Of a stretch of DNA of 64,000 nucleotides, positions 1 through 64,000 are shown piece by piece. Every line of letters starts with the position of its first letter. The first letter of the stretch is position 1. Source of the stretch: Aequorivita aquimaris (lineage in GTDB: Bacteria > Bacteroidota > Bacteroidia > Flavobacteriales > Flavobacteriaceae); contig NZ_JRWG01000002.1 of NCBI RefSeq assembly GCF_001573155.1, forward strand, positions 434,001 through 498,000. Reading direction: 5' to 3'. The notes beneath the pieces were generated by a model. It was not told the DNA's origin and searched no databases. It saw only the letters and a program-made list of their open reading frames with translations. The position numbers were made by a program, and so were the translations under genes.

Positions 1-137
1 TTTCATAATATGATTATTTGTTTTTTTGAAATTATATGAATTGTCCCCAAAGTCAATAAAATTGACAAAAATTTCCAGATTGCAAATGCAATGGAATTTT
101 TTTGGGAAATAAATTAAAAATTTGTTTTTAGAAAAGA

Positions 138-431
138 TTAAGCTTTTCGGGGAGGAGGTGACACTACATCTAAAAATACGTTGGAATAGCTGTCAATTTG
201 AAAACCATCTCGGTTTTGCTGTTTTTTCAGAAATTCTAAACTATTGCAGTTTGATTGTATTTTTTCAATATCGAAGACAAAATTGGGTTTGGGCATTTTG
301 TTCGAATTTTCTTCCTCATTCATTGAAAAAAAGGTAGAAACATCGGCTTGATTACCAGAAAGGCTTATAATAGCAGGCGTTACAAGAAAACTTGTAAAGA
401 CGAGCAACAATAAAATACTGGTTAACCGCAA
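138..431 (-). CDS. small secreted or membrane-anchored protein, function unknown
   Basis: A 97-residue protein with a hydrophobic N-terminus (about residues 4-25) that could be a signal peptide or anchor, a polar middle and a C-terminus ending in DVVSPPPRKA. Small flavobacterial proteins with a similar hydrophobic start and an SPPP ending exist, but I know no function for them. The start is a TTG at 431; no in-frame ATG lies between the upstream stop and the hydrophobic segment, so translation could begin slightly upstream at a non-ATG codon. It follows batE by 67 bases on the same strand and may be the last gene of that operon. Confidence 0.6.
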   Translation of the reverse strand: MRLTSILLLLVFTSFLVTPAIISLSGNQADVSTFFSMNEEENSNKMPKPNFVFDIEKIQSNCNSLEFLKKQQNRDGFQIDSYSNVFLDVVSPPPRKA

Positions 432-498
432 GCGTGTTTTTTTAAGAAAAGCAAAAATAGCAGAATTTGGCTTAAATCCTGTTAACTAAATATTAATT

Positions 499-1254
499 CT
501 AAAGTTGTTTTAAATCTGAAGCAGGAATCCAGCCGTCTTTTCCATCGGCCAAACTGATTCGAAACCAGTTGCCGTCCTGTGCCAAAATCTGGACTTTTGT
601 TCCTTCGTGGAGCGTGAAAGCTATGTTGCTGCCCATGGAAGGCTCGGTCTTTACCTCTATTTCACTTGCAAAGATGACCGCGGGTTGGTTTCTTGAGTAA
701 TCGCCGTAAGTCAAAAATGCCATTGTCAACGACGCAACCAATGAAAACCCTGCAAACATGGAGCTCACAAAAAGCAAGCGTTTTCTTTTTTCAGAAAAAG
801 CGAAATAGTAAAAAAGAAACAACGCTACAAAAAATAATGAAAAAGCAACTGCTAAAACCGCCCATCCTTCAAAAGTAAAAATGCTGGAAATACTATTATA
901 CCATTTTGAAAAGACCGTCTGCGGCAAGGGCTCTATCGAATCAATGCGTGCGTTTTCGGCAAAGGCAAGGTTGTTTTTAATGTCCTGGTCGTTCGGGGAA
1001 AGCTGCAGCGCTTTTTCGTAATAATAAATACTCGGGCCTATGTGGTTCAGCTTATACTGCGCATTTCCCAAATTGAAATACAGCTCGGCAGAATGTTCGC
1101 CGTTGTCCAAAATTTTCATCCAGGAATTGATGGCCTGTTGGTATTTTCCGTTTTTGTATAATTCCTTTCCTTGCTCAAAAAGCGTTTCATTTTGTGCAAT
1201 TCCGGAGAAAGAAACCAATAAAATAAGTATGTACAGTAGCTTTTTCATCGTCAT
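499..1254 (-). CDS. batE: BatE-like TPR and SH3 domain protein
   Basis: Last Bat protein of the aerotolerance operon. After a signal peptide ending near FSGIAQ come TPR repeats (about residues 20-95), two hydrophobic segments (about 130-190) and a C-terminal bacterial SH3-like domain with the pattern EPSMGSNIAFTLHEGTKVQIL and a final GWIPASDL. This order is that of BatE in Bacteroidota. The ATG at 1254 follows the batD stop by 6 bases; ATG 1248 is an equally good start, and a TTG at 1257 is less likely. It probably acts on the periplasmic side of the Bat complex, but no biochemical role is established. Confidence 0.88.
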   Translation of the reverse strand: MTMKKLLYILILLVSFSGIAQNETLFEQGKELYKNGKYQQAINSWMKILDNGEHSAELYFNLGNAQYKLNHIGPSIYYYEKALQLSPNDQDIKNNLAFAENARIDSIEPLPQTVFSKWYNSISSIFTFEGWAVLAVAFSLFFVALFLFYYFAFSEKRKRLLFVSSMFAGFSLVASLTMAFLTYGDYSRNQPAVIFASEIEVKTEPSMGSNIAFTLHEGTKVQILAQDGNWFRISLADGKDGWIPASDLKQL

Positions 1255-1260
1255 CAATTT

Positions 1261-3033
1261 TTACTGTATTTGTTTATCAATATTTGAAATTACTTCCACC
1301 GCCTTGCTGTAATCCTGCTGTACCGATGCTGTTGAAGATGAAGCATATCGCGCAAATTCGCAGCTTTTCAACAGGCTGATAAAGCTTTCTACTGTTGGGG
1401 CTTCCACATTTCGTTCGAGCAGCATTTTGGAAATAAGACCCTTTTCCATTTCCGAAGTTTCAATATTGAGTTTCGCTTTTAAATAATTGTGAAGTGCTCG
1501 CTCTAACGACTCATAAAAAGCAGTTGGGTTTTGAATGTTCCGCTTGGCTTCCGAAAGGTATTTTTTGGCGAGTTTGTTTGCGCGGCGCAACTTGTTTCCT
1601 TCCACATCGTTCAAGCGCTCTTTGCGTTTTTTCCCTGCAAGGATGAATAGGGGAATCAACAAGAATGGCCCGCCCAAAAGCGACCAAAACAATGGCGATT
1701 TAAAGAAACTTTCCTGTGCAATCGGCTCTAGGTTGGCGTCCAATTTTATGTATTTAAAATTGTCTTTGGAAAGTACAACTTGCTTTTTCGCATCGTTGGA
1801 ATTGGTATTGGCAGTAGCCGAACTTATGGGCCCATTTTCAACTTCAATGGTAAATTCTTTTGAAGTAATGGTTCTATATTTTTCGGTTTTCGGGTCGAAG
1901 AACGAAAAGGTAATCGGGTTCACCGGATAGGTTCCCTTGAACTGCGGAACAACAGTATAGGAATCCGTTATGCTGCCTGACATTCCGCCGATGGTGGTGT
2001 TTACGCTTTCGCTGTGTTCGGGCTCATAAACTTCTAAAGTATTTGGAAGTTTTACCGTGGGAAGGGTGAACAATTTTAAATTCCCTTTCCCAGAAACTTT
2101 CACGTCCAATTGAAGTGATTCGTTGGCGTTTAGTTGGGTTTTATTGGTGTTTACATCAAAAGTGAAATCGCCCACGGCGCCGTTGAAACCATCCGGCTTG
2201 CCTTCCAAAGGAAGCGGTTTCACATTAATGGTACGCTTTCCTGCCGAAATGGTTTTGTTCACACGTTCCATCACTCTTCTGCCAAATATATCGCGGCGGT
2301 TGCCCTGCACGTCAATGGGAATATCCAGCGTGAGCGGTTCTATTTCCAGTTCGCCAGTTTTTTGCGGATAAAGTACGGTGGTTCTTAACACCACGTATCG
2401 ATAATCCTGGCCATTGTATTTGCCTTCGTAAACCTTAAAATTGTTTTGATTGTCAATATTCTGGCTCCAAAAATCGGCGTATTTTGGAGTGTCAATCTCA
2501 CGCCATTGGCTGGTAATGCTTACGTCGTGCGAAACATAAAGTTTGTAGGTAACCGTAATTGCTTCGTTTAGGTATGGATTGGCTTTTGAAACTTCAGCAA
2601 CCAAATGAACATTTTCACTGGCTACGTAATCGGCATTGTTGCCGTCTTTTGGCACATCGACTGCGGCGGTTACTTCCACCTCAACGGGAAGGGTTTTATA
2701 GGTTTCGCCTTCTATTTCAATCGTGGCTTGGGCAATGGTGATTTTTCCACGGGTCTGTGGCGCTAAAAAATAGGAATACGTTTTTGAAAAACTTCGTTTG
2801 CCGTTTATCCACGAATTACTGATGGATTGGTTGGGACCGCCCACAACGCGGAAACCATCAAAACTCGGTGGTCTAAAATTGTCGCCATCCTGGTTCATTT
2901 CAAAATCTATCCGCAAACGCTCGTTTATTCCAAGTCTTTTTTTGCTAACCTTGGCATCAAACTGAACCTGCGCCGTTGCAGCAATGCTGCACAGTACAAA
3001 CCCTAAAAGGAATAAAAAACTCTTCGTCTTCAT
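1261..3033 (-). CDS. batD: BatD family membrane protein
   Basis: A 590-residue protein with an N-terminal signal peptide (cleavage near SIAATAQ), a long periplasmic beta-rich region (BatD/oxygen tolerance family) and one transmembrane segment near residues 445-465 (FWSLLGGPFLLIPLFILAG), followed by a basic cytoplasmic tail containing an alpha-helical domain. The length is normal for BatD. It starts 3 bases after batC and ends 6 bases before batE, so it is co-transcribed and probably translationally coupled. Family work links Bat proteins to oxygen or stress tolerance in Bacteroides and Leptospira; the molecular activity is unknown. Confidence 0.93.
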   Translation of the reverse strand: MKTKSFLFLLGFVLCSIAATAQVQFDAKVSKKRLGINERLRIDFEMNQDGDNFRPPSFDGFRVVGGPNQSISNSWINGKRSFSKTYSYFLAPQTRGKITIAQATIEIEGETYKTLPVEVEVTAAVDVPKDGNNADYVASENVHLVAEVSKANPYLNEAITVTYKLYVSHDVSITSQWREIDTPKYADFWSQNIDNQNNFKVYEGKYNGQDYRYVVLRTTVLYPQKTGELEIEPLTLDIPIDVQGNRRDIFGRRVMERVNKTISAGKRTINVKPLPLEGKPDGFNGAVGDFTFDVNTNKTQLNANESLQLDVKVSGKGNLKLFTLPTVKLPNTLEVYEPEHSESVNTTIGGMSGSITDSYTVVPQFKGTYPVNPITFSFFDPKTEKYRTITSKEFTIEVENGPISSATANTNSNDAKKQVVLSKDNFKYIKLDANLEPIAQESFFKSPLFWSLLGGPFLLIPLFILAGKKRKERLNDVEGNKLRRANKLAKKYLSEAKRNIQNPTAFYESLERALHNYLKAKLNIETSEMEKGLISKMLLERNVEAPTVESFISLLKSCEFARYASSSTASVQQDYSKAVEVISNIDKQIQ

Positions 3034-3036
3034 AAT

Positions 3037-3918
3037 CTACCAATCTTTATCCGTTCTTACTTTTGCGCCTTTTTGTTTTTCGGCATTTATCTTTTCCTGC
3101 GTTTTTTTCTCTTCGTTGTTCATTGCTTCCAACAGACTTTTTACTTGTTGCGGTGAAAGTTGTCCGGGCACGGGTTGCTGCTGTTGTGGCTTGTCGCCCT
3201 CCTCATCTTTTGGCTTGTCGGGCTTGCCTTGGTCTTTGTCTTTATCGCCTTCTTTCTTATCCTCGTTTTGGTCGCCTTTGTCCTTTTCGTCTTTCTCGTC
3301 GCCTTTGTCGCCCTCGTTATTTTTATTGTCCTGGTCCTGTTGGTCTTTTTTATCCTGGTCTTGGTTCTCCTTGTTTTGGTCTTTGTCGTCCTTATTATCG
3401 TCTTGGGGCGGTGGCGGATTTTTTTCTAACATATCCTTCGCCAATGCTAAATTATACCGCGTTTCATCATCATTTGGATTGTTGCGAAGTGCATTTTTAT
3501 ACGCTTCCACAGCTTCGGTATATTTTTTTTCGTTCATATACGTATTCCCGAGATTGTGAAAGGCTTTGTGTTTTTCGGCCTTGGTGTCTGCGGTTTGTGC
3601 GGCCTGTTTAAAGCGTAACATGGCCTCGGCATTTTTCTCTTTTCCGTAGTAAGCGGTGCCCAAATTGTACTTTGCAGTTTCGCTTTTTGGGTTGAGGGAA
3701 ATCGCTTTTCGGTAATCTGCTTCGGCAACGGAAAATTTATCCTTTTGAAGCGCTTGCTGGGCTTCACTTAAATAATTCTGAGCAGCCTTCAGTTCTTTTT
3801 CTTGTTCCTTATTTTGAGGCTGTGCAAATGAATTAATTGAAAAAATGGCAGCACAAAGAACCATTCCAATTCTTCGCGTACTTTTATTTTGAAAAAACAT
3901 TCTATCCACAAACATCAT
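3037..3918 (-). CDS. batC: BatC TPR protein with charged low-complexity tail
   Basis: An N-terminal signal or anchor segment (ending near FSINSFAQ) is followed by three to four TPR repeats (NYLSEAQQALQ..., AKYNLGTAYYGK..., HNLGNTYMNEKKYTEAVEAY...) and then about 85 residues made mostly of K, D, E, Q, N and G. The tail ends with a conserved-looking LSPQQVKSLLEAMNNEE segment, as in other BatC proteins. The start at 3918 lies directly behind the batB stop (TAA-A-ATG). An ATG at 3939 would overlap batB by 20 bases and add MKRKNNK. The long open frames on the opposite strand here are compositional shadows of the K/D/E-rich tail. Confidence 0.9.
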   Translation of the reverse strand: MMFVDRMFFQNKSTRRIGMVLCAAIFSINSFAQPQNKEQEKELKAAQNYLSEAQQALQKDKFSVAEADYRKAISLNPKSETAKYNLGTAYYGKEKNAEAMLRFKQAAQTADTKAEKHKAFHNLGNTYMNEKKYTEAVEAYKNALRNNPNDDETRYNLALAKDMLEKNPPPPQDDNKDDKDQNKENQDQDKKDQQDQDNKNNEGDKGDEKDEKDKGDQNEDKKEGDKDKDQGKPDKPKDEEGDKPQQQQPVPGQLSPQQVKSLLEAMNNEEKKTQEKINAEKQKGAKVRTDKDW

Positions 3919-3919
3919 T

Positions 3920-4969
3920 TTATTGTTTTTCCTTTTCATTAAACAAATTCAACTTTTTGAGCCAAGCTGTTTGACGTTCCAAAAGGAACACATCCAAAAC
4001 CAGCAAAAATAATGCCCCAGCCAAAAACCACTGGAATTGGTCCTTAAAATCGGTAAATTGCTTGGCCTCAAATTCCTTTTTGTCCATTCCGTTTAAAATG
4101 GCTTTAACTTGATCAACAACTACTTTGGTATTTGAGCCGTCAATATACTCACCATTGGCGGTTTTGGCAATCTCTTTAAGAGTTTCTTCACTTAAACGGG
4201 TGATAACCTGCTCGTTATTTTGGTCGCGTTTATAATATTGAAGCACTCCGTTTTCTTTAATAGGAATTGGCCCGCCTTCCAAAGTTCCCACGCCAATGGT
4301 AAAAATGCGGATGCCTTTTTCCGCAGCTTCCTCGGCAATTGCCGAAACATTGCCCTCGTGGTCTTCCCCGTCTGAAATGATGAAAAGCACGCGATTGGTC
4401 TGGTCTTCGTCGTCATAAAAAGTTTGCGCCAGTTCAATGGCTTGGGTAATGGCGGTTCCTTGTGAAGAAACCATATCGGTATTCATGCCACTCAAAAATA
4501 GCTTTGCGGATGAAAAATCTGAAGTAATTGGAACTTGCGGAAATGCGCTCCCAGCGTAACCAATGATTCCAATTCTATCTCCTGCAAGCCCATTGATTAT
4601 TTGGGTAATGAGCTGTTTTGACTTTTCCAAACGGTTTGGCGCAATGTCTTCCGCCAACATACTTTTTGAAACGTCCAACGCAAAAACAATGTCAACGCCT
4701 TCACGCTTTACCGTTTCGAGCTTGGTGCCTATTTTAGGATTTACCAATGCAAAACTTAAACAGGCAATGGCCAAACAAAGCACCAAAACTTTTAAGACAG
4801 ATTTAAAGAGCGAACGGTTTGGGCTCAATTTTTTCAGAAGTTCTTTATCAACAAATCTTTTCTGAACCGTTCTTTTCCAAACCAAAAGCAATAGAAAAAC
4901 CACCACTATCACCGGAATGGCGAAGAGAATGTAGAAGTATATGGGTTGATCTAAAACTATTTGATCCAT
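3920..4969 (-). CDS. batB: BatB von Willebrand factor A domain protein
   Basis: A membrane-anchored VWA protein of 349 residues. Two hydrophobic segments lie near residues 10-31 and 58-77, the VWA domain begins at about 92, and a third hydrophobic segment near 315-335 holds the C-terminus in the membrane. The metal-ion-dependent adhesion site is intact: D99, S101 and S103 in ALDVSKSM. It follows batA by two bases. With BatA it probably forms the VWA partner of the MoxR ATPase encoded upstream, the usual MoxR-VWA pairing; the substrate is unknown. Confidence 0.94.
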   Translation of the reverse strand: MDQIVLDQPIYFYILFAIPVIVVVFLLLLVWKRTVQKRFVDKELLKKLSPNRSLFKSVLKVLVLCLAIACLSFALVNPKIGTKLETVKREGVDIVFALDVSKSMLAEDIAPNRLEKSKQLITQIINGLAGDRIGIIGYAGSAFPQVPITSDFSSAKLFLSGMNTDMVSSQGTAITQAIELAQTFYDDEDQTNRVLFIISDGEDHEGNVSAIAEEAAEKGIRIFTIGVGTLEGGPIPIKENGVLQYYKRDQNNEQVITRLSEETLKEIAKTANGEYIDGSNTKVVVDQVKAILNGMDKKEFEAKQFTDFKDQFQWFLAGALFLLVLDVFLLERQTAWLKKLNLFNEKEKQ

Positions 4970-4971
4970 TT

Positions 4972-5976
4972 CTATAAAAATCCTTTAAATATTGTAGTTC
5001 GCAACAAAAACTCAAACCCAATCAATATTAAGGCGAAAATGGCCCACGGGCGGAACATTTCATCATAATGGGTGTATTTGAACTCTTCGATATCGGTTTT
5101 TTCCAGTTTGTTTATTTCTTCGTAAATCTGCTCCAGTTTGGTGGTGCTCGTTGCCCGGAAATATTGTCCGCCGGTTTTTTCGGCAATTTCTTTCAGCAAC
5201 GCCTCGTCAATTTCCACTTGCACATTTCCGTATTGAAAACCACCGTCGGGACGAATGCCAATGGGCGACATCGCCATGCCGTTGCTTCCCAAACCGATTG
5301 TGTAAACTTTTATCCCAAATTCCACCGCGAGTTCGCTCGCAATTTTTGGGTCGATGAATCCCGTGTTGTTCACCCCGTCGGTCAACAAAATAATCACTTT
5401 GCTTTTGGCGCGGCTTTCCTTTAAACGGTTCACAGCCGTTGCCAGACCAGAACCAATTGCGGTTCCACCTTCAATGGTCGTGTTGTAGGTGATGTTTTTT
5501 AGGGACGAAAGCACAATGGTTTTATCGCTCGTCAACGGCGTGCGGGTGTAACTTTCGCCTGCGTATTCTACCAAGCCGATTCTATCATTTGGGCGACCAT
5601 TTATGAAACGCGCAGCTACTGTTTTCAATGCTTCCAAACGGTTCGGTTTTAAATCGCGAGCCAGCATACTTGCTGAAACGTCTATTGCCATGACAATGTC
5701 GATTCCGCGGGTGGTTTTTGTTTTTGTGGATTCGTCAACGGTGCGGGGTCGCGCCATTGCAATAATCAAAGCTGAAAGTGCCAAAAGACGAAGCACGAAA
5801 AGCAACGGTTTTAATCGTGCCAACCAGTTTTTGCCAGATTTGAAACCGCTGACACTTGATATTTTCAGGGAAGCCGTTTGCTGTTTCCGTTTCCATAAAT
5901 ACCATAGCACGAGCACCGGAAGTAGGAGGAACAACCAGAAAAACTGTGGATTTACAAATTCGAAATTACTGCCCAT
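4972..5976 (-). CDS. batA: BatA von Willebrand factor A domain protein
   Basis: A 334-residue protein with an N-terminal BatA-type segment (FEFVNPQFFWLF), membrane segments at about 12-28 and 57-75, a VWA domain with the MIDAS motif D99, S101, S103 (AIDVSASM), and a C-terminal hydrophobic segment near 310-330. I place the start at ATG 5976 (MGSNFEF), which matches the family N-terminus and has AGAGAAAG just upstream; ATG 5994 would add six residues. Either start overlaps the end of the upstream gene, suggesting translational coupling. It is paralogous to batB next door. Confidence 0.93.
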   Translation of the reverse strand: MGSNFEFVNPQFFWLFLLLPVLVLWYLWKRKQQTASLKISSVSGFKSGKNWLARLKPLLFVLRLLALSALIIAMARPRTVDESTKTKTTRGIDIVMAIDVSASMLARDLKPNRLEALKTVAARFINGRPNDRIGLVEYAGESYTRTPLTSDKTIVLSSLKNITYNTTIEGGTAIGSGLATAVNRLKESRAKSKVIILLTDGVNNTGFIDPKIASELAVEFGIKVYTIGLGSNGMAMSPIGIRPDGGFQYGNVQVEIDEALLKEIAEKTGGQYFRATSTTKLEQIYEEINKLEKTDIEEFKYTHYDEMFRPWAIFALILIGFEFLLRTTIFKGFL

Positions 5977-7639
5977 CTTTCTCTGAAATTTCAAGCTCTA
6001 TGGAAGCTTCAATTCTTTTTAATATTTCTTCTGCATATTTTCCGTCGTCCTGATACACAATCAAAACTTCCTGCAAGCCGTTCTGCTGTGCGAAAAGCAA
6101 TAATTCATAGGTGCTTTTTTGTTTCAACACTTTAGTGTCTGAAACTTGTACGTTGAATTCGCCGTAGGCTTTCAATCCTTTAATGCCTTTATCTGTTTCA
6201 AAATCATCGCGTTTCACTATTAGATTTTTCGCGCCACTTTGTTCCAAATCGTCCAAAACCGCATCGAGTGCCGTTTCCAGGGCAATGTCCTGTTTTTGGC
6301 TGAACTGAGTAGTTGAAACCATAATGTAAAGTGGGGAATTCATTTCGCCATAGGAGAAGAAATCCCTTCCCATCACCGCACTTTTATCGGCATTTGTAAC
6401 CGGAGCTTCCGCTCGGACGAGCACTTCGGGGGTTTCCAAAATTACCGCCGGATTGCCGTATTCGCTCTTTATCCATCGGCCTTCGGCGAGCTCGCGGAGG
6501 TCATTGCCCAAAACCTTATCCTTTAAATTGTCGAACCCGGTAGCGGCACCGTAGATAATTCCTGCCAAAACAATCGCAGCAAATACGCCCGAAATTCCCA
6601 AAATCCATTTTCTGCGTTGGCGTTTTTTCTGAAGTTTTTCAAGGTATTCCTGATTGGCCAAAAGCTCTTCCTCGGTAGGCTCGGGAACGGCTTCGTGGGT
6701 TTCGTTGATGATTTCCTCAATGGTTTTTCTATCCACTTCGGCTTGCCCCGATTCTTGGTTCATTTTTGCAAATTTCACCAAATCGGCACGTTTGAAGATG
6801 GCGTCCAGCTTGCGGATGGTTTCCAAATCGAAGTCGAAATGCCCCGCGTCCTTGTGCATCATCAATCGCGTGATTAGTTCGTCGCTCGTGCTCTCCAAAG
6901 CGGCTTCGTCTACTTCGCGGTCCAAATATCTTTTTACGATTTCGGTGAGGCTGCTGTAATATTCCTTGCTTTTGTTTTCCTTTAAAAGTTGGCTGTTGTC
7001 CAAAGTTTTTAATGCGACGATTGCTTCTTCGTAGGGCGGCAATTGTTTTTCGGCGGCTTCTTTTCGTTTTTTTCTTCGGAAGAGATAAATGGCGATTGCA
7101 ATAATTAAAAGAATTGGGACCAACCAATACAGAAGCGACAACCAATCAAACGGCGCACTTTTCACTTCCACCGCCGGCTTTATGTCGAACATTTTTTGTT
7201 TGGTCGTGTCAACGGGAACGTCGGCTACTTCAACTTTTATGGAATCGGTTAAAAAAGGTTTGTTGTTAATGAGAACGCGCTGCGGCGGAATGGTGTAATG
7301 GCCGCTGTCAAATTGCGTTAACCCGTATTTTTTGATTAGGCGCAGTTTTGAAGCTTCAAAAGTTGTATCGGTCTTATAAGATTCAATCATTTCCAAAGGC
7401 GCAAATGTCTGCTCCTCGGGAAAGACCACAACATCCGTTGAGTCTGCTTGTACATTGATGGTGTAAAGTATTTCCTCGCCAATCTTGATTTTTGTGGAAT
7501 CAATAGAAGAAGTTACTTGTGAAAAGGAGCTGAGAGAGCAAAGAAAAAAGAACAGAGAAAAAAGAAACGAGCGGTTCTTTTGAAAACCAAATGGCTTCAA
7601 TCTTTCAAATTTTGTAATATGGATTTTATTTTTTTTCAA
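5966..7639 (-). CDS. Bat-operon BatD-like protein with extra C-terminal domain
   Basis: A 557-residue protein between the DUF58 gene and batA, where many Bacteroidota carry a BatD-like or DUF4381-like protein. Visible parts: signal peptide ending near SLSSFSQ, a short periplasmic beta domain, a transmembrane segment (about 172-192, LLYWLVPILLIIAIAIYLF), a basic helical cytoplasmic region with the pattern YYSSLTEIVKRYLDRE, a second transmembrane segment (about 353-372), and about 180 further residues with no domain I recognise. No ATG is available near the N-terminus; TTG 7639 or TTG 7600 are the start candidates. It overlaps batA by 11 bases. Confidence 0.82.
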   Translation of the reverse strand: MKKNKIHITKFERLKPFGFQKNRSFLFSLFFFLCSLSSFSQVTSSIDSTKIKIGEEILYTINVQADSTDVVVFPEEQTFAPLEMIESYKTDTTFEASKLRLIKKYGLTQFDSGHYTIPPQRVLINNKPFLTDSIKVEVADVPVDTTKQKMFDIKPAVEVKSAPFDWLSLLYWLVPILLIIAIAIYLFRRKKRKEAAEKQLPPYEEAIVALKTLDNSQLLKENKSKEYYSSLTEIVKRYLDREVDEAALESTSDELITRLMMHKDAGHFDFDLETIRKLDAIFKRADLVKFAKMNQESGQAEVDRKTIEEIINETHEAVPEPTEEELLANQEYLEKLQKKRQRRKWILGISGVFAAIVLAGIIYGAATGFDNLKDKVLGNDLRELAEGRWIKSEYGNPAVILETPEVLVRAEAPVTNADKSAVMGRDFFSYGEMNSPLYIMVSTTQFSQKQDIALETALDAVLDDLEQSGAKNLIVKRDDFETDKGIKGLKAYGEFNVQVSDTKVLKQKSTYELLLFAQQNGLQEVLIVYQDDGKYAEEILKRIEASIELEISEKDGQ

Positions 7640-7662
7640 TTCAAATTTTGATTTCTTTTAAA

Positions 7663-7685
7663 TGCTCGCGATGAATCGCGCGCCT
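7663..7685. repeat. small palindrome between Bat genes
   Basis: A perfect hairpin with arms CGCGAT and ATCGCG around GA sits at 7667-7680, between the DUF58 stop and the TTG start of the next gene. No T-run follows on the minus strand, so it is not a convincing terminator. It resembles the short GC-rich palindromes scattered through flavobacterial genomes. Confidence 0.4.
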
Positions 7686-8547
7686 ACCTGCGTTTGAAAT
7701 ACCCCAGTAATTTTTTCACATAACTTTCGTCAACCCTTGTGCTCAATGCGCCTGCGCCACTTTTTGTAAACGATTCATTGAAATAATCCACCCTTTCGCG
7801 ATGATAACTGTAATATTGGTTGCGCACATTTTTAGACCCTGTGTTTACCAATAAAAGTTCCCCTGTTTCCTGGTCTTCCATCTGCACCATTCCCAGATTT
7901 GGTATGTTTTCCTCGGCTTTATCGTAAATTCTGATTCCCGTAACATCGTGCTTTTTGGCTGCGATTTTTAAAGTGTCGCGGTAACCGTCCGCAATAAAGT
8001 CTGAAAGCACAAAAACAATGGCTTTCTTCTTCATTACGCTGCTTAAAAATTTCAAGGCGTTGGCAATATCGGTCTTGTTACTTTTTGGCTTGAACTCAAT
8101 CAATTCACGAATAATCCGAAGTACGTGCGACTTGCCTTTTTTCGGGGGAATGTAAAGTTCAATTTCATCTGAAAAAAGGATCAGTCCCGTTTTGTCGTTG
8201 TTCTGCATTGCTGAAAAAGCGAGCGTTGCGGCAATTTCGGTAATGATTTCATTTTTGAATTGTTCCTGCGTTCCAAAAAATTCGGAACCGCTGATATCAA
8301 CCATCAGCATTAACGTAAGCTCCCGCTCTTCTTCAAAAACTTTTACGAAAGGCTCATTGTAGCGTGCGGTAACGTTCCAATCGATATTTCGGACGTCGTC
8401 GCCAAATTGATACTGGCGCACTTCGCTGAACGTCATCCCCCGACCCTTAAACGTACTGTGATACTCGCCACCAAACACGTGATCGCTCAACCGCCGCGTT
8501 TTGATTTCGATTTTACGTACTTTTTTAAGAAGTTCTTTGGTGTCCAT
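7684..8547 (-). CDS. DUF58 domain protein (VWA-like, MoxR partner)
   Basis: A 287-residue soluble protein of the DUF58 family, which has a VWA-like fold. It shows the family hallmark FGDDVRNIDWNVTARYNEPF followed by MVDISGS, whose D84, S86 and S88 form a MIDAS-like site. It lies directly downstream of moxR, the standard arrangement in Bat operons, and is expected to work with the MoxR ATPase. The 94-base gap to moxR contains imperfect inverted GCAGT-type repeats, so the two genes may still share a transcript. Confidence 0.93.
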   Translation of the reverse strand: MDTKELLKKVRKIEIKTRRLSDHVFGGEYHSTFKGRGMTFSEVRQYQFGDDVRNIDWNVTARYNEPFVKVFEEERELTLMLMVDISGSEFFGTQEQFKNEIITEIAATLAFSAMQNNDKTGLILFSDEIELYIPPKKGKSHVLRIIRELIEFKPKSNKTDIANALKFLSSVMKKKAIVFVLSDFIADGYRDTLKIAAKKHDVTGIRIYDKAEENIPNLGMVQMEDQETGELLLVNTGSKNVRNQYYSYHRERVDYFNESFTKSGAGALSTRVDESYVKKLLGYFKRR

Positions 8548-8560
8548 TTTTTTTGTAGTA

Positions 8561-8633
8561 GCCAGTTGGCAGTTGCAGTTAGCAGTATAAACAGGTTGTC
8601 TTCACTCTACTGCCTACTGCCACTGAACACTGC
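8561..8633. repeat. imperfect inverted repeat of GCAGT-type heptamers
   Basis: The left arm (8561-8586) contains CAGTTGGCAGTTGCAGTTA and the right arm (8609-8633) contains ACTGCCTACTGCCACTGA. The arms are built from degenerate 7-base units and are roughly complementary to each other. The element fills most of the gap between moxR and the DUF58 gene. It has the same architecture as the cleaner heptamer arrays around the four-helix-bundle gene at 11.5-12.0 kb. Confidence 0.5.
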
Positions 8634-8641
8634 ATACTTTT

Positions 8642-9646
8642 TTAAGGTACTTCAATTACATTAACAATCTTGTTGATGATGTCTTCGGAAGTAATGTTTT
8701 CGGCCTCCGCTTCGTAAGTTATGCCGATACGGTGGCGAAGCACATCGTGCACTACCGCGCGAACATCTTCTGGCACTACATACCCGCGACGGCGGATGAA
8801 GGCATAACATTTAGCGGCAATGGCAAGGTTGATACTTCCACGTGGTGATGCGCCAAAATTGATAAGTGGTTTTAAATCTGCAAGCCCAAAATTCTCGGGA
8901 GTTCGTGTTGCGAAAATGATATCGAGAATGTATTTCTCAATCTTTTCATCCATATAAACTTCCCGAACGGCAGCCTGTGCCCGAAGAATTTGATCGATGG
9001 TCGCCACTGGATTGATTTGCTCGTAAGCGCCTTTTAAGTTTTGACGGATGATGAGTTGCTCCTCGGCAATCTGTGGATATTTTATTACCGTTTTCAACAT
9101 AAAACGGTCCACCTGTGCTTCGGGCAGCGGATAGGTTCCTTCCTGCTCAATTGGGTTTTGGGTTGCCATTACCAAAAATGGCTTGTCGAGGGTAAAAGTG
9201 GTTTCGCCAATGGTTACCTGCTTTTCCTGCATCGCCTCCAAAAGCGCTGATTGTACTTTTGCGGGAGCCCGGTTAATTTCATCCGCAAGTACGAAATTGG
9301 CAAAGATGGGACCTTTTTTTATGCTGAAGTCATTTACTTTCATATTGTAAATGAGCGTTCCCACAACATCGGCGGGAAGCAAATCTGGGGTAAACTGTAT
9401 TCGGCTGAAAGTACCGTGCACCGCTTTTGCAAGTGTGTTGATTGCAAGGGTTTTCGCAAGTCCGGGCACACCTTCCAAAAGGATGTGGCCTTGGCCCAAA
9501 AGCCCTATCATAAGTCGTTCCACCATATGTTTTTGGCCTACGATTACTTTGTTCATTTCCATAGAAAGTACATCCACAAATGCACTTTCCCTTTCAATTT
9601 TTTCGTTTAATGCCCCAATGTCAAAGGTCGAATTTGTATTTTCCAT
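8642..9646 (-). CDS. moxR: MoxR family AAA+ ATPase
   Basis: A 334-residue AAA+ ATPase. Walker A is GVPGLAKT (59-66), Walker B ends in DE (122-123, FVLADEINRA), and the family signature NPIEQEGTYPLPEAQVDRF follows. MoxR proteins act as chaperones or activators for VWA-domain partners; here the partners are the DUF58, BatA and BatB proteins encoded downstream. It is the first gene of the Bat operon, with an ATG start and no other gene on its strand for about 145 bases upstream. Confidence 0.96.
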   Translation of the reverse strand: MENTNSTFDIGALNEKIERESAFVDVLSMEMNKVIVGQKHMVERLMIGLLGQGHILLEGVPGLAKTLAINTLAKAVHGTFSRIQFTPDLLPADVVGTLIYNMKVNDFSIKKGPIFANFVLADEINRAPAKVQSALLEAMQEKQVTIGETTFTLDKPFLVMATQNPIEQEGTYPLPEAQVDRFMLKTVIKYPQIAEEQLIIRQNLKGAYEQINPVATIDQILRAQAAVREVYMDEKIEKYILDIIFATRTPENFGLADLKPLINFGASPRGSINLAIAAKCYAFIRRRGYVVPEDVRAVVHDVLRHRIGITYEAEAENITSEDIINKIVNVIEVP

Positions 9647-9739
9647 ACTGTATTTAGATTCAATTTAAAGCCTTTATAAAAAGACGGTGCAAATTGAAAA
9701 TTTATTGTAGAAAATCCTGTTAATGATTGGTTAAAATAA

Positions 9740-9770
9740 AAAAGAGGAAATTTTTCAATTTTCCTCTTTT
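9740..9770 (-). terminator. intrinsic terminator after the DUF4382 gene
   Basis: Arms AAAAGAGGAAA and TTTTCCTCTTTT surround an 8-base loop, with T-runs on both strands. It lies 22 bases past the DUF4382 stop and upstream of moxR, so it would insulate the Bat operon. Confidence 0.75.
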
Positions 9771-9792
9771 ATAAATTTATTTTAATTGTGTT

Positions 9793-10578
9793 TTATGGTT
9801 CCAAATCTATTTCTCCCATAGCTGTAACTTCACCTTGAACGACAGTTACATTTTCAACAACAAGTGGAGGAATTCCCAAGCCTAGATCGGCTTGAAATGC
9901 GACGGTATAGGTTCCATCGGGAACACCGCTTAAAAGAAATTCGCCCGCTATATTTGTATAGGAAGAAATTTCAATAGGTCCATTTGTGGCAGTCACCATT
10001 ACCAATCCACCAACTGGAATAATGGTTCCTGAAATTGCGCCACTTTCTGCAGCAGTAGTAGCCCTTATCACTGGCTTAAGGCTATAGCCGCCATTTCCTT
10101 GCGCGACAATAGATTTATCAACATCAAAATCGAGCATAAATTCATATAAAATTCCAGGCTCTAGGTTTTCGTTTACTTGAATTTTTAAACCAGATTGTTG
10201 TGAACTTGGAGTGTCTAGTGGCAAAGGTTGACCATCTACAACTATTGTGTTTTGATCCCCAAGAACTAGGCGTATCTGGCTAATATTTCCAGCGGGGACT
10301 TCATCGTTGAACAATAGAACATTGACGCCAGCGGTTAATTCCAATAGATCATAAATACCGGCGTTAATGCCTAAAGTAATATCATCTTGGCCGCCATTAT
10401 ATTTTATTACTACTTCTTGAACATCAATAAACACAGCGTCATAATCGCCAGGAGCATCAGTTAATCTAAGGGACAATTTTGCATTACCATCATTGTTGGT
10501 AGCATCATCATCACTACTACAAGCGGTAAAACCTACAATCAACAAAGCAATTAAGCTAATTTTTAAAAGGGATTTCAT
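9793..10578 (-). CDS. DUF4382 domain lipoprotein
   Basis: A 261-residue lipoprotein: lipobox GFTAC with Cys20, a short Asp/Asn-rich spacer, then a DUF4382 domain (from about 35 to 170, beginning LSLRLTDAPGDYDAVFIDVQEV) and a C-terminal carboxypeptidase-regulatory-like beta sandwich (about 180-255, GAISGTIIPVGG to GTYTVAFQ). These proteins are common and uncharacterised in Bacteroidota; surface or outer-membrane location is inferred from the lipobox. It is a single-gene unit with its own promoter motif upstream and a terminator downstream. Confidence 0.88.
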   Translation of the reverse strand: MKSLLKISLIALLIVGFTACSSDDDATNNDGNAKLSLRLTDAPGDYDAVFIDVQEVVIKYNGGQDDITLGINAGIYDLLELTAGVNVLLFNDEVPAGNISQIRLVLGDQNTIVVDGQPLPLDTPSSQQSGLKIQVNENLEPGILYEFMLDFDVDKSIVAQGNGGYSLKPVIRATTAAESGAISGTIIPVGGLVMVTATNGPIEISSYTNIAGEFLLSGVPDGTYTVAFQADLGLGIPPLVVENVTVVQGEVTAMGEIDLEP

Positions 10579-10603
10579 GGTTATATTTTTAGAATTAGTT
10601 TTA

Positions 10604-10611
10604 CAAACATA
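10604..10611 (-). promoter_or_regulatory. -7 promoter element of the DUF4382 gene
   Basis: On the minus strand this reads TATGTTTG, a match to the Bacteroidota TAnnTTTG motif, 26 bases before the ATG. A clear -33 element was not seen. Confidence 0.55.
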
Positions 10612-10721
10612 TTATTCGAAATTTAGAGTTTTATGAATGTTAAGAACTATTAACTTTTGAGTTAACTAATTTTAACCATTGCAGATATTATAGAAATGTT
10701 ATTTTTAGAAAAAGATTGAAT

Positions 10722-11483
10722 ATGAAAAACAAGACTGCATTTATAACCGGAGCAACCTCTGGCATTGGAATGGCAACGGCAAAACTTTTCGCCAAAAACG
10801 GACTAAAATTAATTCTCTGCGGAAGAAGGGAAGACAGGTTGAAAAAGCTTTCGAAAGAACTTTCAACTTTCACTGAAGTTCATACGTTAAGTTTTGATGT
10901 TCGCAATAAAGAAGCAGTTTTTTCAGCTGTGAATTCACTTCCGAAGCAATTTTCAGAAATAGATATTTTAATAAACAATGCTGGCAACGCACACGGAATG
11001 GATACCATTGATGAAGGAAATATTGACGATTGGGACGCGATGCTGGATATAAATGTGAAGGGTTTACTTTATGTGAGCAAAGCAATTCTTCCGAAAATGA
11101 TGGAGCGTAAAAGCGGGCATATTATAAATATTGGAAGCACTGCCGGAAAAGAAGTCTATCCAAAAGGAAACGTTTATTGCGCTAGCAAACATGCTGTGGA
11201 CGCCATAAATCAAGGAATGCGATTGGATTTGAACGGAAAGGGAATAAAAGTGGGAGCCATAAACCCTGGATTGGTTGAAACAGAATTTAGCGAAGTGCGA
11301 TTTAAAGGTGATTCTGAAAAAGCCGAAAAAGTCTACCAAGGTTACACACCTTTAAAACCCGAAGATATTGCAGATATTATTTGGTTTGCCGTTACCCGTC
11401 CACCGCACGTGAATATTGCAGATTTGACCGTTATGTGCTTGGATCAGGCGAGTAGCACAATTGTTAATAAGGCTTCAAGTTGA
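10722..11483 (+). CDS. short-chain dehydrogenase/reductase (YdfG-like)
   Basis: A classical SDR: the nucleotide-binding motif TGATSGIG near the N-terminus, NNAG (about residue 85), and the catalytic YCASK with the preceding Ser (INIGSTAGKE). Similarity in style to YdfG suggests an NADP-dependent 3-hydroxy acid or serine dehydrogenase, but substrate cannot be read from the sequence. I use ATG 10722; the TTG two codons upstream is unlikely. The gene is transcribed away from the DUF4382 gene and is followed by the inverted-heptamer element. Confidence 0.92.
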   Translation: MKNKTAFITGATSGIGMATAKLFAKNGLKLILCGRREDRLKKLSKELSTFTEVHTLSFDVRNKEAVFSAVNSLPKQFSEIDILINNAGNAHGMDTIDEGNIDDWDAMLDINVKGLLYVSKAILPKMMERKSGHIINIGSTAGKEVYPKGNVYCASKHAVDAINQGMRLDLNGKGIKVGAINPGLVETEFSEVRFKGDSEKAEKVYQGYTPLKPEDIADIIWFAVTRPPHVNIADLTVMCLDQASSTIVNKASS

Positions 11484-11485
11484 AA

Positions 11486-11502
11486 GTTGCAGGTTGCAGG
11501 TT
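11486..11502. repeat. left heptamer array of the four-helix-bundle element
   Basis: GTTGCAGGTTGCAGGTT, about 2.4 copies of a 7-base unit. It is a perfect inverted match to the array at 11925-11956, and the two enclose the broken four-helix-bundle gene. Confidence 0.85.
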
Positions 11503-11505
11503 TTC

Positions 11506-11513
11506 TAAATTTG
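11506..11513 (+). promoter_or_regulatory. -7 promoter element inside the heptamer-flanked element
   Basis: TAAATTTG matches TAnnTTTG and lies 7 bases before the ATG at 11520. Transcription would therefore begin almost at the start codon. Confidence 0.4.
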
Positions 11514-11519
11514 AATATT

Positions 11520-11909
11520 ATGGCTAAAATTGAAAGATTTGAGGATTTGGAAATTTGGCAGTTAGCCAGAGAAATTTGTAAAGATGTTTGAGCCATAATT
11601 CAAAATACAACTTTACAAAAGGATTATAAACTTCGAAAGCAAATAAATGGGGCTTCGGGTTCTATAATGGATAATATTTCCGAAGGATTTGAAAGAGATG
11701 GAAATCGAGAGTTTATTAATTTTTTAAGTATTGCCAAAGCTTCGTGTGGTGAAACAAGATCTCAATTATATCGTTGTTTGGATAGAAATCATATTGATGA
11801 AGAGACTTTTAAAAAAATTTCTGAAAAAGCCATTTTAAATAGTAGAAAAATAAAATCATTTATGATATATCTGAAAAACTCAGGCATAAAAGGTTCAAAA
11901 TATGATTAG
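11520..11909 (+). pseudogene. four-helix-bundle protein (23S rRNA IVP family), interrupted by TGA
   Basis: Read from ATG 11520, the frame encodes a typical member of the S23/intervening-sequence four-helix-bundle family: MAKIERFEDLEIWQLAREIC at the N-terminus, then [20 protein letters not shown] and [17 protein letters not shown]. Codon 24 is TGA (11589-11591). Nothing is shifted in frame and the rest of the protein is well conserved, so one G-to-A change from TGG (Trp) would explain it. The only long unbroken part starts at ATG 11667 and lacks the first helix. The gene is enclosed by inverted heptamer arrays. A sequencing error cannot be excluded. Confidence 0.8.
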
Positions 11910-11924
11910 AAAAAAATAACTTTT

Positions 11925-11956
11925 AACCTGCAACCTGCAACCTGCAACCTGCAACC
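11925..11956. repeat. right heptamer array of the four-helix-bundle element
   Basis: A tandem array of about 4.6 copies of AACCTGC, ending 6 bases before the next gene's start codon. It is the inverse of the array at 11486-11502. Confidence 0.9.
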
Positions 11957-11962
11957 ATAATC

Positions 11963-13099
11963 ATGATCAACAAACGCCTTCTTATCAAAAATCTGCTCGC
12001 CCATAACGACGAGAGCAGTTTCTATGATAAAAAGCGAAAAATAGACCTCGGCACCAAAGAAGGAAAGGCGAAATTTCTGAAACACATTTGCGCGCTCAGT
12101 AACAGCAATCCGGCAAATAATTCCTTTATCGTAATTGGCGTTGAGGATGAAACCAACGAGATTCGGGGAGTCGATTTTTTTGACGACAGCAAAATCCAAA
12201 ACCTCGTAAACGCCTATCTCACCAATGCGCCGCTGATTATTTATGAAAACGTCGCATTTCCCAATCTGCCTTCAGATAAAGTGGTGGGCTTGGTAACGAT
12301 TCGCCCAAACGGTAAGATAACTTCGCTACGCAAAAACATTTGGAAATATTGGGGCGGTTCTATTTTTCTTCGAGATGGCAGTATTTCGATGCCGAAGGAT
12401 TTTGATATTGAGATAAAAGACGTGAATTCCGAAATAGTAAAATCCATAGAAAACGCCGCCAAAAATAATATTGAACTCACGCTTGACGGTGTAATGGATT
12501 TTACCAACAATCGCCACAAAGATTTGGAAAGCCACTACAAAGTTTTTAAGGAACAATTTGTGGTTTGTTGGGCTGGAAACCCAAAAAGAGTAAAGGAAAA
12601 TCTTTATTATTCTCGCGTTGATATTGAATTGATAAACGAACAGGTTCGGCTATTTTATTCGGCTTTGGACGAAATAAGCATTACTTATAATGATGATTAT
12701 TTTAAAACCGTAGAGTATGTTCACTTGGGATTGAATGAACAATTTAAATATTATCCGTTGGAGGAAGTGACGATTCATTTCAAAGAAAATGGCTCTTACA
12801 GTATGGATTCAAAACTTATTTTTGAAGCACCCAAATTCAACAAAAAAACGCTTTTTCATATTTATAATTCAAACAATGCCGTCTTGGAAAAGTTAAAAAA
12901 GAGCATTCCACTGAACGCTTCCGAAGAAAAGGATTTGCACAGTCTTCCTTCCACATATCTTATTTGCTATTTGAATGATTTTGAAGAAGCAAAGGAAAAA
13001 TTACAGGAAGCGAAGGAATTTTTGAGGGATTATGACGCTGAAGCCTACCAACTTTCAAAAGAATCGCTGCGTATTTTGAGGAAGGTGAGTTATAATTAA
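11963..13099 (+). CDS. AlbA_2 (Schlafen-type) putative DNA-binding domain protein
   Basis: A 378-residue protein whose first ~165 residues resemble the AlbA_2/Schlafen domain: an ESSFYDKKRKIDLGTKEGKAK segment, then an N..NNSFIVIGVEDETNEIRGVDF core and a later RLRNG-like FLRDGSISMP strand. The rest (about 170-378) has no domain I recognise. Members of this family are often annotated as transcriptional regulators or ATP-binding proteins without direct proof. The start codon lies just behind the right heptamer array, so the element may supply part of its upstream region. The SPFH gene follows after 57 bases. Confidence 0.75.
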   Translation: MINKRLLIKNLLAHNDESSFYDKKRKIDLGTKEGKAKFLKHICALSNSNPANNSFIVIGVEDETNEIRGVDFFDDSKIQNLVNAYLTNAPLIIYENVAFPNLPSDKVVGLVTIRPNGKITSLRKNIWKYWGGSIFLRDGSISMPKDFDIEIKDVNSEIVKSIENAAKNNIELTLDGVMDFTNNRHKDLESHYKVFKEQFVVCWAGNPKRVKENLYYSRVDIELINEQVRLFYSALDEISITYNDDYFKTVEYVHLGLNEQFKYYPLEEVTIHFKENGSYSMDSKLIFEAPKFNKKTLFHIYNSNNAVLEKLKKSIPLNASEEKDLHSLPSTYLICYLNDFEEAKEKLQEAKEFLRDYDAEAYQLSKESLRILRKVSYN

Positions 13100-13156
13100 T
13101 CCAATGTTAAACCTATTTTTATATCTTTAAACTTCAATTTTTAAAATTTTGGAACT

Positions 13157-14296
13157 ATGGGCATTTTCGACACAATAAAAGAAAAACTAAGCAATGAATT
13201 CATCGACATCATCGAGTGGCTGGATTATACGCCAGATACTATTTGTCATCGTTTTGAACGTTACCAAAACGAAATAAAAAATAACGCAAAACTCATCGTG
13301 CGCGAAGGGCAAACAGCAGTTTTTATAAACGAAGGCCAATTGGCAGACGTTTTTAAGCCCGGAACCTATACGTTGAACACCCAAAACCTTCCTATTTTAA
13401 CCACGTTGAAAGGTTGGAAATACGGGTTTGATAGTCCTTTCAAAGCTGAAGTTTATTTTGTGAACACCCATCTTTTTACCGATGAAAAATGGGGCACCAA
13501 AAACCCGATTACGCTAAGCGATGACCGTTTCGGCTTGGTTGAAATCCGTGCTTTCGGAACCTATGCATACCGGATTAACGATGCCGGAAAATTTATTGTT
13601 GACATAGTTGGAACCGACAATAATTTCACCAATTTCGAAATAAACGAACATTTAAAGAGCCTTATCGCCACACGATTTACGGATACTGTTGGCGAAGCAA
13701 AACTTCCCATAGAACTGTACGCGGCAAACACTACCGAGCTTTCCGAAACCTGTAAGGAAGTGATGCAACCGGAGTTTAACAGTGTGGGAATTTCCTTGGA
13801 AAAATTCTTTATTGAAAACGTTTCCATGCCCGAAGACCTTAAAAAGGAAATCTTCGAATACAGCCGAATTGACAAGTTGGATCTTGACAAGCTCACCAAA
13901 TTCAAAACTGCAAAAGCTATTGAAGCTGCCGCGGCCAATGAGGGTGGAACAGCTGGAGCCGGAATGGGAATGGGAATGGGCTTCGTACTCGCGCAACAAA
14001 TGGGCGGGATGATGAATCCACAAATGGGCCAACAGCAAATGCAACAACAGCAGCCACAGGGCGGAATGATGCCGCCGCCAATGCCTGCCGCAGTCCAATA
14101 TTTTTACGCCGCCAATGGCACACAGGCCGGTCCGGTGAGTTTTGAGCAGTTGCAATCTTTGTTTGCGAGCAGAACGGTAAACAAAGACACTTTAGTTTGG
14201 AAAGCCGGTTTGGCAGAATGGACACCGCTTCAGCAGATTGAGGAATTGAAATCGTTTTTGGGTGGAAATACCCCACCGCCGCTTCCACAGCAATAA
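13157..14296 (+). CDS. SPFH domain protein (YdjI/virion-core-like) with GYF_2 domain
   Basis: A 379-residue protein. Residues about 40-250 form the SPFH-type domain of the YdjI or virion core protein family (LIVREGQTAVFINEGQLADV, then VEIRAFGTYAYRI). A Gly/Met/Gln/Pro-rich linker (about 260-310) leads to a C-terminal GYF_2 domain (YAANGTQAGPVSFEQLQ to TLVWKAGLAEWTPL). There is no membrane segment, so recruitment to the membrane by a partner is likely. In Bacillus subtilis the YdjI homologue is recruited by the zinc-ribbon protein YdjG together with YdjH; here a zinc-ribbon membrane protein is encoded 52 bases downstream. Confidence 0.88.
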   Translation: MGIFDTIKEKLSNEFIDIIEWLDYTPDTICHRFERYQNEIKNNAKLIVREGQTAVFINEGQLADVFKPGTYTLNTQNLPILTTLKGWKYGFDSPFKAEVYFVNTHLFTDEKWGTKNPITLSDDRFGLVEIRAFGTYAYRINDAGKFIVDIVGTDNNFTNFEINEHLKSLIATRFTDTVGEAKLPIELYAANTTELSETCKEVMQPEFNSVGISLEKFFIENVSMPEDLKKEIFEYSRIDKLDLDKLTKFKTAKAIEAAAANEGGTAGAGMGMGMGFVLAQQMGGMMNPQMGQQQMQQQQPQGGMMPPPMPAAVQYFYAANGTQAGPVSFEQLQSLFASRTVNKDTLVWKAGLAEWTPLQQIEELKSFLGGNTPPPLPQQ

Positions 14297-14348
14297 TTGC
14301 GAGGCACGAAACAATCCCAAATTCTAAACCGGGAGGTTTATATTTTCA

Positions 14349-15437
14349 ATGGAAGAAATTTCACCAAAAAAATCTGAACTCAAAAAATCTTGTGTCAACT
14401 GTGGCGCAGAGCTTACCTATGCGCCTGGGACAACTGAGCTAAAATGTGATTATTGCGGCCATACCGAAACGATTGCCCCTTCCGAAAATGGTTTTGAGGA
14501 ATTGGAATTGAAACCTTATCTCGAAAAGATGGGCTCGCAAAAACACAGCGAGGAAATCACGATGCTCCACTGTAAAAATTGTGGTGCCAACCAACACATT
14601 GAAGAAAATTACAAATCGCTTTCCTGTATTTATTGCGGCTCGCCCTTGATTATTGAAGATGCCTATAAAGAGGAATGGATACTTCCGGGTGCGGTTTTGC
14701 CCTTTCAAATTGATCAAAAAAAAGCATTTCAAATTTTTAAAAAATGGGTCGATGGACTTTGGTTTGCGCCAAACAATCTAAAAAAAGCCGCCCTCGATCC
14801 CGAAAAAACGCGAGGGCTTTACGCCCCATATTGGACGTTTGACGCCCAACTTTATGCAGATTATACAGGCCAGCGTGGCGAATATTATTACGTGACCAAA
14901 ACAGTGGGCAGCGGAAAAAATAAAAGAACCGTACAAGAAAGAAGAACGCGCTGGTATCCTGCTTCGGGAAGTGTTTCGGGATTTGTTGACGACACTTTAA
15001 TTAAAGCTTCCAACCAAAAAACGGGGGTTATTCCACAGAAAATAGCTCGGTGGAATTTAAAAATGCTGAAACCTTTTGACAGTTCCTATCTCGCGGGTTT
15101 TGTTACTGAAAAATATACTATTCCGCTTTTGGAAGGACATCTGGAAAGCAATAAAATCGCCGAACAGATTGCAGACAGTTGGATTCGGCGCGATATTGGC
15201 GGCGATACCCAACAAGTAACATCCACGGATATGACGCTTTCCGAAGAAACATTTAAGCATGTCCTGCTTCCGGTCTATGTCAGCACCTATAGATTTAAGG
15301 GCAAGCGCTATAATTTCTTCGTAAATGGCCAAAGTGGTGTTATTTCGGGCGAGCGACCGTATTCGTTTTGGAAAATATTCTTTTTTGTCCTCGCGATTCT
15401 TTGCGTAATTGGACTCATTTATTTATTTTCTAAATGA
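14349..15437 (+). CDS. double zinc-ribbon membrane protein (YdjG-like)
   Basis: A 362-residue protein with two four-cysteine zinc ribbons: C15, C18, C33, C36 and C75, C78, C93, C96. A large middle region follows (WILPGAVLPFQIDQKKA, then LYAPYWTFDAQLYADYTGQ), and one transmembrane segment lies near the C-terminus (about 341-360, IFFFVLAILCVIGLIYLF). Such proteins are sometimes loosely annotated as PriA-like because of the ribbons, but there is no helicase domain. A GGGAGGTTTA stretch precedes the ATG. It overlaps the next gene by four bases. The pairing with the SPFH gene suggests it is the membrane anchor. Confidence 0.85.
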   Translation: MEEISPKKSELKKSCVNCGAELTYAPGTTELKCDYCGHTETIAPSENGFEELELKPYLEKMGSQKHSEEITMLHCKNCGANQHIEENYKSLSCIYCGSPLIIEDAYKEEWILPGAVLPFQIDQKKAFQIFKKWVDGLWFAPNNLKKAALDPEKTRGLYAPYWTFDAQLYADYTGQRGEYYYVTKTVGSGKNKRTVQERRTRWYPASGSVSGFVDDTLIKASNQKTGVIPQKIARWNLKMLKPFDSSYLAGFVTEKYTIPLLEGHLESNKIAEQIADSWIRRDIGGDTQQVTSTDMTLSEETFKHVLLPVYVSTYRFKGKRYNFFVNGQSGVISGERPYSFWKIFFFVLAILCVIGLIYLFSK

Positions 15438-16162
15438 TGAAAACAGTTGTAATCGGCGATATTCACGGAGGGTTTAGGGCGTTAAAACAATTATTGGAAG
15501 GGGTAAATCTTCCGAAAGGCACACAATATATTTTTGTGGGCGATTACGTGGACGGCTGGAGCGAATCGGCCGAAGTGGTTTCGTATTTGATAGATTTTTC
15601 AAAAAAAAATGATTGCATTTTTATCCGCGGAAATCACGATGAATTGCTTTATAAGTATTTAAAATTCGGTGAAAGAAACCCAATGTGGCTCAGTCAGGGT
15701 GGGGAGAGCAGCGTGGAAAGCTATTCGAAAATTTCCGAAGAAGAAAAGGAAAAGCATCTTCAATTTTTTGAAAATTTGGTGAATTTTCACGAAGATTCCG
15801 AAAACAGACTTTTCGTTCATGCGGGTTTTACCAATCAGCATGGGCCGCAAAGTGAGTATTATCCAAACATGGTCTATTGGGACCGAACCCTTTGGGAAAT
15901 GGTCTGCGCGATGGATTCCTCCATTTCCGAAGAGGACGATAAATACCCAAAACGGCTGAAACTTTTTAATGAAATTTATATCGGCCACACGCCCGTAACG
16001 CGTGTTGGGTTTGACAAACCCGCAAATTTCGCCAATGTTTGGAACGTGGATACGGGTGCGGCTTTCAAAGGAAAAATCTCGATGCTCGATGTAGATTCAA
16101 AGGAAATTTGGCAGAGCGAGCCTGTTTATAAATTATATCCCGAAGAAAAAGGCAGGAATTAA
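15434..16162 (+). CDS. serine/threonine-type metallophosphatase
   Basis: A 242-residue calcineurin-type phosphoesterase with all family motifs: GDIHG (residues 8-12), GDYVDGW, GNHDE, and later HAGFT and IGHTP. This is the small bacterial PrpA/ApaH-like class that acts on phosphoproteins or Ap4A; substrate is not deducible. Its ATG overlaps the stop of the zinc-ribbon gene (ATGA), so translation is coupled, which suggests a role with the SPFH/zinc-ribbon pair. Confidence 0.92.
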   Translation: MMKTVVIGDIHGGFRALKQLLEGVNLPKGTQYIFVGDYVDGWSESAEVVSYLIDFSKKNDCIFIRGNHDELLYKYLKFGERNPMWLSQGGESSVESYSKISEEEKEKHLQFFENLVNFHEDSENRLFVHAGFTNQHGPQSEYYPNMVYWDRTLWEMVCAMDSSISEEDDKYPKRLKLFNEIYIGHTPVTRVGFDKPANFANVWNVDTGAAFKGKISMLDVDSKEIWQSEPVYKLYPEEKGRN

Positions 16163-16196
16163 GACTTCTTTATTACAAATTCCATCTTTCACTTGC

Positions 16197-16204
16197 TATC
16201 TTTG
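16197..16204 (+). promoter_or_regulatory. -7 promoter element of the desaturase gene
   Basis: TATCTTTG matches TAnnTTTG and lies 21 bases before the ATG at 16226. No clear -33 element is visible. Confidence 0.55.
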
Positions 16205-16225
16205 TAATTCCTCTAAAATAACACC

Positions 16226-17215
16226 ATGGCGCTTAAAAATATCCGTTTGGAAGTAATGCAGACTGTTGAAAAGAAAATCGACAGTTATATTGACCAATAT
16301 TTGATCCCTGTTGATGAAATTTGGCAACCCACCGATCTATTGCCCAATTTTCAAAAGGAAAATTATATGGATGAGGTTATCCAAATCCGTGAAGAGGCCA
16401 AAGAATTGGGCTATGATTTCTGGATTGTTTTGGTGGGCGATATGGTTACGGAAGAAGCGTTGCCAACCTACGAAAGTTGGTTGATGGATATGGAAGGCGT
16501 GGACCAGCACGGCCGAAACGGCTGGAGCAAATGGATACGCCATTGGACGGGAGAGGAAAATCGCCACGGAGATGCGCTCAACAAATACCTCTATTTATCC
16601 GGAAGGGTAAATATGAAAGAAGTTGAAAAAACCACCCAACATTTAATTAATGATGGTTTTGAGGTTGGAACCGGCCGCGATCCGTACCGAAACTTTATTT
16701 ATACCAGTTTTCAGGAATTGGCAACGAATGTTTCCCACAACCGCGTTGGAAAAATTGCAAAGAAAAAGGGCAATAAAATGCTTGCGAAAATGTGCAATAT
16801 TATTGCAGGTGATGAAATGCGCCACCACTTGGCCTATCGCGAATTTGTTAAAACTATTTTTGAATACGACGCCAGCGAAATGATGATTGCCTTTCAAGAT
16901 ATGATGCAGAAAAAAATCATTATGCCGGCCCAAAACCTTCGCCAAAGCGGTGGAAAAATGGCTTCGGCGTTTGACGATTTCAGCAACGCGGCACAGCGTT
17001 TGGGCGTCTATACCACATTTGATTACATTGATATTCTTGAAAAACTCAATGCCCATTGGGAAATTTCAAAAATCAGCGGCTTGACCGATGAAGCTGAAAA
17101 GGCACGGGATTATCTTTTGAAATTACCTTCGCGAATGCTTCGTATTGCTGAAAGGATAAAAATTCCACAGGATGCCAACCGTTTTAAATGGGTTGAGCCG
17201 AACGGAATAATATAA
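16226..17215 (+). CDS. acyl-ACP desaturase (fatty acid desaturase type 2)
   Basis: A 329-residue soluble diiron desaturase of the plant stearoyl-ACP type, introducing a double bond into acyl-ACP. The two halves of the diiron site are visible: EEALPTYESW followed by TGEENRHGD, and later GDEMRHHLAYREF. Length is normal for bacterial members. It is monocistronic: its own -7 element lies upstream and a strong palindromic terminator lies downstream. It is likely important for membrane fluidity. Confidence 0.94.
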   Translation: MALKNIRLEVMQTVEKKIDSYIDQYLIPVDEIWQPTDLLPNFQKENYMDEVIQIREEAKELGYDFWIVLVGDMVTEEALPTYESWLMDMEGVDQHGRNGWSKWIRHWTGEENRHGDALNKYLYLSGRVNMKEVEKTTQHLINDGFEVGTGRDPYRNFIYTSFQELATNVSHNRVGKIAKKKGNKMLAKMCNIIAGDEMRHHLAYREFVKTIFEYDASEMMIAFQDMMQKKIIMPAQNLRQSGGKMASAFDDFSNAAQRLGVYTTFDYIDILEKLNAHWEISKISGLTDEAEKARDYLLKLPSRMLRIAERIKIPQDANRFKWVEPNGII

Positions 17216-17220
17216 AATCT

Positions 17221-17252
17221 AAAAGCCGCTTCAATTGAAGCGGCTTTTTTTT
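17221..17252. terminator. bidirectional terminator between desaturase and ALDH genes
   Basis: A perfect 12-bp stem (AAAAGCCGCTTC and GAAGCGGCTTTT) around AATT with T-runs on both sides, placed between two convergent genes. Confidence 0.92.
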
Positions 17253-17269
17253 TCTTTTAAAATATATTA

Positions 17270-18823
17270 CTACAAGTCAAACTTAATTCCCTGCGCTAAA
17301 GGAAGCTCAGTGGTATAGTTGATTGTATTTGTCTGTCTGCGCATATAGATTTTCCAGGCATCGCTTCCGCTTTCGCGGCCGCCGCCGGTTTCCTTTTCAC
17401 CACCAAATGCACCGCCAATCTCGGCACCGCTGGTACCGATGTTTACGTTTGCTATCCCGCAATCGCTTCCAGCGTGCGAAAGAAAACGTTCCGCCTCGCG
17501 AAGATTGTTTGTCATGATTGCTGATGAAAGTCCCTGCACAACGCCATTTTGAAGTTCGATGGCGTTTTCAACATCGCCGCTGTATTTCATTAAATACAAT
17601 ACGGGGGCAAAGGTTTCGTGCTGCACGATTTCGAAACTATTTTTGGCTTCGGCAATGGCTGGTTTTACGTAGCATCCGCTTTCGTAGCCTTCACCCTCCA
17701 AAACGCCGCCTTCAACAATAATGTTTCCGCCTTCCGCAACCACTTTTTCAAGGGCTTGGTTGTACATTCTTACGGCATCCTTGTCGATAAGAGGCCCAAC
17801 GTGGTTTTTTTCATCCAAAGGATTCCCAATGCGAAGTTGCTTGTAAGCATCAACCACCGCATCCTTCACTTTGTCATAAATGCTTTCGTGAATGATCAAT
17901 CTTCGGGTTGAGGTGCAGCGTTGCCCGGCAGTTCCCACAGCGCCAAAAACGGCACCGATAACGGTCATTTTTATATCTGCATCCGGAGTTACAATAATTG
18001 CGTTGTTTCCGCCAAGTTCCAGCAGGGATTTACCAAGACGTGCAGCAACGGCCTGTGCAACAATTTTCCCCATTCTAATGGAGCCAGTAGCCGACACCAA
18101 AGGTACGCGCTTATCGTTGGTCATCATTTCACCAACTTTATAATCGCCGTTGATTAGGCAAGAGATGCCTTCCGGCAAATTGTTGTCCGCAAAAACTTTT
18201 GCAGCAATTTTCTGGCAAGCTATTCCACAAAGCGGTGTTTTTTCCGAAGGCTTCCAAACGCAAACATCGCCGCAAATCCAGGCCAATGCTGTGTTCCAAG
18301 CCCAAACGGCTACGGGAAAGTTAAATGCTGAAATAATCCCGACAACGCCAAGCGGATGATATTGCTCGTACATTCTGTGGCCGGGGCGTTCGCTGTGCAT
18401 CGTCAAGCCGTGAAGCTGGCGGGAAAGACCGACTGCAAAATCGCAGATGTCAATCATTTCCTGTACTTCGCCAAGCCCTTCCTGATAACTTTTTCCCATT
18501 TCATAGGAAACCAATTTTCCGAGCGGCTCTTTCAGTCTTCGCAACTCTTCCCCAAATTGGCGCACGATTTCCCCACGTTGTGGAGCTGGTTTCAATCGCC
18601 AGTCTTTAAATGCTGAAGTGGCGCTTTGCATTACTTTTTCGTAATCTTCTTTGGAAGTGGTGCTCACTTTTGCGATGAGTTGGCCGTCAACGGGCGAAAA
18701 AGATGAAATTTCCTCCCCGTTTGAAAACCATTCATTTCCAGTGGAAGTTCCTTGGTTTACGTCCTTAATTCCTAATTGTTCCAATGCTTCCTCGATACCG
18801 AAGCTAGTGGTTGTTGCTTGCAT
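17270..18823 (-). CDS. amaB: aldehyde dehydrogenase, ALDH7/AmaB type
   Basis: A 517-residue NAD-dependent aldehyde dehydrogenase closest in style to the antiquitin/ALDH7 family, which oxidises 2-aminoadipate 6-semialdehyde (piperideine-6-carboxylate) in lysine degradation. Catalytic residues are E269 (LLELGGNN) and C303 (GTAGQRCTSTRRL); the cofactor motif ISAFNFPVAVWAWN is intact. It lies near a 3-hydroxyanthranilate dioxygenase gene, so a role in aromatic or amino-acid degradation is also plausible. The 5' leader holds three hairpins (see separate entry). The specific symbol is an inference from family resemblance. Confidence 0.8.
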   Translation of the reverse strand: MQATTTSFGIEEALEQLGIKDVNQGTSTGNEWFSNGEEISSFSPVDGQLIAKVSTTSKEDYEKVMQSATSAFKDWRLKPAPQRGEIVRQFGEELRRLKEPLGKLVSYEMGKSYQEGLGEVQEMIDICDFAVGLSRQLHGLTMHSERPGHRMYEQYHPLGVVGIISAFNFPVAVWAWNTALAWICGDVCVWKPSEKTPLCGIACQKIAAKVFADNNLPEGISCLINGDYKVGEMMTNDKRVPLVSATGSIRMGKIVAQAVAARLGKSLLELGGNNAIIVTPDADIKMTVIGAVFGAVGTAGQRCTSTRRLIIHESIYDKVKDAVVDAYKQLRIGNPLDEKNHVGPLIDKDAVRMYNQALEKVVAEGGNIIVEGGVLEGEGYESGCYVKPAIAEAKNSFEIVQHETFAPVLYLMKYSGDVENAIELQNGVVQGLSSAIMTNNLREAERFLSHAGSDCGIANVNIGTSGAEIGGAFGGEKETGGGRESGSDAWKIYMRRQTNTINYTTELPLAQGIKFDL

Positions 18824-18838
18824 ATATAGTTGTTTTTT

Positions 18839-18956
18839 ATTCCCCCGAAAGGGGGAATCACATGATTGTTTTATCTCCGTCTTTCGGTTTCCACTTGGGA
18901 TAGACTTAGACGGATTTTTTTATTAATTTTATAAAGATTCCCGCCTCCGCGGGAAT
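18839..18956 (-). promoter_or_regulatory. structured leader with three hairpins upstream of ALDH
   Basis: Three perfect inverted repeats lie between the ALDH start and its probable promoter: ATTCCCGC/GCGGGAAT (18937-18956), TCCGTCT/AGACGGA (18876-18914) and ATTCCCCC/GGGGGAAT around GAAA (18839-18858). The first and third share ATTCCC/GGGAAT ends, typical of dispersed flavobacterial palindromes. On the plus strand the middle hairpin is followed by seven T residues, so it could end antisense transcription. Confidence 0.5.
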
Positions 18957-18960
18957 GTTG

Positions 18961-18968
18961 CAAAGGTA
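18961..18968 (-). promoter_or_regulatory. -7 promoter element of the ALDH gene
   Basis: TACCTTTG on the minus strand matches TAnnTTTG. It implies a leader of about 130 bases that includes the three hairpins, the first of them at the very 5' end. Confidence 0.5.
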
Positions 18969-19021
18969 CACAATGCGCTGAAGAAAGTAAAACGAAACGG
19001 TATCTGTTTGGAAATACGCTG

Positions 19022-19558
19022 TTAATCTTGTGTGAAACGTGGGTCGGCTTCCATCACCGTTCCGCATTTGTTACAAGTTCGCAACTCTTTGCTTCCGTAG
19101 AAATGTTTGAAGTGTTTTAGAAAATCAGTTTCAATATCGCTTAGCGGGAAGTAAACTTCATATAGTTTGTTGTTGCAATTGTCGCAAAACCAGAGTAGGC
19201 CGTCTTTTCCCTCAAGGTCGGTTCGTTTTCTTTCAATAACCAAACCTATTGAACCAGCACTCCTGCCGGGAGAATGCGGCACCTTTGCGGGATGAAGATA
19301 CATATCGCCAGGGCCTAGTTCCATCACTTTTTTCTCGCCATTTTCTTGGATTGCAACCTGAATATTTCCTTCAAGTTGATAGAAAAGCTCCTCGGTTTCG
19401 TTGTAGTGATAATCCTTTCGGGCATTGGGACCGGCGACGATCATTACGATATAATCGTCAGATTCAATATATAAATTTTTATTGCCCACCGGTGGTTTCA
19501 GAAGATCTCGATTTTCCTCAACCCACTTATTTAAATTGAAAGGTTTTTTAATAGCCAT
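19022..19558 (-). CDS. nbaC: 3-hydroxyanthranilate 3,4-dioxygenase
   Basis: A 178-residue cupin dioxygenase that opens the ring of 3-hydroxyanthranilate in the kynurenine pathway. The iron-binding and cupin motifs are DYHYNETEELFYQLEG and HPAKVPHSP. The C-terminal rubredoxin-like site of the bacterial type is present (FCDNC and TCNKC). I start at ATG 19558 (MAIKKPFNLNKWVEENRDLL), which fits the family; an upstream TTG at 19594 would add residues encoded by a palindrome. That perfect 15-bp inverted repeat covers the start codon and may control expression. Confidence 0.94.
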   Translation of the reverse strand: MAIKKPFNLNKWVEENRDLLKPPVGNKNLYIESDDYIVMIVAGPNARKDYHYNETEELFYQLEGNIQVAIQENGEKKVMELGPGDMYLHPAKVPHSPGRSAGSIGLVIERKRTDLEGKDGLLWFCDNCNNKLYEVYFPLSDIETDFLKHFKHFYGSKELRTCNKCGTVMEADPRFTQD

Positions 19559-19595
19559 TGCCGTATTTTTAACTGTTACGTAAAAATACGGCAAT
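19557..19595 (-). promoter_or_regulatory. perfect 15-bp inverted repeat over the dioxygenase start codon
   Basis: The arms are ATTGCCGTATTTTTA (19557-19571) and TAAAAATACGGCAAT (19581-19595), with a 9-base centre. The inner arm covers the first two bases of the ATG. On the minus strand the upstream arm contains TATTTTTA, a possible -7 element. The site could be a repressor operator or, if transcribed from further upstream, a hairpin hiding the start codon. Confidence 0.7.
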
Positions 19596-19623
19596 TTAGA
19601 CTAATTAAAAAAGGGATGTGAGG

Positions 19624-20133
19624 TTACTTTCTATAAAAAAGTTGTGTGAAGTAGCTACGGCCTTTGGCACATTTCATCACACCAAATCCGGTGTGTGTGT
19701 AATTTCCTTCAATAATGGCCTTGTGTCCGGGGCTGTTCAGCCAAGCATTTACAACGGCCTCGGCGGTTTCATAGCCATAGGCAACGTTTTCGCCTACTAC
19801 TACGGCGTTGTCGTGATATTTTATTCCTTCGGAACGATAGCCAAAATTATCGTGGTTTATCTGCTCCTTTTCAATCATATATTCAGTGTGGTCCACAGCA
19901 AAGGCGGAAGCGTATTGGGTATCAATTTTGAGTAAGGAAAGACCCAATGACGCGCGATGGTCATTCACCAGGCTTAAAATTTCAGAAGACATTTGGCTGT
20001 CGTTTCTTTGGGCCAAAGCCAAATCGATGTCGTACTTGGCGGCTTCAACTTCAACAGAATCCTCTTTTGAACAGGAGGTAATCACTAGGCATAGCAATGC
20101 CATTGCAAGTAGGTTGCTTTTTAGTAGGTGCAT
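19624..20133 (-). CDS. CAP (SCP-like) domain lipoprotein
   Basis: A 169-residue lipoprotein with lipobox VITSC (Cys21) and a CAP domain from about residue 50 to the end. CAP signatures visible are HTEYMIEKEQINHDNF, GENVAYGY and the AWLNSPGHKAII motif. CAP domains occur in secreted proteins of varied and mostly unknown function. I use ATG 20133 because it gives a proper signal peptide; the longer frame to 20175 does not. A TATATTTG promoter element lies about 40 bases upstream. Confidence 0.88.
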   Translation of the reverse strand: MHLLKSNLLAMALLCLVITSCSKEDSVEVEAAKYDIDLALAQRNDSQMSSEILSLVNDHRASLGLSLLKIDTQYASAFAVDHTEYMIEKEQINHDNFGYRSEGIKYHDNAVVVGENVAYGYETAEAVVNAWLNSPGHKAIIEGNYTHTGFGVMKCAKGRSYFTQLFYRK

Positions 20134-20172
20134 AATTTGGGGGGACACCAGATTTGGGGCTTGATGTCGATT

Positions 20173-20180
20173 CAAATATA
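20173..20180 (-). promoter_or_regulatory. -7 promoter element of the CAP lipoprotein gene
   Basis: TATATTTG on the minus strand, an exact TAnnTTTG match, 39 bases before the chosen ATG. Confidence 0.55.
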
Positions 20181-20200
20181 TAAAAAAATATTTAAAAAAT

Positions 20201-20235
20201 GCACTTTAACGAATAAATTGCGCACTTTATCGGAT
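20201..20235. repeat. 21-bp-spaced direct repeat in a divergent promoter region
   Basis: GCACTTTAACGAATAA (20201-20216) and GCACTTTATCGGATTA (20222-20237) match at 13 of 16 positions with a period of exactly 21 bases, two DNA turns. The repeats lie just upstream of the CAP-gene -7 element, in the place where an activator would bind. Confidence 0.45.
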
Positions 20236-20335
20236 TATCGACAGATTTTTAGCATCTCAAAAACAATTGCAATTACGTGATGCACCGTAAACAGTATATT
20301 TCACGTATATTAGGGATAAATTTAAAATTATCGGT

Positions 20336-21400
20336 ATGGTTAAAATTTTAACATATTTTATTGCTATTTTTCTTCTTTTCGGATGTAAAAACGAAGAAAA
20401 ATCTACTTCTGAGAGGAAAAAGATTTCAGAAAATGCAACTCAAAAGGAAGAAAATTTTGGAATTGTCATCCACGGAGGCGCCGGAACTATTTTGAAGGAA
20501 AATATGAGCGATTCCCTGAAAGCAGCCTATAAGGCTAAGCTGAAAGAAGCAATTTCCGTAGGGTATGAAATTTTAAAAAACGGCGGCACTTCTTTAGATG
20601 CTGTTACACAGACTATCAATGTTATGGAAGATTCACCACTTTTCAACGCGGGAAAAGGAGCGGTTTTTACGCACGAAGGTTCCAACGAACTCGACGCGTC
20701 AATAATGGACGGGGCTACTTTGAATGCTGGAGCGGTAGCTGGGGTGAAGCACATTAAAAACCCAATCGATTTGGCACGAGATGTAATGCAAAACAGTGAA
20801 CATGTAATGCTTTATGGCGCTGGCGCGGAAGAATTTGCAAAAGGTTTGGGCTATAAAATGATGGATACCTCCTATTTCTACACCCAAAACAGATATAAGT
20901 CTTTACAACGGGTTTTGGAAAGGGAAAAAGCCCAAAACGAGAAGAAGATTTCCTTTGAAGATTCTTATATAAAAAATTCAAAATTCGGGACCGTGGGTTG
21001 TGCGGCCTTGGACAAACACGGCAACCTCGCCGCCGGAACCTCAACGGGCGGAATGACCAATAAACGCTGGAACCGCATTGGCGATGCCCCAATTATTGGC
21101 GCTGGAACCTATGCAAATAATGCAACTTGCGCCGTTTCTTCAACGGGTTGGGGCGAGTATTTTATCCGCTCTGTTGTTGCCTATGATATTTCTGCCTTGA
21201 TGGAATATAAAGGAATGACGTTACAGGAAGCCGCTTATGAAGTTATCCAGAAAAAAGTACCTGCCCTTGGCGGAGATGGTGGCATTGTTGCAATTGATAA
21301 GGATGGAAATGTGGCGATGGAATTCAACACTGCGGGCATGTATCGCGCCACGATGAATTCCGAAGGCGAGTTGGTTTTTAAAATTTATAAAGAGGAATAA
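20336..21400 (+). CDS. isoaspartyl peptidase / L-asparaginase lipoprotein
   Basis: A 354-residue Ntn-hydrolase of the plant-type asparaginase family. It begins with a lipobox (LLFGC, Cys17) and the usual VIHGGAG motif. The autocatalytic cleavage site is intact: the nucleophile is T219 in KFGTVGCAALDKHGNLAAG, followed by GTSTGGM. It would remove isoaspartyl residues from peptides or hydrolyse asparagine, here at the cell envelope. It ends directly against the next ATG, so it is co-transcribed with the small monooxygenase-fold gene. Confidence 0.93.
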   Translation: MVKILTYFIAIFLLFGCKNEEKSTSERKKISENATQKEENFGIVIHGGAGTILKENMSDSLKAAYKAKLKEAISVGYEILKNGGTSLDAVTQTINVMEDSPLFNAGKGAVFTHEGSNELDASIMDGATLNAGAVAGVKHIKNPIDLARDVMQNSEHVMLYGAGAEEFAKGLGYKMMDTSYFYTQNRYKSLQRVLEREKAQNEKKISFEDSYIKNSKFGTVGCAALDKHGNLAAGTSTGGMTNKRWNRIGDAPIIGAGTYANNATCAVSSTGWGEYFIRSVVAYDISALMEYKGMTLQEAAYEVIQKKVPALGGDGGIVAIDKDGNVAMEFNTAGMYRATMNSEGELVFKIYKEE

Positions 21401-21700
21401 ATGGAACCGTATTACGCTGTAATTTTCACTTCCGTCCAAACTGAAAATATTGAAGGCTATTCTGAAATGGCAACATTAATGGAAAATCTGGCAAAACAGC
21501 AACCTGGTTTTTTGGAAATTGAAAGTGCCCGAAATGAAATCGGCATTACCGTAAGCTATTGGCAAAGCCTTGAAAGCATTAAAAAATGGAAAGAAAATTT
21601 GGATCATTTAACTGCGCAGAAAAAAGGTAGAGAACAATGGTATTCCTATTATAAAGTGAGGGTTTGCAAAGTGGAACGGGATTATGAATTTAACGCTTGA
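21401..21700 (+). CDS. small antibiotic biosynthesis monooxygenase (ABM) fold protein
   Basis: A 99-residue dimeric alpha/beta-barrel type protein. It shows the family pattern YYAVIFTSVQT at the start, QPGFLEIESARNE in the middle and ITVSYWQSLESIKKWK. The ABM fold covers small oxygenases and many proteins of unknown function, so no reaction is assigned. It abuts the asparaginase stop codon, which suggests one transcript. Confidence 0.85.
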   Translation: MEPYYAVIFTSVQTENIEGYSEMATLMENLAKQQPGFLEIESARNEIGITVSYWQSLESIKKWKENLDHLTAQKKGREQWYSYYKVRVCKVERDYEFNA

Positions 21701-21850
21701 AGGGGCATAATTTTTTGACAATCTGTTAATTCCATCCCAAATGTTAAATTTTAAAATACGATTATAAAATAGTTGAACGTTACAAATTTAACCTCCCACC
21801 CATAAAACGTATTTAAGTAATTATTTCAAACAAAACGATTTGGTTTTTGC

Positions 21851-21881
21851 TTTGCTGCCCAATCATTTTGCCTTATTTTTA
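21851..21881 (+). promoter_or_regulatory. promoter of the alpha-2-macroglobulin/pbpC operon
   Basis: TTTG (21851-21854), a 19-base spacer, then TATTTTTA (21874-21881). The spacing is that of Bacteroidota promoters; the last base of the -7 motif differs from consensus. Confidence 0.55.
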
Positions 21882-21901
21882 AATGCCTTTAACCATCGAG
21901 T

Positions 21902-24900
21902 ATGAAAAATCTTCTCAAGTTCCTAACTGTCCTTTTATTGCTTTTCGTTTTTTCCTGTAAAGACAAAGACAAACATTCCGAAACCGACAATCTCTTTAAA
22001 TTCAAGGAATATATTTCCTATAACACCTACGGAAACCAATCCATCACTACAGATATTCGTGTTGAACTTGCAAAACCGTTGGAACAATTTGAGATCACTC
22101 AAGAACTTGCTGCCGATGAATATTTAAAAATTTCTCCCGCTACGAAAGGTAAATTGGTTGTTGAAAACGGCAAAACCCTAATTTTCCAACCTTCGGAATA
22201 TTTAAAGCCCGACACAGAATATACTGTAACGGTAAAACTGGATAAATTTTACGAAGATATTTCCAAAGAATTTAAAACCTACACTTTCAGCTTTCATACA
22301 ATTACGCCCAATTTTAAAGTAGATATTGGAAAACTGCAAAGCTATAGCAAGCAATGGCAATATGTTGAGGCATCAGTTGAGGCGTCGGATGTTATTTCTT
22401 TTGAAAAGGCTAAACAATTGGTTTCTGCGTCGCAGGAAGGTAAAAAGTTAAAACTGAAATGGCCGTCAGAAGAAAAAGAGGCGCGCTATTTCAACTTTAC
22501 TATCGACAGTATTTCAAGGAAAATTGACGATTCCGAAATTCTCATAAAATGGGATGGAAAACCAATCGGAGCCGAAAACAGAGGGGAAAATACATTTGCA
22601 ATTCCAGGCCAAAACAATTTTACAATTGTTGACATCAGCAGCACGTTGGCTCCGGCTGCACTTTTGAGCATCAACTTTTCCGACCCGTTGCTGGAAAATC
22701 AGGATTTTGCAGGTTTGGTTACTATTGAAAATACGCAGGATTTACGATACGAAGTCAACGGAAATGTGCTCAACGTATATCCGCCAAACCGCGTGGTGGG
22801 CCACGTAAAGGTTACGGTTTTCACGGGAATCAAAAATTCGGAAGGCATCGGTCTGAAAAAGGAATTTTCAGAATTGGTTTCCTTTGAGCAACTGAAACCA
22901 GCCGTGCGGATGATTTCAAAAGGTGTAATTCTCCCGAATTCCGCTTCAACGCCCGTTTATTTTGAAGCGGTAAACCTTTCAAAAGTGGATGTGCGCGTCA
23001 TTAAAATTTACGAAAACAACGTGCTTCAATTTCTTCAAAGCTATAATTTGGACAATACAAATACCTACGATATTAAGCGTGTTGGCAGACGAATCGCCAA
23101 AAAAACCATCGAACTAAAAAATGCCGATTTGGGCGATAACGGCAGTTGGAAAGCCTACGCCATTAATCTTTCGGAATATTTTACGGCAGATCCGGGCGCC
23201 ATTTACCAATTGGAACTCAGTTTCAAAAAGGATTATATCATTTATGATTGTGCCGAAACTACTTCGGAAGAAGAAAATACTGAGGAAAACGAAGATGAAT
23301 ACTACAATGATTATTACGAAGAAGATCCCTATTACGCCAGCGATTCTTCCGAAGACGAGGAAATCCGCGAGGAGCGTTATTGGGATAACGAAATCTACCG
23401 TTGGCGAAGTTACAATTACAACTGGGAACAGCGCGATAACCCGTGCCATCCCGCGTATTACAATGAAGAGCGTGTGGTTACCGCAAATATTCTCGGTTCA
23501 GATTTGGGATTGATTGTGAAAAAGGGCAACAACCGTTCATATCATTTTATTGCCACAAATTTGATTACCGCAAAGCCGGAAGGTGGCGTAAAAGTGAAAC
23601 TTTTCAACTATCAGCAGCAACTTATTGAAACTGTTACGACCGAAGGCGATGGAATGACACTTTACGATGGTTCAAAAAATGCAGCTTTCGCAGTGGCACA
23701 GAAAGGAAATAATTTTGCCTACGTAAAACTGGAGGACGGAAATGCCCTTTCCATGAGCAATTTCGACATTTCGGGGAAAGAGCTTCAAAAAGGATTAAAA
23801 GGTTATACTTATACCGAACGTGGCGTTTACCGTCCGGGCGACAGCATTCACTTGACTTTCGTCTTGAACGACAATGCAAATCCCCTTCCAAAAAATCATC
23901 CAGTTACGCTTTCTGTTACTGATGCGCGCGGAAAACTCATACAAAGAACGGTTCTGAACAGTAGTTCGAACTTCTCTCCCTTTGGGGGAGATGCCGCAGG
24001 CAGAGGGGGGCAGGGATTTTATTATTTCCCAATCGCCACAGACCCCTCCGCCCCAACCGGAAACTGGAATGCAACCGTAACCGTTGGTGGCGCACAATTT
24101 TCGCACACGTTGAAAGTGGCGACCATTAAACCAAACCGGTTAAAAATAAAACTCGATTTTGAGGATGAAATTCTCGATGCCACAAAACCCGTAAAAGGAA
24201 CGGCAAGCGCCATGTGGCTTCACGGCTCGCCTGCGCGCAATTTGAAAATTGATATGACAGCCACGCTTCGAGCCAGCAATTCAGCTTTTCCGAAGTTTTC
24301 AAAATACAATTTCATCGACCCAATCCGAAAATTTGATGAGGTGGAAATCCCTGTTTTGGATGTGCAACTTTCTTCGGAAGGCAGTACTGCTTTTAGCCAA
24401 AATCTTGAAGTGGGAAAGAACGCGCCCGGAATGTTAAAAGCTACTTTTTTAACGAAAGTGTACGAAGGCGGCGGCGATTTTTCAATGGATATTTTTTCGA
24501 AAGATTTAGCCCCATTCTCACATTTTGTCGGTTTGAAATCTCCCGAAGCGGGTCGTTACGGTTCCTATTTTACGGATGAAAACACAACTTTTGATGTAGT
24601 TTCCGTGAATGCGCAGGGCAAAGCTGCCGCCAACCGCGAGCTGGAAGTGAAAGTTTTTCAAATTGAATGGCGTTGGTGGTGGAACCGCGGAGAGGACAAT
24701 CTTTCAACCTATGAAAATTCAACCGTGCACCATCCTGTGAAAGAATTCACCGTAAAAACCGATGGCAACGGAAAGGGAAAATTCACCGTAAATATTCCCG
24801 AAGAGGAAGGCGGACGCTATTTAATTCGGGTCATCGATAAACAATCTGGCCACGCAACCGGGCGCATAACATATTTCTACAGAAATTGGTGGCAGCGCCC

Positions 24901-27520
24901 AAGTGACGGCGATGCGGAAAGTGCGCGCATGTTGCTCTTTTCAGCAGATAAGGAAAAATACAATGTTGGCGAAGAAGCGTTTATAACCTTTCCTTCGGGA
25001 AGCGACGGCCACGCGTTGATTAGCGTTGAAAACGGCACCGAAGTTTTGGCAACGCACTGGATTGAAACCAAAAAAGGCGAAACCAAAGCTGCGATAAAAA
25101 TCACCAAGGAAATGGCGCCGAATATTTATGTGAATATTTCGTTACTTCAACCCCATAGCCAGACCAAAAATGATTTGCCGATTCGGCTTTATGGCGTTAT
25201 TCCGCTTTCGGTGGAAGATCCTTCAACAGTGCTTCATCCGAAAATTTCGATGCCCGAAGTTTTAAAACCGGAGAAACAATTCACCGTAAAAGTTTCCGAA
25301 GAAAAAGGGAAGCCGATGACCTATACTTTGGCGGTTGTTGATGAAGGCTTGCTGGATTTAACGCGCTTTGCCACGCCAGATATCCACGAAGCTTTTTACA
25401 ACCGGGAAGCTTTGGGGGTTAAGACTTTTGATATGTTTGATTATGTGATTGGCGCCTATTCCGGCAGTGTGGATAATATTTACGCAATCGGTGGTGGCGA
25501 TGCGGCTTTGGGTGCAAAAAACCGAAAAGCCGACAGATTTAAACCAGTTGTGAAATATCTGGGACCATTCGAACTCGCCGCCGGAAAAATTGCAAGTCAT
25601 AATATTATGATGCCAAATTACATCGGTTCGGTGCGGACGATGGTAATTGCGGGCGATAAAACCAAAAGTGCATACGGCAGTGTCGAAAAAACTACGCCCG
25701 TCCGTACTCCGCTGATGGTGCTGGCCTCGCTTCCGCGGAAATTATCGCCGGGCGAAACGGTTACACTTCCTGTTACCGTTTTTGCGATGGAGAATAAAGT
25801 GAAAACCGCCACGATTACCGTAAAAACAGGCGATGCGCTGAAACCGAAAAACGGTGCTTCCGAAACTGTTTCGTTCAGCGGACCGGGCGAGCAGATTGTG
25901 AATTTCGAATTCGAAGTTTTGCCGACGAAGGAATTTCAAACCATTGAAGTAACCGCTTCCGGAAACGGCGAAAAAGCGAGCTACAAAGTTGAAATTGACG
26001 TGGAAAATCCGAATCCGGTTTCTCAGAAATCCACAAATTACACTGTGGATGGAAATGCTTCGCAGACCATCAATTTTGAAACTTTTGGCGTACCCGGAAG
26101 CAATGCCGCGATGCTTGAATTTTCAACCTTGCCGCCGATGGATTTTGGAAAACGAATGGAATATTTGATCCATTATCCGTACGGATGCATTGAACAGACT
26201 ACTTCTTCGGCGTTTCCGCAGTTGTATTTGGCGGATGTTTTCGACATTACTTTTGATAAAAAACAGAAAATTGAAAAAAATGTAAAAGCAGCGATTGAGC
26301 GACTTGGAAGATTCCAAACTGCAAACGGCGGACTTGCATATTGGCCCGGCGAACGTGAAGCCGACGAATGGGCAACCAATTATGCCGGGCATTTTATGCT
26401 GGAAGCGAAACAAAAAGGATATGCGTTGCCCATCAGTTTTATGAGCAATTGGTTGCTATACCAGCAAAACACGGCGCGCCAATGGCGAAACAGTTATAAG
26501 GTTTATAATTCAAGTTTGACGCAGGCTTACAGACTTTATACCTTGGCGTTGGCGGGAAAACCGGAGCTCGCTGCAATGAACCGCCTTCGCGAAAGCAAAG
26601 AATTGAGCAACGATGCCAAATGGCGATTGGCCGCGGCATACGCTTTGGCTGGCAAAAAGGAAGTTGCACAGCAGATTGCACAAACGGCCAATATCAATTT
26701 CGTTCCGCAGAAATACGATTATTATACGTACGGCTCGCCTTTCAGAAATAGGGCGATGGCTTTGGAAACGTTGGTGCATTTGGGAGATTCGAAACAACGT
26801 GATTTGGCGATTTCCGTGGCGAAAGATTTGTCTTCCGGAAATTGGTACAGCACTCAGGAAACTTCGTATGCATTGATGGCAATGGCAAAAATGGTTGCCA
26901 AAAACGGTGGAAAGGCTATGGAGCTTACCTTTACAAATGGCGGAAAATCGGTTGAAGTGAAAACCGACCGAGCAATTGCGCAGCGCGATCTTTCTTTTGT
27001 AATGGGAAGCAATTCCGTTTCCGTAACAAACAAAAAAGGGAATGTGGTTTACGTTACACTTTCGCAACGTGGGAAATTGCCTTTAGGGGAAGAACTTGCC
27101 GAAAGACGCAATCTCTCCATAAAATCTGAATATTTGGGAGGCGATGGAAAATCAATTGACGTTACAAAATTGCGACAGGGCACGGAAATCATCGCGAAAG
27201 TGAGTGTTACCAATACTTCCAACAATTGGATAAACAACGTGGCTTTGGCAAAAATCTTTCCAAGCGGTTGGGAAATAGTAAACACCATTTTCTCCGAATT
27301 GGGCGGTGGCGCAAGTGGAAATGCACGATATACGGACATTCGCGACGACAGGGTGAATTTCTTCTTCGATTTAAAAGCAGGGGAAACCAAAACGTTCAGC
27401 GTAAAATTGAACGCTTCCTATTTGGGAACGTATTATTTGCCGGGAACGCAGGTTGAAGCTATGTATGACAACTCATATTATGCGCGAAATAAGGGAATGT
27501 GGGTAACGATTGAGCAGTAA
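21902..27520 (+). CDS. bacterial alpha-2-macroglobulin family lipoprotein
   Basis: An 1872-residue envelope protein with lipobox FVFSC (Cys19). It has MG-type beta domains, a YTERGVYRPGDSIHLTF segment (about residue 640), and a complement-like thioester motif YGCIEQ with Cys1429 and Gln1432 followed by helical thioester-domain repeats. Such proteins are thought to trap foreign proteases by covalent capture. It is coupled to pbpC, the classic yfhM-pbpC arrangement, so it would guard the periplasm when the wall is breached. Oddities: an acidic, Tyr-rich stretch between Cys450 and Cys515, and a palindromic repeat translated in frame at residues 690-705. Confidence 0.93.
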   Translation: MKNLLKFLTVLLLLFVFSCKDKDKHSETDNLFKFKEYISYNTYGNQSITTDIRVELAKPLEQFEITQELAADEYLKISPATKGKLVVENGKTLIFQPSEYLKPDTEYTVTVKLDKFYEDISKEFKTYTFSFHTITPNFKVDIGKLQSYSKQWQYVEASVEASDVISFEKAKQLVSASQEGKKLKLKWPSEEKEARYFNFTIDSISRKIDDSEILIKWDGKPIGAENRGENTFAIPGQNNFTIVDISSTLAPAALLSINFSDPLLENQDFAGLVTIENTQDLRYEVNGNVLNVYPPNRVVGHVKVTVFTGIKNSEGIGLKKEFSELVSFEQLKPAVRMISKGVILPNSASTPVYFEAVNLSKVDVRVIKIYENNVLQFLQSYNLDNTNTYDIKRVGRRIAKKTIELKNADLGDNGSWKAYAINLSEYFTADPGAIYQLELSFKKDYIIYDCAETTSEEENTEENEDEYYNDYYEEDPYYASDSSEDEEIREERYWDNEIYRWRSYNYNWEQRDNPCHPAYYNEERVVTANILGSDLGLIVKKGNNRSYHFIATNLITAKPEGGVKVKLFNYQQQLIETVTTEGDGMTLYDGSKNAAFAVAQKGNNFAYVKLEDGNALSMSNFDISGKELQKGLKGYTYTERGVYRPGDSIHLTFVLNDNANPLPKNHPVTLSVTDARGKLIQRTVLNSSSNFSPFGGDAAGRGGQGFYYFPIATDPSAPTGNWNATVTVGGAQFSHTLKVATIKPNRLKIKLDFEDEILDATKPVKGTASAMWLHGSPARNLKIDMTATLRASNSAFPKFSKYNFIDPIRKFDEVEIPVLDVQLSSEGSTAFSQNLEVGKNAPGMLKATFLTKVYEGGGDFSMDIFSKDLAPFSHFVGLKSPEAGRYGSYFTDENTTFDVVSVNAQGKAAANRELEVKVFQIEWRWWWNRGEDNLSTYENSTVHHPVKEFTVKTDGNGKGKFTVNIPEEEGGRYLIRVIDKQSGHATGRITYFYRNWWQRPSDGDAESARMLLFSADKEKYNVGEEAFITFPSGSDGHALISVENGTEVLATHWIETKKGETKAAIKITKEMAPNIYVNISLLQPHSQTKNDLPIRLYGVIPLSVEDPSTVLHPKISMPEVLKPEKQFTVKVSEEKGKPMTYTLAVVDEGLLDLTRFATPDIHEAFYNREALGVKTFDMFDYVIGAYSGSVDNIYAIGGGDAALGAKNRKADRFKPVVKYLGPFELAAGKIASHNIMMPNYIGSVRTMVIAGDKTKSAYGSVEKTTPVRTPLMVLASLPRKLSPGETVTLPVTVFAMENKVKTATITVKTGDALKPKNGASETVSFSGPGEQIVNFEFEVLPTKEFQTIEVTASGNGEKASYKVEIDVENPNPVSQKSTNYTVDGNASQTINFETFGVPGSNAAMLEFSTLPPMDFGKRMEYLIHYPYGCIEQTTSSAFPQLYLADVFDITFDKKQKIEKNVKAAIERLGRFQTANGGLAYWPGEREADEWATNYAGHFMLEAKQKGYALPISFMSNWLLYQQNTARQWRNSYKVYNSSLTQAYRLYTLALAGKPELAAMNRLRESKELSNDAKWRLAAAYALAGKKEVAQQIAQTANINFVPQKYDYYTYGSPFRNRAMALETLVHLGDSKQRDLAISVAKDLSSGNWYSTQETSYALMAMAKMVAKNGGKAMELTFTNGGKSVEVKTDRAIAQRDLSFVMGSNSVSVTNKKGNVVYVTLSQRGKLPLGEELAERRNLSIKSEYLGGDGKSIDVTKLRQGTEIIAKVSVTNTSNNWINNVALAKIFPSGWEIVNTIFSELGGGASGNARYTDIRDDRVNFFFDLKAGETKTFSVKLNASYLGTYYLPGTQVEAMYDNSYYARNKGMWVTIEQ
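23969..24016. repeat. palindromic repeat element inserted in frame in the A2M gene
   Basis: A G-rich stretch unlike the surrounding gene, with the hairpins TCTCCC/GGGAGA and TGCC/GGCA. It resembles a short palindromic repeat common between genes in Flavobacteriaceae. It is 48 bases long, a multiple of three, and encodes NFSPFGGDAAGRGGQG. The flanking protein reads normally without it. Confidence 0.6.
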
Positions 27521-29906
27521 AAATTCATTGAAATTTGACAAAACAGAAATAAAAAAAAAGATCAGCAGGCACAAAATAAAACTTAGTGTCCTGTTGGTTC
27601 TGTTTTTAATTTGGCTCTTTTGCCTCCCCTCGCCATTATTCAACGTTCCCACCGCAACCGTTGCCGAAAGCAGCAGCGGACAAATGCTGGGCGCACGAAT
27701 TGCCGATGACGGTCAATGGCGTTTTCCACAAATGGATTCTGTGCCAGAGCGGTTTGAAAAATGCATTCTCTATTTTGAAGACGAACATTTTTATTGGCAT
27801 CCCGGTTTTAATCCAGTTTCTATTTCAAAAGCACTTTGGAATAATCTTACTACAAATTCTCGCCGAGGCGGAAGTACGATTACGCAACAAGTTATTCGGC
27901 TTTCCAGACAAAATAAAGGCAGAACTTATTTTGAAAAAGTGATTGAAATATTTCAAGCCACGCGTTTGGAAGCAGGTTACAAAAAGAAATCTATTCTGAA
28001 TTTATATGCATCTTATGCGCCTTTCGGTGGAAATGTGGTTGGGTTGGAAACCGCTTCGTGGCGGTATTTTGGCATTCCTGCCAGCGAATTGAGTTGGGGG
28101 CAATCGGCGGCGTTAGCGGTTCTTCCGAATGCGCCGGCGCTTATTTTTCCCGGGAAAAACGAAGAAATTTTAAAACAAAAAAGAGATGCTTTATTATTGA
28201 AACTTTTTCAAAATAAAGTAATTGATGAAACCACCTATCAATTGGCTTTGGACGAAATTCTTCCCGGAAAACCTTTGCCATTGCCAGAATTTGCGCCGCA
28301 TTTAACCGAAAAAATAAGAAGGGAACATCTCGGAAAAAGTATTGAAACCACGATTGATTTTTCGCTTCAACAAAAGGTAAATAATATTGTAAAAGAACAA
28401 AATTATATGCTTGCGCAAAACCAAATACACAATCTTGCAGTTTTGGTTTTGGACGTAAATACCCGCGAAGTTTTGGCGTATGTAGGTAATTCCCCGACGA
28501 CTCGCCAACACAATAATTTTGTGGATATCATTGAAAAACCACGAAGCACGGGCAGTATTTTGAAACCATTTTTATTCACTTCATTATTGGATGCTGGCGA
28601 AATTCTTCCGAATACGTTGGTGGCGGATATTCCAACGACCGTAAATGGTTACACGCCTGAAAATTTCGATAAAAAATTTAATGGCGCGGTGCCAGCGAGT
28701 GTGGCACTTTCGCGTTCGTTAAATATTCCGGCAGTGCGGATGTTGCGGGATTTTGGGTTTCAACGGTTTTATAATGTTTTGAAAAAAACCAATCAAAAAG
28801 CAATTGATAAACCCGCAGATTATTACGGTCTCTCGTTGATTTTAGGTGGCGCGGAGAGCAGTTTGTGGGATATTACAAATGCGTATGCGGGAATGGCTTC
28901 CACCTTAAATTTTTTCAACAATTCTTCCAGCGAATACCGAAAAAATGAGTTTGTGGAACCTGTTTATGTGAAAGATTACGAAGAAGTATCCTTCGGGGAA
29001 ATTCAACAAAAACCCTCTGTTTGGAATGCCGGTGCGATTTACGAAGCTTTCGAAGCAATGGAAAAAGTGAATCGCCCAAGCGGTGAGGAAAACTGGGAAT
29101 TTTTCACAAGCAGCCAACCGCTTGCTTGGAAAACCGGAACGAGTTACGGGTTTAAGGATGCGTGGGCCGTTGGCGTTACGCCAAAATACGCCATCGGAAT
29201 TTGGGTGGGAAATGCAGATGGCGAGGGGCGGCCAGGCTTGACGGGAATTCAAGCTGCGGCGCCAGTTCTGTTTGATGTTTTAAATGTTTTGCCGCAATCG
29301 GGATGGTTTAAAATTCCCTATGATGAATTGGTTGAGGTAGAAATCTGCGCAAAAAGTGGCCATTTAGCGGGACTTTTCTGTGATGAAACAAAAATGGAAT
29401 GGATTCCAAAAAACGGAACGCGAACCGAAGCTTGCCCGTATCATCAAACTGTATTTCTAAAGGATTCGGAAAATTTTCGGGTGAATTCTTCGTGTTATCC
29501 ACTTTCAGCAATGGTTCAAAAGAACTGGTTCGTGCTGCCGCCGGTAATGGAATATTATTACGCACAACTTCACCCCGAATACCAAATCTTGCCGCCCTTT
29601 GCGCCGAATTGTTTGCAGGAAGGCGAAAAGTTGATGGCGTTTATTTATCCGAAGAAAAATGAAACCGTTCTTCTTCCGAAGAACTTTGATGAAAATGTAA
29701 ACGAAGTAATTTTTAAGCTGGCACATCGTTCGCCCGAAACTACCGTTTTTTGGTATTTGGATTCAAAATATATCGGCAAGACCGAGACCTTTCACGAACT
29801 GGCCATTTCGCCAAAACCAGGAGCATATTTATTGACTACGGTAGATCAGGACGGCAATGAACTTCGTGAGCAGATTGAAATAAAATCTGCTTCAGAAAAC
29901 CCTTAA
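27510..29906 (+). CDS. pbpC: penicillin-binding protein 1C
   Basis: A 798-residue bifunctional peptidoglycan synthase. After one N-terminal membrane segment come a GT51 glycosyltransferase domain (EDEHFYWHPGFNPVSISKA, RRGGSTITQQ), a transpeptidase domain with SILK, SLN and KTGTSYG motifs, and a C-terminal BiPBP-type domain (about 705-795). The proposed start is TTG 27510, overlapping the A2M stop by 11 bases; TTG 27528 is an alternative and no ATG is available. Overlap with the macroglobulin gene indicates co-translation. Confidence 0.93.
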   Translation: MSSKNSLKFDKTEIKKKISRHKIKLSVLLVLFLIWLFCLPSPLFNVPTATVAESSSGQMLGARIADDGQWRFPQMDSVPERFEKCILYFEDEHFYWHPGFNPVSISKALWNNLTTNSRRGGSTITQQVIRLSRQNKGRTYFEKVIEIFQATRLEAGYKKKSILNLYASYAPFGGNVVGLETASWRYFGIPASELSWGQSAALAVLPNAPALIFPGKNEEILKQKRDALLLKLFQNKVIDETTYQLALDEILPGKPLPLPEFAPHLTEKIRREHLGKSIETTIDFSLQQKVNNIVKEQNYMLAQNQIHNLAVLVLDVNTREVLAYVGNSPTTRQHNNFVDIIEKPRSTGSILKPFLFTSLLDAGEILPNTLVADIPTTVNGYTPENFDKKFNGAVPASVALSRSLNIPAVRMLRDFGFQRFYNVLKKTNQKAIDKPADYYGLSLILGGAESSLWDITNAYAGMASTLNFFNNSSSEYRKNEFVEPVYVKDYEEVSFGEIQQKPSVWNAGAIYEAFEAMEKVNRPSGEENWEFFTSSQPLAWKTGTSYGFKDAWAVGVTPKYAIGIWVGNADGEGRPGLTGIQAAAPVLFDVLNVLPQSGWFKIPYDELVEVEICAKSGHLAGLFCDETKMEWIPKNGTRTEACPYHQTVFLKDSENFRVNSSCYPLSAMVQKNWFVLPPVMEYYYAQLHPEYQILPPFAPNCLQEGEKLMAFIYPKKNETVLLPKNFDENVNEVIFKLAHRSPETTVFWYLDSKYIGKTETFHELAISPKPGAYLLTTVDQDGNELREQIEIKSASENP

Positions 29907-29934
29907 AAATTATTTAACAAAACATTAATACTGA

Positions 29935-29958
29935 TTGGTTCGGAATATTACGAACCAA
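29935..29958. promoter_or_regulatory. palindromic operator in the efflux operon promoter
   Basis: Perfect 8-bp arms TTGGTTCG (29935-29942) and CGAACCAA (29951-29958) around GAATATTA, itself nearly symmetric. It sits just upstream of the -7 element and would block polymerase if bound. The likely ligand is the regulator encoded directly downstream. Confidence 0.75.
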
Positions 29959-29961
29959 ACG

Positions 29962-29969
29962 TACTTTTG
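29962..29969 (+). promoter_or_regulatory. -7 promoter element of the regulator/RND operon
   Basis: TACTTTTG matches TAnnTTTG and lies 28 bases before the proposed TTG start at 29998, directly beside the palindromic operator. Confidence 0.65.
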
Positions 29970-29997
29970 CATCTTCATTTTAAATCATACACATATT

Positions 29998-30486
29998 TTG
30001 ACTAAAAAAGAAAACTTAATTGAGAAATTGGGAGTTCACATTGAAAACAAGGAGCAGCTTGCTCCATTGGCTGCGCGAATTCTTTCTACCTTGATTTTAA
30101 CGGGCAAAAAAGGAGCCACATTTGAATCTTTGGTTTGTGAGCTTAATGCCAGTAAAAGTACAATTTCAACACATTTAACCACTTTGCAGGCCGCAAACCG
30201 AATTACCTATCACACAAAATGTGGCGATAGAAAAAAGTATTTCACACTTGTTCCAGATGTGATGATAAATTCCATGAATGAAATGCTCAAAAACTGGAAA
30301 AATGAACGCGATCTGCATCTTGAAATAATGGAATATAAAAAGGAAATAAATGCAGAACTTCCTGAGGATTGTTCAGAAATCTTCGACTTGGAATTACATA
30401 AAGATTATTTGGAATTCCTTGCACAAGCAAGTGCTTCCATGGAAAAAATTCAAAAAAAGCTTACTGAAAAACATAAAAACGACTAA
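29998..30486 (+). CDS. GbsR/MarR-type winged-helix transcriptional regulator
   Basis: A 162-residue regulator with an N-terminal winged helix (ILSTLILTGKKGATFESLV, then the recognition helix ASKSTISTHLTTLQ and the wing RITYHTKCGDRKKYF) and a C-terminal helical dimerisation part. I start at TTG 29998 because the longer frame would begin inside the operator and upstream of the transcription start. It is the first gene of the RND efflux operon, 11 bases before the adaptor gene, and probably represses it. Confidence 0.87.
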   Translation: MTKKENLIEKLGVHIENKEQLAPLAARILSTLILTGKKGATFESLVCELNASKSTISTHLTTLQAANRITYHTKCGDRKKYFTLVPDVMINSMNEMLKNWKNERDLHLEIMEYKKEINAELPEDCSEIFDLELHKDYLEFLAQASASMEKIQKKLTEKHKND

Positions 30487-30497
30487 TTAAATCAACA

Positions 30498-31634
30498 ATG
30501 AAAAAGAAAAATTTTATTCATTCACTTCCCATAGCTTTAGGCATTTTGCTATTGTTTTCTTCTTGTGGTGACGACAAAAGTGCACAACAGGCCCAAATGG
30601 CACAACAAGCCCCAACTTTACCGGTTGTATCAATTCCAACGAAAACTGTTACAGCATTTACAACCTATCCTGCAAGTATTGAAGGGATTGTGAACAGTCA
30701 GGTAAATGCAAAAATTTCAGGATATATTACTGATGTTTTGGTTGATGAAGGTCAAAAAGTAAGAAAGGGACAAACGTTATTTAGACTGGAGACCCAAACT
30801 TTGAGCCAAGATGCCGCTGCCGCTCGCGCCAATGTGAATGCTGCACAGGTTGAGGTTGATAAACTGAAGCCTTTGGTTGAAAAAAACATTATCAGCAATG
30901 TGCAACTTGAAACTGCCAAAGCAAAACTCCAACAAGCAAAAAGTGGTTATAATAGCATTGCGGCAAATATAGATTACGGAAACATAAAAAGCCCAGTTGA
31001 TGGTTATGTGGGTTCCATAAATCTTCGGAAAGGTGCGTTGGTGAGTCCATCGTCACAAGTCCCTATGACGACTGTCTCAGACATCAGCAAAGTGTATGCA
31101 TATTTCTCAATGAATGAAAAGGAATATTTGGATTTTATTCAAAATGCAGAAGGAAAGGATATCGAAGAAAAAATAAAAAAACTTCCGAAAGTGCAATTGT
31201 TATTGGCGAACGGAAGCCTTTACGAAGAAGAAGGAACCATTGAAACCATTAACTCACAAGTAAATGCGAATACGGGTTCTATTTCTTTCAGGGCTGTTTT
31301 TGATAATCCCTCAAGAATTTTAACAAACGGTAACAGCGGAAAAATTAAAATTCCAAAAGTTTATACCGATGCTGTAGTTGTTCCGCAGGAAGCCACTTAC
31401 GAACAACAAGGCGGTATTTATGTGTATAAAGTGGGCGAAGATGGCATGGCCACTTCAACCAAAATTGAAACAACGGCAGAAGTTGGAAACCTTTACGTGG
31501 TAGCTTCCGGCTTGCAGAAAGGCGATAAAATTGTTGCAAAAGGTGCAAACAAACTACGTGGAAATTCCAAAATAAATCCACAGGAAATGCCTTTTGACAG
31601 CATTGCCAAACCTATTGAAAAAGTTTTCAGATAA
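30498..31634 (+). CDS. RND efflux periplasmic adaptor (AcrA/MexA type)
   Basis: A 378-residue membrane fusion protein with lipobox LFSSC (Cys23). The barrel-sandwich (lipoyl-like) halves are VNSQVNAKISGYITDVLVDEG and IKSPVDGYVGSINLRKGALV, separated by an alpha-hairpin; beta-barrel and membrane-proximal domains follow. It links the inner-membrane pump to the outer-membrane channel encoded next. Genes are tightly packed: 11 bases from the regulator and 20 to the pump. Confidence 0.94.
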   Translation: MKKKNFIHSLPIALGILLLFSSCGDDKSAQQAQMAQQAPTLPVVSIPTKTVTAFTTYPASIEGIVNSQVNAKISGYITDVLVDEGQKVRKGQTLFRLETQTLSQDAAAARANVNAAQVEVDKLKPLVEKNIISNVQLETAKAKLQQAKSGYNSIAANIDYGNIKSPVDGYVGSINLRKGALVSPSSQVPMTTVSDISKVYAYFSMNEKEYLDFIQNAEGKDIEEKIKKLPKVQLLLANGSLYEEEGTIETINSQVNANTGSISFRAVFDNPSRILTNGNSGKIKIPKVYTDAVVVPQEATYEQQGGIYVYKVGEDGMATSTKIETTAEVGNLYVVASGLQKGDKIVAKGANKLRGNSKINPQEMPFDSIAKPIEKVFR

Positions 31635-31654
31635 CCGTTTAAGAAAAACCAATC

Positions 31655-34600
31655 ATGTTAAAAACATTTATAGACAGACCCGTACTCTCTACGGTTATCT
31701 CGATAATTATTGTGATTTTGGGAATTTTGGGACTTTCGAATCTGCCCATTACCCAATACCCCGATATTGCCCCGCCGACCATTCAGGTGAATGCAACCTA
31801 TCCAGGAGCGAACGCCGAAACCATTCTTGAAAGCGTTATTATTCCGCTTGAAGAGCAGATAAACGGAGTGGAAGGAATGACCTATTTAACTTCCACCGCC
31901 ACCAACAATGGAACGGCTTCCATCAGCGTGTTTTTTGATCAGGATGTAGATCCGGATATTGCCGCTGTAAACGTTCAAAACCGTGTGGCACGGGCTAATT
32001 CATTGTTGCCGCAAGCCGTAATTCAAACTGGGGTTACAACTTCAAAACAACAAACCAGTGCGTTGATGTTTCTTTCCTTTTACAGCACAAACCCAGATTA
32101 TGACGATACGTTTCTTCAGAATTATTTAAAGATAAACGTCATTCCCGAATTACAAAGGGTAAACGGTGTTGGTGACGTGAGTGTATTCGGAGGAAAAGAT
32201 TACTCCATGCGCATTTGGCTAAATCCTCAAAAACTTGCAGCCTATAGTTTGATGCCTTCAGACGTTGTAGCGGCTTTAAAAGAACAGAGTTTGGAAGCCG
32301 CGGCGGGTGCTTTGGGTGAAAATAATGGCGAAGCCTTTTCATATACCATTAAATATCCGGGACGTTACAAAACTGAGCAGCAATACAGCGACATTGTGAT
32401 TAAAGCTTTGGGCAATGGCGAATTTTTGAGATTGAGCGATGTTGCACAAATAGAACTTGGCGCACAATCTTATGCAGGTGGATCTGTTACCAATGGAAAT
32501 CCTGCGGTAAATATGGGTATTTTTCAAACGAAAGGTTCAAATGCACAGGAAATTATTGATGCTATAAAAGTAGAATTGGCTCAAGTGGAAGCCAATCTTC
32601 CCGAAGGCATCACGTATTATATTCCGTATGATACTAACAACTTTTTGAATGCCTCAATTGAAAAGGTGGTAATGACTTTGGTAGAAGCGTTCCTGCTAGT
32701 TTTTCTTGTGGTATTTATATTCTTGCAGGATTTTCGTTCCACTTTAATACCGGCAATTGCGGTACCAGTTTCGATTATTGGAACATTTTTCTTCCTAAAT
32801 TTATTTGGATATTCCATCAACCTTCTGACGCTTTTCGCTTTGGTATTGGCAATTGGTATTGTGGTAGATGACGCTATTGTAGTCGTCGAGGCAGTCCATT
32901 CAAAGATTGACGAAGGAGAGAAAAGCCCGAAAAAGGCATCGCTTAAAGCCATGCACGAAATTTCCGGAGCTATTGTTTCCATTACCTTGGTGATGTCTGC
33001 AGTGTTTATCCCCGTAACTTTTATAAAAGGCCCTACGGGAGTATTTTATGAGCAGTTTGGAGTAACGCTTATTGTTGCAATTATTATTTCTGCAATAAAC
33101 GCTTTGACTTTAACACCCGCGCTGAGTGCACTTTTCTTAAAAGGTCACGATGAAAAACAAAACAGCAATAAACCAGGTTTTATTCAGAAATTCTTTAACG
33201 GTTTCAACAGAGGTTTTAAAGCTACTGTAAACCGTTATGGAAGATCTGTCCATTTCCTATACAGGCATAAATGGATTACTGGAGTTATTTTGCTTTTGGC
33301 AGTTTTGGGAATTTGGTGGTCATCTGCAACTTTGAAAACAGGCTTTGTGCCCGATGAAGATCGTGGAATTATCTTTATGAACGTAGAACTTCCCGCGGGT
33401 TCTTCAATTGATCGTACGCGTGAGGTAAACCTAAAACTATACAATAAAATAAAAGACCTTCCTGGCGTACAAGGTGCGTCGGTTATTGACGGTCGAAGTT
33501 TGATCAGCGGTGCGGGAAGCAATTACGGACTTGGCTTTATTAGGCTTGACGATTGGAAAGACAGAGAAGACGAATCGCTTTCGGTGCAGGCAATAACTGG
33601 CCAACTTTTCGGAATTGCTGCGCAAATTCCAGAGGCGCAAATTATATTTTTCTCGCCACCAAGTATTCCCGGTTTTGGAAACTCCGCTGGAGCCGAAGTG
33701 AATCTTTTGGATCGCTCCGGTGGAAGCTTTACAGATTTGGACCAAACCAATCAGGAGTTTATTGCAAAATTGAGCCAGCGGCCTGAAATTCAATATGCAC
33801 AATCCTCTTTCAACACGCGTTATCCGCAATATGAAATGACGCTGAACGTGCCATTGGCAAAAGAAGTTGGGGTTTCGGTTCAAACTATTTTCAACACTTT
33901 GCAGGGATATATAGGAAGTATTTTCGCAGCAGATTTTTCCCGCTTCGGAAAACAATATCGCGTGTATGTTCAAGCATTGCCGGAAGACAGGGCAAGTGAA
34001 AGCGATTTGAACAATATTTATGTGCGCACTGCCAGCGGTGAAATGACGCCAATTACCCAATTCGTTACGCTGAAACGGGTTTATGGGCCACAATCGGTTA
34101 CGCGTTTCAATTTGTTCAATTCCACAAAAGTTACAGCTGCGCCGGCGCCGGGCTATAGCTCGGGTGATGTTATTGCCGCTGTTGAAGACGTTAGCCAAAC
34201 TTTGCCCAGCAATTTTGATATCGCTTACTCAGGTTTAACCTTGGAAGAAAAAAGCGCAGGCAACCAAACAACGATGATTTTCATTTTGTCATTGGTATTC
34301 GTTTACTTTTTGCTAGCAGCTCAATATGAAAGCTATTTATTGCCCTTTTCAGTTCTGTTTTCATTGCCAGTTGGGGTTTTTGGAGCCTATATTTCAACAC
34401 AGTTTATGGGATTGCAAAACAATATCTACTTTCAGATTGCGCTCATAATGCTTATAGGGTTGCTCGCGAAAAACGCAATTCTTATAGTTGAATTTGCCTT
34501 ACAGCGAAGAAAGCACGGCGAATCTATTTTGGATGCTGCCATTGACGGTGCCGAAGCGCGATTGCGACCCATTTTGATGACTTCCTTCGCCTTTATATTT

Positions 34601-34816
34601 GGATTGATGCCGTTGGTACTTTCAAACGGGGTTGGTGCCGCAGGTAACCGTTCCATTGGTACCGGAGCCGTTGGTGGTTTATTGATAGGAACAATTTTAG
34701 GGGTTTTTGTAATTCCAATTTTGTTCATCCTTTTCCAGTGGTTACAGGAAAAAATTACGGGCGCACCGACTGAAAAATTAGAAACTATTGAAGAAAACAC
34801 TTCTCATGAAAAATAA
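31655..34816 (+). CDS. RND multidrug efflux permease (AcrB/HAE1 type)
   Basis: A 1053-residue inner-membrane proton-driven pump. It has the N-terminal membrane helix (FIDRPVLSTVISIIIVILG), the PITQYPDIAPPTIQVNATYPGA motif, two large periplasmic loops, and twelve membrane helices including the proton-relay segment GIVVDDAIVVVEAV. Length and order are typical of HAE1 pumps that export hydrophobic drugs, dyes and detergents. Its 3' end overlaps the channel gene. Confidence 0.96.
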   Translation: MLKTFIDRPVLSTVISIIIVILGILGLSNLPITQYPDIAPPTIQVNATYPGANAETILESVIIPLEEQINGVEGMTYLTSTATNNGTASISVFFDQDVDPDIAAVNVQNRVARANSLLPQAVIQTGVTTSKQQTSALMFLSFYSTNPDYDDTFLQNYLKINVIPELQRVNGVGDVSVFGGKDYSMRIWLNPQKLAAYSLMPSDVVAALKEQSLEAAAGALGENNGEAFSYTIKYPGRYKTEQQYSDIVIKALGNGEFLRLSDVAQIELGAQSYAGGSVTNGNPAVNMGIFQTKGSNAQEIIDAIKVELAQVEANLPEGITYYIPYDTNNFLNASIEKVVMTLVEAFLLVFLVVFIFLQDFRSTLIPAIAVPVSIIGTFFFLNLFGYSINLLTLFALVLAIGIVVDDAIVVVEAVHSKIDEGEKSPKKASLKAMHEISGAIVSITLVMSAVFIPVTFIKGPTGVFYEQFGVTLIVAIIISAINALTLTPALSALFLKGHDEKQNSNKPGFIQKFFNGFNRGFKATVNRYGRSVHFLYRHKWITGVILLLAVLGIWWSSATLKTGFVPDEDRGIIFMNVELPAGSSIDRTREVNLKLYNKIKDLPGVQGASVIDGRSLISGAGSNYGLGFIRLDDWKDREDESLSVQAITGQLFGIAAQIPEAQIIFFSPPSIPGFGNSAGAEVNLLDRSGGSFTDLDQTNQEFIAKLSQRPEIQYAQSSFNTRYPQYEMTLNVPLAKEVGVSVQTIFNTLQGYIGSIFAADFSRFGKQYRVYVQALPEDRASESDLNNIYVRTASGEMTPITQFVTLKRVYGPQSVTRFNLFNSTKVTAAPAPGYSSGDVIAAVEDVSQTLPSNFDIAYSGLTLEEKSAGNQTTMIFILSLVFVYFLLAAQYESYLLPFSVLFSLPVGVFGAYISTQFMGLQNNIYFQIALIMLIGLLAKNAILIVEFALQRRKHGESILDAAIDGAEARLRPILMTSFAFIFGLMPLVLSNGVGAAGNRSIGTGAVGGLLIGTILGVFVIPILFILFQWLQEKITGAPTEKLETIEENTSHEK

Positions 34817-36200
34817 TAGCATATATAAAATTTTGATATTGGCAAGTTTGCCGTTTCTGCTGGTTTCTTGCTTTGCCGCGAAAGATTATGAACGGCCCCA
34901 AGTGGTAAATGAAGCAAATTACAGAACTGAAAATCTTCCGCAGGATACCTTAAGCATCGCGACCCTTTCGTGGAAGGACTTGTTTACGGATCCTTTGTTG
35001 CAAGGTTACATTGAAGAAGGCCTGAAAAACAATATGGACATTCGGGTGGCGCTTCAGCAAATACGTATAGCCGAAGCGTATGTAAAACAGGGCAAGGCGG
35101 GGTATTTTCCTTCGTTGAGTGGAAATGCAAAATACACACATCAGGAATTGCCGGCCCAAAACCAGTTTGGCAATATTTCTTCCATCAGTCAATACGAGTT
35201 GAGCGCGAGTCTTTCGTGGGAAGCAGATATTTGGGGAAAAATTCGTAGCAATGAAAGGGCTTTTCAAGCTTCATACCTTCAAACTGTTGCGGCACACCAA
35301 GCCGTAAAAAGTAGGTTGATTGCCAATATTGCTTCGGTTTATTACCAATTGTTGGCGTTGGATGAACAAATTCGTGTTACCGAGGAAACCATCGAGACGC
35401 GTTCAAAAGGTTTGGAAACAACCCAAGCTTTAAAGGAGGCCGGAAACGTTACCGAAGTAGGCGTAAAGCAAACGGAAGCGCAGCTTTATACCGCTCAAGG
35501 AATTTTAATCGATTTAAAAAACCAAGCCCGCCTGTTGGAAAATACAATGTCTATTTTATTGGGAAGCGCTCCGCACGAAATAACCCGTGGAAGCTTGGAA
35601 AATCAAGATATCGAAATACCGTTGAAAACAGGAATTCCGTCACAATTGCTCAGAAATAGACCCGATGTTATGGCCGCGGAATACAGTTTGATGAATGCTT
35701 TTGAACTTACGAATGCAGCCCGAGCCAGCTTCTATCCGTCATTGACGCTTTCGGCAACGGGAGGTTTTCAGAATATTGAGATTGATAAACTTTTCAATGC
35801 CAATTCGCTATTTGCAACTATTATTGGAGGGTTGACGCAGCCTATTTTCAACAAACGTCAAATCCGTACGCAGTATGAAGTCTCTCAGGCACAGCAGGAA
35901 CAGGCTTATTTGGATTTTAGATTGGCCGTTATCACTGCCAGTAAAGAAGTTTCGGATGCGCTTTATAATTATCAGTCTGCAACCGAAAAAATTGAAGTAA
36001 ACCAAAAGGAATTTGAGGCTTATAATTTGGCAACAGGCTATTCCGAAGAACTTTTGGACAACGGTTATGCAAACTATTTGGAAGTTTTGAACGCGCAGGA
36101 AAACGCGCTTAATTCAAGCTTAAACCTTATAAACACAAAAAATAACCAGCTTCAGGCCATCGTGGATTTATACGAAGCCTTGGGCGGCGGTTGGCGATAG
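34806..36200 (+). CDS. TolC-like outer membrane efflux lipoprotein (NodT type)
   Basis: A 464-residue outer-membrane factor with lipobox LLVSC (Cys22). The two repeated OEP halves are visible; each contains the coiled-coil and strand pattern (LSWEADIWGKIRSNERAF in the first, LTQPIFNKRQIRTQYEVSQA in the second). I use ATG 34806 (MKNNSIYKILI), inside the last codons of the pump gene, rather than the longer frame. It completes the tripartite RND system, and a terminator follows. Confidence 0.93.
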   Translation: MKNNSIYKILILASLPFLLVSCFAAKDYERPQVVNEANYRTENLPQDTLSIATLSWKDLFTDPLLQGYIEEGLKNNMDIRVALQQIRIAEAYVKQGKAGYFPSLSGNAKYTHQELPAQNQFGNISSISQYELSASLSWEADIWGKIRSNERAFQASYLQTVAAHQAVKSRLIANIASVYYQLLALDEQIRVTEETIETRSKGLETTQALKEAGNVTEVGVKQTEAQLYTAQGILIDLKNQARLLENTMSILLGSAPHEITRGSLENQDIEIPLKTGIPSQLLRNRPDVMAAEYSLMNAFELTNAARASFYPSLTLSATGGFQNIEIDKLFNANSLFATIIGGLTQPIFNKRQIRTQYEVSQAQQEQAYLDFRLAVITASKEVSDALYNYQSATEKIEVNQKEFEAYNLATGYSEELLDNGYANYLEVLNAQENALNSSLNLINTKNNQLQAIVDLYEALGGGWR

Positions 36201-36228
36201 TTTTTTCATATTTTTTATTGTTGATTGT

Positions 36229-36270
36229 AAATCTGTCTTGAATCTTTTTTTCAAGGCAGATTTTTTTATA
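36229..36270 (+). terminator. terminator of the RND efflux operon
   Basis: Arms AAATCTGTCTTGA and TCAAGGCAGATTT (one G-U pair) followed by a T-run. It overlaps the longer version of the next open frame, which supports starting that gene at 36301. Confidence 0.85.
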
Positions 36271-36300
36271 TCCTATTTCGAAAACAGCTATTTTAGTGCA

Positions 36301-38784
36301 ATGGGAAAATTTCACTTCATCATTTTTTTACTTGTTTTCGCCTTTATTTCCTGTGAAGAAGCGCCTAATGAAACTATTTCGTTGAATGGCGATTGGCAAT
36401 TTTCCGAAGCTGGAAAAAATGATTGGAAAACTGCGGAAGTTCCCGGAACCGTGCAAGCAGATTTGCTGCGATTGGGAGAAATTCCAGACCCCTTTTTAAA
36501 AAATAACGAAGACTCCATTCAGTGGATTTCGGAAAGAAATTGGCAGTATAAAAAGCAATTTTCGGTTTCCGAAGAAATCTTAAAAAGAACGAAACATTTT
36601 TTGAATTTTGAAGGTTTGGATACATATGCCAAAGTTTTACTCAATGACAGTTTAATTCTCTCCGCAAACAATGCTTTCCGAAGCTGGGAAGTCGATATTA
36701 GCGATGCATTAAAACCCGAAAACGAACTTTTGATAATTTTCAAAAGCCCAGATTCCATCGAAAAAAGTGAAGCTGAAAATTTAAATTATGAACTACCCGG
36801 CGGAAGTCGTGTTTTCACCCGAAAGCCGCAATATCAATACGGTTGGGATTGGGCGCCAACTATAAAAACGATGGGCATTTGGCGAAATGTTTCGTTGATG
36901 AGTTATGATTTTGCACGGTTAAAAGACGTTTTTCTTGAAACAAAATCTATCTCAGACTCGGTGGCCGAAATTGTTGCAAAATTTGAAATTGAAACGGTAA
37001 AAGAAGAAGAAATCACCCTTCAAATCACAAATAAAAATACGTCTGAAACCTTCACTTCAACCTTTAAAACCAAAGCGGGTGAAAGTGAATATCAAATACC
37101 TTTCAACATCAAAAACCCAAAACTTTGGTGGACGCATAATTTGGGCGAACCATTTATGTATAACATTCAAGTTGAATTGATTCACAATAAAAATGTTTTG
37201 GAAACACATTCCAAAAAACTCGGAGTTCGTTCGATAAAATTGATTACAGAAAAAGATTCCATCGGCGAAAGTTTTTATTTCAAGTTAAACGGGAAACCTG
37301 TTTATATGAAGGGAGCCAACTATGTTCCCCAACAAATATTTGAAACAAAATTAGACCAAGAAAAATACACAAAACTTATTGATGGCGCGGTTTTGGCAAA
37401 TATGAATATGCTGCGCGTTTGGGGCGGTGGAATTTATGAGGACAACTTTTTTTACCAGCTTTGTGATGCCAAAGGAATCCTTGTTTGGCAGGATTTTATG
37501 TTTGCCTGCGCGATGTATCCCGGCGATGCGGCTTTTTTGGAAAATGTAAAACAGGAAGCCATTGACAATGTGAAACGGTTGCGCGGGCATCCAAGTATTG
37601 CGCTATTTTGCGGCAATAACGAGAGCGGCGAGGGTTGGCATCGCTGGGGCTGGCAGGACGGTAAAACCGAGGAACAAAAGCAGGAAATTTGGGCAAATTA
37701 CGATGCGGTTTTCAACAATATTTTACCGAAAGTTGTGGATAGTTTAAGCCCGACAATCAGTTATTGGGAAAGCTCGCCAAAATACGGTCGTGGCGACAAA
37801 CGCTACCAATTTGAGGGCGATGCGCACGATTGGTGGGTGTGGCACGACGGCTGGCCGTTTGAACATTTTGAGGAAAACGTGCCCCGATTTATGAGCGAGT
37901 TTGGATTTCAATCTTTCCCAACTGTTGAAACCATAAAATACACCACTGAAAGAGATTCGGTGGTAATGAATGATACACTTTTTACAAACCATCAAAAGCA
38001 TTCGCGGGGTTTTCAGATTATTGAAGATTATATGGCGCGAGATTTTTCCGTTCCTCAAAACGCTGACGATTACGTTTATATGAGCCAACTTCTGCAAGCC
38101 TATGGAATTTCCAAAGGAATCCATGCCCAGCGCCGCGCAAAACCTTACAATATGGGCACACTTTATTGGCAGTTGAACGATTGCTGGCCAGCGGTTTCGT
38201 GGTCGAGTATTGATTATTTTGGCAATTGGAAAGCATTGCATTATAGCGCAAAAAAAGCTTTTGATAACATTTTGATTTCCGCGGAAGAAAAAAACGACAC
38301 GCTAAATATTTTTGTTGTTAATGATAGTTTTAAAAACATTAAGGATTCCCTTTCTGTGAAATTGATGGATTTCGATGGAAAAGTTATTTATGAGAACAAA
38401 CTTTTGGCTGAAAGCCTTGAAAATAGTAGTGAAGAGCTTTTTTCGCTTCAACTGCAAACCTTGAAATTTAAAAGGACGGTTTGTGTATTAAAAGTGAATT
38501 TTGGAAAAAATGAATACTTCCATTATTTCGTAAAACCAAAGGATTTGAATTTGAGCAAAAGTGAAATCGAAATCAAAACTGAAAAGGCGAAAGATGGATT
38601 TATGATTACGCTTTTCTCAAAAACACTTCAGAAAAATGTATTTTTAATTGCCAATGAAAAAGGAACTTTTGAAGATAATTATTTTGATCTTTTGCCGAAT
38701 GAGCCTAAAACAATTCTTTTTTCAACCGAAAGCAAATCACCGCCAGAACTGGAATATAAAGCCTTAAATCAATTCATAAAATAA
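36301..38784 (+). CDS. glycoside hydrolase family 2 beta-mannosidase lipoprotein
   Basis: An 827-residue GH2 enzyme with lipobox AFISC (Cys18), a sugar-binding jelly-roll domain (about 25-200), an immunoglobulin-like domain and a TIM barrel. The acid/base is E441 (CGNNESGEGWHRW) and the nucleophile is E533 (FMSEFGFQSFP). WGGGIYEDN and the mannosidase-like pattern suggest beta-mannosidase rather than galactosidase. ATG 36301 gives the lipoprotein signal. The GH20 gene follows after 2 bases, so the two enzymes probably work on the same glycans. Confidence 0.9.
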   Translation: MGKFHFIIFLLVFAFISCEEAPNETISLNGDWQFSEAGKNDWKTAEVPGTVQADLLRLGEIPDPFLKNNEDSIQWISERNWQYKKQFSVSEEILKRTKHFLNFEGLDTYAKVLLNDSLILSANNAFRSWEVDISDALKPENELLIIFKSPDSIEKSEAENLNYELPGGSRVFTRKPQYQYGWDWAPTIKTMGIWRNVSLMSYDFARLKDVFLETKSISDSVAEIVAKFEIETVKEEEITLQITNKNTSETFTSTFKTKAGESEYQIPFNIKNPKLWWTHNLGEPFMYNIQVELIHNKNVLETHSKKLGVRSIKLITEKDSIGESFYFKLNGKPVYMKGANYVPQQIFETKLDQEKYTKLIDGAVLANMNMLRVWGGGIYEDNFFYQLCDAKGILVWQDFMFACAMYPGDAAFLENVKQEAIDNVKRLRGHPSIALFCGNNESGEGWHRWGWQDGKTEEQKQEIWANYDAVFNNILPKVVDSLSPTISYWESSPKYGRGDKRYQFEGDAHDWWVWHDGWPFEHFEENVPRFMSEFGFQSFPTVETIKYTTERDSVVMNDTLFTNHQKHSRGFQIIEDYMARDFSVPQNADDYVYMSQLLQAYGISKGIHAQRRAKPYNMGTLYWQLNDCWPAVSWSSIDYFGNWKALHYSAKKAFDNILISAEEKNDTLNIFVVNDSFKNIKDSLSVKLMDFDGKVIYENKLLAESLENSSEELFSLQLQTLKFKRTVCVLKVNFGKNEYFHYFVKPKDLNLSKSEIEIKTEKAKDGFMITLFSKTLQKNVFLIANEKGTFEDNYFDLLPNEPKTILFSTESKSPPELEYKALNQFIK

Positions 38785-38786
38785 CG

Positions 38787-41078
38787 ATGCGAAAAATCCT
38801 TTTCTTATTCATATTTGTAATGTCCGCTGGAATGTTTTCGCAGAGCGATCAAATTGCACTGATTCCCAAACCGCAGTCTTTGGAATTAAAAAAAGGAACT
38901 TTCAAAATTGATGAAAACATAACCCTTTATTTTGAACCAGAATTTGAAATTGCAGGAAATTTTTTAAATGATTTTCTTCAAAATGGAGCGGGATTTCAGC
39001 TTAAAAAAACTTCGGAAAAAGAAGCAGATTTAATTTTCAAAAAAGATGTGTCCCAACCTTCCGAAGGCTATATTTTAGTAATATCAAATTCAAAAATTAC
39101 AATAAAAGCTTCTGATGCGAGCGGTGCTTTTTATGCGGTTCAAACCTTGCGGCAATTACTTCCGCCCCAGGCTGAGGCAAAAAATCCAACTAAAAAACAA
39201 TCATTTTCAATACCACAATTAACGATTACAGATTACCCAAAATTTCAATACCGAGGAATGCATTTGGATTGTGCTCGGCATTTTTTCGATAAAGAGTTCG
39301 TGAAAAAATACATCGCTAATCTCGCTTTGTTGAAAATGAATTATTTTCATTGGCATCTCACGGATGACCAAGGTTGGCGGATTGAAATAAAAAAGTATCC
39401 GGAACTCACATCAAAAGGCGCATTTCGGGAAGAAACGTTAATTGGCCATTATAACGATACCCCACAAAAATTTGACGGCAAGCGTTACGGCGGTTTTTAC
39501 ACCCAAGAAGACATAAAAGAAGTAGTAGCTTTTGCTGCAAAACACAACGTTACCATAATTCCCGAAATTGAAATGCCTGGCCACGCCCAGGCTGCAATCA
39601 GTGCCTATCCTGAGTTGGGCTGCACAGGCACACAAATTCCCGTTGCTACAACATGGGGTGTTTTTGAAGATATTTTTTGTCCGAAAGAAGAAACTTTTAC
39701 CTTTTTGGAAAATGTGTTAAGTGACGTTATTCCTTTATTTCCAAGTGAATATATTCACATCGGCGGCGATGAAGCCCCAAAATTACAATGGAAGAATTGT
39801 GCTCATTGCCAAAAATTGATAAAGGATAAAAATTTAAAAGATGAGCACGGTTTGCAGAGTTATTTTATTCAGCGAATAGAAAAGTTTGTAAACAGCAAAG
39901 GGAAAAAAATAATAGGCTGGGATGAGATTTTGGAAGGTGGCCTAGCGCCAAACGCAACCGTAATGTCATGGCGCGGGATGCAGGGCGGTATTGATGCTGC
40001 AAAAGAAAAACACGACGTGATCATGACGCCAACCTCACATTCTTATTTTGATTATTATCAAAGTGATAACCCAGATGAGCCTTTGGCAATTGGAGGTTTT
40101 GTTCCCTTAAAAAAAGTGTATTCGTTTAATCCAATTCCAAAGGAACTGAATGCGGAAGAGTCAAAATATATACTCGGGGCACAAGCAAATTTGTGGACGG
40201 AATATATTCAAAATGAAAAGCAAGTTGAATATATGGTTTTTCCAAGAATCCTTGCTATGAGTGAAGTTACGTGGAGCGGTCCTTCAGAAAATTTGGAAAA
40301 GGATTACCCAGATTTCGTTACTCGCGTTGAAGCGTTTATGCCGCGTTTGGATTCTTTGAATATTAATTATGCCAATCATTTATACGAACTTGAAGGCAAG
40401 ATTTTGAAAGAGGACGGCAAGGTTTTTTACGAGCTGACAACGCCAACAAAGGGAAAGGAAATCTGCTACTCTATAAATAATTCTGAAACTAAAGTCTATT
40501 TAAAACCGATTTTGATTGAAGAAAGTTCGAAGATTTCAGCCAATGTTTTTAAAAATGGCGAAAAAGTGGGGCGTGAATTTTCAGAAGAAATTATGTATCA
40601 CAAAGGAATTACAGCTAAAATTTCATTGAACGTTTCTCCAAATCCTGCGTATGCCGCTGGCGGAAAAGAAGCTTTGATTAATGGAATTTCAGGAAGTGAT
40701 AAACGTTACGGCGATAAGGAATGGCTGGGGTTTTGGGGAGATGATTTGGAAATTACGATTGATTTCGGAAAGGAAATTGAAATTAATTCCGTAAATCTTC
40801 GATTTTATGATGCGCCTGGACAGTGGATTCATGCGCCGAAAGAAGTTATTGGTTTTTGCTATGATTTGGAAGGAAAAAAGAATACTTCATCAACAAAGTA
40901 TTTTCAAAATCTACAGCCAAATATTAAAAATGTAAAAATTGATTTATCGATTAAAAATAAACCTTTTAAGACAAAAGGTCTGCATATTAAAGTCCCCAAT
41001 TATGGAACCATCCCCGAAGGCCAGCAAGGAGCAGGAAACAAAGCTTGGACATTTATTGACGAAATTATTATAGAATGA
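38787..41078 (+). CDS. beta-N-acetylhexosaminidase, GH20
   Basis: A 763-residue secreted enzyme with a signal peptide (cleavage near AGMFSQ), a GH20b N-terminal domain, and a TIM barrel with the substrate-assisted catalytic pair D328-E329 (HIGGDEAPK). WHLTDDQGWRIEIKKYPELT is the family signature. A C-terminal region (about 620-763) resembles a discoidin-type carbohydrate-binding domain. It removes terminal GlcNAc or GalNAc residues. It overlaps cutC by four bases. Confidence 0.94.
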   Translation: MRKILFLFIFVMSAGMFSQSDQIALIPKPQSLELKKGTFKIDENITLYFEPEFEIAGNFLNDFLQNGAGFQLKKTSEKEADLIFKKDVSQPSEGYILVISNSKITIKASDASGAFYAVQTLRQLLPPQAEAKNPTKKQSFSIPQLTITDYPKFQYRGMHLDCARHFFDKEFVKKYIANLALLKMNYFHWHLTDDQGWRIEIKKYPELTSKGAFREETLIGHYNDTPQKFDGKRYGGFYTQEDIKEVVAFAAKHNVTIIPEIEMPGHAQAAISAYPELGCTGTQIPVATTWGVFEDIFCPKEETFTFLENVLSDVIPLFPSEYIHIGGDEAPKLQWKNCAHCQKLIKDKNLKDEHGLQSYFIQRIEKFVNSKGKKIIGWDEILEGGLAPNATVMSWRGMQGGIDAAKEKHDVIMTPTSHSYFDYYQSDNPDEPLAIGGFVPLKKVYSFNPIPKELNAEESKYILGAQANLWTEYIQNEKQVEYMVFPRILAMSEVTWSGPSENLEKDYPDFVTRVEAFMPRLDSLNINYANHLYELEGKILKEDGKVFYELTTPTKGKEICYSINNSETKVYLKPILIEESSKISANVFKNGEKVGREFSEEIMYHKGITAKISLNVSPNPAYAAGGKEALINGISGSDKRYGDKEWLGFWGDDLEITIDFGKEIEINSVNLRFYDAPGQWIHAPKEVIGFCYDLEGKKNTSSTKYFQNLQPNIKNVKIDLSIKNKPFKTKGLHIKVPNYGTIPEGQQGAGNKAWTFIDEIIIE

Positions 41079-41800
41079 TTATAGAAATCTGCGCAAACAG
41101 TTTTGGAAGTGCCCAAGCCGCACAACTTGCCGGTGCACACCGAATTGAACTTTGCACCGAACTTTCGGTTGGCGGACTCACGCCAAGTCACGGCTTGATT
41201 GAAAAAGTGGTTTCGGAATTGAATATTCCCACTCACGTTTTAATCCGCCCGCGAAGTGGAAATTTCACCTATTCCGATGAAGAAATGGATGTGATGTTGC
41301 GCGATATTTCGTTCTGCAAAAAGATGGGATGCGCAGGAATTGTAAGCGGATTTTTAACCTCGGAAAGCAAAATTGATTCAGGAAAAACAAAACGATTAAT
41401 TGCCGCTTCCGAAGGAATGGAGTTTACTTTTCATAGAGCATTTGATTGGGTTGAAAATCCTTTGGAAGAACTTCAAAAATTGATTGATTTAGAAGTAAAC
41501 AGGTTGCTTTCTTCGGGTCAAAAACCAACTGCAATCGAAGGAATTTCACTTTTAAAAGAACTTCAAAATATTTCAAAGGGTAAAATTGAGCTTATGCCTG
41601 GAGGCGGAATTAACATTGAAAATGTCTTGAAATTTAAGAAAGCTGGATTTAAAAGCATTCACTTTTCGGCAACAACGAAAAAACAAGTTCTTTCAAAAAA
41701 GCCCATCGTTTCAATGCACAGTGATTCTTTTTTTGAAGAAGGAATTATTGCGACCTCAAATGCCGAAACCATTCAAAAAATAAAAGCACTTTTAGCGTAA
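41075..41800 (+). CDS. cutC: CutC family protein
   Basis: A 241-residue TIM-barrel protein with the family patterns EICANSFGSAQAAQLAGAHRIELC, GGLTPSHGLIE, HVLIRPRSGNFTYSDEE and MPGGGI. CutC was first linked to copper homeostasis in E. coli, but that role is disputed. It overlaps the GH20 gene by four bases (same transcript) and overlaps the 3' end of the convergent YCII-type lipoprotein gene by nine. Confidence 0.93.
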   Translation: MIIEICANSFGSAQAAQLAGAHRIELCTELSVGGLTPSHGLIEKVVSELNIPTHVLIRPRSGNFTYSDEEMDVMLRDISFCKKMGCAGIVSGFLTSESKIDSGKTKRLIAASEGMEFTFHRAFDWVENPLEELQKLIDLEVNRLLSSGQKPTAIEGISLLKELQNISKGKIELMPGGGINIENVLKFKKAGFKSIHFSATTKKQVLSKKPIVSMHSDSFFEEGIIATSNAETIQKIKALLA

Positions 41801-42286
41801 CGGAAATCCTTTGGCCGCCCACCACGGGTGGATTTCAATTTCCAATCTGCCCGCTTTTACCATCGGGTCCATATTGGCCAAACTGTCCGCCATTTTTTGG
41901 GTAGGGACGTTATAAATGGTGATACCGCGAATATCGCCATCATCGCCAAACGGGCCCGAAATATCCGCAAAACCTTCTTCATACATCCGGCCCAAGTGTG
42001 CTAAATGTAACTTTTGAAGGCTATCTGCTTCTTTTTTGGTTTGCGAACGCGTTGATCCTTTTTTCAAGAATGCGATGAAATATTGCTGCATCAAAATAGT
42101 GTCGCCCGATTTTTCATCAACATAATCGAAGGTTTGAAAGCCTTTTTGAGTAAGTTCCTCTTTTAGTTGCGCCATTGGAATTTTCTCTTCCTCTGGGCAA
42201 GGTTCGGTGATGTATTCTTTCTCAATTTTGGTTTCACAACTAAAAAATGTGATTCCTAAAATTATCAATAGTAGTTTAGTTTTCAT
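41792..42286 (-). CDS. lipoprotein with YCII-related domain
   Basis: A 164-residue lipoprotein: lipobox TFFSC (Cys17), a short spacer, and a C-terminal region (about 60-160) resembling the YCII ferredoxin-like fold (QQYFIAFLKKGSTRS, HLAHLGRMYEEGFADISGPFGDDGDIRGI). YCII domains are usually cytoplasmic and small; an exported version is less usual. Function is unknown. It overlaps the CYTH gene by 11 bases and likely shares its transcript. Confidence 0.8.
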   Translation of the reverse strand: MKTKLLLIILGITFFSCETKIEKEYITEPCPEEEKIPMAQLKEELTQKGFQTFDYVDEKSGDTILMQQYFIAFLKKGSTRSQTKKEADSLQKLHLAHLGRMYEEGFADISGPFGDDGDIRGITIYNVPTQKMADSLANMDPMVKAGRLEIEIHPWWAAKGFPLR

Positions 42287-42755
42287 TTGTCCAGTTTTTA
42301 TATGGGTTTTTACTCAAATTTGAATTGTAATATTTCACATCGCCCGTAACTTCCTTTCCCAGCCATTCGGGTTTTGAAAAGGGTTCGGTTTCGGAATCGA
42401 GTTCTATTTCGGCAATGATTAAACCTTCGTTATCGCCCATAAAATCATCCACTTCAAAAGTATGGTCGTCAAAGAAAATTTCATAGCGTGTTTTTTCAAT
42501 AATTCCCGGCTCGCAAAGGTGGAGCAATTCTTCTGCTTCTGCCTGTGAAATTTGTTTTTCCCATTCAAAGCGGGAAAGGCCGGATTTATTTGACTTCCCC
42601 TTTATAGTAATAAACCCATCATTCCCTTGTATGCGGATGCGCACGGTGCGTTCGGGATGAGTGTTCAAAAACCCTTGAACGATTCGCGTGCGTTTGTGCG
42701 CCTCATTTTTAAAAGCTTCGGAGGTGACTAAAAATTTACGTTCTATTTCCTGCAT
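42276..42755 (-). CDS. CYTH domain protein (triphosphate tunnel metalloenzyme family)
   Basis: A 159-residue CYTH protein. It starts with the diagnostic EIERKFLV motif and shows the paired basic and acidic residues of the tunnel (RTVRIRIQG, FITIKGK, RYEIFFDDHTFEVDDF, IAEIELDSE). Family members act on triphosphates or adenylate; the bacterial single-domain form is often a tripolyphosphatase. It overlaps both neighbours, indicating one compact operon of three genes. Confidence 0.93.
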   Translation of the reverse strand: MQEIERKFLVTSEAFKNEAHKRTRIVQGFLNTHPERTVRIRIQGNDGFITIKGKSNKSGLSRFEWEKQISQAEAEELLHLCEPGIIEKTRYEIFFDDHTFEVDDFMGDNEGLIIAEIELDSETEPFSKPEWLGKEVTGDVKYYNSNLSKNPYKNWTNEN

Positions 42756-43401
42756 TTTGGGCTATTTGTTTGATTTCATCGGAAGTGATTTGTTGTTTTG
42801 GAAATTCTTTTTTCGCCAAAGCCAGCATCGCCTCGGCAATGGTTTCGGCTTTAATCATTTTGTATTTCTTTGGAATCAAAAATCCGAAGGTTTTCATAAA
42901 AAAAGTTGCCACTTTTTCACCAAAACGGTTTTCATCCCTATCGCCCACAATTAGTGAAGGTTGCAAAATGTATGTATTTTTGATACGCTGACTTAATACA
43001 TCGCGCTGCATTTCGCCTTTGGTTTTGTTGTAAAAAATACTGCTATTGGCATCTGCGCCCATTGCCGAAATTACGATAAACGTTTCAATTCCGTTCTGTT
43101 TTGCAAGCTTGGCGGCAGTCACAGGAATGCCGTAATCAATCTTTTTATAGGTTTCCTTATCGGGCGTTTTGGATTTTGTGGTGCCAATACAGCAGAAAAC
43201 CACATCGGCTTTAAAGGCTTCGGAATGATTTTCCAGTTGAAACATATCTATCAAATGCTCCTCAATTTTCGGGGAATTCATATCGGCAGTGCTGCGCGAA
43301 AAGAGTTTTATCTTTTCATAAACAGGGTCTTTCAAAAGTTTTTTGAGCAGGATACTTCCCGTTAAGCCCGTGGCGCCTAAAATGATTGCTGTTTTTTTCA
43401 T
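42736..43401 (-). CDS. NAD(P)-binding protein of the HTATIP2/TIP30-like SDR group
   Basis: A 221-residue Rossmann protein with the nucleotide-binding motif GATGLTGSILLKKLL near the N-terminus and a CCIGTTKSKTPDKETYKKIDYG segment typical of the atypical SDR group called TIP30-like. FIVISAMGADANSSIFYNKTKGEMQRDV carries the catalytic-type Tyr and Lys. The function in bacteria is unclear. I use ATG 43401 (MKKTAIILGA). It is first in a three-gene minus operon. Confidence 0.85.
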   Translation of the reverse strand: MKKTAIILGATGLTGSILLKKLLKDPVYEKIKLFSRSTADMNSPKIEEHLIDMFQLENHSEAFKADVVFCCIGTTKSKTPDKETYKKIDYGIPVTAAKLAKQNGIETFIVISAMGADANSSIFYNKTKGEMQRDVLSQRIKNTYILQPSLIVGDRDENRFGEKVATFFMKTFGFLIPKKYKMIKAETIAEAMLALAKKEFPKQQITSDEIKQIAQNAGNRT

Positions 43402-43459
43402 TGAATATGTTTCCATTAAAAATAGGTTTCGACTGCGCTCAACCAGACATTAAAGATAT

Positions 43460-43467
43460 TAAATTTG
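43460..43467 (+). promoter_or_regulatory. -7 promoter element of dinB
   Basis: TAAATTTG lies only 5 bases before the ATG at 43472, so the transcript would be leaderless or start at ATG 43484. Confidence 0.45.
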
Positions 43468-43471
43468 TAAG

Positions 43472-44575
43472 ATGCAGGACGAAATGCCCATCCGCAAAAT
43501 TATACACGTAGATATGGACGCTTTTTATGCGTCCGTGGAGCAGTTGGACAATCCCGAGCTTCGCGGAAAGGCGATAGCCGTGGGCGGAAGTTCGGTACGT
43601 GGCGTTGTAAGCGCGGCAAGTTATGAAGCCCGAAAATTTGGTGTACGCAGTGCGATGAGTGGGACGGTAGCACGAAAGCTTTGTCCAGACTTGATTTTTG
43701 TACGAACCAATTTTGACCGCTACAAAGAAGTTTCAAAACAAATCAGGAAAATATTTTTTGAATATACCGATTTGGTGGAACCGCTGTCTTTGGACGAAGC
43801 TTATTTGGACGTAACCGAAAACAAAAAGGGCAATCCCAGCGCCACGATGATTGCAACCGAGATTCGGAAAAAGATAAAAGAAAAGACAGGGTTGAACGCT
43901 TCCGCAGGAATTTCGGTGAATAAATTTGTGGCAAAAATTGCTAGTGATATTAACAAGCCCAACGGACAAAAAACCATTGGTCCCGAGGAAGTGGTTCCTT
44001 TTTTGGAAACGCTGGATGTAAAGAAATTCTACGGTGTCGGGAAAGTAACCAAAGAGAAAATGTACCGTTTGGGCATTTTTACGGGAAAGGATTTGAAAAG
44101 TAAATCGCTTGAATTTTTAGAGGAACACTTCGGAAAGAGCGGCGGGTTTTATTACAAGGTGGTCCGTGGCATCCACAACAGCAAAGTAAAGCCTTCGCGA
44201 ACGCAGAAATCGTTGGCGGCAGAACATACTTTTTCTGAAAATATTTCTTCTGAAATTTTTATGCTCGAAAGGCTTGAGGAAATCGCAGCAGAAGTTGAAA
44301 ACAGGTTAAAGAGCAAAAAACTGGCGGGAAAAACTGTTACGCTGAAAATTAAATATCGCGATTTTACGCTGCAAACGCGCAGCAAAACGCTTCCGCTGTT
44401 TATAGCTTCAAAGGAATTGATATTGGAAGTGGTTAAAGAATTGTTATTTCAGGAAAAAATGAAAGAATCGGTACGGTTGTTGGGAATTTCCATTTCACAC
44501 CTTAACAACGAAACCCCGAAGAAAAAGGAGGTTCCAAAGGAATCCATAGACGTGCAATTAAAACTTGAATTTTAA
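43472..44575 (+). CDS. dinB: DNA polymerase IV (Y family)
   Basis: A 367-residue translesion polymerase. Metal-binding residues are D14 (HVDMDAFYASVEQ) and D108-E109 (SLDEAYLDVT). Finger, thumb, helix-hairpin-helix (VKKFYGVGKVTKEKM) and little-finger domains are all present. The C-terminus (VQLKLEF) resembles a beta-clamp binding end (QLxLF). ATG 43472 and ATG 43484 are both possible starts; the promoter motif favours the second. A TTTCGACTGCGCTCAACC stretch upstream resembles a dispersed flavobacterial repeat. Confidence 0.95.
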   Translation: MQDEMPIRKIIHVDMDAFYASVEQLDNPELRGKAIAVGGSSVRGVVSAASYEARKFGVRSAMSGTVARKLCPDLIFVRTNFDRYKEVSKQIRKIFFEYTDLVEPLSLDEAYLDVTENKKGNPSATMIATEIRKKIKEKTGLNASAGISVNKFVAKIASDINKPNGQKTIGPEEVVPFLETLDVKKFYGVGKVTKEKMYRLGIFTGKDLKSKSLEFLEEHFGKSGGFYYKVVRGIHNSKVKPSRTQKSLAAEHTFSENISSEIFMLERLEEIAAEVENRLKSKKLAGKTVTLKIKYRDFTLQTRSKTLPLFIASKELILEVVKELLFQEKMKESVRLLGISISHLNNETPKKKEVPKESIDVQLKLEF

Positions 44576-44593
44576 ATATGACAGAAGACTACG

Positions 44594-44601
44594 TATCTTT
44601 A
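44594..44601 (+). promoter_or_regulatory. -7-like promoter element of the SH3 lipoprotein gene
   Basis: TATCTTTA, one base from TAnnTTTG, 22 bases before the ATG. Confidence 0.35.
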
Positions 44602-44623
44602 AACTAATTTAAAACTCCAGCTT

Positions 44624-45385
44624 ATGAAAACCGTAGCTTTTTCCCTTCTTGCCCTTGCAGGTTTTACACTTTTATTTTCCTGTAAAAATGACGCCAAAAC
44701 CAACGAAGAAACGCAGACTGTTGTAACTGATTCCATTCCTGCGGAAACTGCGCCCGATGCTATGTATGTTACCGCTGTAAGCGGGCTGACCTTACGCGAG
44801 TTTCCCAATCTTCAAAGTGCGAAACTTGCCGTGATGCCTTTGGGCACGAAAGTGAAAATTGTAAATACCGAAGGAAAAACCACGATGAACGTGGGCGGAA
44901 TAGACGGAGCGATGGATGAGGTGGAGTTCAACAATCAAAAAGGGTATGCATTTAACGGTTTTCTGTCGAAATTTTCCCCTCCAGGACAAGATGCTTCCGC
45001 AAAGAATTATGCTGAGGAATTGAAAAAGGATTTTCCAAAAGTGAGTTATACCGAAGCTACGGGCGGTACTGCAAGCCAACCCACCAAAACGGAAACGCTT
45101 ATTTTACCAACCGATACATGGCACGAAGCTTTTTTTACGGCGCAACAGCTTTTTGCAATACCAAAGGGGTTTGCTTTTCCCAACCCAAAAGGTTCCAATA
45201 GCGAAACGCAACAGAACAACGATAAAAAGAAGGGGGATTTTGTAAGCGAGCTACAGATTGCCCGAAACGACAATCAGCTTCAGAAAATAGTGTATAATTA
45301 CAAAACCACAGGTTTTGGCTATACGGTTACTATTACCAAAGAAGCGGAGGGGATGAAACTGGAAAAGACGGAAGTAGCAGACTAA
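44624..45385 (+). CDS. SH3-like domain lipoprotein, function unknown
   Basis: A 253-residue lipoprotein: lipobox LLFSC (Cys20), a bacterial SH3-like domain at about 45-110 (VSGLTLREFPNLQSAKLAVM, then GYAFNGFLSKF), and a C-terminal region without a recognised domain (FFTAQQLFAIPKGFAFP). SH3b domains often bind peptidoglycan or peptides. It ends directly against the convergent pyruvate kinase gene, leaving no room for a terminator between the stops. Confidence 0.8.
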   Translation: MKTVAFSLLALAGFTLLFSCKNDAKTNEETQTVVTDSIPAETAPDAMYVTAVSGLTLREFPNLQSAKLAVMPLGTKVKIVNTEGKTTMNVGGIDGAMDEVEFNNQKGYAFNGFLSKFSPPGQDASAKNYAEELKKDFPKVSYTEATGGTASQPTKTETLILPTDTWHEAFFTAQQLFAIPKGFAFPNPKGSNSETQQNNDKKKGDFVSELQIARNDNQLQKIVYNYKTTGFGYTVTITKEAEGMKLEKTEVAD

Positions 45386-46816
45386 TTATTTCACCTGCGA
45401 AACCCGCAACGTATTCACCATTCCCTTATCTACAATAGGCATAGCTGCAAGATTGATTAAATAATCACCTTTGTGCACATAGCCTTTTTCGAAAGCAATA
45501 CGGTTTACATCATCTACAGTTTCATCTGTGCTTACGTATTTATCATAATAAAAAGCCTTTACGCCCCAGAGTAAATTCAAGCGGGCAAGAATGCGTTTGT
45601 TGCTGGTAAAGGCAAGGATAAAAGCCGAAGGGCGCCAAGCCGAAATCTGAAAAGCAGTATAGCCGCTATTGGTCAAGGTACAAATTGCCTGCGCCTCAAT
45701 TTCGTTGGCCATGTGGGCCGCGTGGTAGCAGATGGATTTTGTAACGTAACGATTGGTTTTAATTTGCGGCGGCTCCTGCGGTACGTGTATCAATTCAGAA
45801 TTTTCAACGCTTTTTAGGATTTTTGCCATTGTTTTAATTACGGCAACGGGATAATTCCCAACTGAAGTTTCGCCGGAAAGCATTACGGCATCGGCGCCGT
45901 CCATTACGGAATTTGCTACATCGTTCACTTCCGCCCGGGTTGGGGTAAGGGAAGTAATCATGGTTTCCATCATTTGGGTAGCAATGATTACGGGAATACG
46001 GGCGCGTTTTGCAGTAAGAACCAGCTCTTTTTGAATAAGTGGAACTTCCTCTGCGGGAACTTCCACACCTAAATCGCCACGAGCTACCATTAAGCCGTCA
46101 CAGTAGGCGATGATTCTGTCAATATTTTCGACCGCCTCGGGTTTTTCAATTTTGGCAATTATAGGAATTTTATATTCAGAATGCGCCTCGATCAACGCTT
46201 GCAGCTCCTTTAAATCTTCGGCATGGCGCACGAAGGAAAGTGCGAGCCAGTCTACTTTTTGCTCGATAGCAAAGATGGCGTCTTCTTTGTCTTTGGCGGT
46301 AAGCGCGGGAAGGGAAATATTTGTATTGGGAAGGTTAACCCCTTTTTTGGAACGAAGTGGGCCGCCTTGGATTACCATTACTTTTACTTCGTTGGTATTG
46401 TTGGTTTCCAGCACTTCAAAAATAAGTTTGCCGTCGTCCAGGAGCACACGTTCACCGGGATTTACATCGCGCGGAAAATTGTCATAGTTCATATAAACGC
46501 GTTCGCGGTTGCCCTCAAATTCATCGCCAGTACAGAATAAAAGCTCATCGCCGGGTTGCACGATCACTTCTTCCTTCATCATTCCCACACGAAGTTTTGG
46601 CCCCTGCAGATCGCCCAAAATAGCAACGTGGGTGCCCAACTCTTCAGAAAGCTTTCGGATGTTTTGAATGTTCTCTTTAACGGTTGAATAATCGGCGTGG
46701 GAAAAATTTATCCTAAATACATCTACACCTTCCAAAATCATATGTTTTAAGGTTTCGGTGCTTGAACATGCAGGCCCAAGTGTGGCTACTATTTTGGTTC
46801 TTTTTTGATTTGACAT
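45386..46816 (-). CDS. pyk: pyruvate kinase
   Basis: A 476-residue glycolytic enzyme that converts phosphoenolpyruvate and ADP to pyruvate and ATP. Hallmarks: TKIVATLGPACSS at the N-terminus, FRINFSHA, the active-site segment PIIAKIEKPEAVENID, and MVARGDLGVE. MLSGETSVGNYP is also present. It follows the IPExxxVDY gene without a gap, the common flavobacterial arrangement. Confidence 0.97.
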   Translation of the reverse strand: MSNQKRTKIVATLGPACSSTETLKHMILEGVDVFRINFSHADYSTVKENIQNIRKLSEELGTHVAILGDLQGPKLRVGMMKEEVIVQPGDELLFCTGDEFEGNRERVYMNYDNFPRDVNPGERVLLDDGKLIFEVLETNNTNEVKVMVIQGGPLRSKKGVNLPNTNISLPALTAKDKEDAIFAIEQKVDWLALSFVRHAEDLKELQALIEAHSEYKIPIIAKIEKPEAVENIDRIIAYCDGLMVARGDLGVEVPAEEVPLIQKELVLTAKRARIPVIIATQMMETMITSLTPTRAEVNDVANSVMDGADAVMLSGETSVGNYPVAVIKTMAKILKSVENSELIHVPQEPPQIKTNRYVTKSICYHAAHMANEIEAQAICTLTNSGYTAFQISAWRPSAFILAFTSNKRILARLNLLWGVKAFYYDKYVSTDETVDDVNRIAFEKGYVHKGDYLINLAAMPIVDKGMVNTLRVSQVK

Positions 46817-47308
46817 TTAGTCGAAAATTAAATTGTTCTTAGCTTTTATATGTTCTGTTTCTACGATATAGGCAGAAATGATCTGTTTTATTTCGTTTAT
46901 TTCTGAAAGAAATTTTCGCAAGGGCACAGTATCAAAATCTGAGTATATTTTCAGAAAATAATCTACTTTTTTTAATTCGGGGAGCAGATAGTGAACCGTG
47001 GATTTTTCGGAAACCATTTCCGCAAACAAACCGCCGGAACTTTGCAAACCTGCCTCAACCGATTTGCATTTGTTGGCTATGAGGTAAAAATGGGTGTATT
47101 TGTGAACATCTTCAAAATCATAGAGCGGAAATGTTATTAGCAAACCTTCTGTTGAAAAATCGAGATCGGTTTGTTTTCTTTTCAGCTTCAAATTTAAGTG
47201 GCGGTTCAGTAGATATGCCATTTTATAGGCCTCTTCACTACAATGAATGGCGATGAGCGTGTAGGGCTCTTCAAAATCTTCATCAAAAATCAATTTGTGA
47301 TTTGCCAT
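46817..47308 (-). CDS. IPExxxVDY family protein
   Basis: A 163-residue protein of a Bacteroidota-specific family named for its motif, here LPELKKVDYFLKIY (the first residue is Leu instead of Ile). The function is unknown; its conserved position in front of pyruvate kinase suggests a housekeeping role. I use ATG 47308 (MANHKLIFDED). A TATTTTTG promoter element lies 25 bases upstream, so it probably heads the two-gene operon. Confidence 0.88.
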   Translation of the reverse strand: MANHKLIFDEDFEEPYTLIAIHCSEEAYKMAYLLNRHLNLKLKRKQTDLDFSTEGLLITFPLYDFEDVHKYTHFYLIANKCKSVEAGLQSSGGLFAEMVSEKSTVHYLLPELKKVDYFLKIYSDFDTVPLRKFLSEINEIKQIISAYIVETEHIKAKNNLIFD

Positions 47309-47332
47309 TGCTATTTTCAAGATATCTACTTA

Positions 47333-47340
47333 CAAAAATA
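47333..47340 (-). promoter_or_regulatory. -7 promoter element of the IPExxxVDY-pyk operon
   Basis: TATTTTTG on the minus strand matches TAnnTTTG, 25 bases before the ATG. Confidence 0.55.
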
Positions 47341-47413
47341 GGCAACTTTAAAGGGATTAACGAAAGAACTTGGATGCTATCGCTAAATTTGATGGTAAAA
47401 TAACTTTTGGCAG

Positions 47414-48157
47414 CTAAGGTTTTTCTGAATCAACCTTAATTTGAAGTTTGTAAAAGGCTCTTTTGGCTGCACGTTCCTCGGCTTTCTTCTTTGAGGTGGC
47501 CCTTGCTTTTGCCACTATTTCATCTTCAAGTTTTAATCGAACGGCGAAATGTTTCAGTTCATCTTTGCCGTTGTCTTCATAAACTTCAAAAGTGAACTGT
47601 TTTTTATGTTTTTGGCACCATTCAATGAAAAGACTTTTATAACTGATTACCTTTCCCTCCAGTTTTTTGATGTCCACATAGGGTTTAATGACTCTTTTTT
47701 GGATAAATTTTTCGCAGTATTTAAATCCGCGATCCAAATAAATGGCGCCCACTAAGGCTTCAAAAACGTTTCCATAGATATTGCCGCTGAATTGCTGGGT
47801 GGGAATGGTGGTTTTTAAAAATTTTACCAATTGTAGGTCGCGGCCTAATTCATTCAAATGCTCACGGCTCACAACCTTACTTCGCATTTTGGTAAGATAG
47901 CCTTCGTTGCCTCCAGGTACTTTTTTGAACAAATGTGCAGCAATTACGGCACCTAGCATGGCATCTCCCAAAAATTCAAGCCGTTCATAATTTTGTGGTT
48001 GGCCGCTGGTATTTTTTTCGTTGGTAGAACGGTGGGTGAAAGCGGTTTCGTATATGGAAAGGTCTTTAGGGCTAAACCCCAATATTTTTTTTAGGGAATT
48101 GAAAAATTCCCCGTTTTTATCTGCACGGGAAGAAAATATGTTTTTAATGGAGGCCAT
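47414..48157 (-). CDS. rnc: ribonuclease III
   Basis: A 247-residue double-stranded RNA endonuclease for rRNA and mRNA processing. The RNase III signature NYERLEFLGDAMLG and the downstream Asp/Glu-containing GNIYGNVFEALVGAIYLD segment form the catalytic site. The C-terminal dsRNA-binding domain (about 170-240) ends with ATSKKKAEERAAKRAFYKL. It is third in the acpP-fabF-rnc operon, 8 bases after fabF. Confidence 0.96.
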   Translation of the reverse strand: MASIKNIFSSRADKNGEFFNSLKKILGFSPKDLSIYETAFTHRSTNEKNTSGQPQNYERLEFLGDAMLGAVIAAHLFKKVPGGNEGYLTKMRSKVVSREHLNELGRDLQLVKFLKTTIPTQQFSGNIYGNVFEALVGAIYLDRGFKYCEKFIQKRVIKPYVDIKKLEGKVISYKSLFIEWCQKHKKQFTFEVYEDNGKDELKHFAVRLKLEDEIVAKARATSKKKAEERAAKRAFYKLQIKVDSEKP

Positions 48158-48165
48158 TAATTGTT

Positions 48166-49419
48166 TTAGGCATCAAGTTTTTTAAAGAGCACACAAGCAT
48201 TGTGCCCGCCAAACCCAAAGGTATTGCTCATGGCTACTTTAATGTCGCGTTTTTGAGCTTTGTTAAGGGTAAGGTTTAAGGAAGGATCTATGTTTTCATC
48301 TACCGTAGTATGGTTAATGGTAGGTGGAACAATCCCGTGTTTCATTGCCAAAATAGAGGCAATGGCTTCAATAGCACCGGCAGCGCCCAAAAGGTGGCCG
48401 GTCATGGATTTTGTTGAATTGATATTTATATCCTTGGCGTGTTCGCCAAAAACATTTACAATCGCTTTCAGTTCGGCAACATCGCCAAGTGGGGTTGAGG
48501 TTCCGTGGGTGTTTATGGCATCCACTTCGTTCGGGCTCATATTGGCATCGCGCAGGGTGTTCAACATTACACGCTCTACGCCTATTCCGTCAGGATGCGG
48601 CGCCGTCATATGGTAAGCATCGCTGCTCATGCCACCGCCCACAACTTCGGCATAAATTTTTGCACCACGCTTTTTTGCATGTTCGTATTCCTCAAGGATA
48701 AGTGCTCCTGCTCCCTCGCCCAAAACAAAACCATCGCGGGTAGCGTCAAAAGGACGCGAAGCCGTTTCTGGACTATCGTTGCGGGTTGATAGGGCGTGCA
48801 TAGCGTTAAAACCGCCCATACCTGCTATGGTTACTGCTGCTTCGCTTCCGCCTGTTACAATGACATCGCAATGCCCCAAACGTATGTAGTTTAGCGCATC
48901 TATCATTGCATTGGCAGAGGAGGCACAGGCAGAGACTGTGGTATAGTTGGGCCCCATAAAACCGTGCTTTATGGAAATGTTTCCAGGCGCAATGTCCGCA
49001 ATCATTTTTGGAATAAAGAAGGGGTTGAAACGTGGTGTTCCATCCCCTTCTGCAAAGTTTATTACTTCATCTTGAAAAGTTTCCAGCCCACCTATTCCGG
49101 CTCCCCAGATTACACCAACACGAAATTTATCAACCTCGTCGAGGTTTATTCCGGCGTCTTGTATGGCTTCATCTGAAGATACAAGGGCATATTGGGCAAA
49201 ACGGTCCAGTTTTCGGGCTTCTTTTCTGTCAAAATGATCTTCTGCGTTGAAATTCTTCAATTCGCAAGCGAATTTTGTTTTGAACTTTTCAGTATCAAAA
49301 TAGGTTATGGGCGCACAGCCACTTTTCCCACTAACAAGGGCATCCCAATATTCTTGAATATTGTTGCCAATAGGGGTAAGGGCACCAAGGCCTGTAACTA
49401 CAACTCGCTTTAATTCCAT
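48166..49419 (-). CDS. fabF: beta-ketoacyl-ACP synthase II
   Basis: A 417-residue condensing enzyme of fatty acid elongation. The catalytic triad is Cys165 (VSACASSAN), the His of NTHGTSTPLGD and the His of NTFGFGGHNA. Length is normal. It lies between acpP and rnc on one minus-strand operon, 10 bases behind acpP. Confidence 0.97.
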   Translation of the reverse strand: MELKRVVVTGLGALTPIGNNIQEYWDALVSGKSGCAPITYFDTEKFKTKFACELKNFNAEDHFDRKEARKLDRFAQYALVSSDEAIQDAGINLDEVDKFRVGVIWGAGIGGLETFQDEVINFAEGDGTPRFNPFFIPKMIADIAPGNISIKHGFMGPNYTTVSACASSANAMIDALNYIRLGHCDVIVTGGSEAAVTIAGMGGFNAMHALSTRNDSPETASRPFDATRDGFVLGEGAGALILEEYEHAKKRGAKIYAEVVGGGMSSDAYHMTAPHPDGIGVERVMLNTLRDANMSPNEVDAINTHGTSTPLGDVAELKAIVNVFGEHAKDININSTKSMTGHLLGAAGAIEAIASILAMKHGIVPPTINHTTVDENIDPSLNLTLNKAQKRDIKVAMSNTFGFGGHNACVLFKKLDA

Positions 49420-49429
49420 AGAAGAATGG

Positions 49430-49663
49430 TTATTTTGCTGCTTCTATATAGGAAATTGCTTGACCAACAGTGGCAATGTTTTCAGCTTGGTCGTCTGGAA
49501 TCTGGATATCAAATTCTTTTTCAAATTCCATGATAAGCTCTACCGTATCTAGGGAGTCTGCTCCTAAGTCGTTAGTGAAGCTCGCTTCGTTTACAACTTC
49601 GTTTTCGTCTACACCTAATTTGTCTACGATAATCGCTTTTACTCGTGATGCAATGTCTGACAT
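49430..49663 (-). CDS. acpP: acyl carrier protein
   Basis: A 77-residue acidic carrier of fatty acid synthesis. Ser37 in [10 protein letters not shown] is the phosphopantetheine attachment site. It is the first gene of the acpP-fabF-rnc operon and has a clear -7 element upstream. Confidence 0.98.
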
Positions 49664-49695
49664 AATTCTTGATTTTTAAATTTAATTATAAGTGG

Positions 49696-49703
49696 CAAAA
49701 ATA
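49696..49703 (-). promoter_or_regulatory. -7 promoter element of the acpP-fabF-rnc operon
   Basis: TATTTTTG on the minus strand, an exact TAnnTTTG match, 33 bases before the acpP ATG. Confidence 0.6.
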
Positions 49704-49803
49704 AAATATTTTAATTGAAATCACCATTTAATGTTAAAAATGTGCCTTTGATAATTTTGAATTTTCACATTTCAACAAAATTGGAAAAACCAATTTAAAC
49801 AAT

Positions 49804-49838
49804 TTTGGGCGAAGTAAAACCCTATTGCCTTACTTTTG
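49804..49838 (+). promoter_or_regulatory. promoter of purN
   Basis: TTTG at 49804-49807 and TACTTTTG at 49831-49838, separated by 23 bases. The ATG follows 49 bases later. Confidence 0.5.
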
Positions 49839-49886
49839 TGTTTTATTTGTTAATATTTACTTCGAGAAAAACTTTTGGAAACGGGA

Positions 49887-50459
49887 ATGAAGAAGCGGAT
49901 TGTAATTTTTGCGTCGGGTAGTGGTACCAATGCCGAGAACATTATTAAATACTTTCAACGAACCCAGTTTGCCGAGGTCGTTCGCGTGCTTTCAAACAAG
50001 AAGGATGCCAAAGTTTTGGATCGTGGCGAAAAGCTTGGCGTAAATACGGTTTTCTTTACAAAGGATGAATTGTTTTCAGAAGAAGGTGTTTTGAAAATTT
50101 TAAAGGAAAGTAAGCCGGACATTATAGTATTAGCGGGTTTTCTGCTGAAATTTCCTGAGAATATTCTGAAAGAATTTCCAAACAAGGTAATAAACATACA
50201 TCCTGCGCTGCTTCCCAAATACGGCGGAAAGGGAATGTACGGCAATTCTGTGCACGAAGCAGTGGTGAAAAATAATGAAGCCGAAACGGGAATAACCATT
50301 CATTATGTGAATGAAAATTATGATGAAGGCGCAATTATTTCACAGAAAAAAGTGACCCTTTCAAAAAACGAAACCCCCGAAACGGTTGCTGAAAAGGTGC
50401 ATATCTTGGAATACGAATGGTTTCCGAAAATAATTGAAGAAGTACTTCGCAATGGCTAA
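49887..50459 (+). CDS. purN: phosphoribosylglycinamide formyltransferase
   Basis: A 190-residue enzyme that formylates GAR in purine synthesis using 10-formyl-THF. Motifs: VIFASGSGTNAENI at the phosphate-binding N-terminus, VINIHPALLPKYGGKGMYG with the catalytic Asn and His, and the Asp of NENYDEGAII. I use ATG 49887; the TTG four codons earlier is unlikely. It overlaps the RNase H gene by eight bases. Confidence 0.96.
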   Translation: MKKRIVIFASGSGTNAENIIKYFQRTQFAEVVRVLSNKKDAKVLDRGEKLGVNTVFFTKDELFSEEGVLKILKESKPDIIVLAGFLLKFPENILKEFPNKVINIHPALLPKYGGKGMYGNSVHEAVVKNNEAETGITIHYVNENYDEGAIISQKKVTLSKNETPETVAEKVHILEYEWFPKIIEEVLRNG

Positions 50460-51084
50460 AAAGCAGAAATTTTACGTAGTCTGGTTCGGGAATCCCGCTG
50501 GTATTTTTGGCAGTTGGGAGGAGTGCAAACGCAGCATTCAAGGCGTAAAAGGCGCGCAGTACAAAAGTTTTGAAACCTTTGAGGAAGCCAAAAAAGCCTA
50601 CAATAAAGAATACGCCGACTATAAAGGAAAGACGGTAAAGAAAACACTCTCAAAGGAACAGCTTGAAAAAATAGGCGAACCCAACCTGTATTCCATCGCC
50701 GTTGATGCAGCATCTAGCGGCAACCCCGGAAAAATGGAATACCGCGGCGTGGATACGCAAACCCGAAAACAACTTTTCCACCAAGGGCCATTTCAGCAGG
50801 GAACCAATAATATAGGCGAGTTTTTAGCATTGGTTCACGGTTTGGCGTTTCTGAAAAAGAATAACAGCGACCGTATTATTTACAGTGATTCACGAATTGC
50901 AATGGGTTGGGTGAAAAAGAAAAAGTGCAATACAAAGTTGAAACAATCTGCAAAGAATAAAACGCTTTTTGAATTGGTCGCTCGCGCCGAGAACTGGCTA
51001 AAGACTAATAAATACGAAACAAAAATCGTGAAATGGGAAACGAAAGTTTGGGGCGAGATTCCTGCGGATTTTGGAAGGAAATAA
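50452..51084 (+). CDS. ribonuclease HI with N-terminal viroplasmin domain
   Basis: A 210-residue protein. The N-terminal viroplasmin/RNase H N-domain (about 1-48, KFYVVWFGNPAGIFGSWEEC) binds RNA-DNA hybrids, and the C-terminal domain (about 75-210) has the RNase H fold with acidic residues in IAVDAASSGNPG, TNNIGEFLALVHGL and IIYSDSRIAMGWV. This two-domain form is common in Bacteroidota. ATG 50452 lies inside the end of purN, so translation is coupled. The longer frame starting at 50434 is unlikely. Confidence 0.92.
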   Translation: MAKKQKFYVVWFGNPAGIFGSWEECKRSIQGVKGAQYKSFETFEEAKKAYNKEYADYKGKTVKKTLSKEQLEKIGEPNLYSIAVDAASSGNPGKMEYRGVDTQTRKQLFHQGPFQQGTNNIGEFLALVHGLAFLKKNNSDRIIYSDSRIAMGWVKKKKCNTKLKQSAKNKTLFELVARAENWLKTNKYETKIVKWETKVWGEIPADFGRK

Positions 51085-51087
51085 ATT

Positions 51088-52653
51088 CTAAAGATTAATT
51101 TTCATAATCCAGATATCCTTAAAATATTCAAAGCCCTTATATTCTTTCCACTTTTCGTAAACCGGTAGTAACGCTTTATTGTTTGCCACATAGACATAAT
51201 TCCAGTTGTTTCTGGAATTGATAAAAATTTGGGGCCGATAGTTTTTTCCAGTTAAAAATTGTGACCATTTTGCGGCATTTTCTTTTACGGAAAATACATT
51301 TGTAACCAGGTAATAGCCCGAAGCCAAACCGGGTACCGACATCGATTGGATTCTGACCTCCTTTTTTATTTTATCCTCTTCTGAAAGAGCAATGGGTTTT
51401 TTGGGGACTACTTTTTCTTTTTCAAGGGGTTTAATTTCCTTTTTTTCAGTTGAAATAATAGTTATTTTCTTTTCCTCCACAATAGGTTCTGAAATTTCTG
51501 TAATTGCAGGGCCACTAACAAGAGAGTCTGAAGCCACATTTATTTTTTCTTCTAAAAAATCCTTGTTAATTTCAGTTTCAAATGCTACAAAAAACAAGTA
51601 AAAACGATCTGCTTTTGCTTGAAACCTAAGGTTTGCCTGCGTGCTTGCATTGTCCAAAAGGTCATTGTTTGGGTTTGGGATTTCCATTTTCAATAAATCA
51701 AAACCCAATGTGTTGGCGCTGTGTGGGTTTCTATCTGTAAAAAATTCATCACCCATTGTAATAGAACTGTTGAAAAAATTTTTTTCTTCCCTTACTTTAT
51801 TGCTTAAAGGTTTATAATCTCCAGATTTTTTATCGAATATCAAAAGCTCATCTGTCTTTATTTTCCGGTCACCCTCCATGGCTCCGAGAGCGATGGTAGT
51901 ATTAACAATGCCTTCTTCTTTGCTTTTAAAACCCTTGAAATCTATATCGATGACTTCTTTATTCACTTCAACCAGGCCATTATAGGTTGTGAAGTATTTT
52001 GGGCTTTCCGAAGGGTCCTCATAAATAACATATAAAAGCCAACCGGCAGAGCCGCCGCCTGAAATTTCACCTTCGGTGGCTTTAACGTTGGCAACGGTAT
52101 AAGTGCCGTTAATAGTTGCAAGATTCTGAAGTTTTGTGGTAACATCGGCATAGCAAACATAGGGGGAATTGGTTTTGAAAACTTCCGTATTGTAACTATC
52201 AAAAATTATTTTACCGATTAAGGTTTCATAGATTCCACTAGGTGTTTTAAACAATATTGAATTTACCGCTGCATCCCTTTCGCCACGACCCACGTGTACC
52301 ATTCTATTGCCAGATTTCCGCAGTGCACTTTTTTCATCAGGGTACAATCCACACCAATAAAGGGCGGCGTATGAAATCTTGGGCTTTACAGGAGTGCTTT
52401 TTATAATAGCTTCACTGGAGCTAAATGTTGTTTCATCATTGTCAATATCTATATATTTCATTTTTACAACATCGTTGGGAATGCCAATATCCATTAATGG
52501 TTCTGTGGGGTCATCGCCCAAAATGTTGTTTCCAATAAGTATGGAATTCCCCTGAAGATAAAATTGTTTGTTTTCTTTAAACGGAACGCCATCTTGGGGA
52601 TATATAAATTGAAAAAACAGAAAGAACGAAATTAAAAAGCATAAGTTTTTCAT
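51088..52653 (-). CDS. secreted SPOR-domain protein, N-terminal part unrecognised
   Basis: A 521-residue protein with a signal peptide (cleavage near FIYPQ). Residues about 25-365 form a beta-rich region I cannot assign to a named domain (ISYAALYWCGLYPDEK and GGGSAGWLLYVIYED stand out). A low-complexity E/K/V/P-rich linker follows (about 375-435). The C-terminus (about 440-521) looks like a SPOR domain (SGYYLVTNVFSVKENAAKW to NNWNYVYVANNK), which binds denuded peptidoglycan. The first part recalls surface-protein modules near flavobacterial adhesins. It stands alone, convergent with the RNase H gene. Confidence 0.75.
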   Translation of the reverse strand: MKNLCFLISFFLFFQFIYPQDGVPFKENKQFYLQGNSILIGNNILGDDPTEPLMDIGIPNDVVKMKYIDIDNDETTFSSSEAIIKSTPVKPKISYAALYWCGLYPDEKSALRKSGNRMVHVGRGERDAAVNSILFKTPSGIYETLIGKIIFDSYNTEVFKTNSPYVCYADVTTKLQNLATINGTYTVANVKATEGEISGGGSAGWLLYVIYEDPSESPKYFTTYNGLVEVNKEVIDIDFKGFKSKEEGIVNTTIALGAMEGDRKIKTDELLIFDKKSGDYKPLSNKVREEKNFFNSSITMGDEFFTDRNPHSANTLGFDLLKMEIPNPNNDLLDNASTQANLRFQAKADRFYLFFVAFETEINKDFLEEKINVASDSLVSGPAITEISEPIVEEKKITIISTEKKEIKPLEKEKVVPKKPIALSEEDKIKKEVRIQSMSVPGLASGYYLVTNVFSVKENAAKWSQFLTGKNYRPQIFINSRNNWNYVYVANNKALLPVYEKWKEYKGFEYFKDIWIMKINL

Positions 52654-52772
52654 TCATAGGAAATTAAAAGTTTCGGAATTTACAATTTTTTTACATATTA
52701 CTATTTTTTACTTTAAAAATCATCTTATTATTTCTTCAACTTTATAAGTACTTAAAATTGTAAATAATTGAT

Positions 52773-52780
52773 TAAATTTG
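52773..52780 (+). promoter_or_regulatory. -7 promoter element of the PfkB kinase gene
   Basis: TAAATTTG matches TAnnTTTG, 22 bases before the ATG. Confidence 0.55.
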
Positions 52781-52802
52781 CACCCTCTTTAAAAATCCCT
52801 TT

Positions 52803-53726
52803 ATGAGCAAACTCGTAATCGTTGGTACCGTAGCTTTTGATGCTATTGAAACTCCTTTCGGGAAAACCGATAAAATCCTTGGCGGCGCCGCTACCTATAT
52901 AGGTTTGGCAGCTTCCCAATTTAAAGTTGATGGTGCAATAGTTTCAATCGTTGGTGGCGACTTTCCGAAGAAAGACCTAAAAATGCTCGAAGAAAACGGG
53001 ATGGATATTACAGGCCTTGAGGTCGTGGAAGATGGAAAAACCTTCTTCTGGAGCGGAAAATATCACAACGATATGAATACCCGCGACACCTTGATAACCG
53101 ATTTGAACGTGCTTGCCGATTTCAACCCACAAGTTCCCCAGAAATATCGCGACGCAGAGGTGGTTATGTTAGGAAACCTACATCCGCTCGTCCAATTGGG
53201 AGTTATTGAGCAGATGGATGCACCGAAATTAATTGTGCTGGACACGATGAATTTTTGGATGGACAGTGCCTTAAATGAATTAATGCAGGTTATCGCCAAA
53301 GTAGATGTAATTACTATCAACGACGAAGAAGCGAGACAACTATCGGGAGAATATTCATTGGTAAAGGCAGCTCAGAAAATTAGGGAAATGGGCCCCAATT
53401 ATGTAGTGATAAAAAAGGGCGAACACGGGGCGTTACTTTTTGATGATGACGATGTATTCTTCGCTCCTGCCATGCCATTGCGGGAAGTTTTTGACCCAAC
53501 GGGCGCCGGCGATACCTTTGCAGGCGGGTTTACCGGTTATTTGGCAAGAACAGGCGATTATAGTTACGATAATATGAAAAATGCGGTTATCAACGGCTCG
53601 GCCTTGGCTTCGTTTTGTGTTGAAAAATTTGGCCCCGAAAGGTTACTGAATCTAACAAATTCCGAAGTGCATCAACGCATACAGCAATTTAAGAGCTTAA
53701 CACAGTTTGACATCAAATTAACCTAA
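52803..53726 (+). CDS. PfkB family sugar or nucleoside kinase
   Basis: A 307-residue ribokinase-fold enzyme. The anion hole and catalytic Asp are in DPTGAGDTFAGGF; the N-terminal substrate-binding GGAATYIGLAAS is also typical. The order with purF downstream suggests a nucleoside or ribose substrate in purine metabolism, but the substrate cannot be read from sequence. A strong hairpin terminator follows. Confidence 0.9.
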   Translation: MSKLVIVGTVAFDAIETPFGKTDKILGGAATYIGLAASQFKVDGAIVSIVGGDFPKKDLKMLEENGMDITGLEVVEDGKTFFWSGKYHNDMNTRDTLITDLNVLADFNPQVPQKYRDAEVVMLGNLHPLVQLGVIEQMDAPKLIVLDTMNFWMDSALNELMQVIAKVDVITINDEEARQLSGEYSLVKAAQKIREMGPNYVVIKKGEHGALLFDDDDVFFAPAMPLREVFDPTGAGDTFAGGFTGYLARTGDYSYDNMKNAVINGSALASFCVEKFGPERLLNLTNSEVHQRIQQFKSLTQFDIKLT

Positions 53727-53731
53727 ATACG

Positions 53732-53757
53732 CGCCCTGAAATTTCAGGGCGTTTTTT
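53732..53757 (+). terminator. terminator after the PfkB kinase gene
   Basis: A perfect 10-bp stem CGCCCTGAAA/TTTCAGGGCG followed by six T residues, 5 bases past the stop codon. Confidence 0.92.
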
Positions 53758-53838
53758 GTAATTTTATTTTGAGAAAAAGTTAGCATCCAAATAAACACAG
53801 ACTTAATAACTTTTAACCATTAACTATTAACTTCACAA

Positions 53839-55737
53839 ATGAGCGACGCGTTAAAACACGAATGTGGAATTGCACTGGTAAGACTGTTGAAACCCTTGGA
53901 GTACTACAAGGAAAAATACGGGACGGCATTTTACGGTGTAAACAAAATGTATTTGATGATGGAGAAACAGCACAATCGCGGACAGGACGGTGCAGGTTTT
54001 GCCAGCATTAAACTGGACGTAAACCCCGGAGAGCGCTACATAAGTCGTGTTCGGTCCAATGCCGCGCAGCCCATTCAGGATATTTTTGCACAGATTAACG
54101 AGCGTATAAATCTTGAATTTAAGAACCATCCCGAATATAAAGATGATGTTGCCGCGCAGAAAAAAAATATTCCATATATAGGTGAATTGTTCCTCGGCCA
54201 CGTGCGGTACGGTACCTTCGGAATAAATAGTGTGGAAAATGTCCATCCCTTTTTACGCCAGAACAATTGGATGCACCGAAATTTAATTATTGCGGGAAAT
54301 TTCAACATGACTAATACCAACGAGCTTTTTGACAACCTCATAAAGCTCGGGATGCACCCAAAGGAAAAGGCCGATACCGTTACGGTAATGGAACGTATAG
54401 GCCATTTTCTGGATGATGCCGTAAGAAAATTATATAAAAAGGCGAAAGCGAAGGGAATGAACAAGCAGGAGGCTTCGCCCTACATTGCCGAAAACTTGAA
54501 CGTCGCCAAAATTCTTCGAAAGTCGGCTTCCAATTGGGATGGGGGATACGCCATGGCAGGTCTTTTGGGGCATGGAGACGCCTTTGTGCTTCGCGACCCT
54601 GCGGGAATCCGTCCTGCGTATTATTATCAAGATGAAGAGGTTATCGTGGTAGCTTCCGAACGGCCGGCAATCCAGACTGTCTTTAATGTTCCCTTTGAAG
54701 AAGTGAAAGAACTGGAACCTGGCAATGCCATCATCATTGAAAAGGATGGAAGCATGAAACTTTCTGAAATACTTGCACCATTGGAACGTAGATCCTGTTC
54801 TTTTGAACGCATTTATTTTTCCCGCGGAAGCGATGCAGAAATCTATCAGGAACGTAAAATGCTCGGAAAACTGATAATGCCGAAAATTTTGGAAGCCATA
54901 AAATACGATACCGAAAACTCAGTATTTTCCTTTATACCGAATACGGCAGAAACTTCCTTCTACGGAATGCTGGAAGCCGCACAGGACGAACTTAACAAAC
55001 AGAAGAACGAGGCTATCCTGAAAGAAAAGGAAAGTTTGACTCCCGAACGCCTTCAACAGATACAGGCGCACAAAATACGCACCGAGAAAATTGCGATAAA
55101 GGACGTAAAATTAAGAACCTTTATTACGGACGATAGCAGCCGCGACGATTTGGTGGCCCACGTTTATGACGTTACCTACGGCGTAGTAAAACCAGATGAT
55201 AACTTGGTAATTATAGACGATAGCATCGTTCGCGGAACAACGCTAAAAAAGAGTATCTTAAAAATGCTGGACAGGCTACACCCGAAGCAGATTGTCGTGG
55301 TTTCTTCGGCGCCCCAAATTCGTTATCCGGACTGTTATGGAATCGATATGGCACGGCTGGAACATTTGGTTGCTTTCCAAGCGGCTTTGGAACTTCATAA
55401 AGATCGCGGCACTTACGCAATTGTGGAGGAGATTTACCATAAATGTAAAGAGCAAGTTGAAATGGAGGACGTTTCAGTTATCAATCATGTCAAGAAATTA
55501 TATGCTCCTTTCTCCGACGAGGAGATTTCTGATAAAATTGCCGAAATAATAAGCGATGTGGATATTAAGGCTAAAGTAAAACTGATTTTTCAGTCTGTTG
55601 ATGATCTTCATAAGGCATGTCCAAAAAATCTGGGCGATTGGTATTTTACCGGAAATTACCCAACAGCAGGTGGGAATAGGGTTGTGAATAGGGCATACAT
55701 TAACTTTTACGAGGGCAATCCCGAACGGGCATATTAA
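53839..55737 (+). CDS. purF: amidophosphoribosyltransferase-type enzyme
   Basis: A 632-residue enzyme of the first purine step, making phosphoribosylamine from PRPP and glutamine. The N-terminal nucleophile should be Cys9 (HECGIALV) after processing. The glutaminase part contains LGHVRYGTFG, and the PRPP site is IIDDSIVRGTT. It is longer than E. coli PurF (505 residues), as usual for this Bacteroidota form. The 880-bp stretch after it carries the two candidate small RNA genes. Confidence 0.93.
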   Translation: MSDALKHECGIALVRLLKPLEYYKEKYGTAFYGVNKMYLMMEKQHNRGQDGAGFASIKLDVNPGERYISRVRSNAAQPIQDIFAQINERINLEFKNHPEYKDDVAAQKKNIPYIGELFLGHVRYGTFGINSVENVHPFLRQNNWMHRNLIIAGNFNMTNTNELFDNLIKLGMHPKEKADTVTVMERIGHFLDDAVRKLYKKAKAKGMNKQEASPYIAENLNVAKILRKSASNWDGGYAMAGLLGHGDAFVLRDPAGIRPAYYYQDEEVIVVASERPAIQTVFNVPFEEVKELEPGNAIIIEKDGSMKLSEILAPLERRSCSFERIYFSRGSDAEIYQERKMLGKLIMPKILEAIKYDTENSVFSFIPNTAETSFYGMLEAAQDELNKQKNEAILKEKESLTPERLQQIQAHKIRTEKIAIKDVKLRTFITDDSSRDDLVAHVYDVTYGVVKPDDNLVIIDDSIVRGTTLKKSILKMLDRLHPKQIVVVSSAPQIRYPDCYGIDMARLEHLVAFQAALELHKDRGTYAIVEEIYHKCKEQVEMEDVSVINHVKKLYAPFSDEEISDKIAEIISDVDIKAKVKLIFQSVDDLHKACPKNLGDWYFTGNYPTAGGNRVVNRAYINFYEGNPERAY

Positions 55738-55836
55738 AATTTCCCAAAATTTAACAGGGCCATTGCCGTTTATCGGAAAGCTAATTCACTTAATCGAAAT
55801 TGTTGATTAACACTGTTTTACTGCTTAAACTTGAAT

Positions 55837-55925
55837 TATATTTGAACTTACCATAAGGCGTAAGTAGGTTAGGTCTATGGTAAGATTTGGGGCAAAATAG
55901 GCAGGCTTAGGTCTGCCTATTTTCA
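55837..55925 (+). ncRNA. candidate small RNA, copy 1, with its own promoter and terminator
   Basis: A -7 element TATATTTG (55837-55844) is followed by a stem-loop with arms CTTACCATA (55847-55855) and TATGGTAAG (55876-55884) and a 20-base loop ending in GTAAGTAGGTTAGGTC. The linker GATTTGGGGCAAAA leads into a terminator hairpin, AAAATAGGCAG/CTGCCTATTTT (55894-55923). No open reading frame of note lies inside. The unit is homologous to copy 2 at 56186. It is not identified with a known family; the Flavo-1 motif is one candidate to test. Confidence 0.6.
55894..55925 (+). terminator. terminator of candidate small RNA copy 1
   Basis: An 11-bp stem AAAATAGGCAG/CTGCCTATTTT with an 8-base loop; the descending arm ends in four T residues. 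Confidence 0.7.
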
Positions 55926-55926
55926 T

Positions 55927-56185
55927 ATAAGCCCTTTACAAGTCTTCATAATTTTCTCTATACCAATTCCAACGAATAATTTCTTCCCACTACTTTTGGA
56001 AAAATAATTCAATTTCTTAACCAAGGAAATCTGTACATCGAAAATTTCTCGCTTAGCCGAAGCGATGGGGTTGTTAAAATCTTAGTTTTAATGAGGTAAT
56101 TTTAGCTGGAATATGTCAAAATATGTTTTTTAACGAAAATATTGGCAATTCATCTAAAAGCATAATTCTGAATGTATTATTGACC
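55927..56185. other. noncoding spacer between the two candidate small RNAs
   Basis: About 260 AT-rich bases with no credible open frame. Only a 5-bp hairpin, CGCTT/AAGCG at 56050-56064, was noticed. Confidence 0.5.
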
Positions 56186-56275
56186 TATATTTGAACATAC
56201 CATTAGCATAAGTAGGTTAAGTTCATGGTAGATTTGGGGCAAAAAAAGGTAAACGATAGTTTACCTTTTTTTATG
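56186..56275 (+). ncRNA. candidate small RNA, copy 2, with its own promoter and terminator
   Basis: TATATTTG (56186-56193) is followed by the stem TACCAT (56198-56203)/ATGGTA (56225-56230), whose loop contains CATAAGTAGGTTAAGTT, then GATTTGGGGCAAAA and a hairpin with arms AAAAAAAGGTAAAC (56241-56254) and GTTTACCTTTTTTT (56259-56272). Loop and linker are nearly the same as in copy 1, the stem pairs are kept, and the terminator sequence is different. This pattern is what selection on an RNA would leave. An open frame through here (56225-56560) is judged to be chance. Confidence 0.6.
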
Positions 56276-56284
56276 CCCAAATCT
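56231..56284 (+). terminator. terminator of candidate small RNA copy 2
   Basis: A long hairpin in which GATTTGGGGCA and the A-rich arm pair with a T-rich arm ending TGCCCAAATC. Stem arms are about 24 bases with a few mismatches, around the loop GATA. Confidence 0.7.
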
Positions 56285-56545
56285 CAACGGGGTGGCGAGC
56301 CATCAGCTTGCTGTTTCTTAAGTTCAGAATTTTATTGCGAGCCGTTTTTCTTTTTCCGGACGCTAGTTTACCTTTTTTTATGTCCCAAATCTTCGGGGTG
56401 GCGAGCAGTTCCGTATTTTCATTCTATGTTTCGGAAATTCAAAGCGAGCCGTTTCCCCTTCCCCCCGAGACACTCGTTTGCCTTTTTCTATACCCAAATC
56501 TCAACTTGTGTCGAGCGGTCTTCGTTTCCTTTTTTACCCAAGGTC
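56259..56545. repeat. three degenerate ~108-bp tandem repeats
   Basis: Units begin with GTTTACC or GTTTGCC at 56259, 56366 and 56476, a period of 107-110 bases; the third is truncated. Each starts with the T-rich arm of the copy 2 terminator and continues with CCCAAATCT, and the first two carry two GCGAGC boxes each (56295, 56337, 56401, 56444). Read on the minus strand, each unit recalls the 3' part of copy 2. Confidence 0.65.
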
Positions 56546-56561
56546 AATTATTTCGCATAAA

Positions 56562-56595
56562 AAAATCCGCAGTTCAAAAATGAAACTGCGGATTC
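56562..56595 (-). terminator. terminator of sod
   Basis: A 10-bp stem ATCCGCAGTT (56565-56574)/AACTGCGGAT (56584-56593) with a T-run on the minus strand, 22 bases past the sod stop. Confidence 0.88.
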
Positions 56596-56616
56596 GGTAT
56601 AATTTATTACTTGAAT

Positions 56617-57225
56617 TTATTTATTCTTCGCATAATTAGAAGAAACTTCTTCCCAGTTAATTACATTCCAAAACGCACCAACATAATCGGGGCGCTTATT
56701 TTGATACTTTAGGTAATAGGCGTGTTCCCAAACATCCAATCCTAAGATGGGCGTTCCGCCGCAGCCTACGCCGGGCATTAATGGGTTGTCCTGGTTTGGG
56801 GTAGAGCAGATTTCCAGTTTACCTCCTTTGTGTACGCAAAGCCAGGCCCAACCGGAACCAAATTGTGTTTTTGCGGCCTCGGAAAATTTCTCCTTAAAGG
56901 CATTAAAACTTCCAAAGGCGCTATCAATGGCTTTGGCCAGATCGCCCGATGGCTTTCCGCCCCCGTTTGGCGACATTACCTTCCAAAAAAGGCTGTGGTT
57001 GTAAAATCCACCGCCGTTATTACGCACGGCTTTATTATCCATATCCAGATTGGTCAAAATATTTTCAATTGTTTTTCCTTCCTTATCGGTGCCCTTAATG
57101 GCATCGTTCAATTTATCGGTATAACCTTGGTGGTGCTTGTCGTGGTGTATCTCCATGGTTTTTGCGTCTATGTGCGGTTCCAAGGCATCAAATGCATACG
57201 GTAATTTCGGTAGTTCGAATGACAT
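56617..57225 (-). CDS. sodA: superoxide dismutase (Fe/Mn family)
   Basis: A 202-residue dismutase. Metal ligands H27 and H77 are visible, with the last two (Asp and His) in [19 protein letters not shown]. The GSGWAWL motif is intact. The pattern favours the Mn type, but metal choice is not certain from sequence. It is transcribed toward purF and ends at a strong terminator, leaving the small RNA region between the two. Confidence 0.95.
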
Positions 57226-57263
57226 AATTATATTGTTTTTTATTGGTTATTACTAAATTCCCT

Positions 57264-57271
57264 CAAATTTA
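57264..57271 (-). promoter_or_regulatory. -7 promoter element of sod
   Basis: TAAATTTG on the minus strand matches TAnnTTTG, 38 bases before the ATG. Confidence 0.5.
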
Positions 57272-57365
57272 AACATAATAGTGGGCCGAAAGTGTTATAG
57301 CTTTTATAAGATTTCTATTCAACCATAGATTAATTTGATTCCAAAGCCCTAAAAGCAGTATTTTA

Positions 57366-60300
57366 GTGCAAAATGAAAATTCCGTGGAAAAACAATCCTC
57401 CTTTTCAATTTATGATGCCGCGGCAGGAAGTGGAAAGACCTTCACACTTGTAAAAGAATATCTAAAGCAGATCCTTTCTTCAAAAAGTGAAGATTACTTT
57501 AAGCATCTTTTGGCAATCACTTTTACCAACAAAGCAGTGACCGAAATGAAGCAGCGCATTGTGGAAACTTTGGTGAATTTCAGCGAAGAAAAAAGCGTTG
57601 CGGAACCCTTACCGATGATGCTGAAAATTGCTGAAGAAACGGATAAAAGTTTGGTTGAAATCCAAATGCAGTCCCGAAAAATTATAAAAAACCTGCTTCA
57701 TAATTACGCAGCTTTCAGCGTAGAGACCATTGATAGATTCAACCATCGATTAATACGAACTTTTGCACGCGATTTAAAACTGGCAACCAATTTTGAAGTT
57801 ACGCTTGAAACCAATGAACTTTTGGCAGAGGCCGTGGATCTTTTACTGAGCAAAGCTGGAGAAAACAAGGAAATTACAAAGGTTTTGCTCGATTTTGCAT
57901 TAGAAAAAACAGACGACGACAAATCATGGGACATTTCCCGGGATATTGCAGAAGCTGCAAAATTGCTTTACGATGAAAACAATTCAGGACACGTTTCGGT
58001 TTTAAAAGAGAAATCTTTGGAGGATTTTCTGGAATTTAAAAAGCAATTGGTTCTTAAAAAGAAATTACTCTCGCAGAAAATTGAGAGCATCGCTTCGCAG
58101 ACGCTTCAACTTATTGAAGAGAGCGGTTTGCAGGACGACGATTTCAGTGGAGGTTATCTTCCGAAGCATTTCCAAAATCTTTCAGTGGGGAGATATGATG
58201 TAAATTTTAGTGCAAAATGGCAGGAGACCATGGGTGAAAAGCCACTTTATCCAAAACGGGTTTCTGCAGCAATTGGAGGTATAATTGATGAATTAACGCC
58301 CCATTTTATTGTAAACTTTCAGCAAACAAAAGAGTTGGTTTTCAAGGTACTATTGTTTGAAAATATGCTGAAAAACATTACCCCGCTTTCCGTAATAAAT
58401 CTGGTGAACCACGAAATTGAAACCATTAAGGAAGAAAAAAATGTGTTGCCTATTTCAGAATTCAATTCGCTTATAAATAAGGAAATTAAAAACCAGCCGG
58501 CCCCTTTTATTTATGAGCGTTTGGGAGAAAAATACCGACACTTTTTTATCGATGAATTTCAGGATACCTCAAAACTTCAGTGGGAAAATTTAATTCCGCT
58601 AATCGATAATGCCCTGTCGCAGGAATTGGAGCCAAGCTCTGGAAGTCTTTTGTTGGTAGGCGATGCTAAGCAATCCATCTATCGCTGGCGCGGGGGATTG
58701 CCCGAACAATTTATGGGTTTATGCAGAAATGAAAATCCGTTTCAGCGGGAAAAGAAGATATTGGCGCTTGGCACCAATTATCGCAGTTGCAAGGAAATAG
58801 TGGATTTCAACAATGAATTTTTCACTTTCATTTCTTCTTATTTTGCAGATTCCGGCCACGAAAATTTGTACTTAGAAGGAAATAAACAAAACTGCAATGA
58901 TAAAAAGAACGGTTATATAAAATTTGAATTTGTTGAAAAGCAGAATAAAACAGAAAAAACAGAAGCTTATTCAACGCTGGTTTTAGAAACAATTCACGAA
59001 GTTAAAAACAAAGGTTTTTCCGAAAGCGATATTTGTATTTTAACAAGAAAAAAGGCAGATGGGATAGCACTTGGCTCATTTTTGATGGAGCAGGGCGTGT
59101 CTGTAATTTCTTCGGAAACCTTGTTGTTGCAATCATCGCCATTTGTAGAAATGCTTGTTTTTTCGCTTCAGTTTTGTCTACAACCAAACAATGACGAAGC
59201 CAAAATACAGTTGTTGGATTTGCTGCATGACCACTTGAATATTTCAGAGGCGAAGCACACTTTTTTCACTAAATTTCTAAATATTTCAGACCAAAAATTT
59301 ACTGAAAATTTAAAGAAATATGATGTTGATTTCTCTTTTGCGGAAATGGGCTCCGTTTCACTTTATGAGGCCTTTGAATATTGCATGGAAAAATTCAAAA
59401 TAGCCGATGTTGCCGACGCATATCTTTGCGGGTTTATGGATTTGGTCTATGAATTTGAGCAACAACCCCAGGCAGATAAATTTTCGTTTATGGATTATTG
59501 GGAAACAAAAAAAGATAGCGCCTCCATTCCTGCCAGTGAAGGCACAAATGCCGTGCAATTGATGACCATTCACAAAGCAAAGGGGCTGGAGTTTCCAATA
59601 GTGATTTTTCCCTTTGCTGATATTCAATTATTTGACGGTAAGCATGATAAGCTTTGGTATCCTTTGGCGAATGAAAACTTCAGCTTTAAGAAAGCGCAAA
59701 TAAACTTTAAGTCTGAAATAGCAAATTACGGTGAAATTGGAGAACAAATGTACCACGAGCATCGAAGCCAGTTGGAACTGGACAATATTAATCTGCTCTA
59801 CGTTACCCTAACGCGCGCTGTTGAGAAACTCTATGTTTTTGCTGAAATGCCAACGGAACCCAAAGATGGAATTCCTTCCTCCTACAACCATCTTTTTATG
59901 AAATTTCTGAAACAAGGGGGAATGTGGAATAGCGATCAAAGAGTTTATGAATTTGGGAAAAATTTAGAAAAAACTTCAAAAGAAAAAGAAGTTGTTCCCC
60001 AAATAAGGCCAAAATACCTTTCCAGTAACCCCCAAAAGCACGGACTTAAAATTGTTCCATCCCAAGAAACTTATTTGGAGACAGAAACAGTTGCTGCCAT
60101 TACTGCGGGGAATTTGCTTCACGACACCATGGCCCAGATTTATACGGAAATTGATGCCGAAAGGGTTTTAATGGAATTGGAAGAGCGCGCCATAATCCCA
60201 AAAGATGAGTTTGATAGTTTACGGAAAACAGTTTATCAAATTATTCAACATACAGATTTGAGGAAACTATTTGACGGCACTTATAAAGTTTATAACGAAC

Positions 60301-60524
60301 GGAGTATAATCACAAAAGACGGCTTGGTTTTGCGACCAGATAGAATAAATATAAGTACTGCAAACACTTCGGTAATTGTGGATTATAAATCCGGAAGCCC
60401 TAAAATTTACCATAATGACCAATTGATTGATTATGCGAATGCGTTGCAGGATATGGGGTTTGTGGTTTCAGAAAAAATGCTTATCTACAGCAACAAGGAT
60501 GAAATAGTAATAAATAAAGTTTAA
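57366..60524 (+). CDS. AddA-like UvrD-family helicase/nuclease
   Basis: A 1052-residue protein with Walker A AAAGSGKTFTLVKEYL near residue 18, Walker B DEFQDTSKLQW, and helicase motifs AKQSIYRWRGG, TIHKAKGLEFP and LLYVTLTRAVEKLY. The C-terminal RPDRINIS...VIVDYKSG pattern looks like a RecB-type nuclease core. It would resect double-strand breaks with a second subunit; an AddB-like gene starts at 63333. The start is a GTG at 57366, with GTG 57384 an alternative. An ATG 7 bases downstream of the first GTG is out of frame. Confidence 0.9.
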   Translation: MQNENSVEKQSSFSIYDAAAGSGKTFTLVKEYLKQILSSKSEDYFKHLLAITFTNKAVTEMKQRIVETLVNFSEEKSVAEPLPMMLKIAEETDKSLVEIQMQSRKIIKNLLHNYAAFSVETIDRFNHRLIRTFARDLKLATNFEVTLETNELLAEAVDLLLSKAGENKEITKVLLDFALEKTDDDKSWDISRDIAEAAKLLYDENNSGHVSVLKEKSLEDFLEFKKQLVLKKKLLSQKIESIASQTLQLIEESGLQDDDFSGGYLPKHFQNLSVGRYDVNFSAKWQETMGEKPLYPKRVSAAIGGIIDELTPHFIVNFQQTKELVFKVLLFENMLKNITPLSVINLVNHEIETIKEEKNVLPISEFNSLINKEIKNQPAPFIYERLGEKYRHFFIDEFQDTSKLQWENLIPLIDNALSQELEPSSGSLLLVGDAKQSIYRWRGGLPEQFMGLCRNENPFQREKKILALGTNYRSCKEIVDFNNEFFTFISSYFADSGHENLYLEGNKQNCNDKKNGYIKFEFVEKQNKTEKTEAYSTLVLETIHEVKNKGFSESDICILTRKKADGIALGSFLMEQGVSVISSETLLLQSSPFVEMLVFSLQFCLQPNNDEAKIQLLDLLHDHLNISEAKHTFFTKFLNISDQKFTENLKKYDVDFSFAEMGSVSLYEAFEYCMEKFKIADVADAYLCGFMDLVYEFEQQPQADKFSFMDYWETKKDSASIPASEGTNAVQLMTIHKAKGLEFPIVIFPFADIQLFDGKHDKLWYPLANENFSFKKAQINFKSEIANYGEIGEQMYHEHRSQLELDNINLLYVTLTRAVEKLYVFAEMPTEPKDGIPSSYNHLFMKFLKQGGMWNSDQRVYEFGKNLEKTSKEKEVVPQIRPKYLSSNPQKHGLKIVPSQETYLETETVAAITAGNLLHDTMAQIYTEIDAERVLMELEERAIIPKDEFDSLRKTVYQIIQHTDLRKLFDGTYKVYNERSIITKDGLVLRPDRINISTANTSVIVDYKSGSPKIYHNDQLIDYANALQDMGFVVSEKMLIYSNKDEIVINKV

Positions 60525-60551
60525 TTTTGAAACTTTAAACAAAGTTTAATT

Positions 60552-61748
60552 ATGTACGGAAAAATAAAGGAACATCTAGAGAAAGAACTTGAAGAAATAA
60601 AGGACAACGGACTTTATAAAAAAGAGCGTATCATTACTTCGCCACAAGATGCTGAAATCACTATATCAACGGGTGAGAAGGTTATCAATTTTTGTGCGAA
60701 TAATTATTTAGGCCTTTCTTCAAATAAAGAGGTGATCCAAGCAGCAAAAGATGCGATGGACACTCACGGTTTTGGAATGTCGTCAGTTCGTTTTATTTGC
60801 GGAACACAGGACATCCATAAAGAGCTGGAGAAGAAAATAGCCGATTTTTACGAAACTGAAGATACTATATTATATGCAGCTGCTTTTGATGCCAACGGAG
60901 GTGTTTTTGAACCCCTTTTGGGCGCTGAAGACGCAATTATCTCAGATTCGTTGAACCACGCTTCTATAATAGATGGGGTTCGGTTGTGCAAAGCAGCCCG
61001 CTACCGTTATGAGAATAGCAATATGGAAGATTTGGAAAAGCAACTAATTGCCGCTAATGAAAAAGGTGCCAGATTTAAAATTATAGTTACGGACGGTGTA
61101 TTTTCGATGGACGGTTTGGTAGCCCCGCTTGATAAAATTTGTGATTTGGCTGATAAATATGATGCCATGGTAATGATTGATGAATGTCATGCCGCTGGAT
61201 TTATAGGTGATACCGGAAGAGGGACCTTGGAAGAGAAAGGTGTAATGGGCAGAATAGATATTATTACCGGAACACTTGGAAAAGCTTTGGGTGGTGCCAT
61301 GGGCGGTTATACAACTGGCAAAAAAGAAATTATTGAAATGCTTCGCCAGCGTTCCCGTCCTTATTTGTTTTCAAACTCATTGGCGCCTGCAATTGTTGGA
61401 GCATCTATTAAGGTGTTTGATATGCTTTCAAGTAATACTTCCCTAAGAGATAAGCTGGCAGAAAATACGGCTTATTTCAAAAAAGGAATGAAAGAAGCAG
61501 GATTTGATATTATTGATGGTGATTCTGCTATAGTACCAGTAATGTTGTATGATGCCAAACTATCTCAGCAAATGGCAGATATGCTTTTGGAAGAGGGAAT
61601 ATATGTTATAGGATTCTTTTTTCCCGTTGTGCCGAAAGGCAAGGCACGAATCCGTGTGCAGCTTTCAGCAGCCCACAGTAAAGCGCATTTGGACAAAGCC
61701 ATAAATGCGTTTATTAAGATTGGACAAAAATTGGGGGTTATTGACTAG
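60552..61748 (+). CDS. kbl: glycine C-acetyltransferase (2-amino-3-ketobutyrate CoA ligase)
   Basis: A 398-residue PLP enzyme of threonine breakdown that interconverts 2-amino-3-ketobutyrate plus CoA with glycine plus acetyl-CoA. The PLP lysine is K244 ([18 protein letters not shown]) and D210 lies in [13 protein letters not shown]. Length equals that of E. coli Kbl. The gap to the helicase gene is 27 bases and holds a small AAACTTT/AAAGTTT hairpin, so they may share a transcript. Confidence 0.95.
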
Positions 61749-61807
61749 TAAATCCTTTATTTACGTATCAATAGCAACGACTTTAGGAAAATTTTATTAG
61801 ATTTGCT

Positions 61808-61838
61808 TTTGTTTATAAAATTTAACAACTTACTTTTG
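61808..61838 (+). promoter_or_regulatory. strong promoter of the ompA-like gene
   Basis: TTTG (61808-61811), a 19-base spacer and TACTTTTG (61831-61838), the most consensus-like Bacteroidota promoter in the window. It lies 35 bases before the ATG. Confidence 0.8.
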
Positions 61839-61873
61839 CTCTTAATTAACACTTAAAAATTAAACAATCGAAT

Positions 61874-63259
61874 ATGAAACATCTTAACAGATTATTAGTT
61901 GCTGCTATCCTATTTATGGGAATCGGGGTGGCGAACGCGCAAGACGAAAACAATCCTTGGGCTGTTGAGGTTGGTGTAAACGCTGTTGACGTTTATTCAG
62001 CCGGACTTAATGAGGATCAAGTACGTATCCCAGCTGCTGCTAGAGGGGATATCTTTGACGAGTATTTTAATGCAAATGACCACTGGAACATTCTTCCATC
62101 AGTTTCTAGGCTAGCTATTAGCAGATACATTGGTAGTGGTTTTGTATTCACTGCAGCAGGTTCTATTAACAGAATCGACAAATTAGGCGATCTTCCTGCT
62201 GATGACCTTAGCTACTACAGTGCAGATGGAGAGGTTAAGTACAGCTTCAAAAATGCACTAGGCGGTGGATGGTTTGACCCATCTATTGGTATTGGTGGTG
62301 GTTATACTTGGGTTGATAATATCGGCTTTGGTACTGCTAACGCGCTTGCTGGTGTTAAGTTTTGGTTCAACGATTACTTAGCTCTTAACCTTCAATCTAC
62401 TTATAAGCATGCATTTGAGGATTCTTATGGAATTACTCACTTCCAACATTCTGCTGGAATCGTATTCCAGTTTGGTGGAAAAGATACAGACGGTGACGGA
62501 ATCTATGATAAAGATGATGAGTGTCCAGAAACTCCGGGTCTTCCTGAATTCAACGGATGTCCTGATACAGACGGTGACGGAATCGAAGATAGAAATGATG
62601 CTTGCCCTAACACTCCAGGTCTAGCTGAATTCAACGGATGTCCTGATACTGACGGTGATGGAATCGCTGATCCACAGGATGAGTGTCCTACAGTAGCTGG
62701 TCTAGCTGCTCTTAACGGTTGCCCAGATGCAGACGGTGACGGTATCGCTGATAAAGATGATGCTTGTCCTAACGAAGCTGGTCCAAAGGCTAACAACGGT
62801 TGCCCTTACCAAGACAGAGATGGCGACGGTGTTCTTGACAAAGACGATCAGTGTCCAGATGTTGCTGGTACTGTAGCAAACAAAGGTTGTCCAGAAGTTT
62901 CTGTAGAAGTTATCAAGCAATTGAACGAGTACTCTAAAACTATTTTGTTTGACTACGATAAGTCTTCTATAAGAAAAGAGTCTTATGCAGCACTTCAGAG
63001 CATTGCTGATATTATGAAAGAATATCCAAACACTACTTTCCACGTAGAAGGTCACACTGACAGCCGTGGTAGTGATGCATACAATATGAAGCTTTCTAAA
63101 GAAAGAGCTGCTTCTGTTAAGGATTACTTAACTACTATTGGTATGGACGGTAACAGATTAACTTCTGAAGGTTACGGTGAAGAAAGACCAATTGCAACTA
63201 ACAATACTGCAGCTGGTAGACAACAAAACCGTCGTGTTGAGATTTCTTTAAAAAAATAA
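61874..63259 (+). CDS. OmpA family protein with TSP type-3 repeats
   Basis: A 461-residue outer-membrane protein: signal peptide (cleavage near VANAQ), a beta-barrel region (about 22-200), five calcium-binding TSP3 repeats (residues 204-340, unit DTDGDGI..D..D.CP), and a C-terminal OmpA peptidoglycan-binding domain (about 350-461, [19 protein letters not shown]). The gene has a strong promoter and terminator and visibly biased codons (GGT, GCT, TCT, CGT), as expected for an abundant envelope protein. Confidence 0.95.
62483..62893 (+). repeat. five in-frame 81-87-bp TSP3 coding repeats
   Basis: Four units of 27 codons at 62483, 62564, 62645 and 62726 and a fifth of 29 codons (62807-62893). 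They are conserved in DNA as well as protein, so they could recombine to change repeat number. Confidence 0.88.
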
Positions 63260-63290
63260 TTTCAACAGATAAGTTTTAATAAATAATTTT

Positions 63291-63321
63291 GAAACGCCTC
63301 CGATTTTCGGAGGCGTTTCTT
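63291..63321 (+). terminator. terminator of the ompA-like gene
   Basis: A perfect 12-bp stem GAAACGCCTCCG/CGGAGGCGTTTC around ATTT, followed by TTATTTTT. Confidence 0.92.
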
Positions 63322-63332
63322 ATTTTTAGGCT

Positions 63333-64000
63333 ATGGTAACATTTCTTCAAGACGCCTTAACCGATGTTAAGAATAGCCTTCCTGATATTTCGGATATTAC
63401 TTTTATATTGCCAAGCAAACGGGCTGGTGGCTTTCTTTTGAACGAATTGAAAAAGAATACTGCTGCCACTTTTTTTGCTCCGCTAATTTGCAGTATTGAA
63501 GAATTTATTGAAGAGCTTTCCAACTTAAAAATCATAAACAATGCTGAACTTCTCTTTAAAAGCTATGAAGCATATCTAAAGACTGATTCAATAACGGAAA
63601 AGGAAGATTTTGAAACCTATTCAACCTGGGCAACCACACTTTTAAATGATTTTAATGAAATAGATCGATACCTCGTTGAACCGACACAATTTTTCAGTTA
63701 TCTGGCTAGTATAAAAACTCTTGAAAGATGGGGCGTAAAGGAAGAAAAGACAGAATTGATAAACAACTATTTGCAATTTTGGGAAAGCCTTCCAGCCTTT
63801 TATGAAAATATTCAATCGCTTCTGCTAAAAGAGCAAATTGGGTATCAAGGAATGGTTTACCGTGAGGCCTCGGCAAATATTGAACATTATATTACTGCCA
63901 ACAAAAATAAGACACACGTCTTCATCGGTTTTAATGCTTTAAACACAGCCGAGCAGCATATTATACAAGAATTGTTGGAAACCGAAACTACAATGGTTTA
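63333..64000 (+). CDS. AddB-like PD-(D/E)XK nuclease family protein, cut by window end
   Basis: The first 222 residues of a protein whose frame is still open at the window end. It starts MVTFLQDALTDVKNSLPDIS, then FILPSKRAGGFLLNELKK and ICSIEEFIEEL, the pattern of the inactivated-helicase N-terminus of AddB-like proteins in Bacteroidota. The nuclease domain would lie beyond the window. It would be the partner of the AddA-like protein at 57366, from which it is separated by kbl and the ompA-like gene. Confidence 0.8.
   Translation, partial: MVTFLQDALTDVKNSLPDISDITFILPSKRAGGFLLNELKKNTAATFFAPLICSIEEFIEELSNLKIINNAELLFKSYEAYLKTDSITEKEDFETYSTWATTLLNDFNEIDRYLVEPTQFFSYLASIKTLERWGVKEEKTELINNYLQFWESLPAFYENIQSLLLKEQIGYQGMVYREASANIEHYITANKNKTHVFIGFNALNTAEQHIIQELLETETTMV

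Follow-up and report, generated by a model that had tools for sequence, protein, structure and literature searches.

Between a purF-like gene and a convergent sodA-like gene of Aequorivita aquimaris lie two small units that, judged by their sequence, almost certainly belong to a real family of sRNA genes. On balance, we lean towards reading them as part of an array of trans-acting sRNAs that would be activated by one orphan LytTR-type response regulator, pair with mRNAs and feed back on that regulator. The features of the locus, numbered by their position in the window (the whole stretch of 64,000 nucleotides that was analysed), are as follows.

53839–55737, plus strand: open reading frame of a purF-like amidophosphoribosyltransferase gene, the upstream neighbour of the units
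55769–55795, plus strand: operator-like direct repeats of unit 1, assigned by eye, with motif and period taken from the family-wide analysis
55837–55844, plus strand: predicted promoter −7 box of unit 1, TATATTTG, from the sequence and the TAnnTTTG consensus (PMC9723704)
55848–55883, plus strand: predicted 5′ hairpin of unit 1, from the fold and a covariance-model match (E 2.9e-8), with the apical loop GUAGG at 55864–55868
55883–55893, plus strand: linker of unit 1, AGATTTGGGGC, from sequence, fold and direct repeat, predicted to be single-stranded except for its first base
55894–55923, plus strand: predicted terminator hairpin and T-run of unit 1, from the fold
56129–56154, plus strand: operator-like direct repeats of unit 2, from an own-genome pattern match without mismatch (C2:490129) and family-wide statistics
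56186–56193, plus strand: predicted promoter −7 box of unit 2, TATATTTG, from the sequence
56198–56230, plus strand: predicted 5′ hairpin of unit 2, from the fold and a covariance-model match (E 2.1e-10), with the apical loop GUAGG at 56212–56216
56230–56240, plus strand: linker of unit 2, AGATTTGGGGC, from sequence and fold, predicted to be single-stranded except for its first base
56241–56272, plus strand: predicted terminator hairpin and T-run of unit 2, from the fold
56617–57225, minus strand: superoxide dismutase gene (sodA-like; Pfam Sod_Fe_C and Sod_Fe_N), the convergent downstream neighbour

A preliminary description of this DNA had proposed the duplication of an RNA gene complete with promoter box and terminator, and the proposal is supported by the wide conservation, the fixed genomic place, the operator-like repeats and the terminators reported below. 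The two units are homologous and 349 bp apart, measured between their TATATTTG boxes; the TACCAT/ATGGTA arms, TAAGTAGGTTA and GATTTGGGGCAAAA occur in both, as had been described, each unit has a terminator hairpin and T-run of its own, and TAnnTTTG is given as the −7 element in PMC9723704. Direct repeats common to the two units have spacings of 349 and 347. The units are predicted to fold at −32.5 kcal/mol (unit 1, z −6.6) and −23.2 kcal/mol (unit 2, z −5.2), values equalled by none of 200 shuffles in either case, and the 5′ hairpins alone give z −5.6 and −3.4. A single unit thus comprises two predicted hairpins, and two units read through together would comprise four. The conserved exposed loop of the preliminary description was upheld as to its conservation but mostly not as to its exposure, because an inner helix is predicted within it, leaving the GUAGG pentaloop and the linker unpaired. 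For the flanking genes, the best NCBIfam model upstream is TIGR01134 (purF), with 127 bits, under its cut-off of 350, and the sodA-like gene scores 246 bits with the Mn-SOD model, under the cut-off of 363.

On the 3′ side of unit 2 there are also three direct repeats of about 30 nt (56259–56288, 56366–56395 and 56476–56505, 107 and 110 bp apart), each containing CCCAAATCT, the complement of the first bases of the sRNA linker. The first of them extends the terminator of unit 2 into a longer inverted repeat. These elements could be a sponge or the debris of duplication.

Bases 55837–55899 alone match 121 of the 149 sampled Flavobacteriaceae genomes at E ≤ 0.01 (108 of 125 good genomes; 120 of 148 sampled genera), and the units of the window are therefore not a chance occurrence. 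The conservation of loop and linker in relatives, on which the preliminary description had made its reading depend, is accordingly present in 121/149 genomes of the family. The core pattern was found in at least 116 stretches of named genomes, the genera among the matches listed including Maribacter, Zobellia, Winogradskyella, Aquimarina, Flagellimonas, Salinimicrobium and Flavobacterium. A covariance-model search over relatives, which had been suggested as a check, was carried out with a model made from 38 units and matched 26 of 30 family genomes and none of 166 from the order's other families; in a set covering the phylum (n = 296) the sole match outside the Flavobacteriaceae was weak, with E 0.007, both searches being run with strict filters that miss weak matches. 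This weak match (G568:C1:2323832–2323886, 31 bits) lies in a genome of another family of the same class.

Sequence and pattern searches yielded 297 distinct units from 146 loci, 140 of which hold at least one unit, after the removal of one false unit (L077:838) that is still contained in the counts given below for 298 units, in the repeat-period count and in the repeat consensus. As far as the excised loci show, there is one unit in 53 loci, two in 43, three in 25, four in 13, five in 5 and six in 1, with adjacent units a median of 212 bp apart. The genomic place is constant: wherever a locus contains both purF and sodA along with a unit (101 loci), all units sit in the interval from purF to sodA, on the purF strand and with sodA convergent.

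Within the units, the first eight loop bases (AGTAGGTT) are 99–100% identical (n = 298), and the hairpin is almost as invariant. The 30-base core has a mean pairwise identity of 94%, compared with 48.5% for the 40-base terminator region, although a fold of −6 kcal/mol or below is predicted for 296 of 297 such regions (a count made without a shuffled control) and 254 of 297 units have a T-run. The core therefore keeps its sequence and the terminator its structure. In the alignment of the 5′ hairpin, 96.2% of cells are paired and one of 11 pairs is changed on both sides, in two of 38 rows; the number of such cells was equalled by 28 of 500 shuffles and the covariation score by 98 of 500. Covariation support for this hairpin is weak because the core sequence hardly varies. 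Of the findings that the preliminary description had named as speaking against it, absence of covariation is thus largely what we see for the 5′ hairpin, whereas the conservation held. A structure obtained with RNAalifold from a MAFFT alignment of 87 whole units was discarded, as the terminators were misaligned and one false unit was included.

The same data bear on two simpler explanations of the units. They might be a mere stack of terminators insulating purF from the convergent sodA, and their strong terminal hairpins and their position between convergent genes would suit this role; we nevertheless consider it very improbable, because the hairpin and linker, rather than the terminator, are the most conserved parts, and because a −7 box of the strict form is present in 201 of 298 units and paired upstream repeats in 89 of 296. 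Even less credible is that the units encode a very small protein from the ATG in the 3′ arm (ATGGTA...), a reading suggested by the open frame of 111 codons that begins at this ATG (56225) in the second unit of the window. A difference of one base just after ATGGTA (AA in 185 units, A in 110) shifts the frame between units and leaves the RNA sequence intact, and in 190 of 295 cases the frame stays open to the end of the terminator; this reading was rejected on these grounds.

The preliminary description had not recognised the RNA family and had pointed to Rfam, especially Flavo-1, and the search gave no match to any family for the whole window at gathering scores and none to Flavo-1 for 55300–56700 at E ≤ 5. 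Under more permissive settings, Rfam scans covering 1.4 kb and 20 loci yielded sub-threshold matches only, the best being STnc40 with 35 bits against a threshold of 45. Flavo-1 (RF01705, gathering score 42 bits) appeared once below threshold, with 28.9 bits in locus L036, and was set aside by its score; FopS (RF04319) was set aside by both score and shape. The possibility that the family is a Flavobacteriaceae branch of the Bacteroides sRNAs FopS and GibS, acting on the start codons of SusC-type transporter mRNAs, is suggested by FopS being top by bits in the permissive scan of the 1.4 kb, sharing UUCAUGGU and AGAUUU at nearly the same spacing. In addition, FopS and GibS (RF04319 and RF04182; PMC11697453) are, like the present RNAs, short, multi-copy sRNAs of Bacteroidota that combine a conserved 5′ region with a terminator. 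Binding to RbpB and repression of susC-type mRNAs are further hallmarks of FopS. However, the FopS score was 24 bits, compared with a gathering score of 56, with E 0.58; FopS was absent at E ≤ 10 from 20 further loci, in which GibS appeared once, with 27.8 bits against 115. The 5′ end of FopS is described as single-stranded (PMC11697453), whereas a hairpin is predicted here, and our units form a single tandem array and are, except for the one weak match, confined to Flavobacteriaceae among the genomes searched. Moreover, we found no 20-base antisense start-codon site with up to three mismatches in the own genome, other than in a unit itself. Such a relationship therefore seems improbable.

Soil, marine and freshwater communities all count Flavobacteriaceae among their major members, and fish pathogens belong to the family as well (PMC9723704). 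Just two studies describing sRNAs in Flavobacterium were found in the literature searched (PMC9723704, PMC5395568), which had nothing on the present array or on LytTR-controlled sRNAs in the group. One sRNA of Flavobacterium psychrophilum, Rfp18, is expressed and conserved widely across the genus; when it is deleted, the levels of two metalloprotease mRNAs fall, and pairing is predicted via its third stem-loop (PMC9723704). Like Rfp18, our family is a conserved sRNA of Flavobacteriaceae and is present in three named Flavobacterium species (L052, L073 and L104), but a third stem-loop as the pairing site contrasts with the two hairpins of each unit here. The family may or may not be Rfp18; the two are compared here by description, neither sequence nor locus of Rfp18 having been found in the main text of that paper.

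Upstream of the −7 box, many units carry direct repeats of the form TT-A-C, with the consensus TGCATTTCA-C. Among the 297 units, the period was 20 bp in 105 instances and 21 bp in 32, compared with 0.7 and 0.95 expected from shuffled sequences. The proximal repeat was found at a fixed distance from the hairpin in 135 of 296 units (shuffled mean 14.9, maximum 29), and both repeats, 20 or 21 bp apart at the fixed distance, in 89 of 296 (shuffled mean 0.19, maximum 2, in 200 rounds); 207 units failed this strict two-repeat test. In the window, the repeats of unit 2 (TTTAAC at 56129–56134 and TTCATC at 56149–56154, period 20) are in the usual place, and those of unit 1 (TTTATC at 55769–55774 and TTAATC at 55790–55795, period 21) are displaced upstream by ∼10 bp, or about one helical turn. 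Sites for LytTR regulators consist of two direct repeats of 9–11 nt separated by 11–13 nt (PMC4847170), a layout with which the period of 20 or 21 in the 89 units agrees. As in the operators of YpdB type, for which the site GGCATTTCAT is given (PMC4847170), there are two direct repeats with a period of 20–21 bp 5′ of a promoter and with a core like GGCATTTCAT; the difference is that the putative sites here precede predicted noncoding RNA genes.

Elsewhere in the own genome, paired-repeat sites lie 5′ of a gene of no known function with a TATATTTG box (L170, C1:115223), of a gene without a Pfam match (L178, C4:169974) and of a LuxR-type response regulator gene (L167, C6:97096). Such single sites may be due to chance, because a reversed control pattern matches as often (30 compared with 23). 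A further 20-bp repeat pair, with one mismatch, starts 97 bp 5′ of a predicted M4 thermolysin-type peptidase gene (L172, C2:229157). We do not claim this gene as a regulon member; a pair was present within 300 bases in six of eight orthologs and in neither L315 nor L316, by a loose test without a control.

Among the 11 LytTR genes of the own genome, one orphan gene (C3:82371–83081) adjoins rpsF and has operator-like repeats upstream, with no kinase gene alongside it in its 3-kb locus. The protein, P0001, consists of a receiver domain (PF00072, 68 bits) and a LytTR domain (PF04397, 68 bits), and it is nearest to BtsR (PRK11697), with 110.7 bits, under the NCBIfam equivalog cut-off of 246. Orthologs at E ≤ 1e-60 were counted by hand in 115 of the 149 family genomes, a cut-off that a different LytTR protein of the same genome reached in 10. 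RNA and regulator occur together in 113 of the 149 genomes, the RNA alone in eight, the regulator alone in two and neither in 26 (Fisher p 8e-20, phylogeny being ignored); for the good genomes the corresponding numbers are 103, 5, 1 and 16. In the set covering the order, the regulator was found in 25 of 30 family genomes: 26 of the 30 carry the RNA, and all but one of these have the regulator, which the other four lack. It was also found in 5 of 166 genomes of other families, there without the RNA. This co-occurrence is confounded by phylogeny, because both queries came from the own genome, so that distant genomes may fail with both.

The promoters of the orphan lytTR genes themselves carry the repeat motif. 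It was noticed first on visual inspection of 30 loci, and the later tests cover these together with 79 of 80 further stretches (one being too short); one of the resulting 109 held an N, leaving 108. The motif was present 16–18 nt before the −7 box in 69 of 108 promoters (shuffled mean 5.3, maximum 11, in 300 rounds) and missing from 39, and 37 of the 69 have a second copy 20 or 21 bp upstream when one mismatch is allowed. A stricter test, less loose in both box and motif, gave 56 of 109, compared with a shuffled mean of 2.1. On either strand, paired repeats were seen at lytTR in 10 of the 30 loci, a count without a control. The motif lies ∼17 bases before the box at lytTR and ∼37 at the RNA genes, positions that would fit repression of the former and activation of the latter. 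Sequence evidence of this kind makes it probable that the LytTR regulator controls the sRNA genes. An rpsF reading frame stands beside the orphan lytTR in 29 of 30 loci and 78 of 80 stretches, usually with rplI too, and a site placed between lytTR and rpsF/rplI could affect these ribosomal genes as well.

The copies of an array are not all alike. Where an array has at least three units, the final one, beside sodA, has a linker of the form GGGA(C/T)G in 37 of 44 cases, compared with none of the 114 other units, and it lacks the paired repeats (0/44), which 47 of the 114 others possess. These differences in linker and repeats indicate that the copies are not all redundant. In arrays of two, the repeat pair was found in 17 of 43 first units and 8 of 43 second units.

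Possible targets were sought by scoring the duplex energy of the RNA with start regions against that of 60 shuffled RNAs, the folding of the RNA itself being ignored. For the largest set of lytTR leaders, which are related to one another, the mean z was −2.47 (40 of 47 sequences used), with 97% below −1.5. The set meant for the own clade gave −1.35 (n = 17, at least one of them misassigned) and a third set −1.52 (n = 18), the scored sets leaving out 27 of the 109 leaders; over 108 leaders, the mean z was −1.46 when judged against shuffled leaders. Sixteen control gene clusters, left from 17 after the exclusion of one that consisted of LytTR genes with miscalled starts, ranged from +0.14 to −1.56, a few of them probably being shadow ORFs. 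Among these, rpsF had a mean z of −1.53 and no consistent site, and is not claimed as a further target. A likeness of the loop to a Shine-Dalgarno sequence was considered as well and is likewise not claimed. The heptamer CTTAACC, the complement of GGUUAAG in the RNA, occurs in all 47 leaders of the largest set and in 55 of 109 overall; it was not used to pick that set, whereas the presence of GTTATGA in 45 of the 47 follows from its construction, as the set was picked by start-codon sequence. In the own genome, two stretches of the RNA are predicted to pair at the lytTR leader: AGUAGGUU with AACCUACU, and CCAUAG, at the GTG start, with UUGUGG. No near-complete antisense site was found elsewhere in that genome, in which five pattern matches compare with 20 for a reversed control. 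In one lytTR clade (e.g. L279 and L282), the leader GATTTAACCCCACAAATCAACCC is near-unchanged in many genomes and the promoter above it varies; part of this leader is complementary to the sRNA linker except for one extra A.

These pairing data are suggestive, and they point to the region around the start codon of the mRNA encoding the regulator as one probable target. We put forward feedback by pairing of the RNA with the regulator mRNA as a tentative proposal, for which we would give slightly less than an even chance. CsrB/RsmY and 6S RNA are RNAs that titrate a protein, and the present RNA might act similarly, with the GUAGG loop and the linker AGAUUUGGGG as the binding site and the tandem copies raising the dose. 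The near-invariance of hairpin and linker, which goes beyond what the predicted structure needs, would be understandable on this basis, as would the multiple copies and the want of a long antisense target in the own genome. The occurrence of CTTAACC in 47/47 leaders of the largest lytTR set would not be expected, however, and we regard protein titration as unlikely.

In the base-pairing scheme that we infer, each unit would be transcribed as an independent gene for a trans-acting sRNA of ∼75–80 nt, made up of a 5′ hairpin with the invariant GUAGG apical loop, the linker AGAUUUGGGGC and a Rho-independent terminator. The orphan LytTR-type response regulator would activate many of the copies via the paired repeats ∼50 and 70 bp 5′ of the start and would also bind its own promoter, a control that seems not to reach the final copy where an array has at least three. 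Base pairing with mRNAs would take place through the conserved hairpin and linker of the RNA, and pairing at the regulator's start-codon region would close a negative feedback loop, as between Qrr and LuxO. A more specific form of the circuit is that the start codon of the activator mRNA is blocked by the RNA, with differing parts of the invariant hairpin in different clades, and that the divergent last copy, not subject to the regulator, sets a basal level; this form is more conjectural than the pairing itself.

The Qrr sRNAs of Vibrio are likewise present as several near-identical copies activated by one response regulator, LuxO, from scattered genes under control of the sigma-54/NtrC type. 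The resemblance, drawn without a comparison of sequences, lies in the near-identical copies, the single response regulator and the suspected feedback on its mRNA; the difference is that the predicted activator here is of LytTR type and that the copies stand in one tandem array. If our reading is true, most of the Flavobacteriaceae would have in common the core of an sRNA regulon resembling that of Qrr and LuxO but built from unrelated parts. The RNA would supply a new Rfam family and, having a fixed place and a likely regulator, it offers a direct entry point for testing RNA-based control in Flavobacteriaceae.
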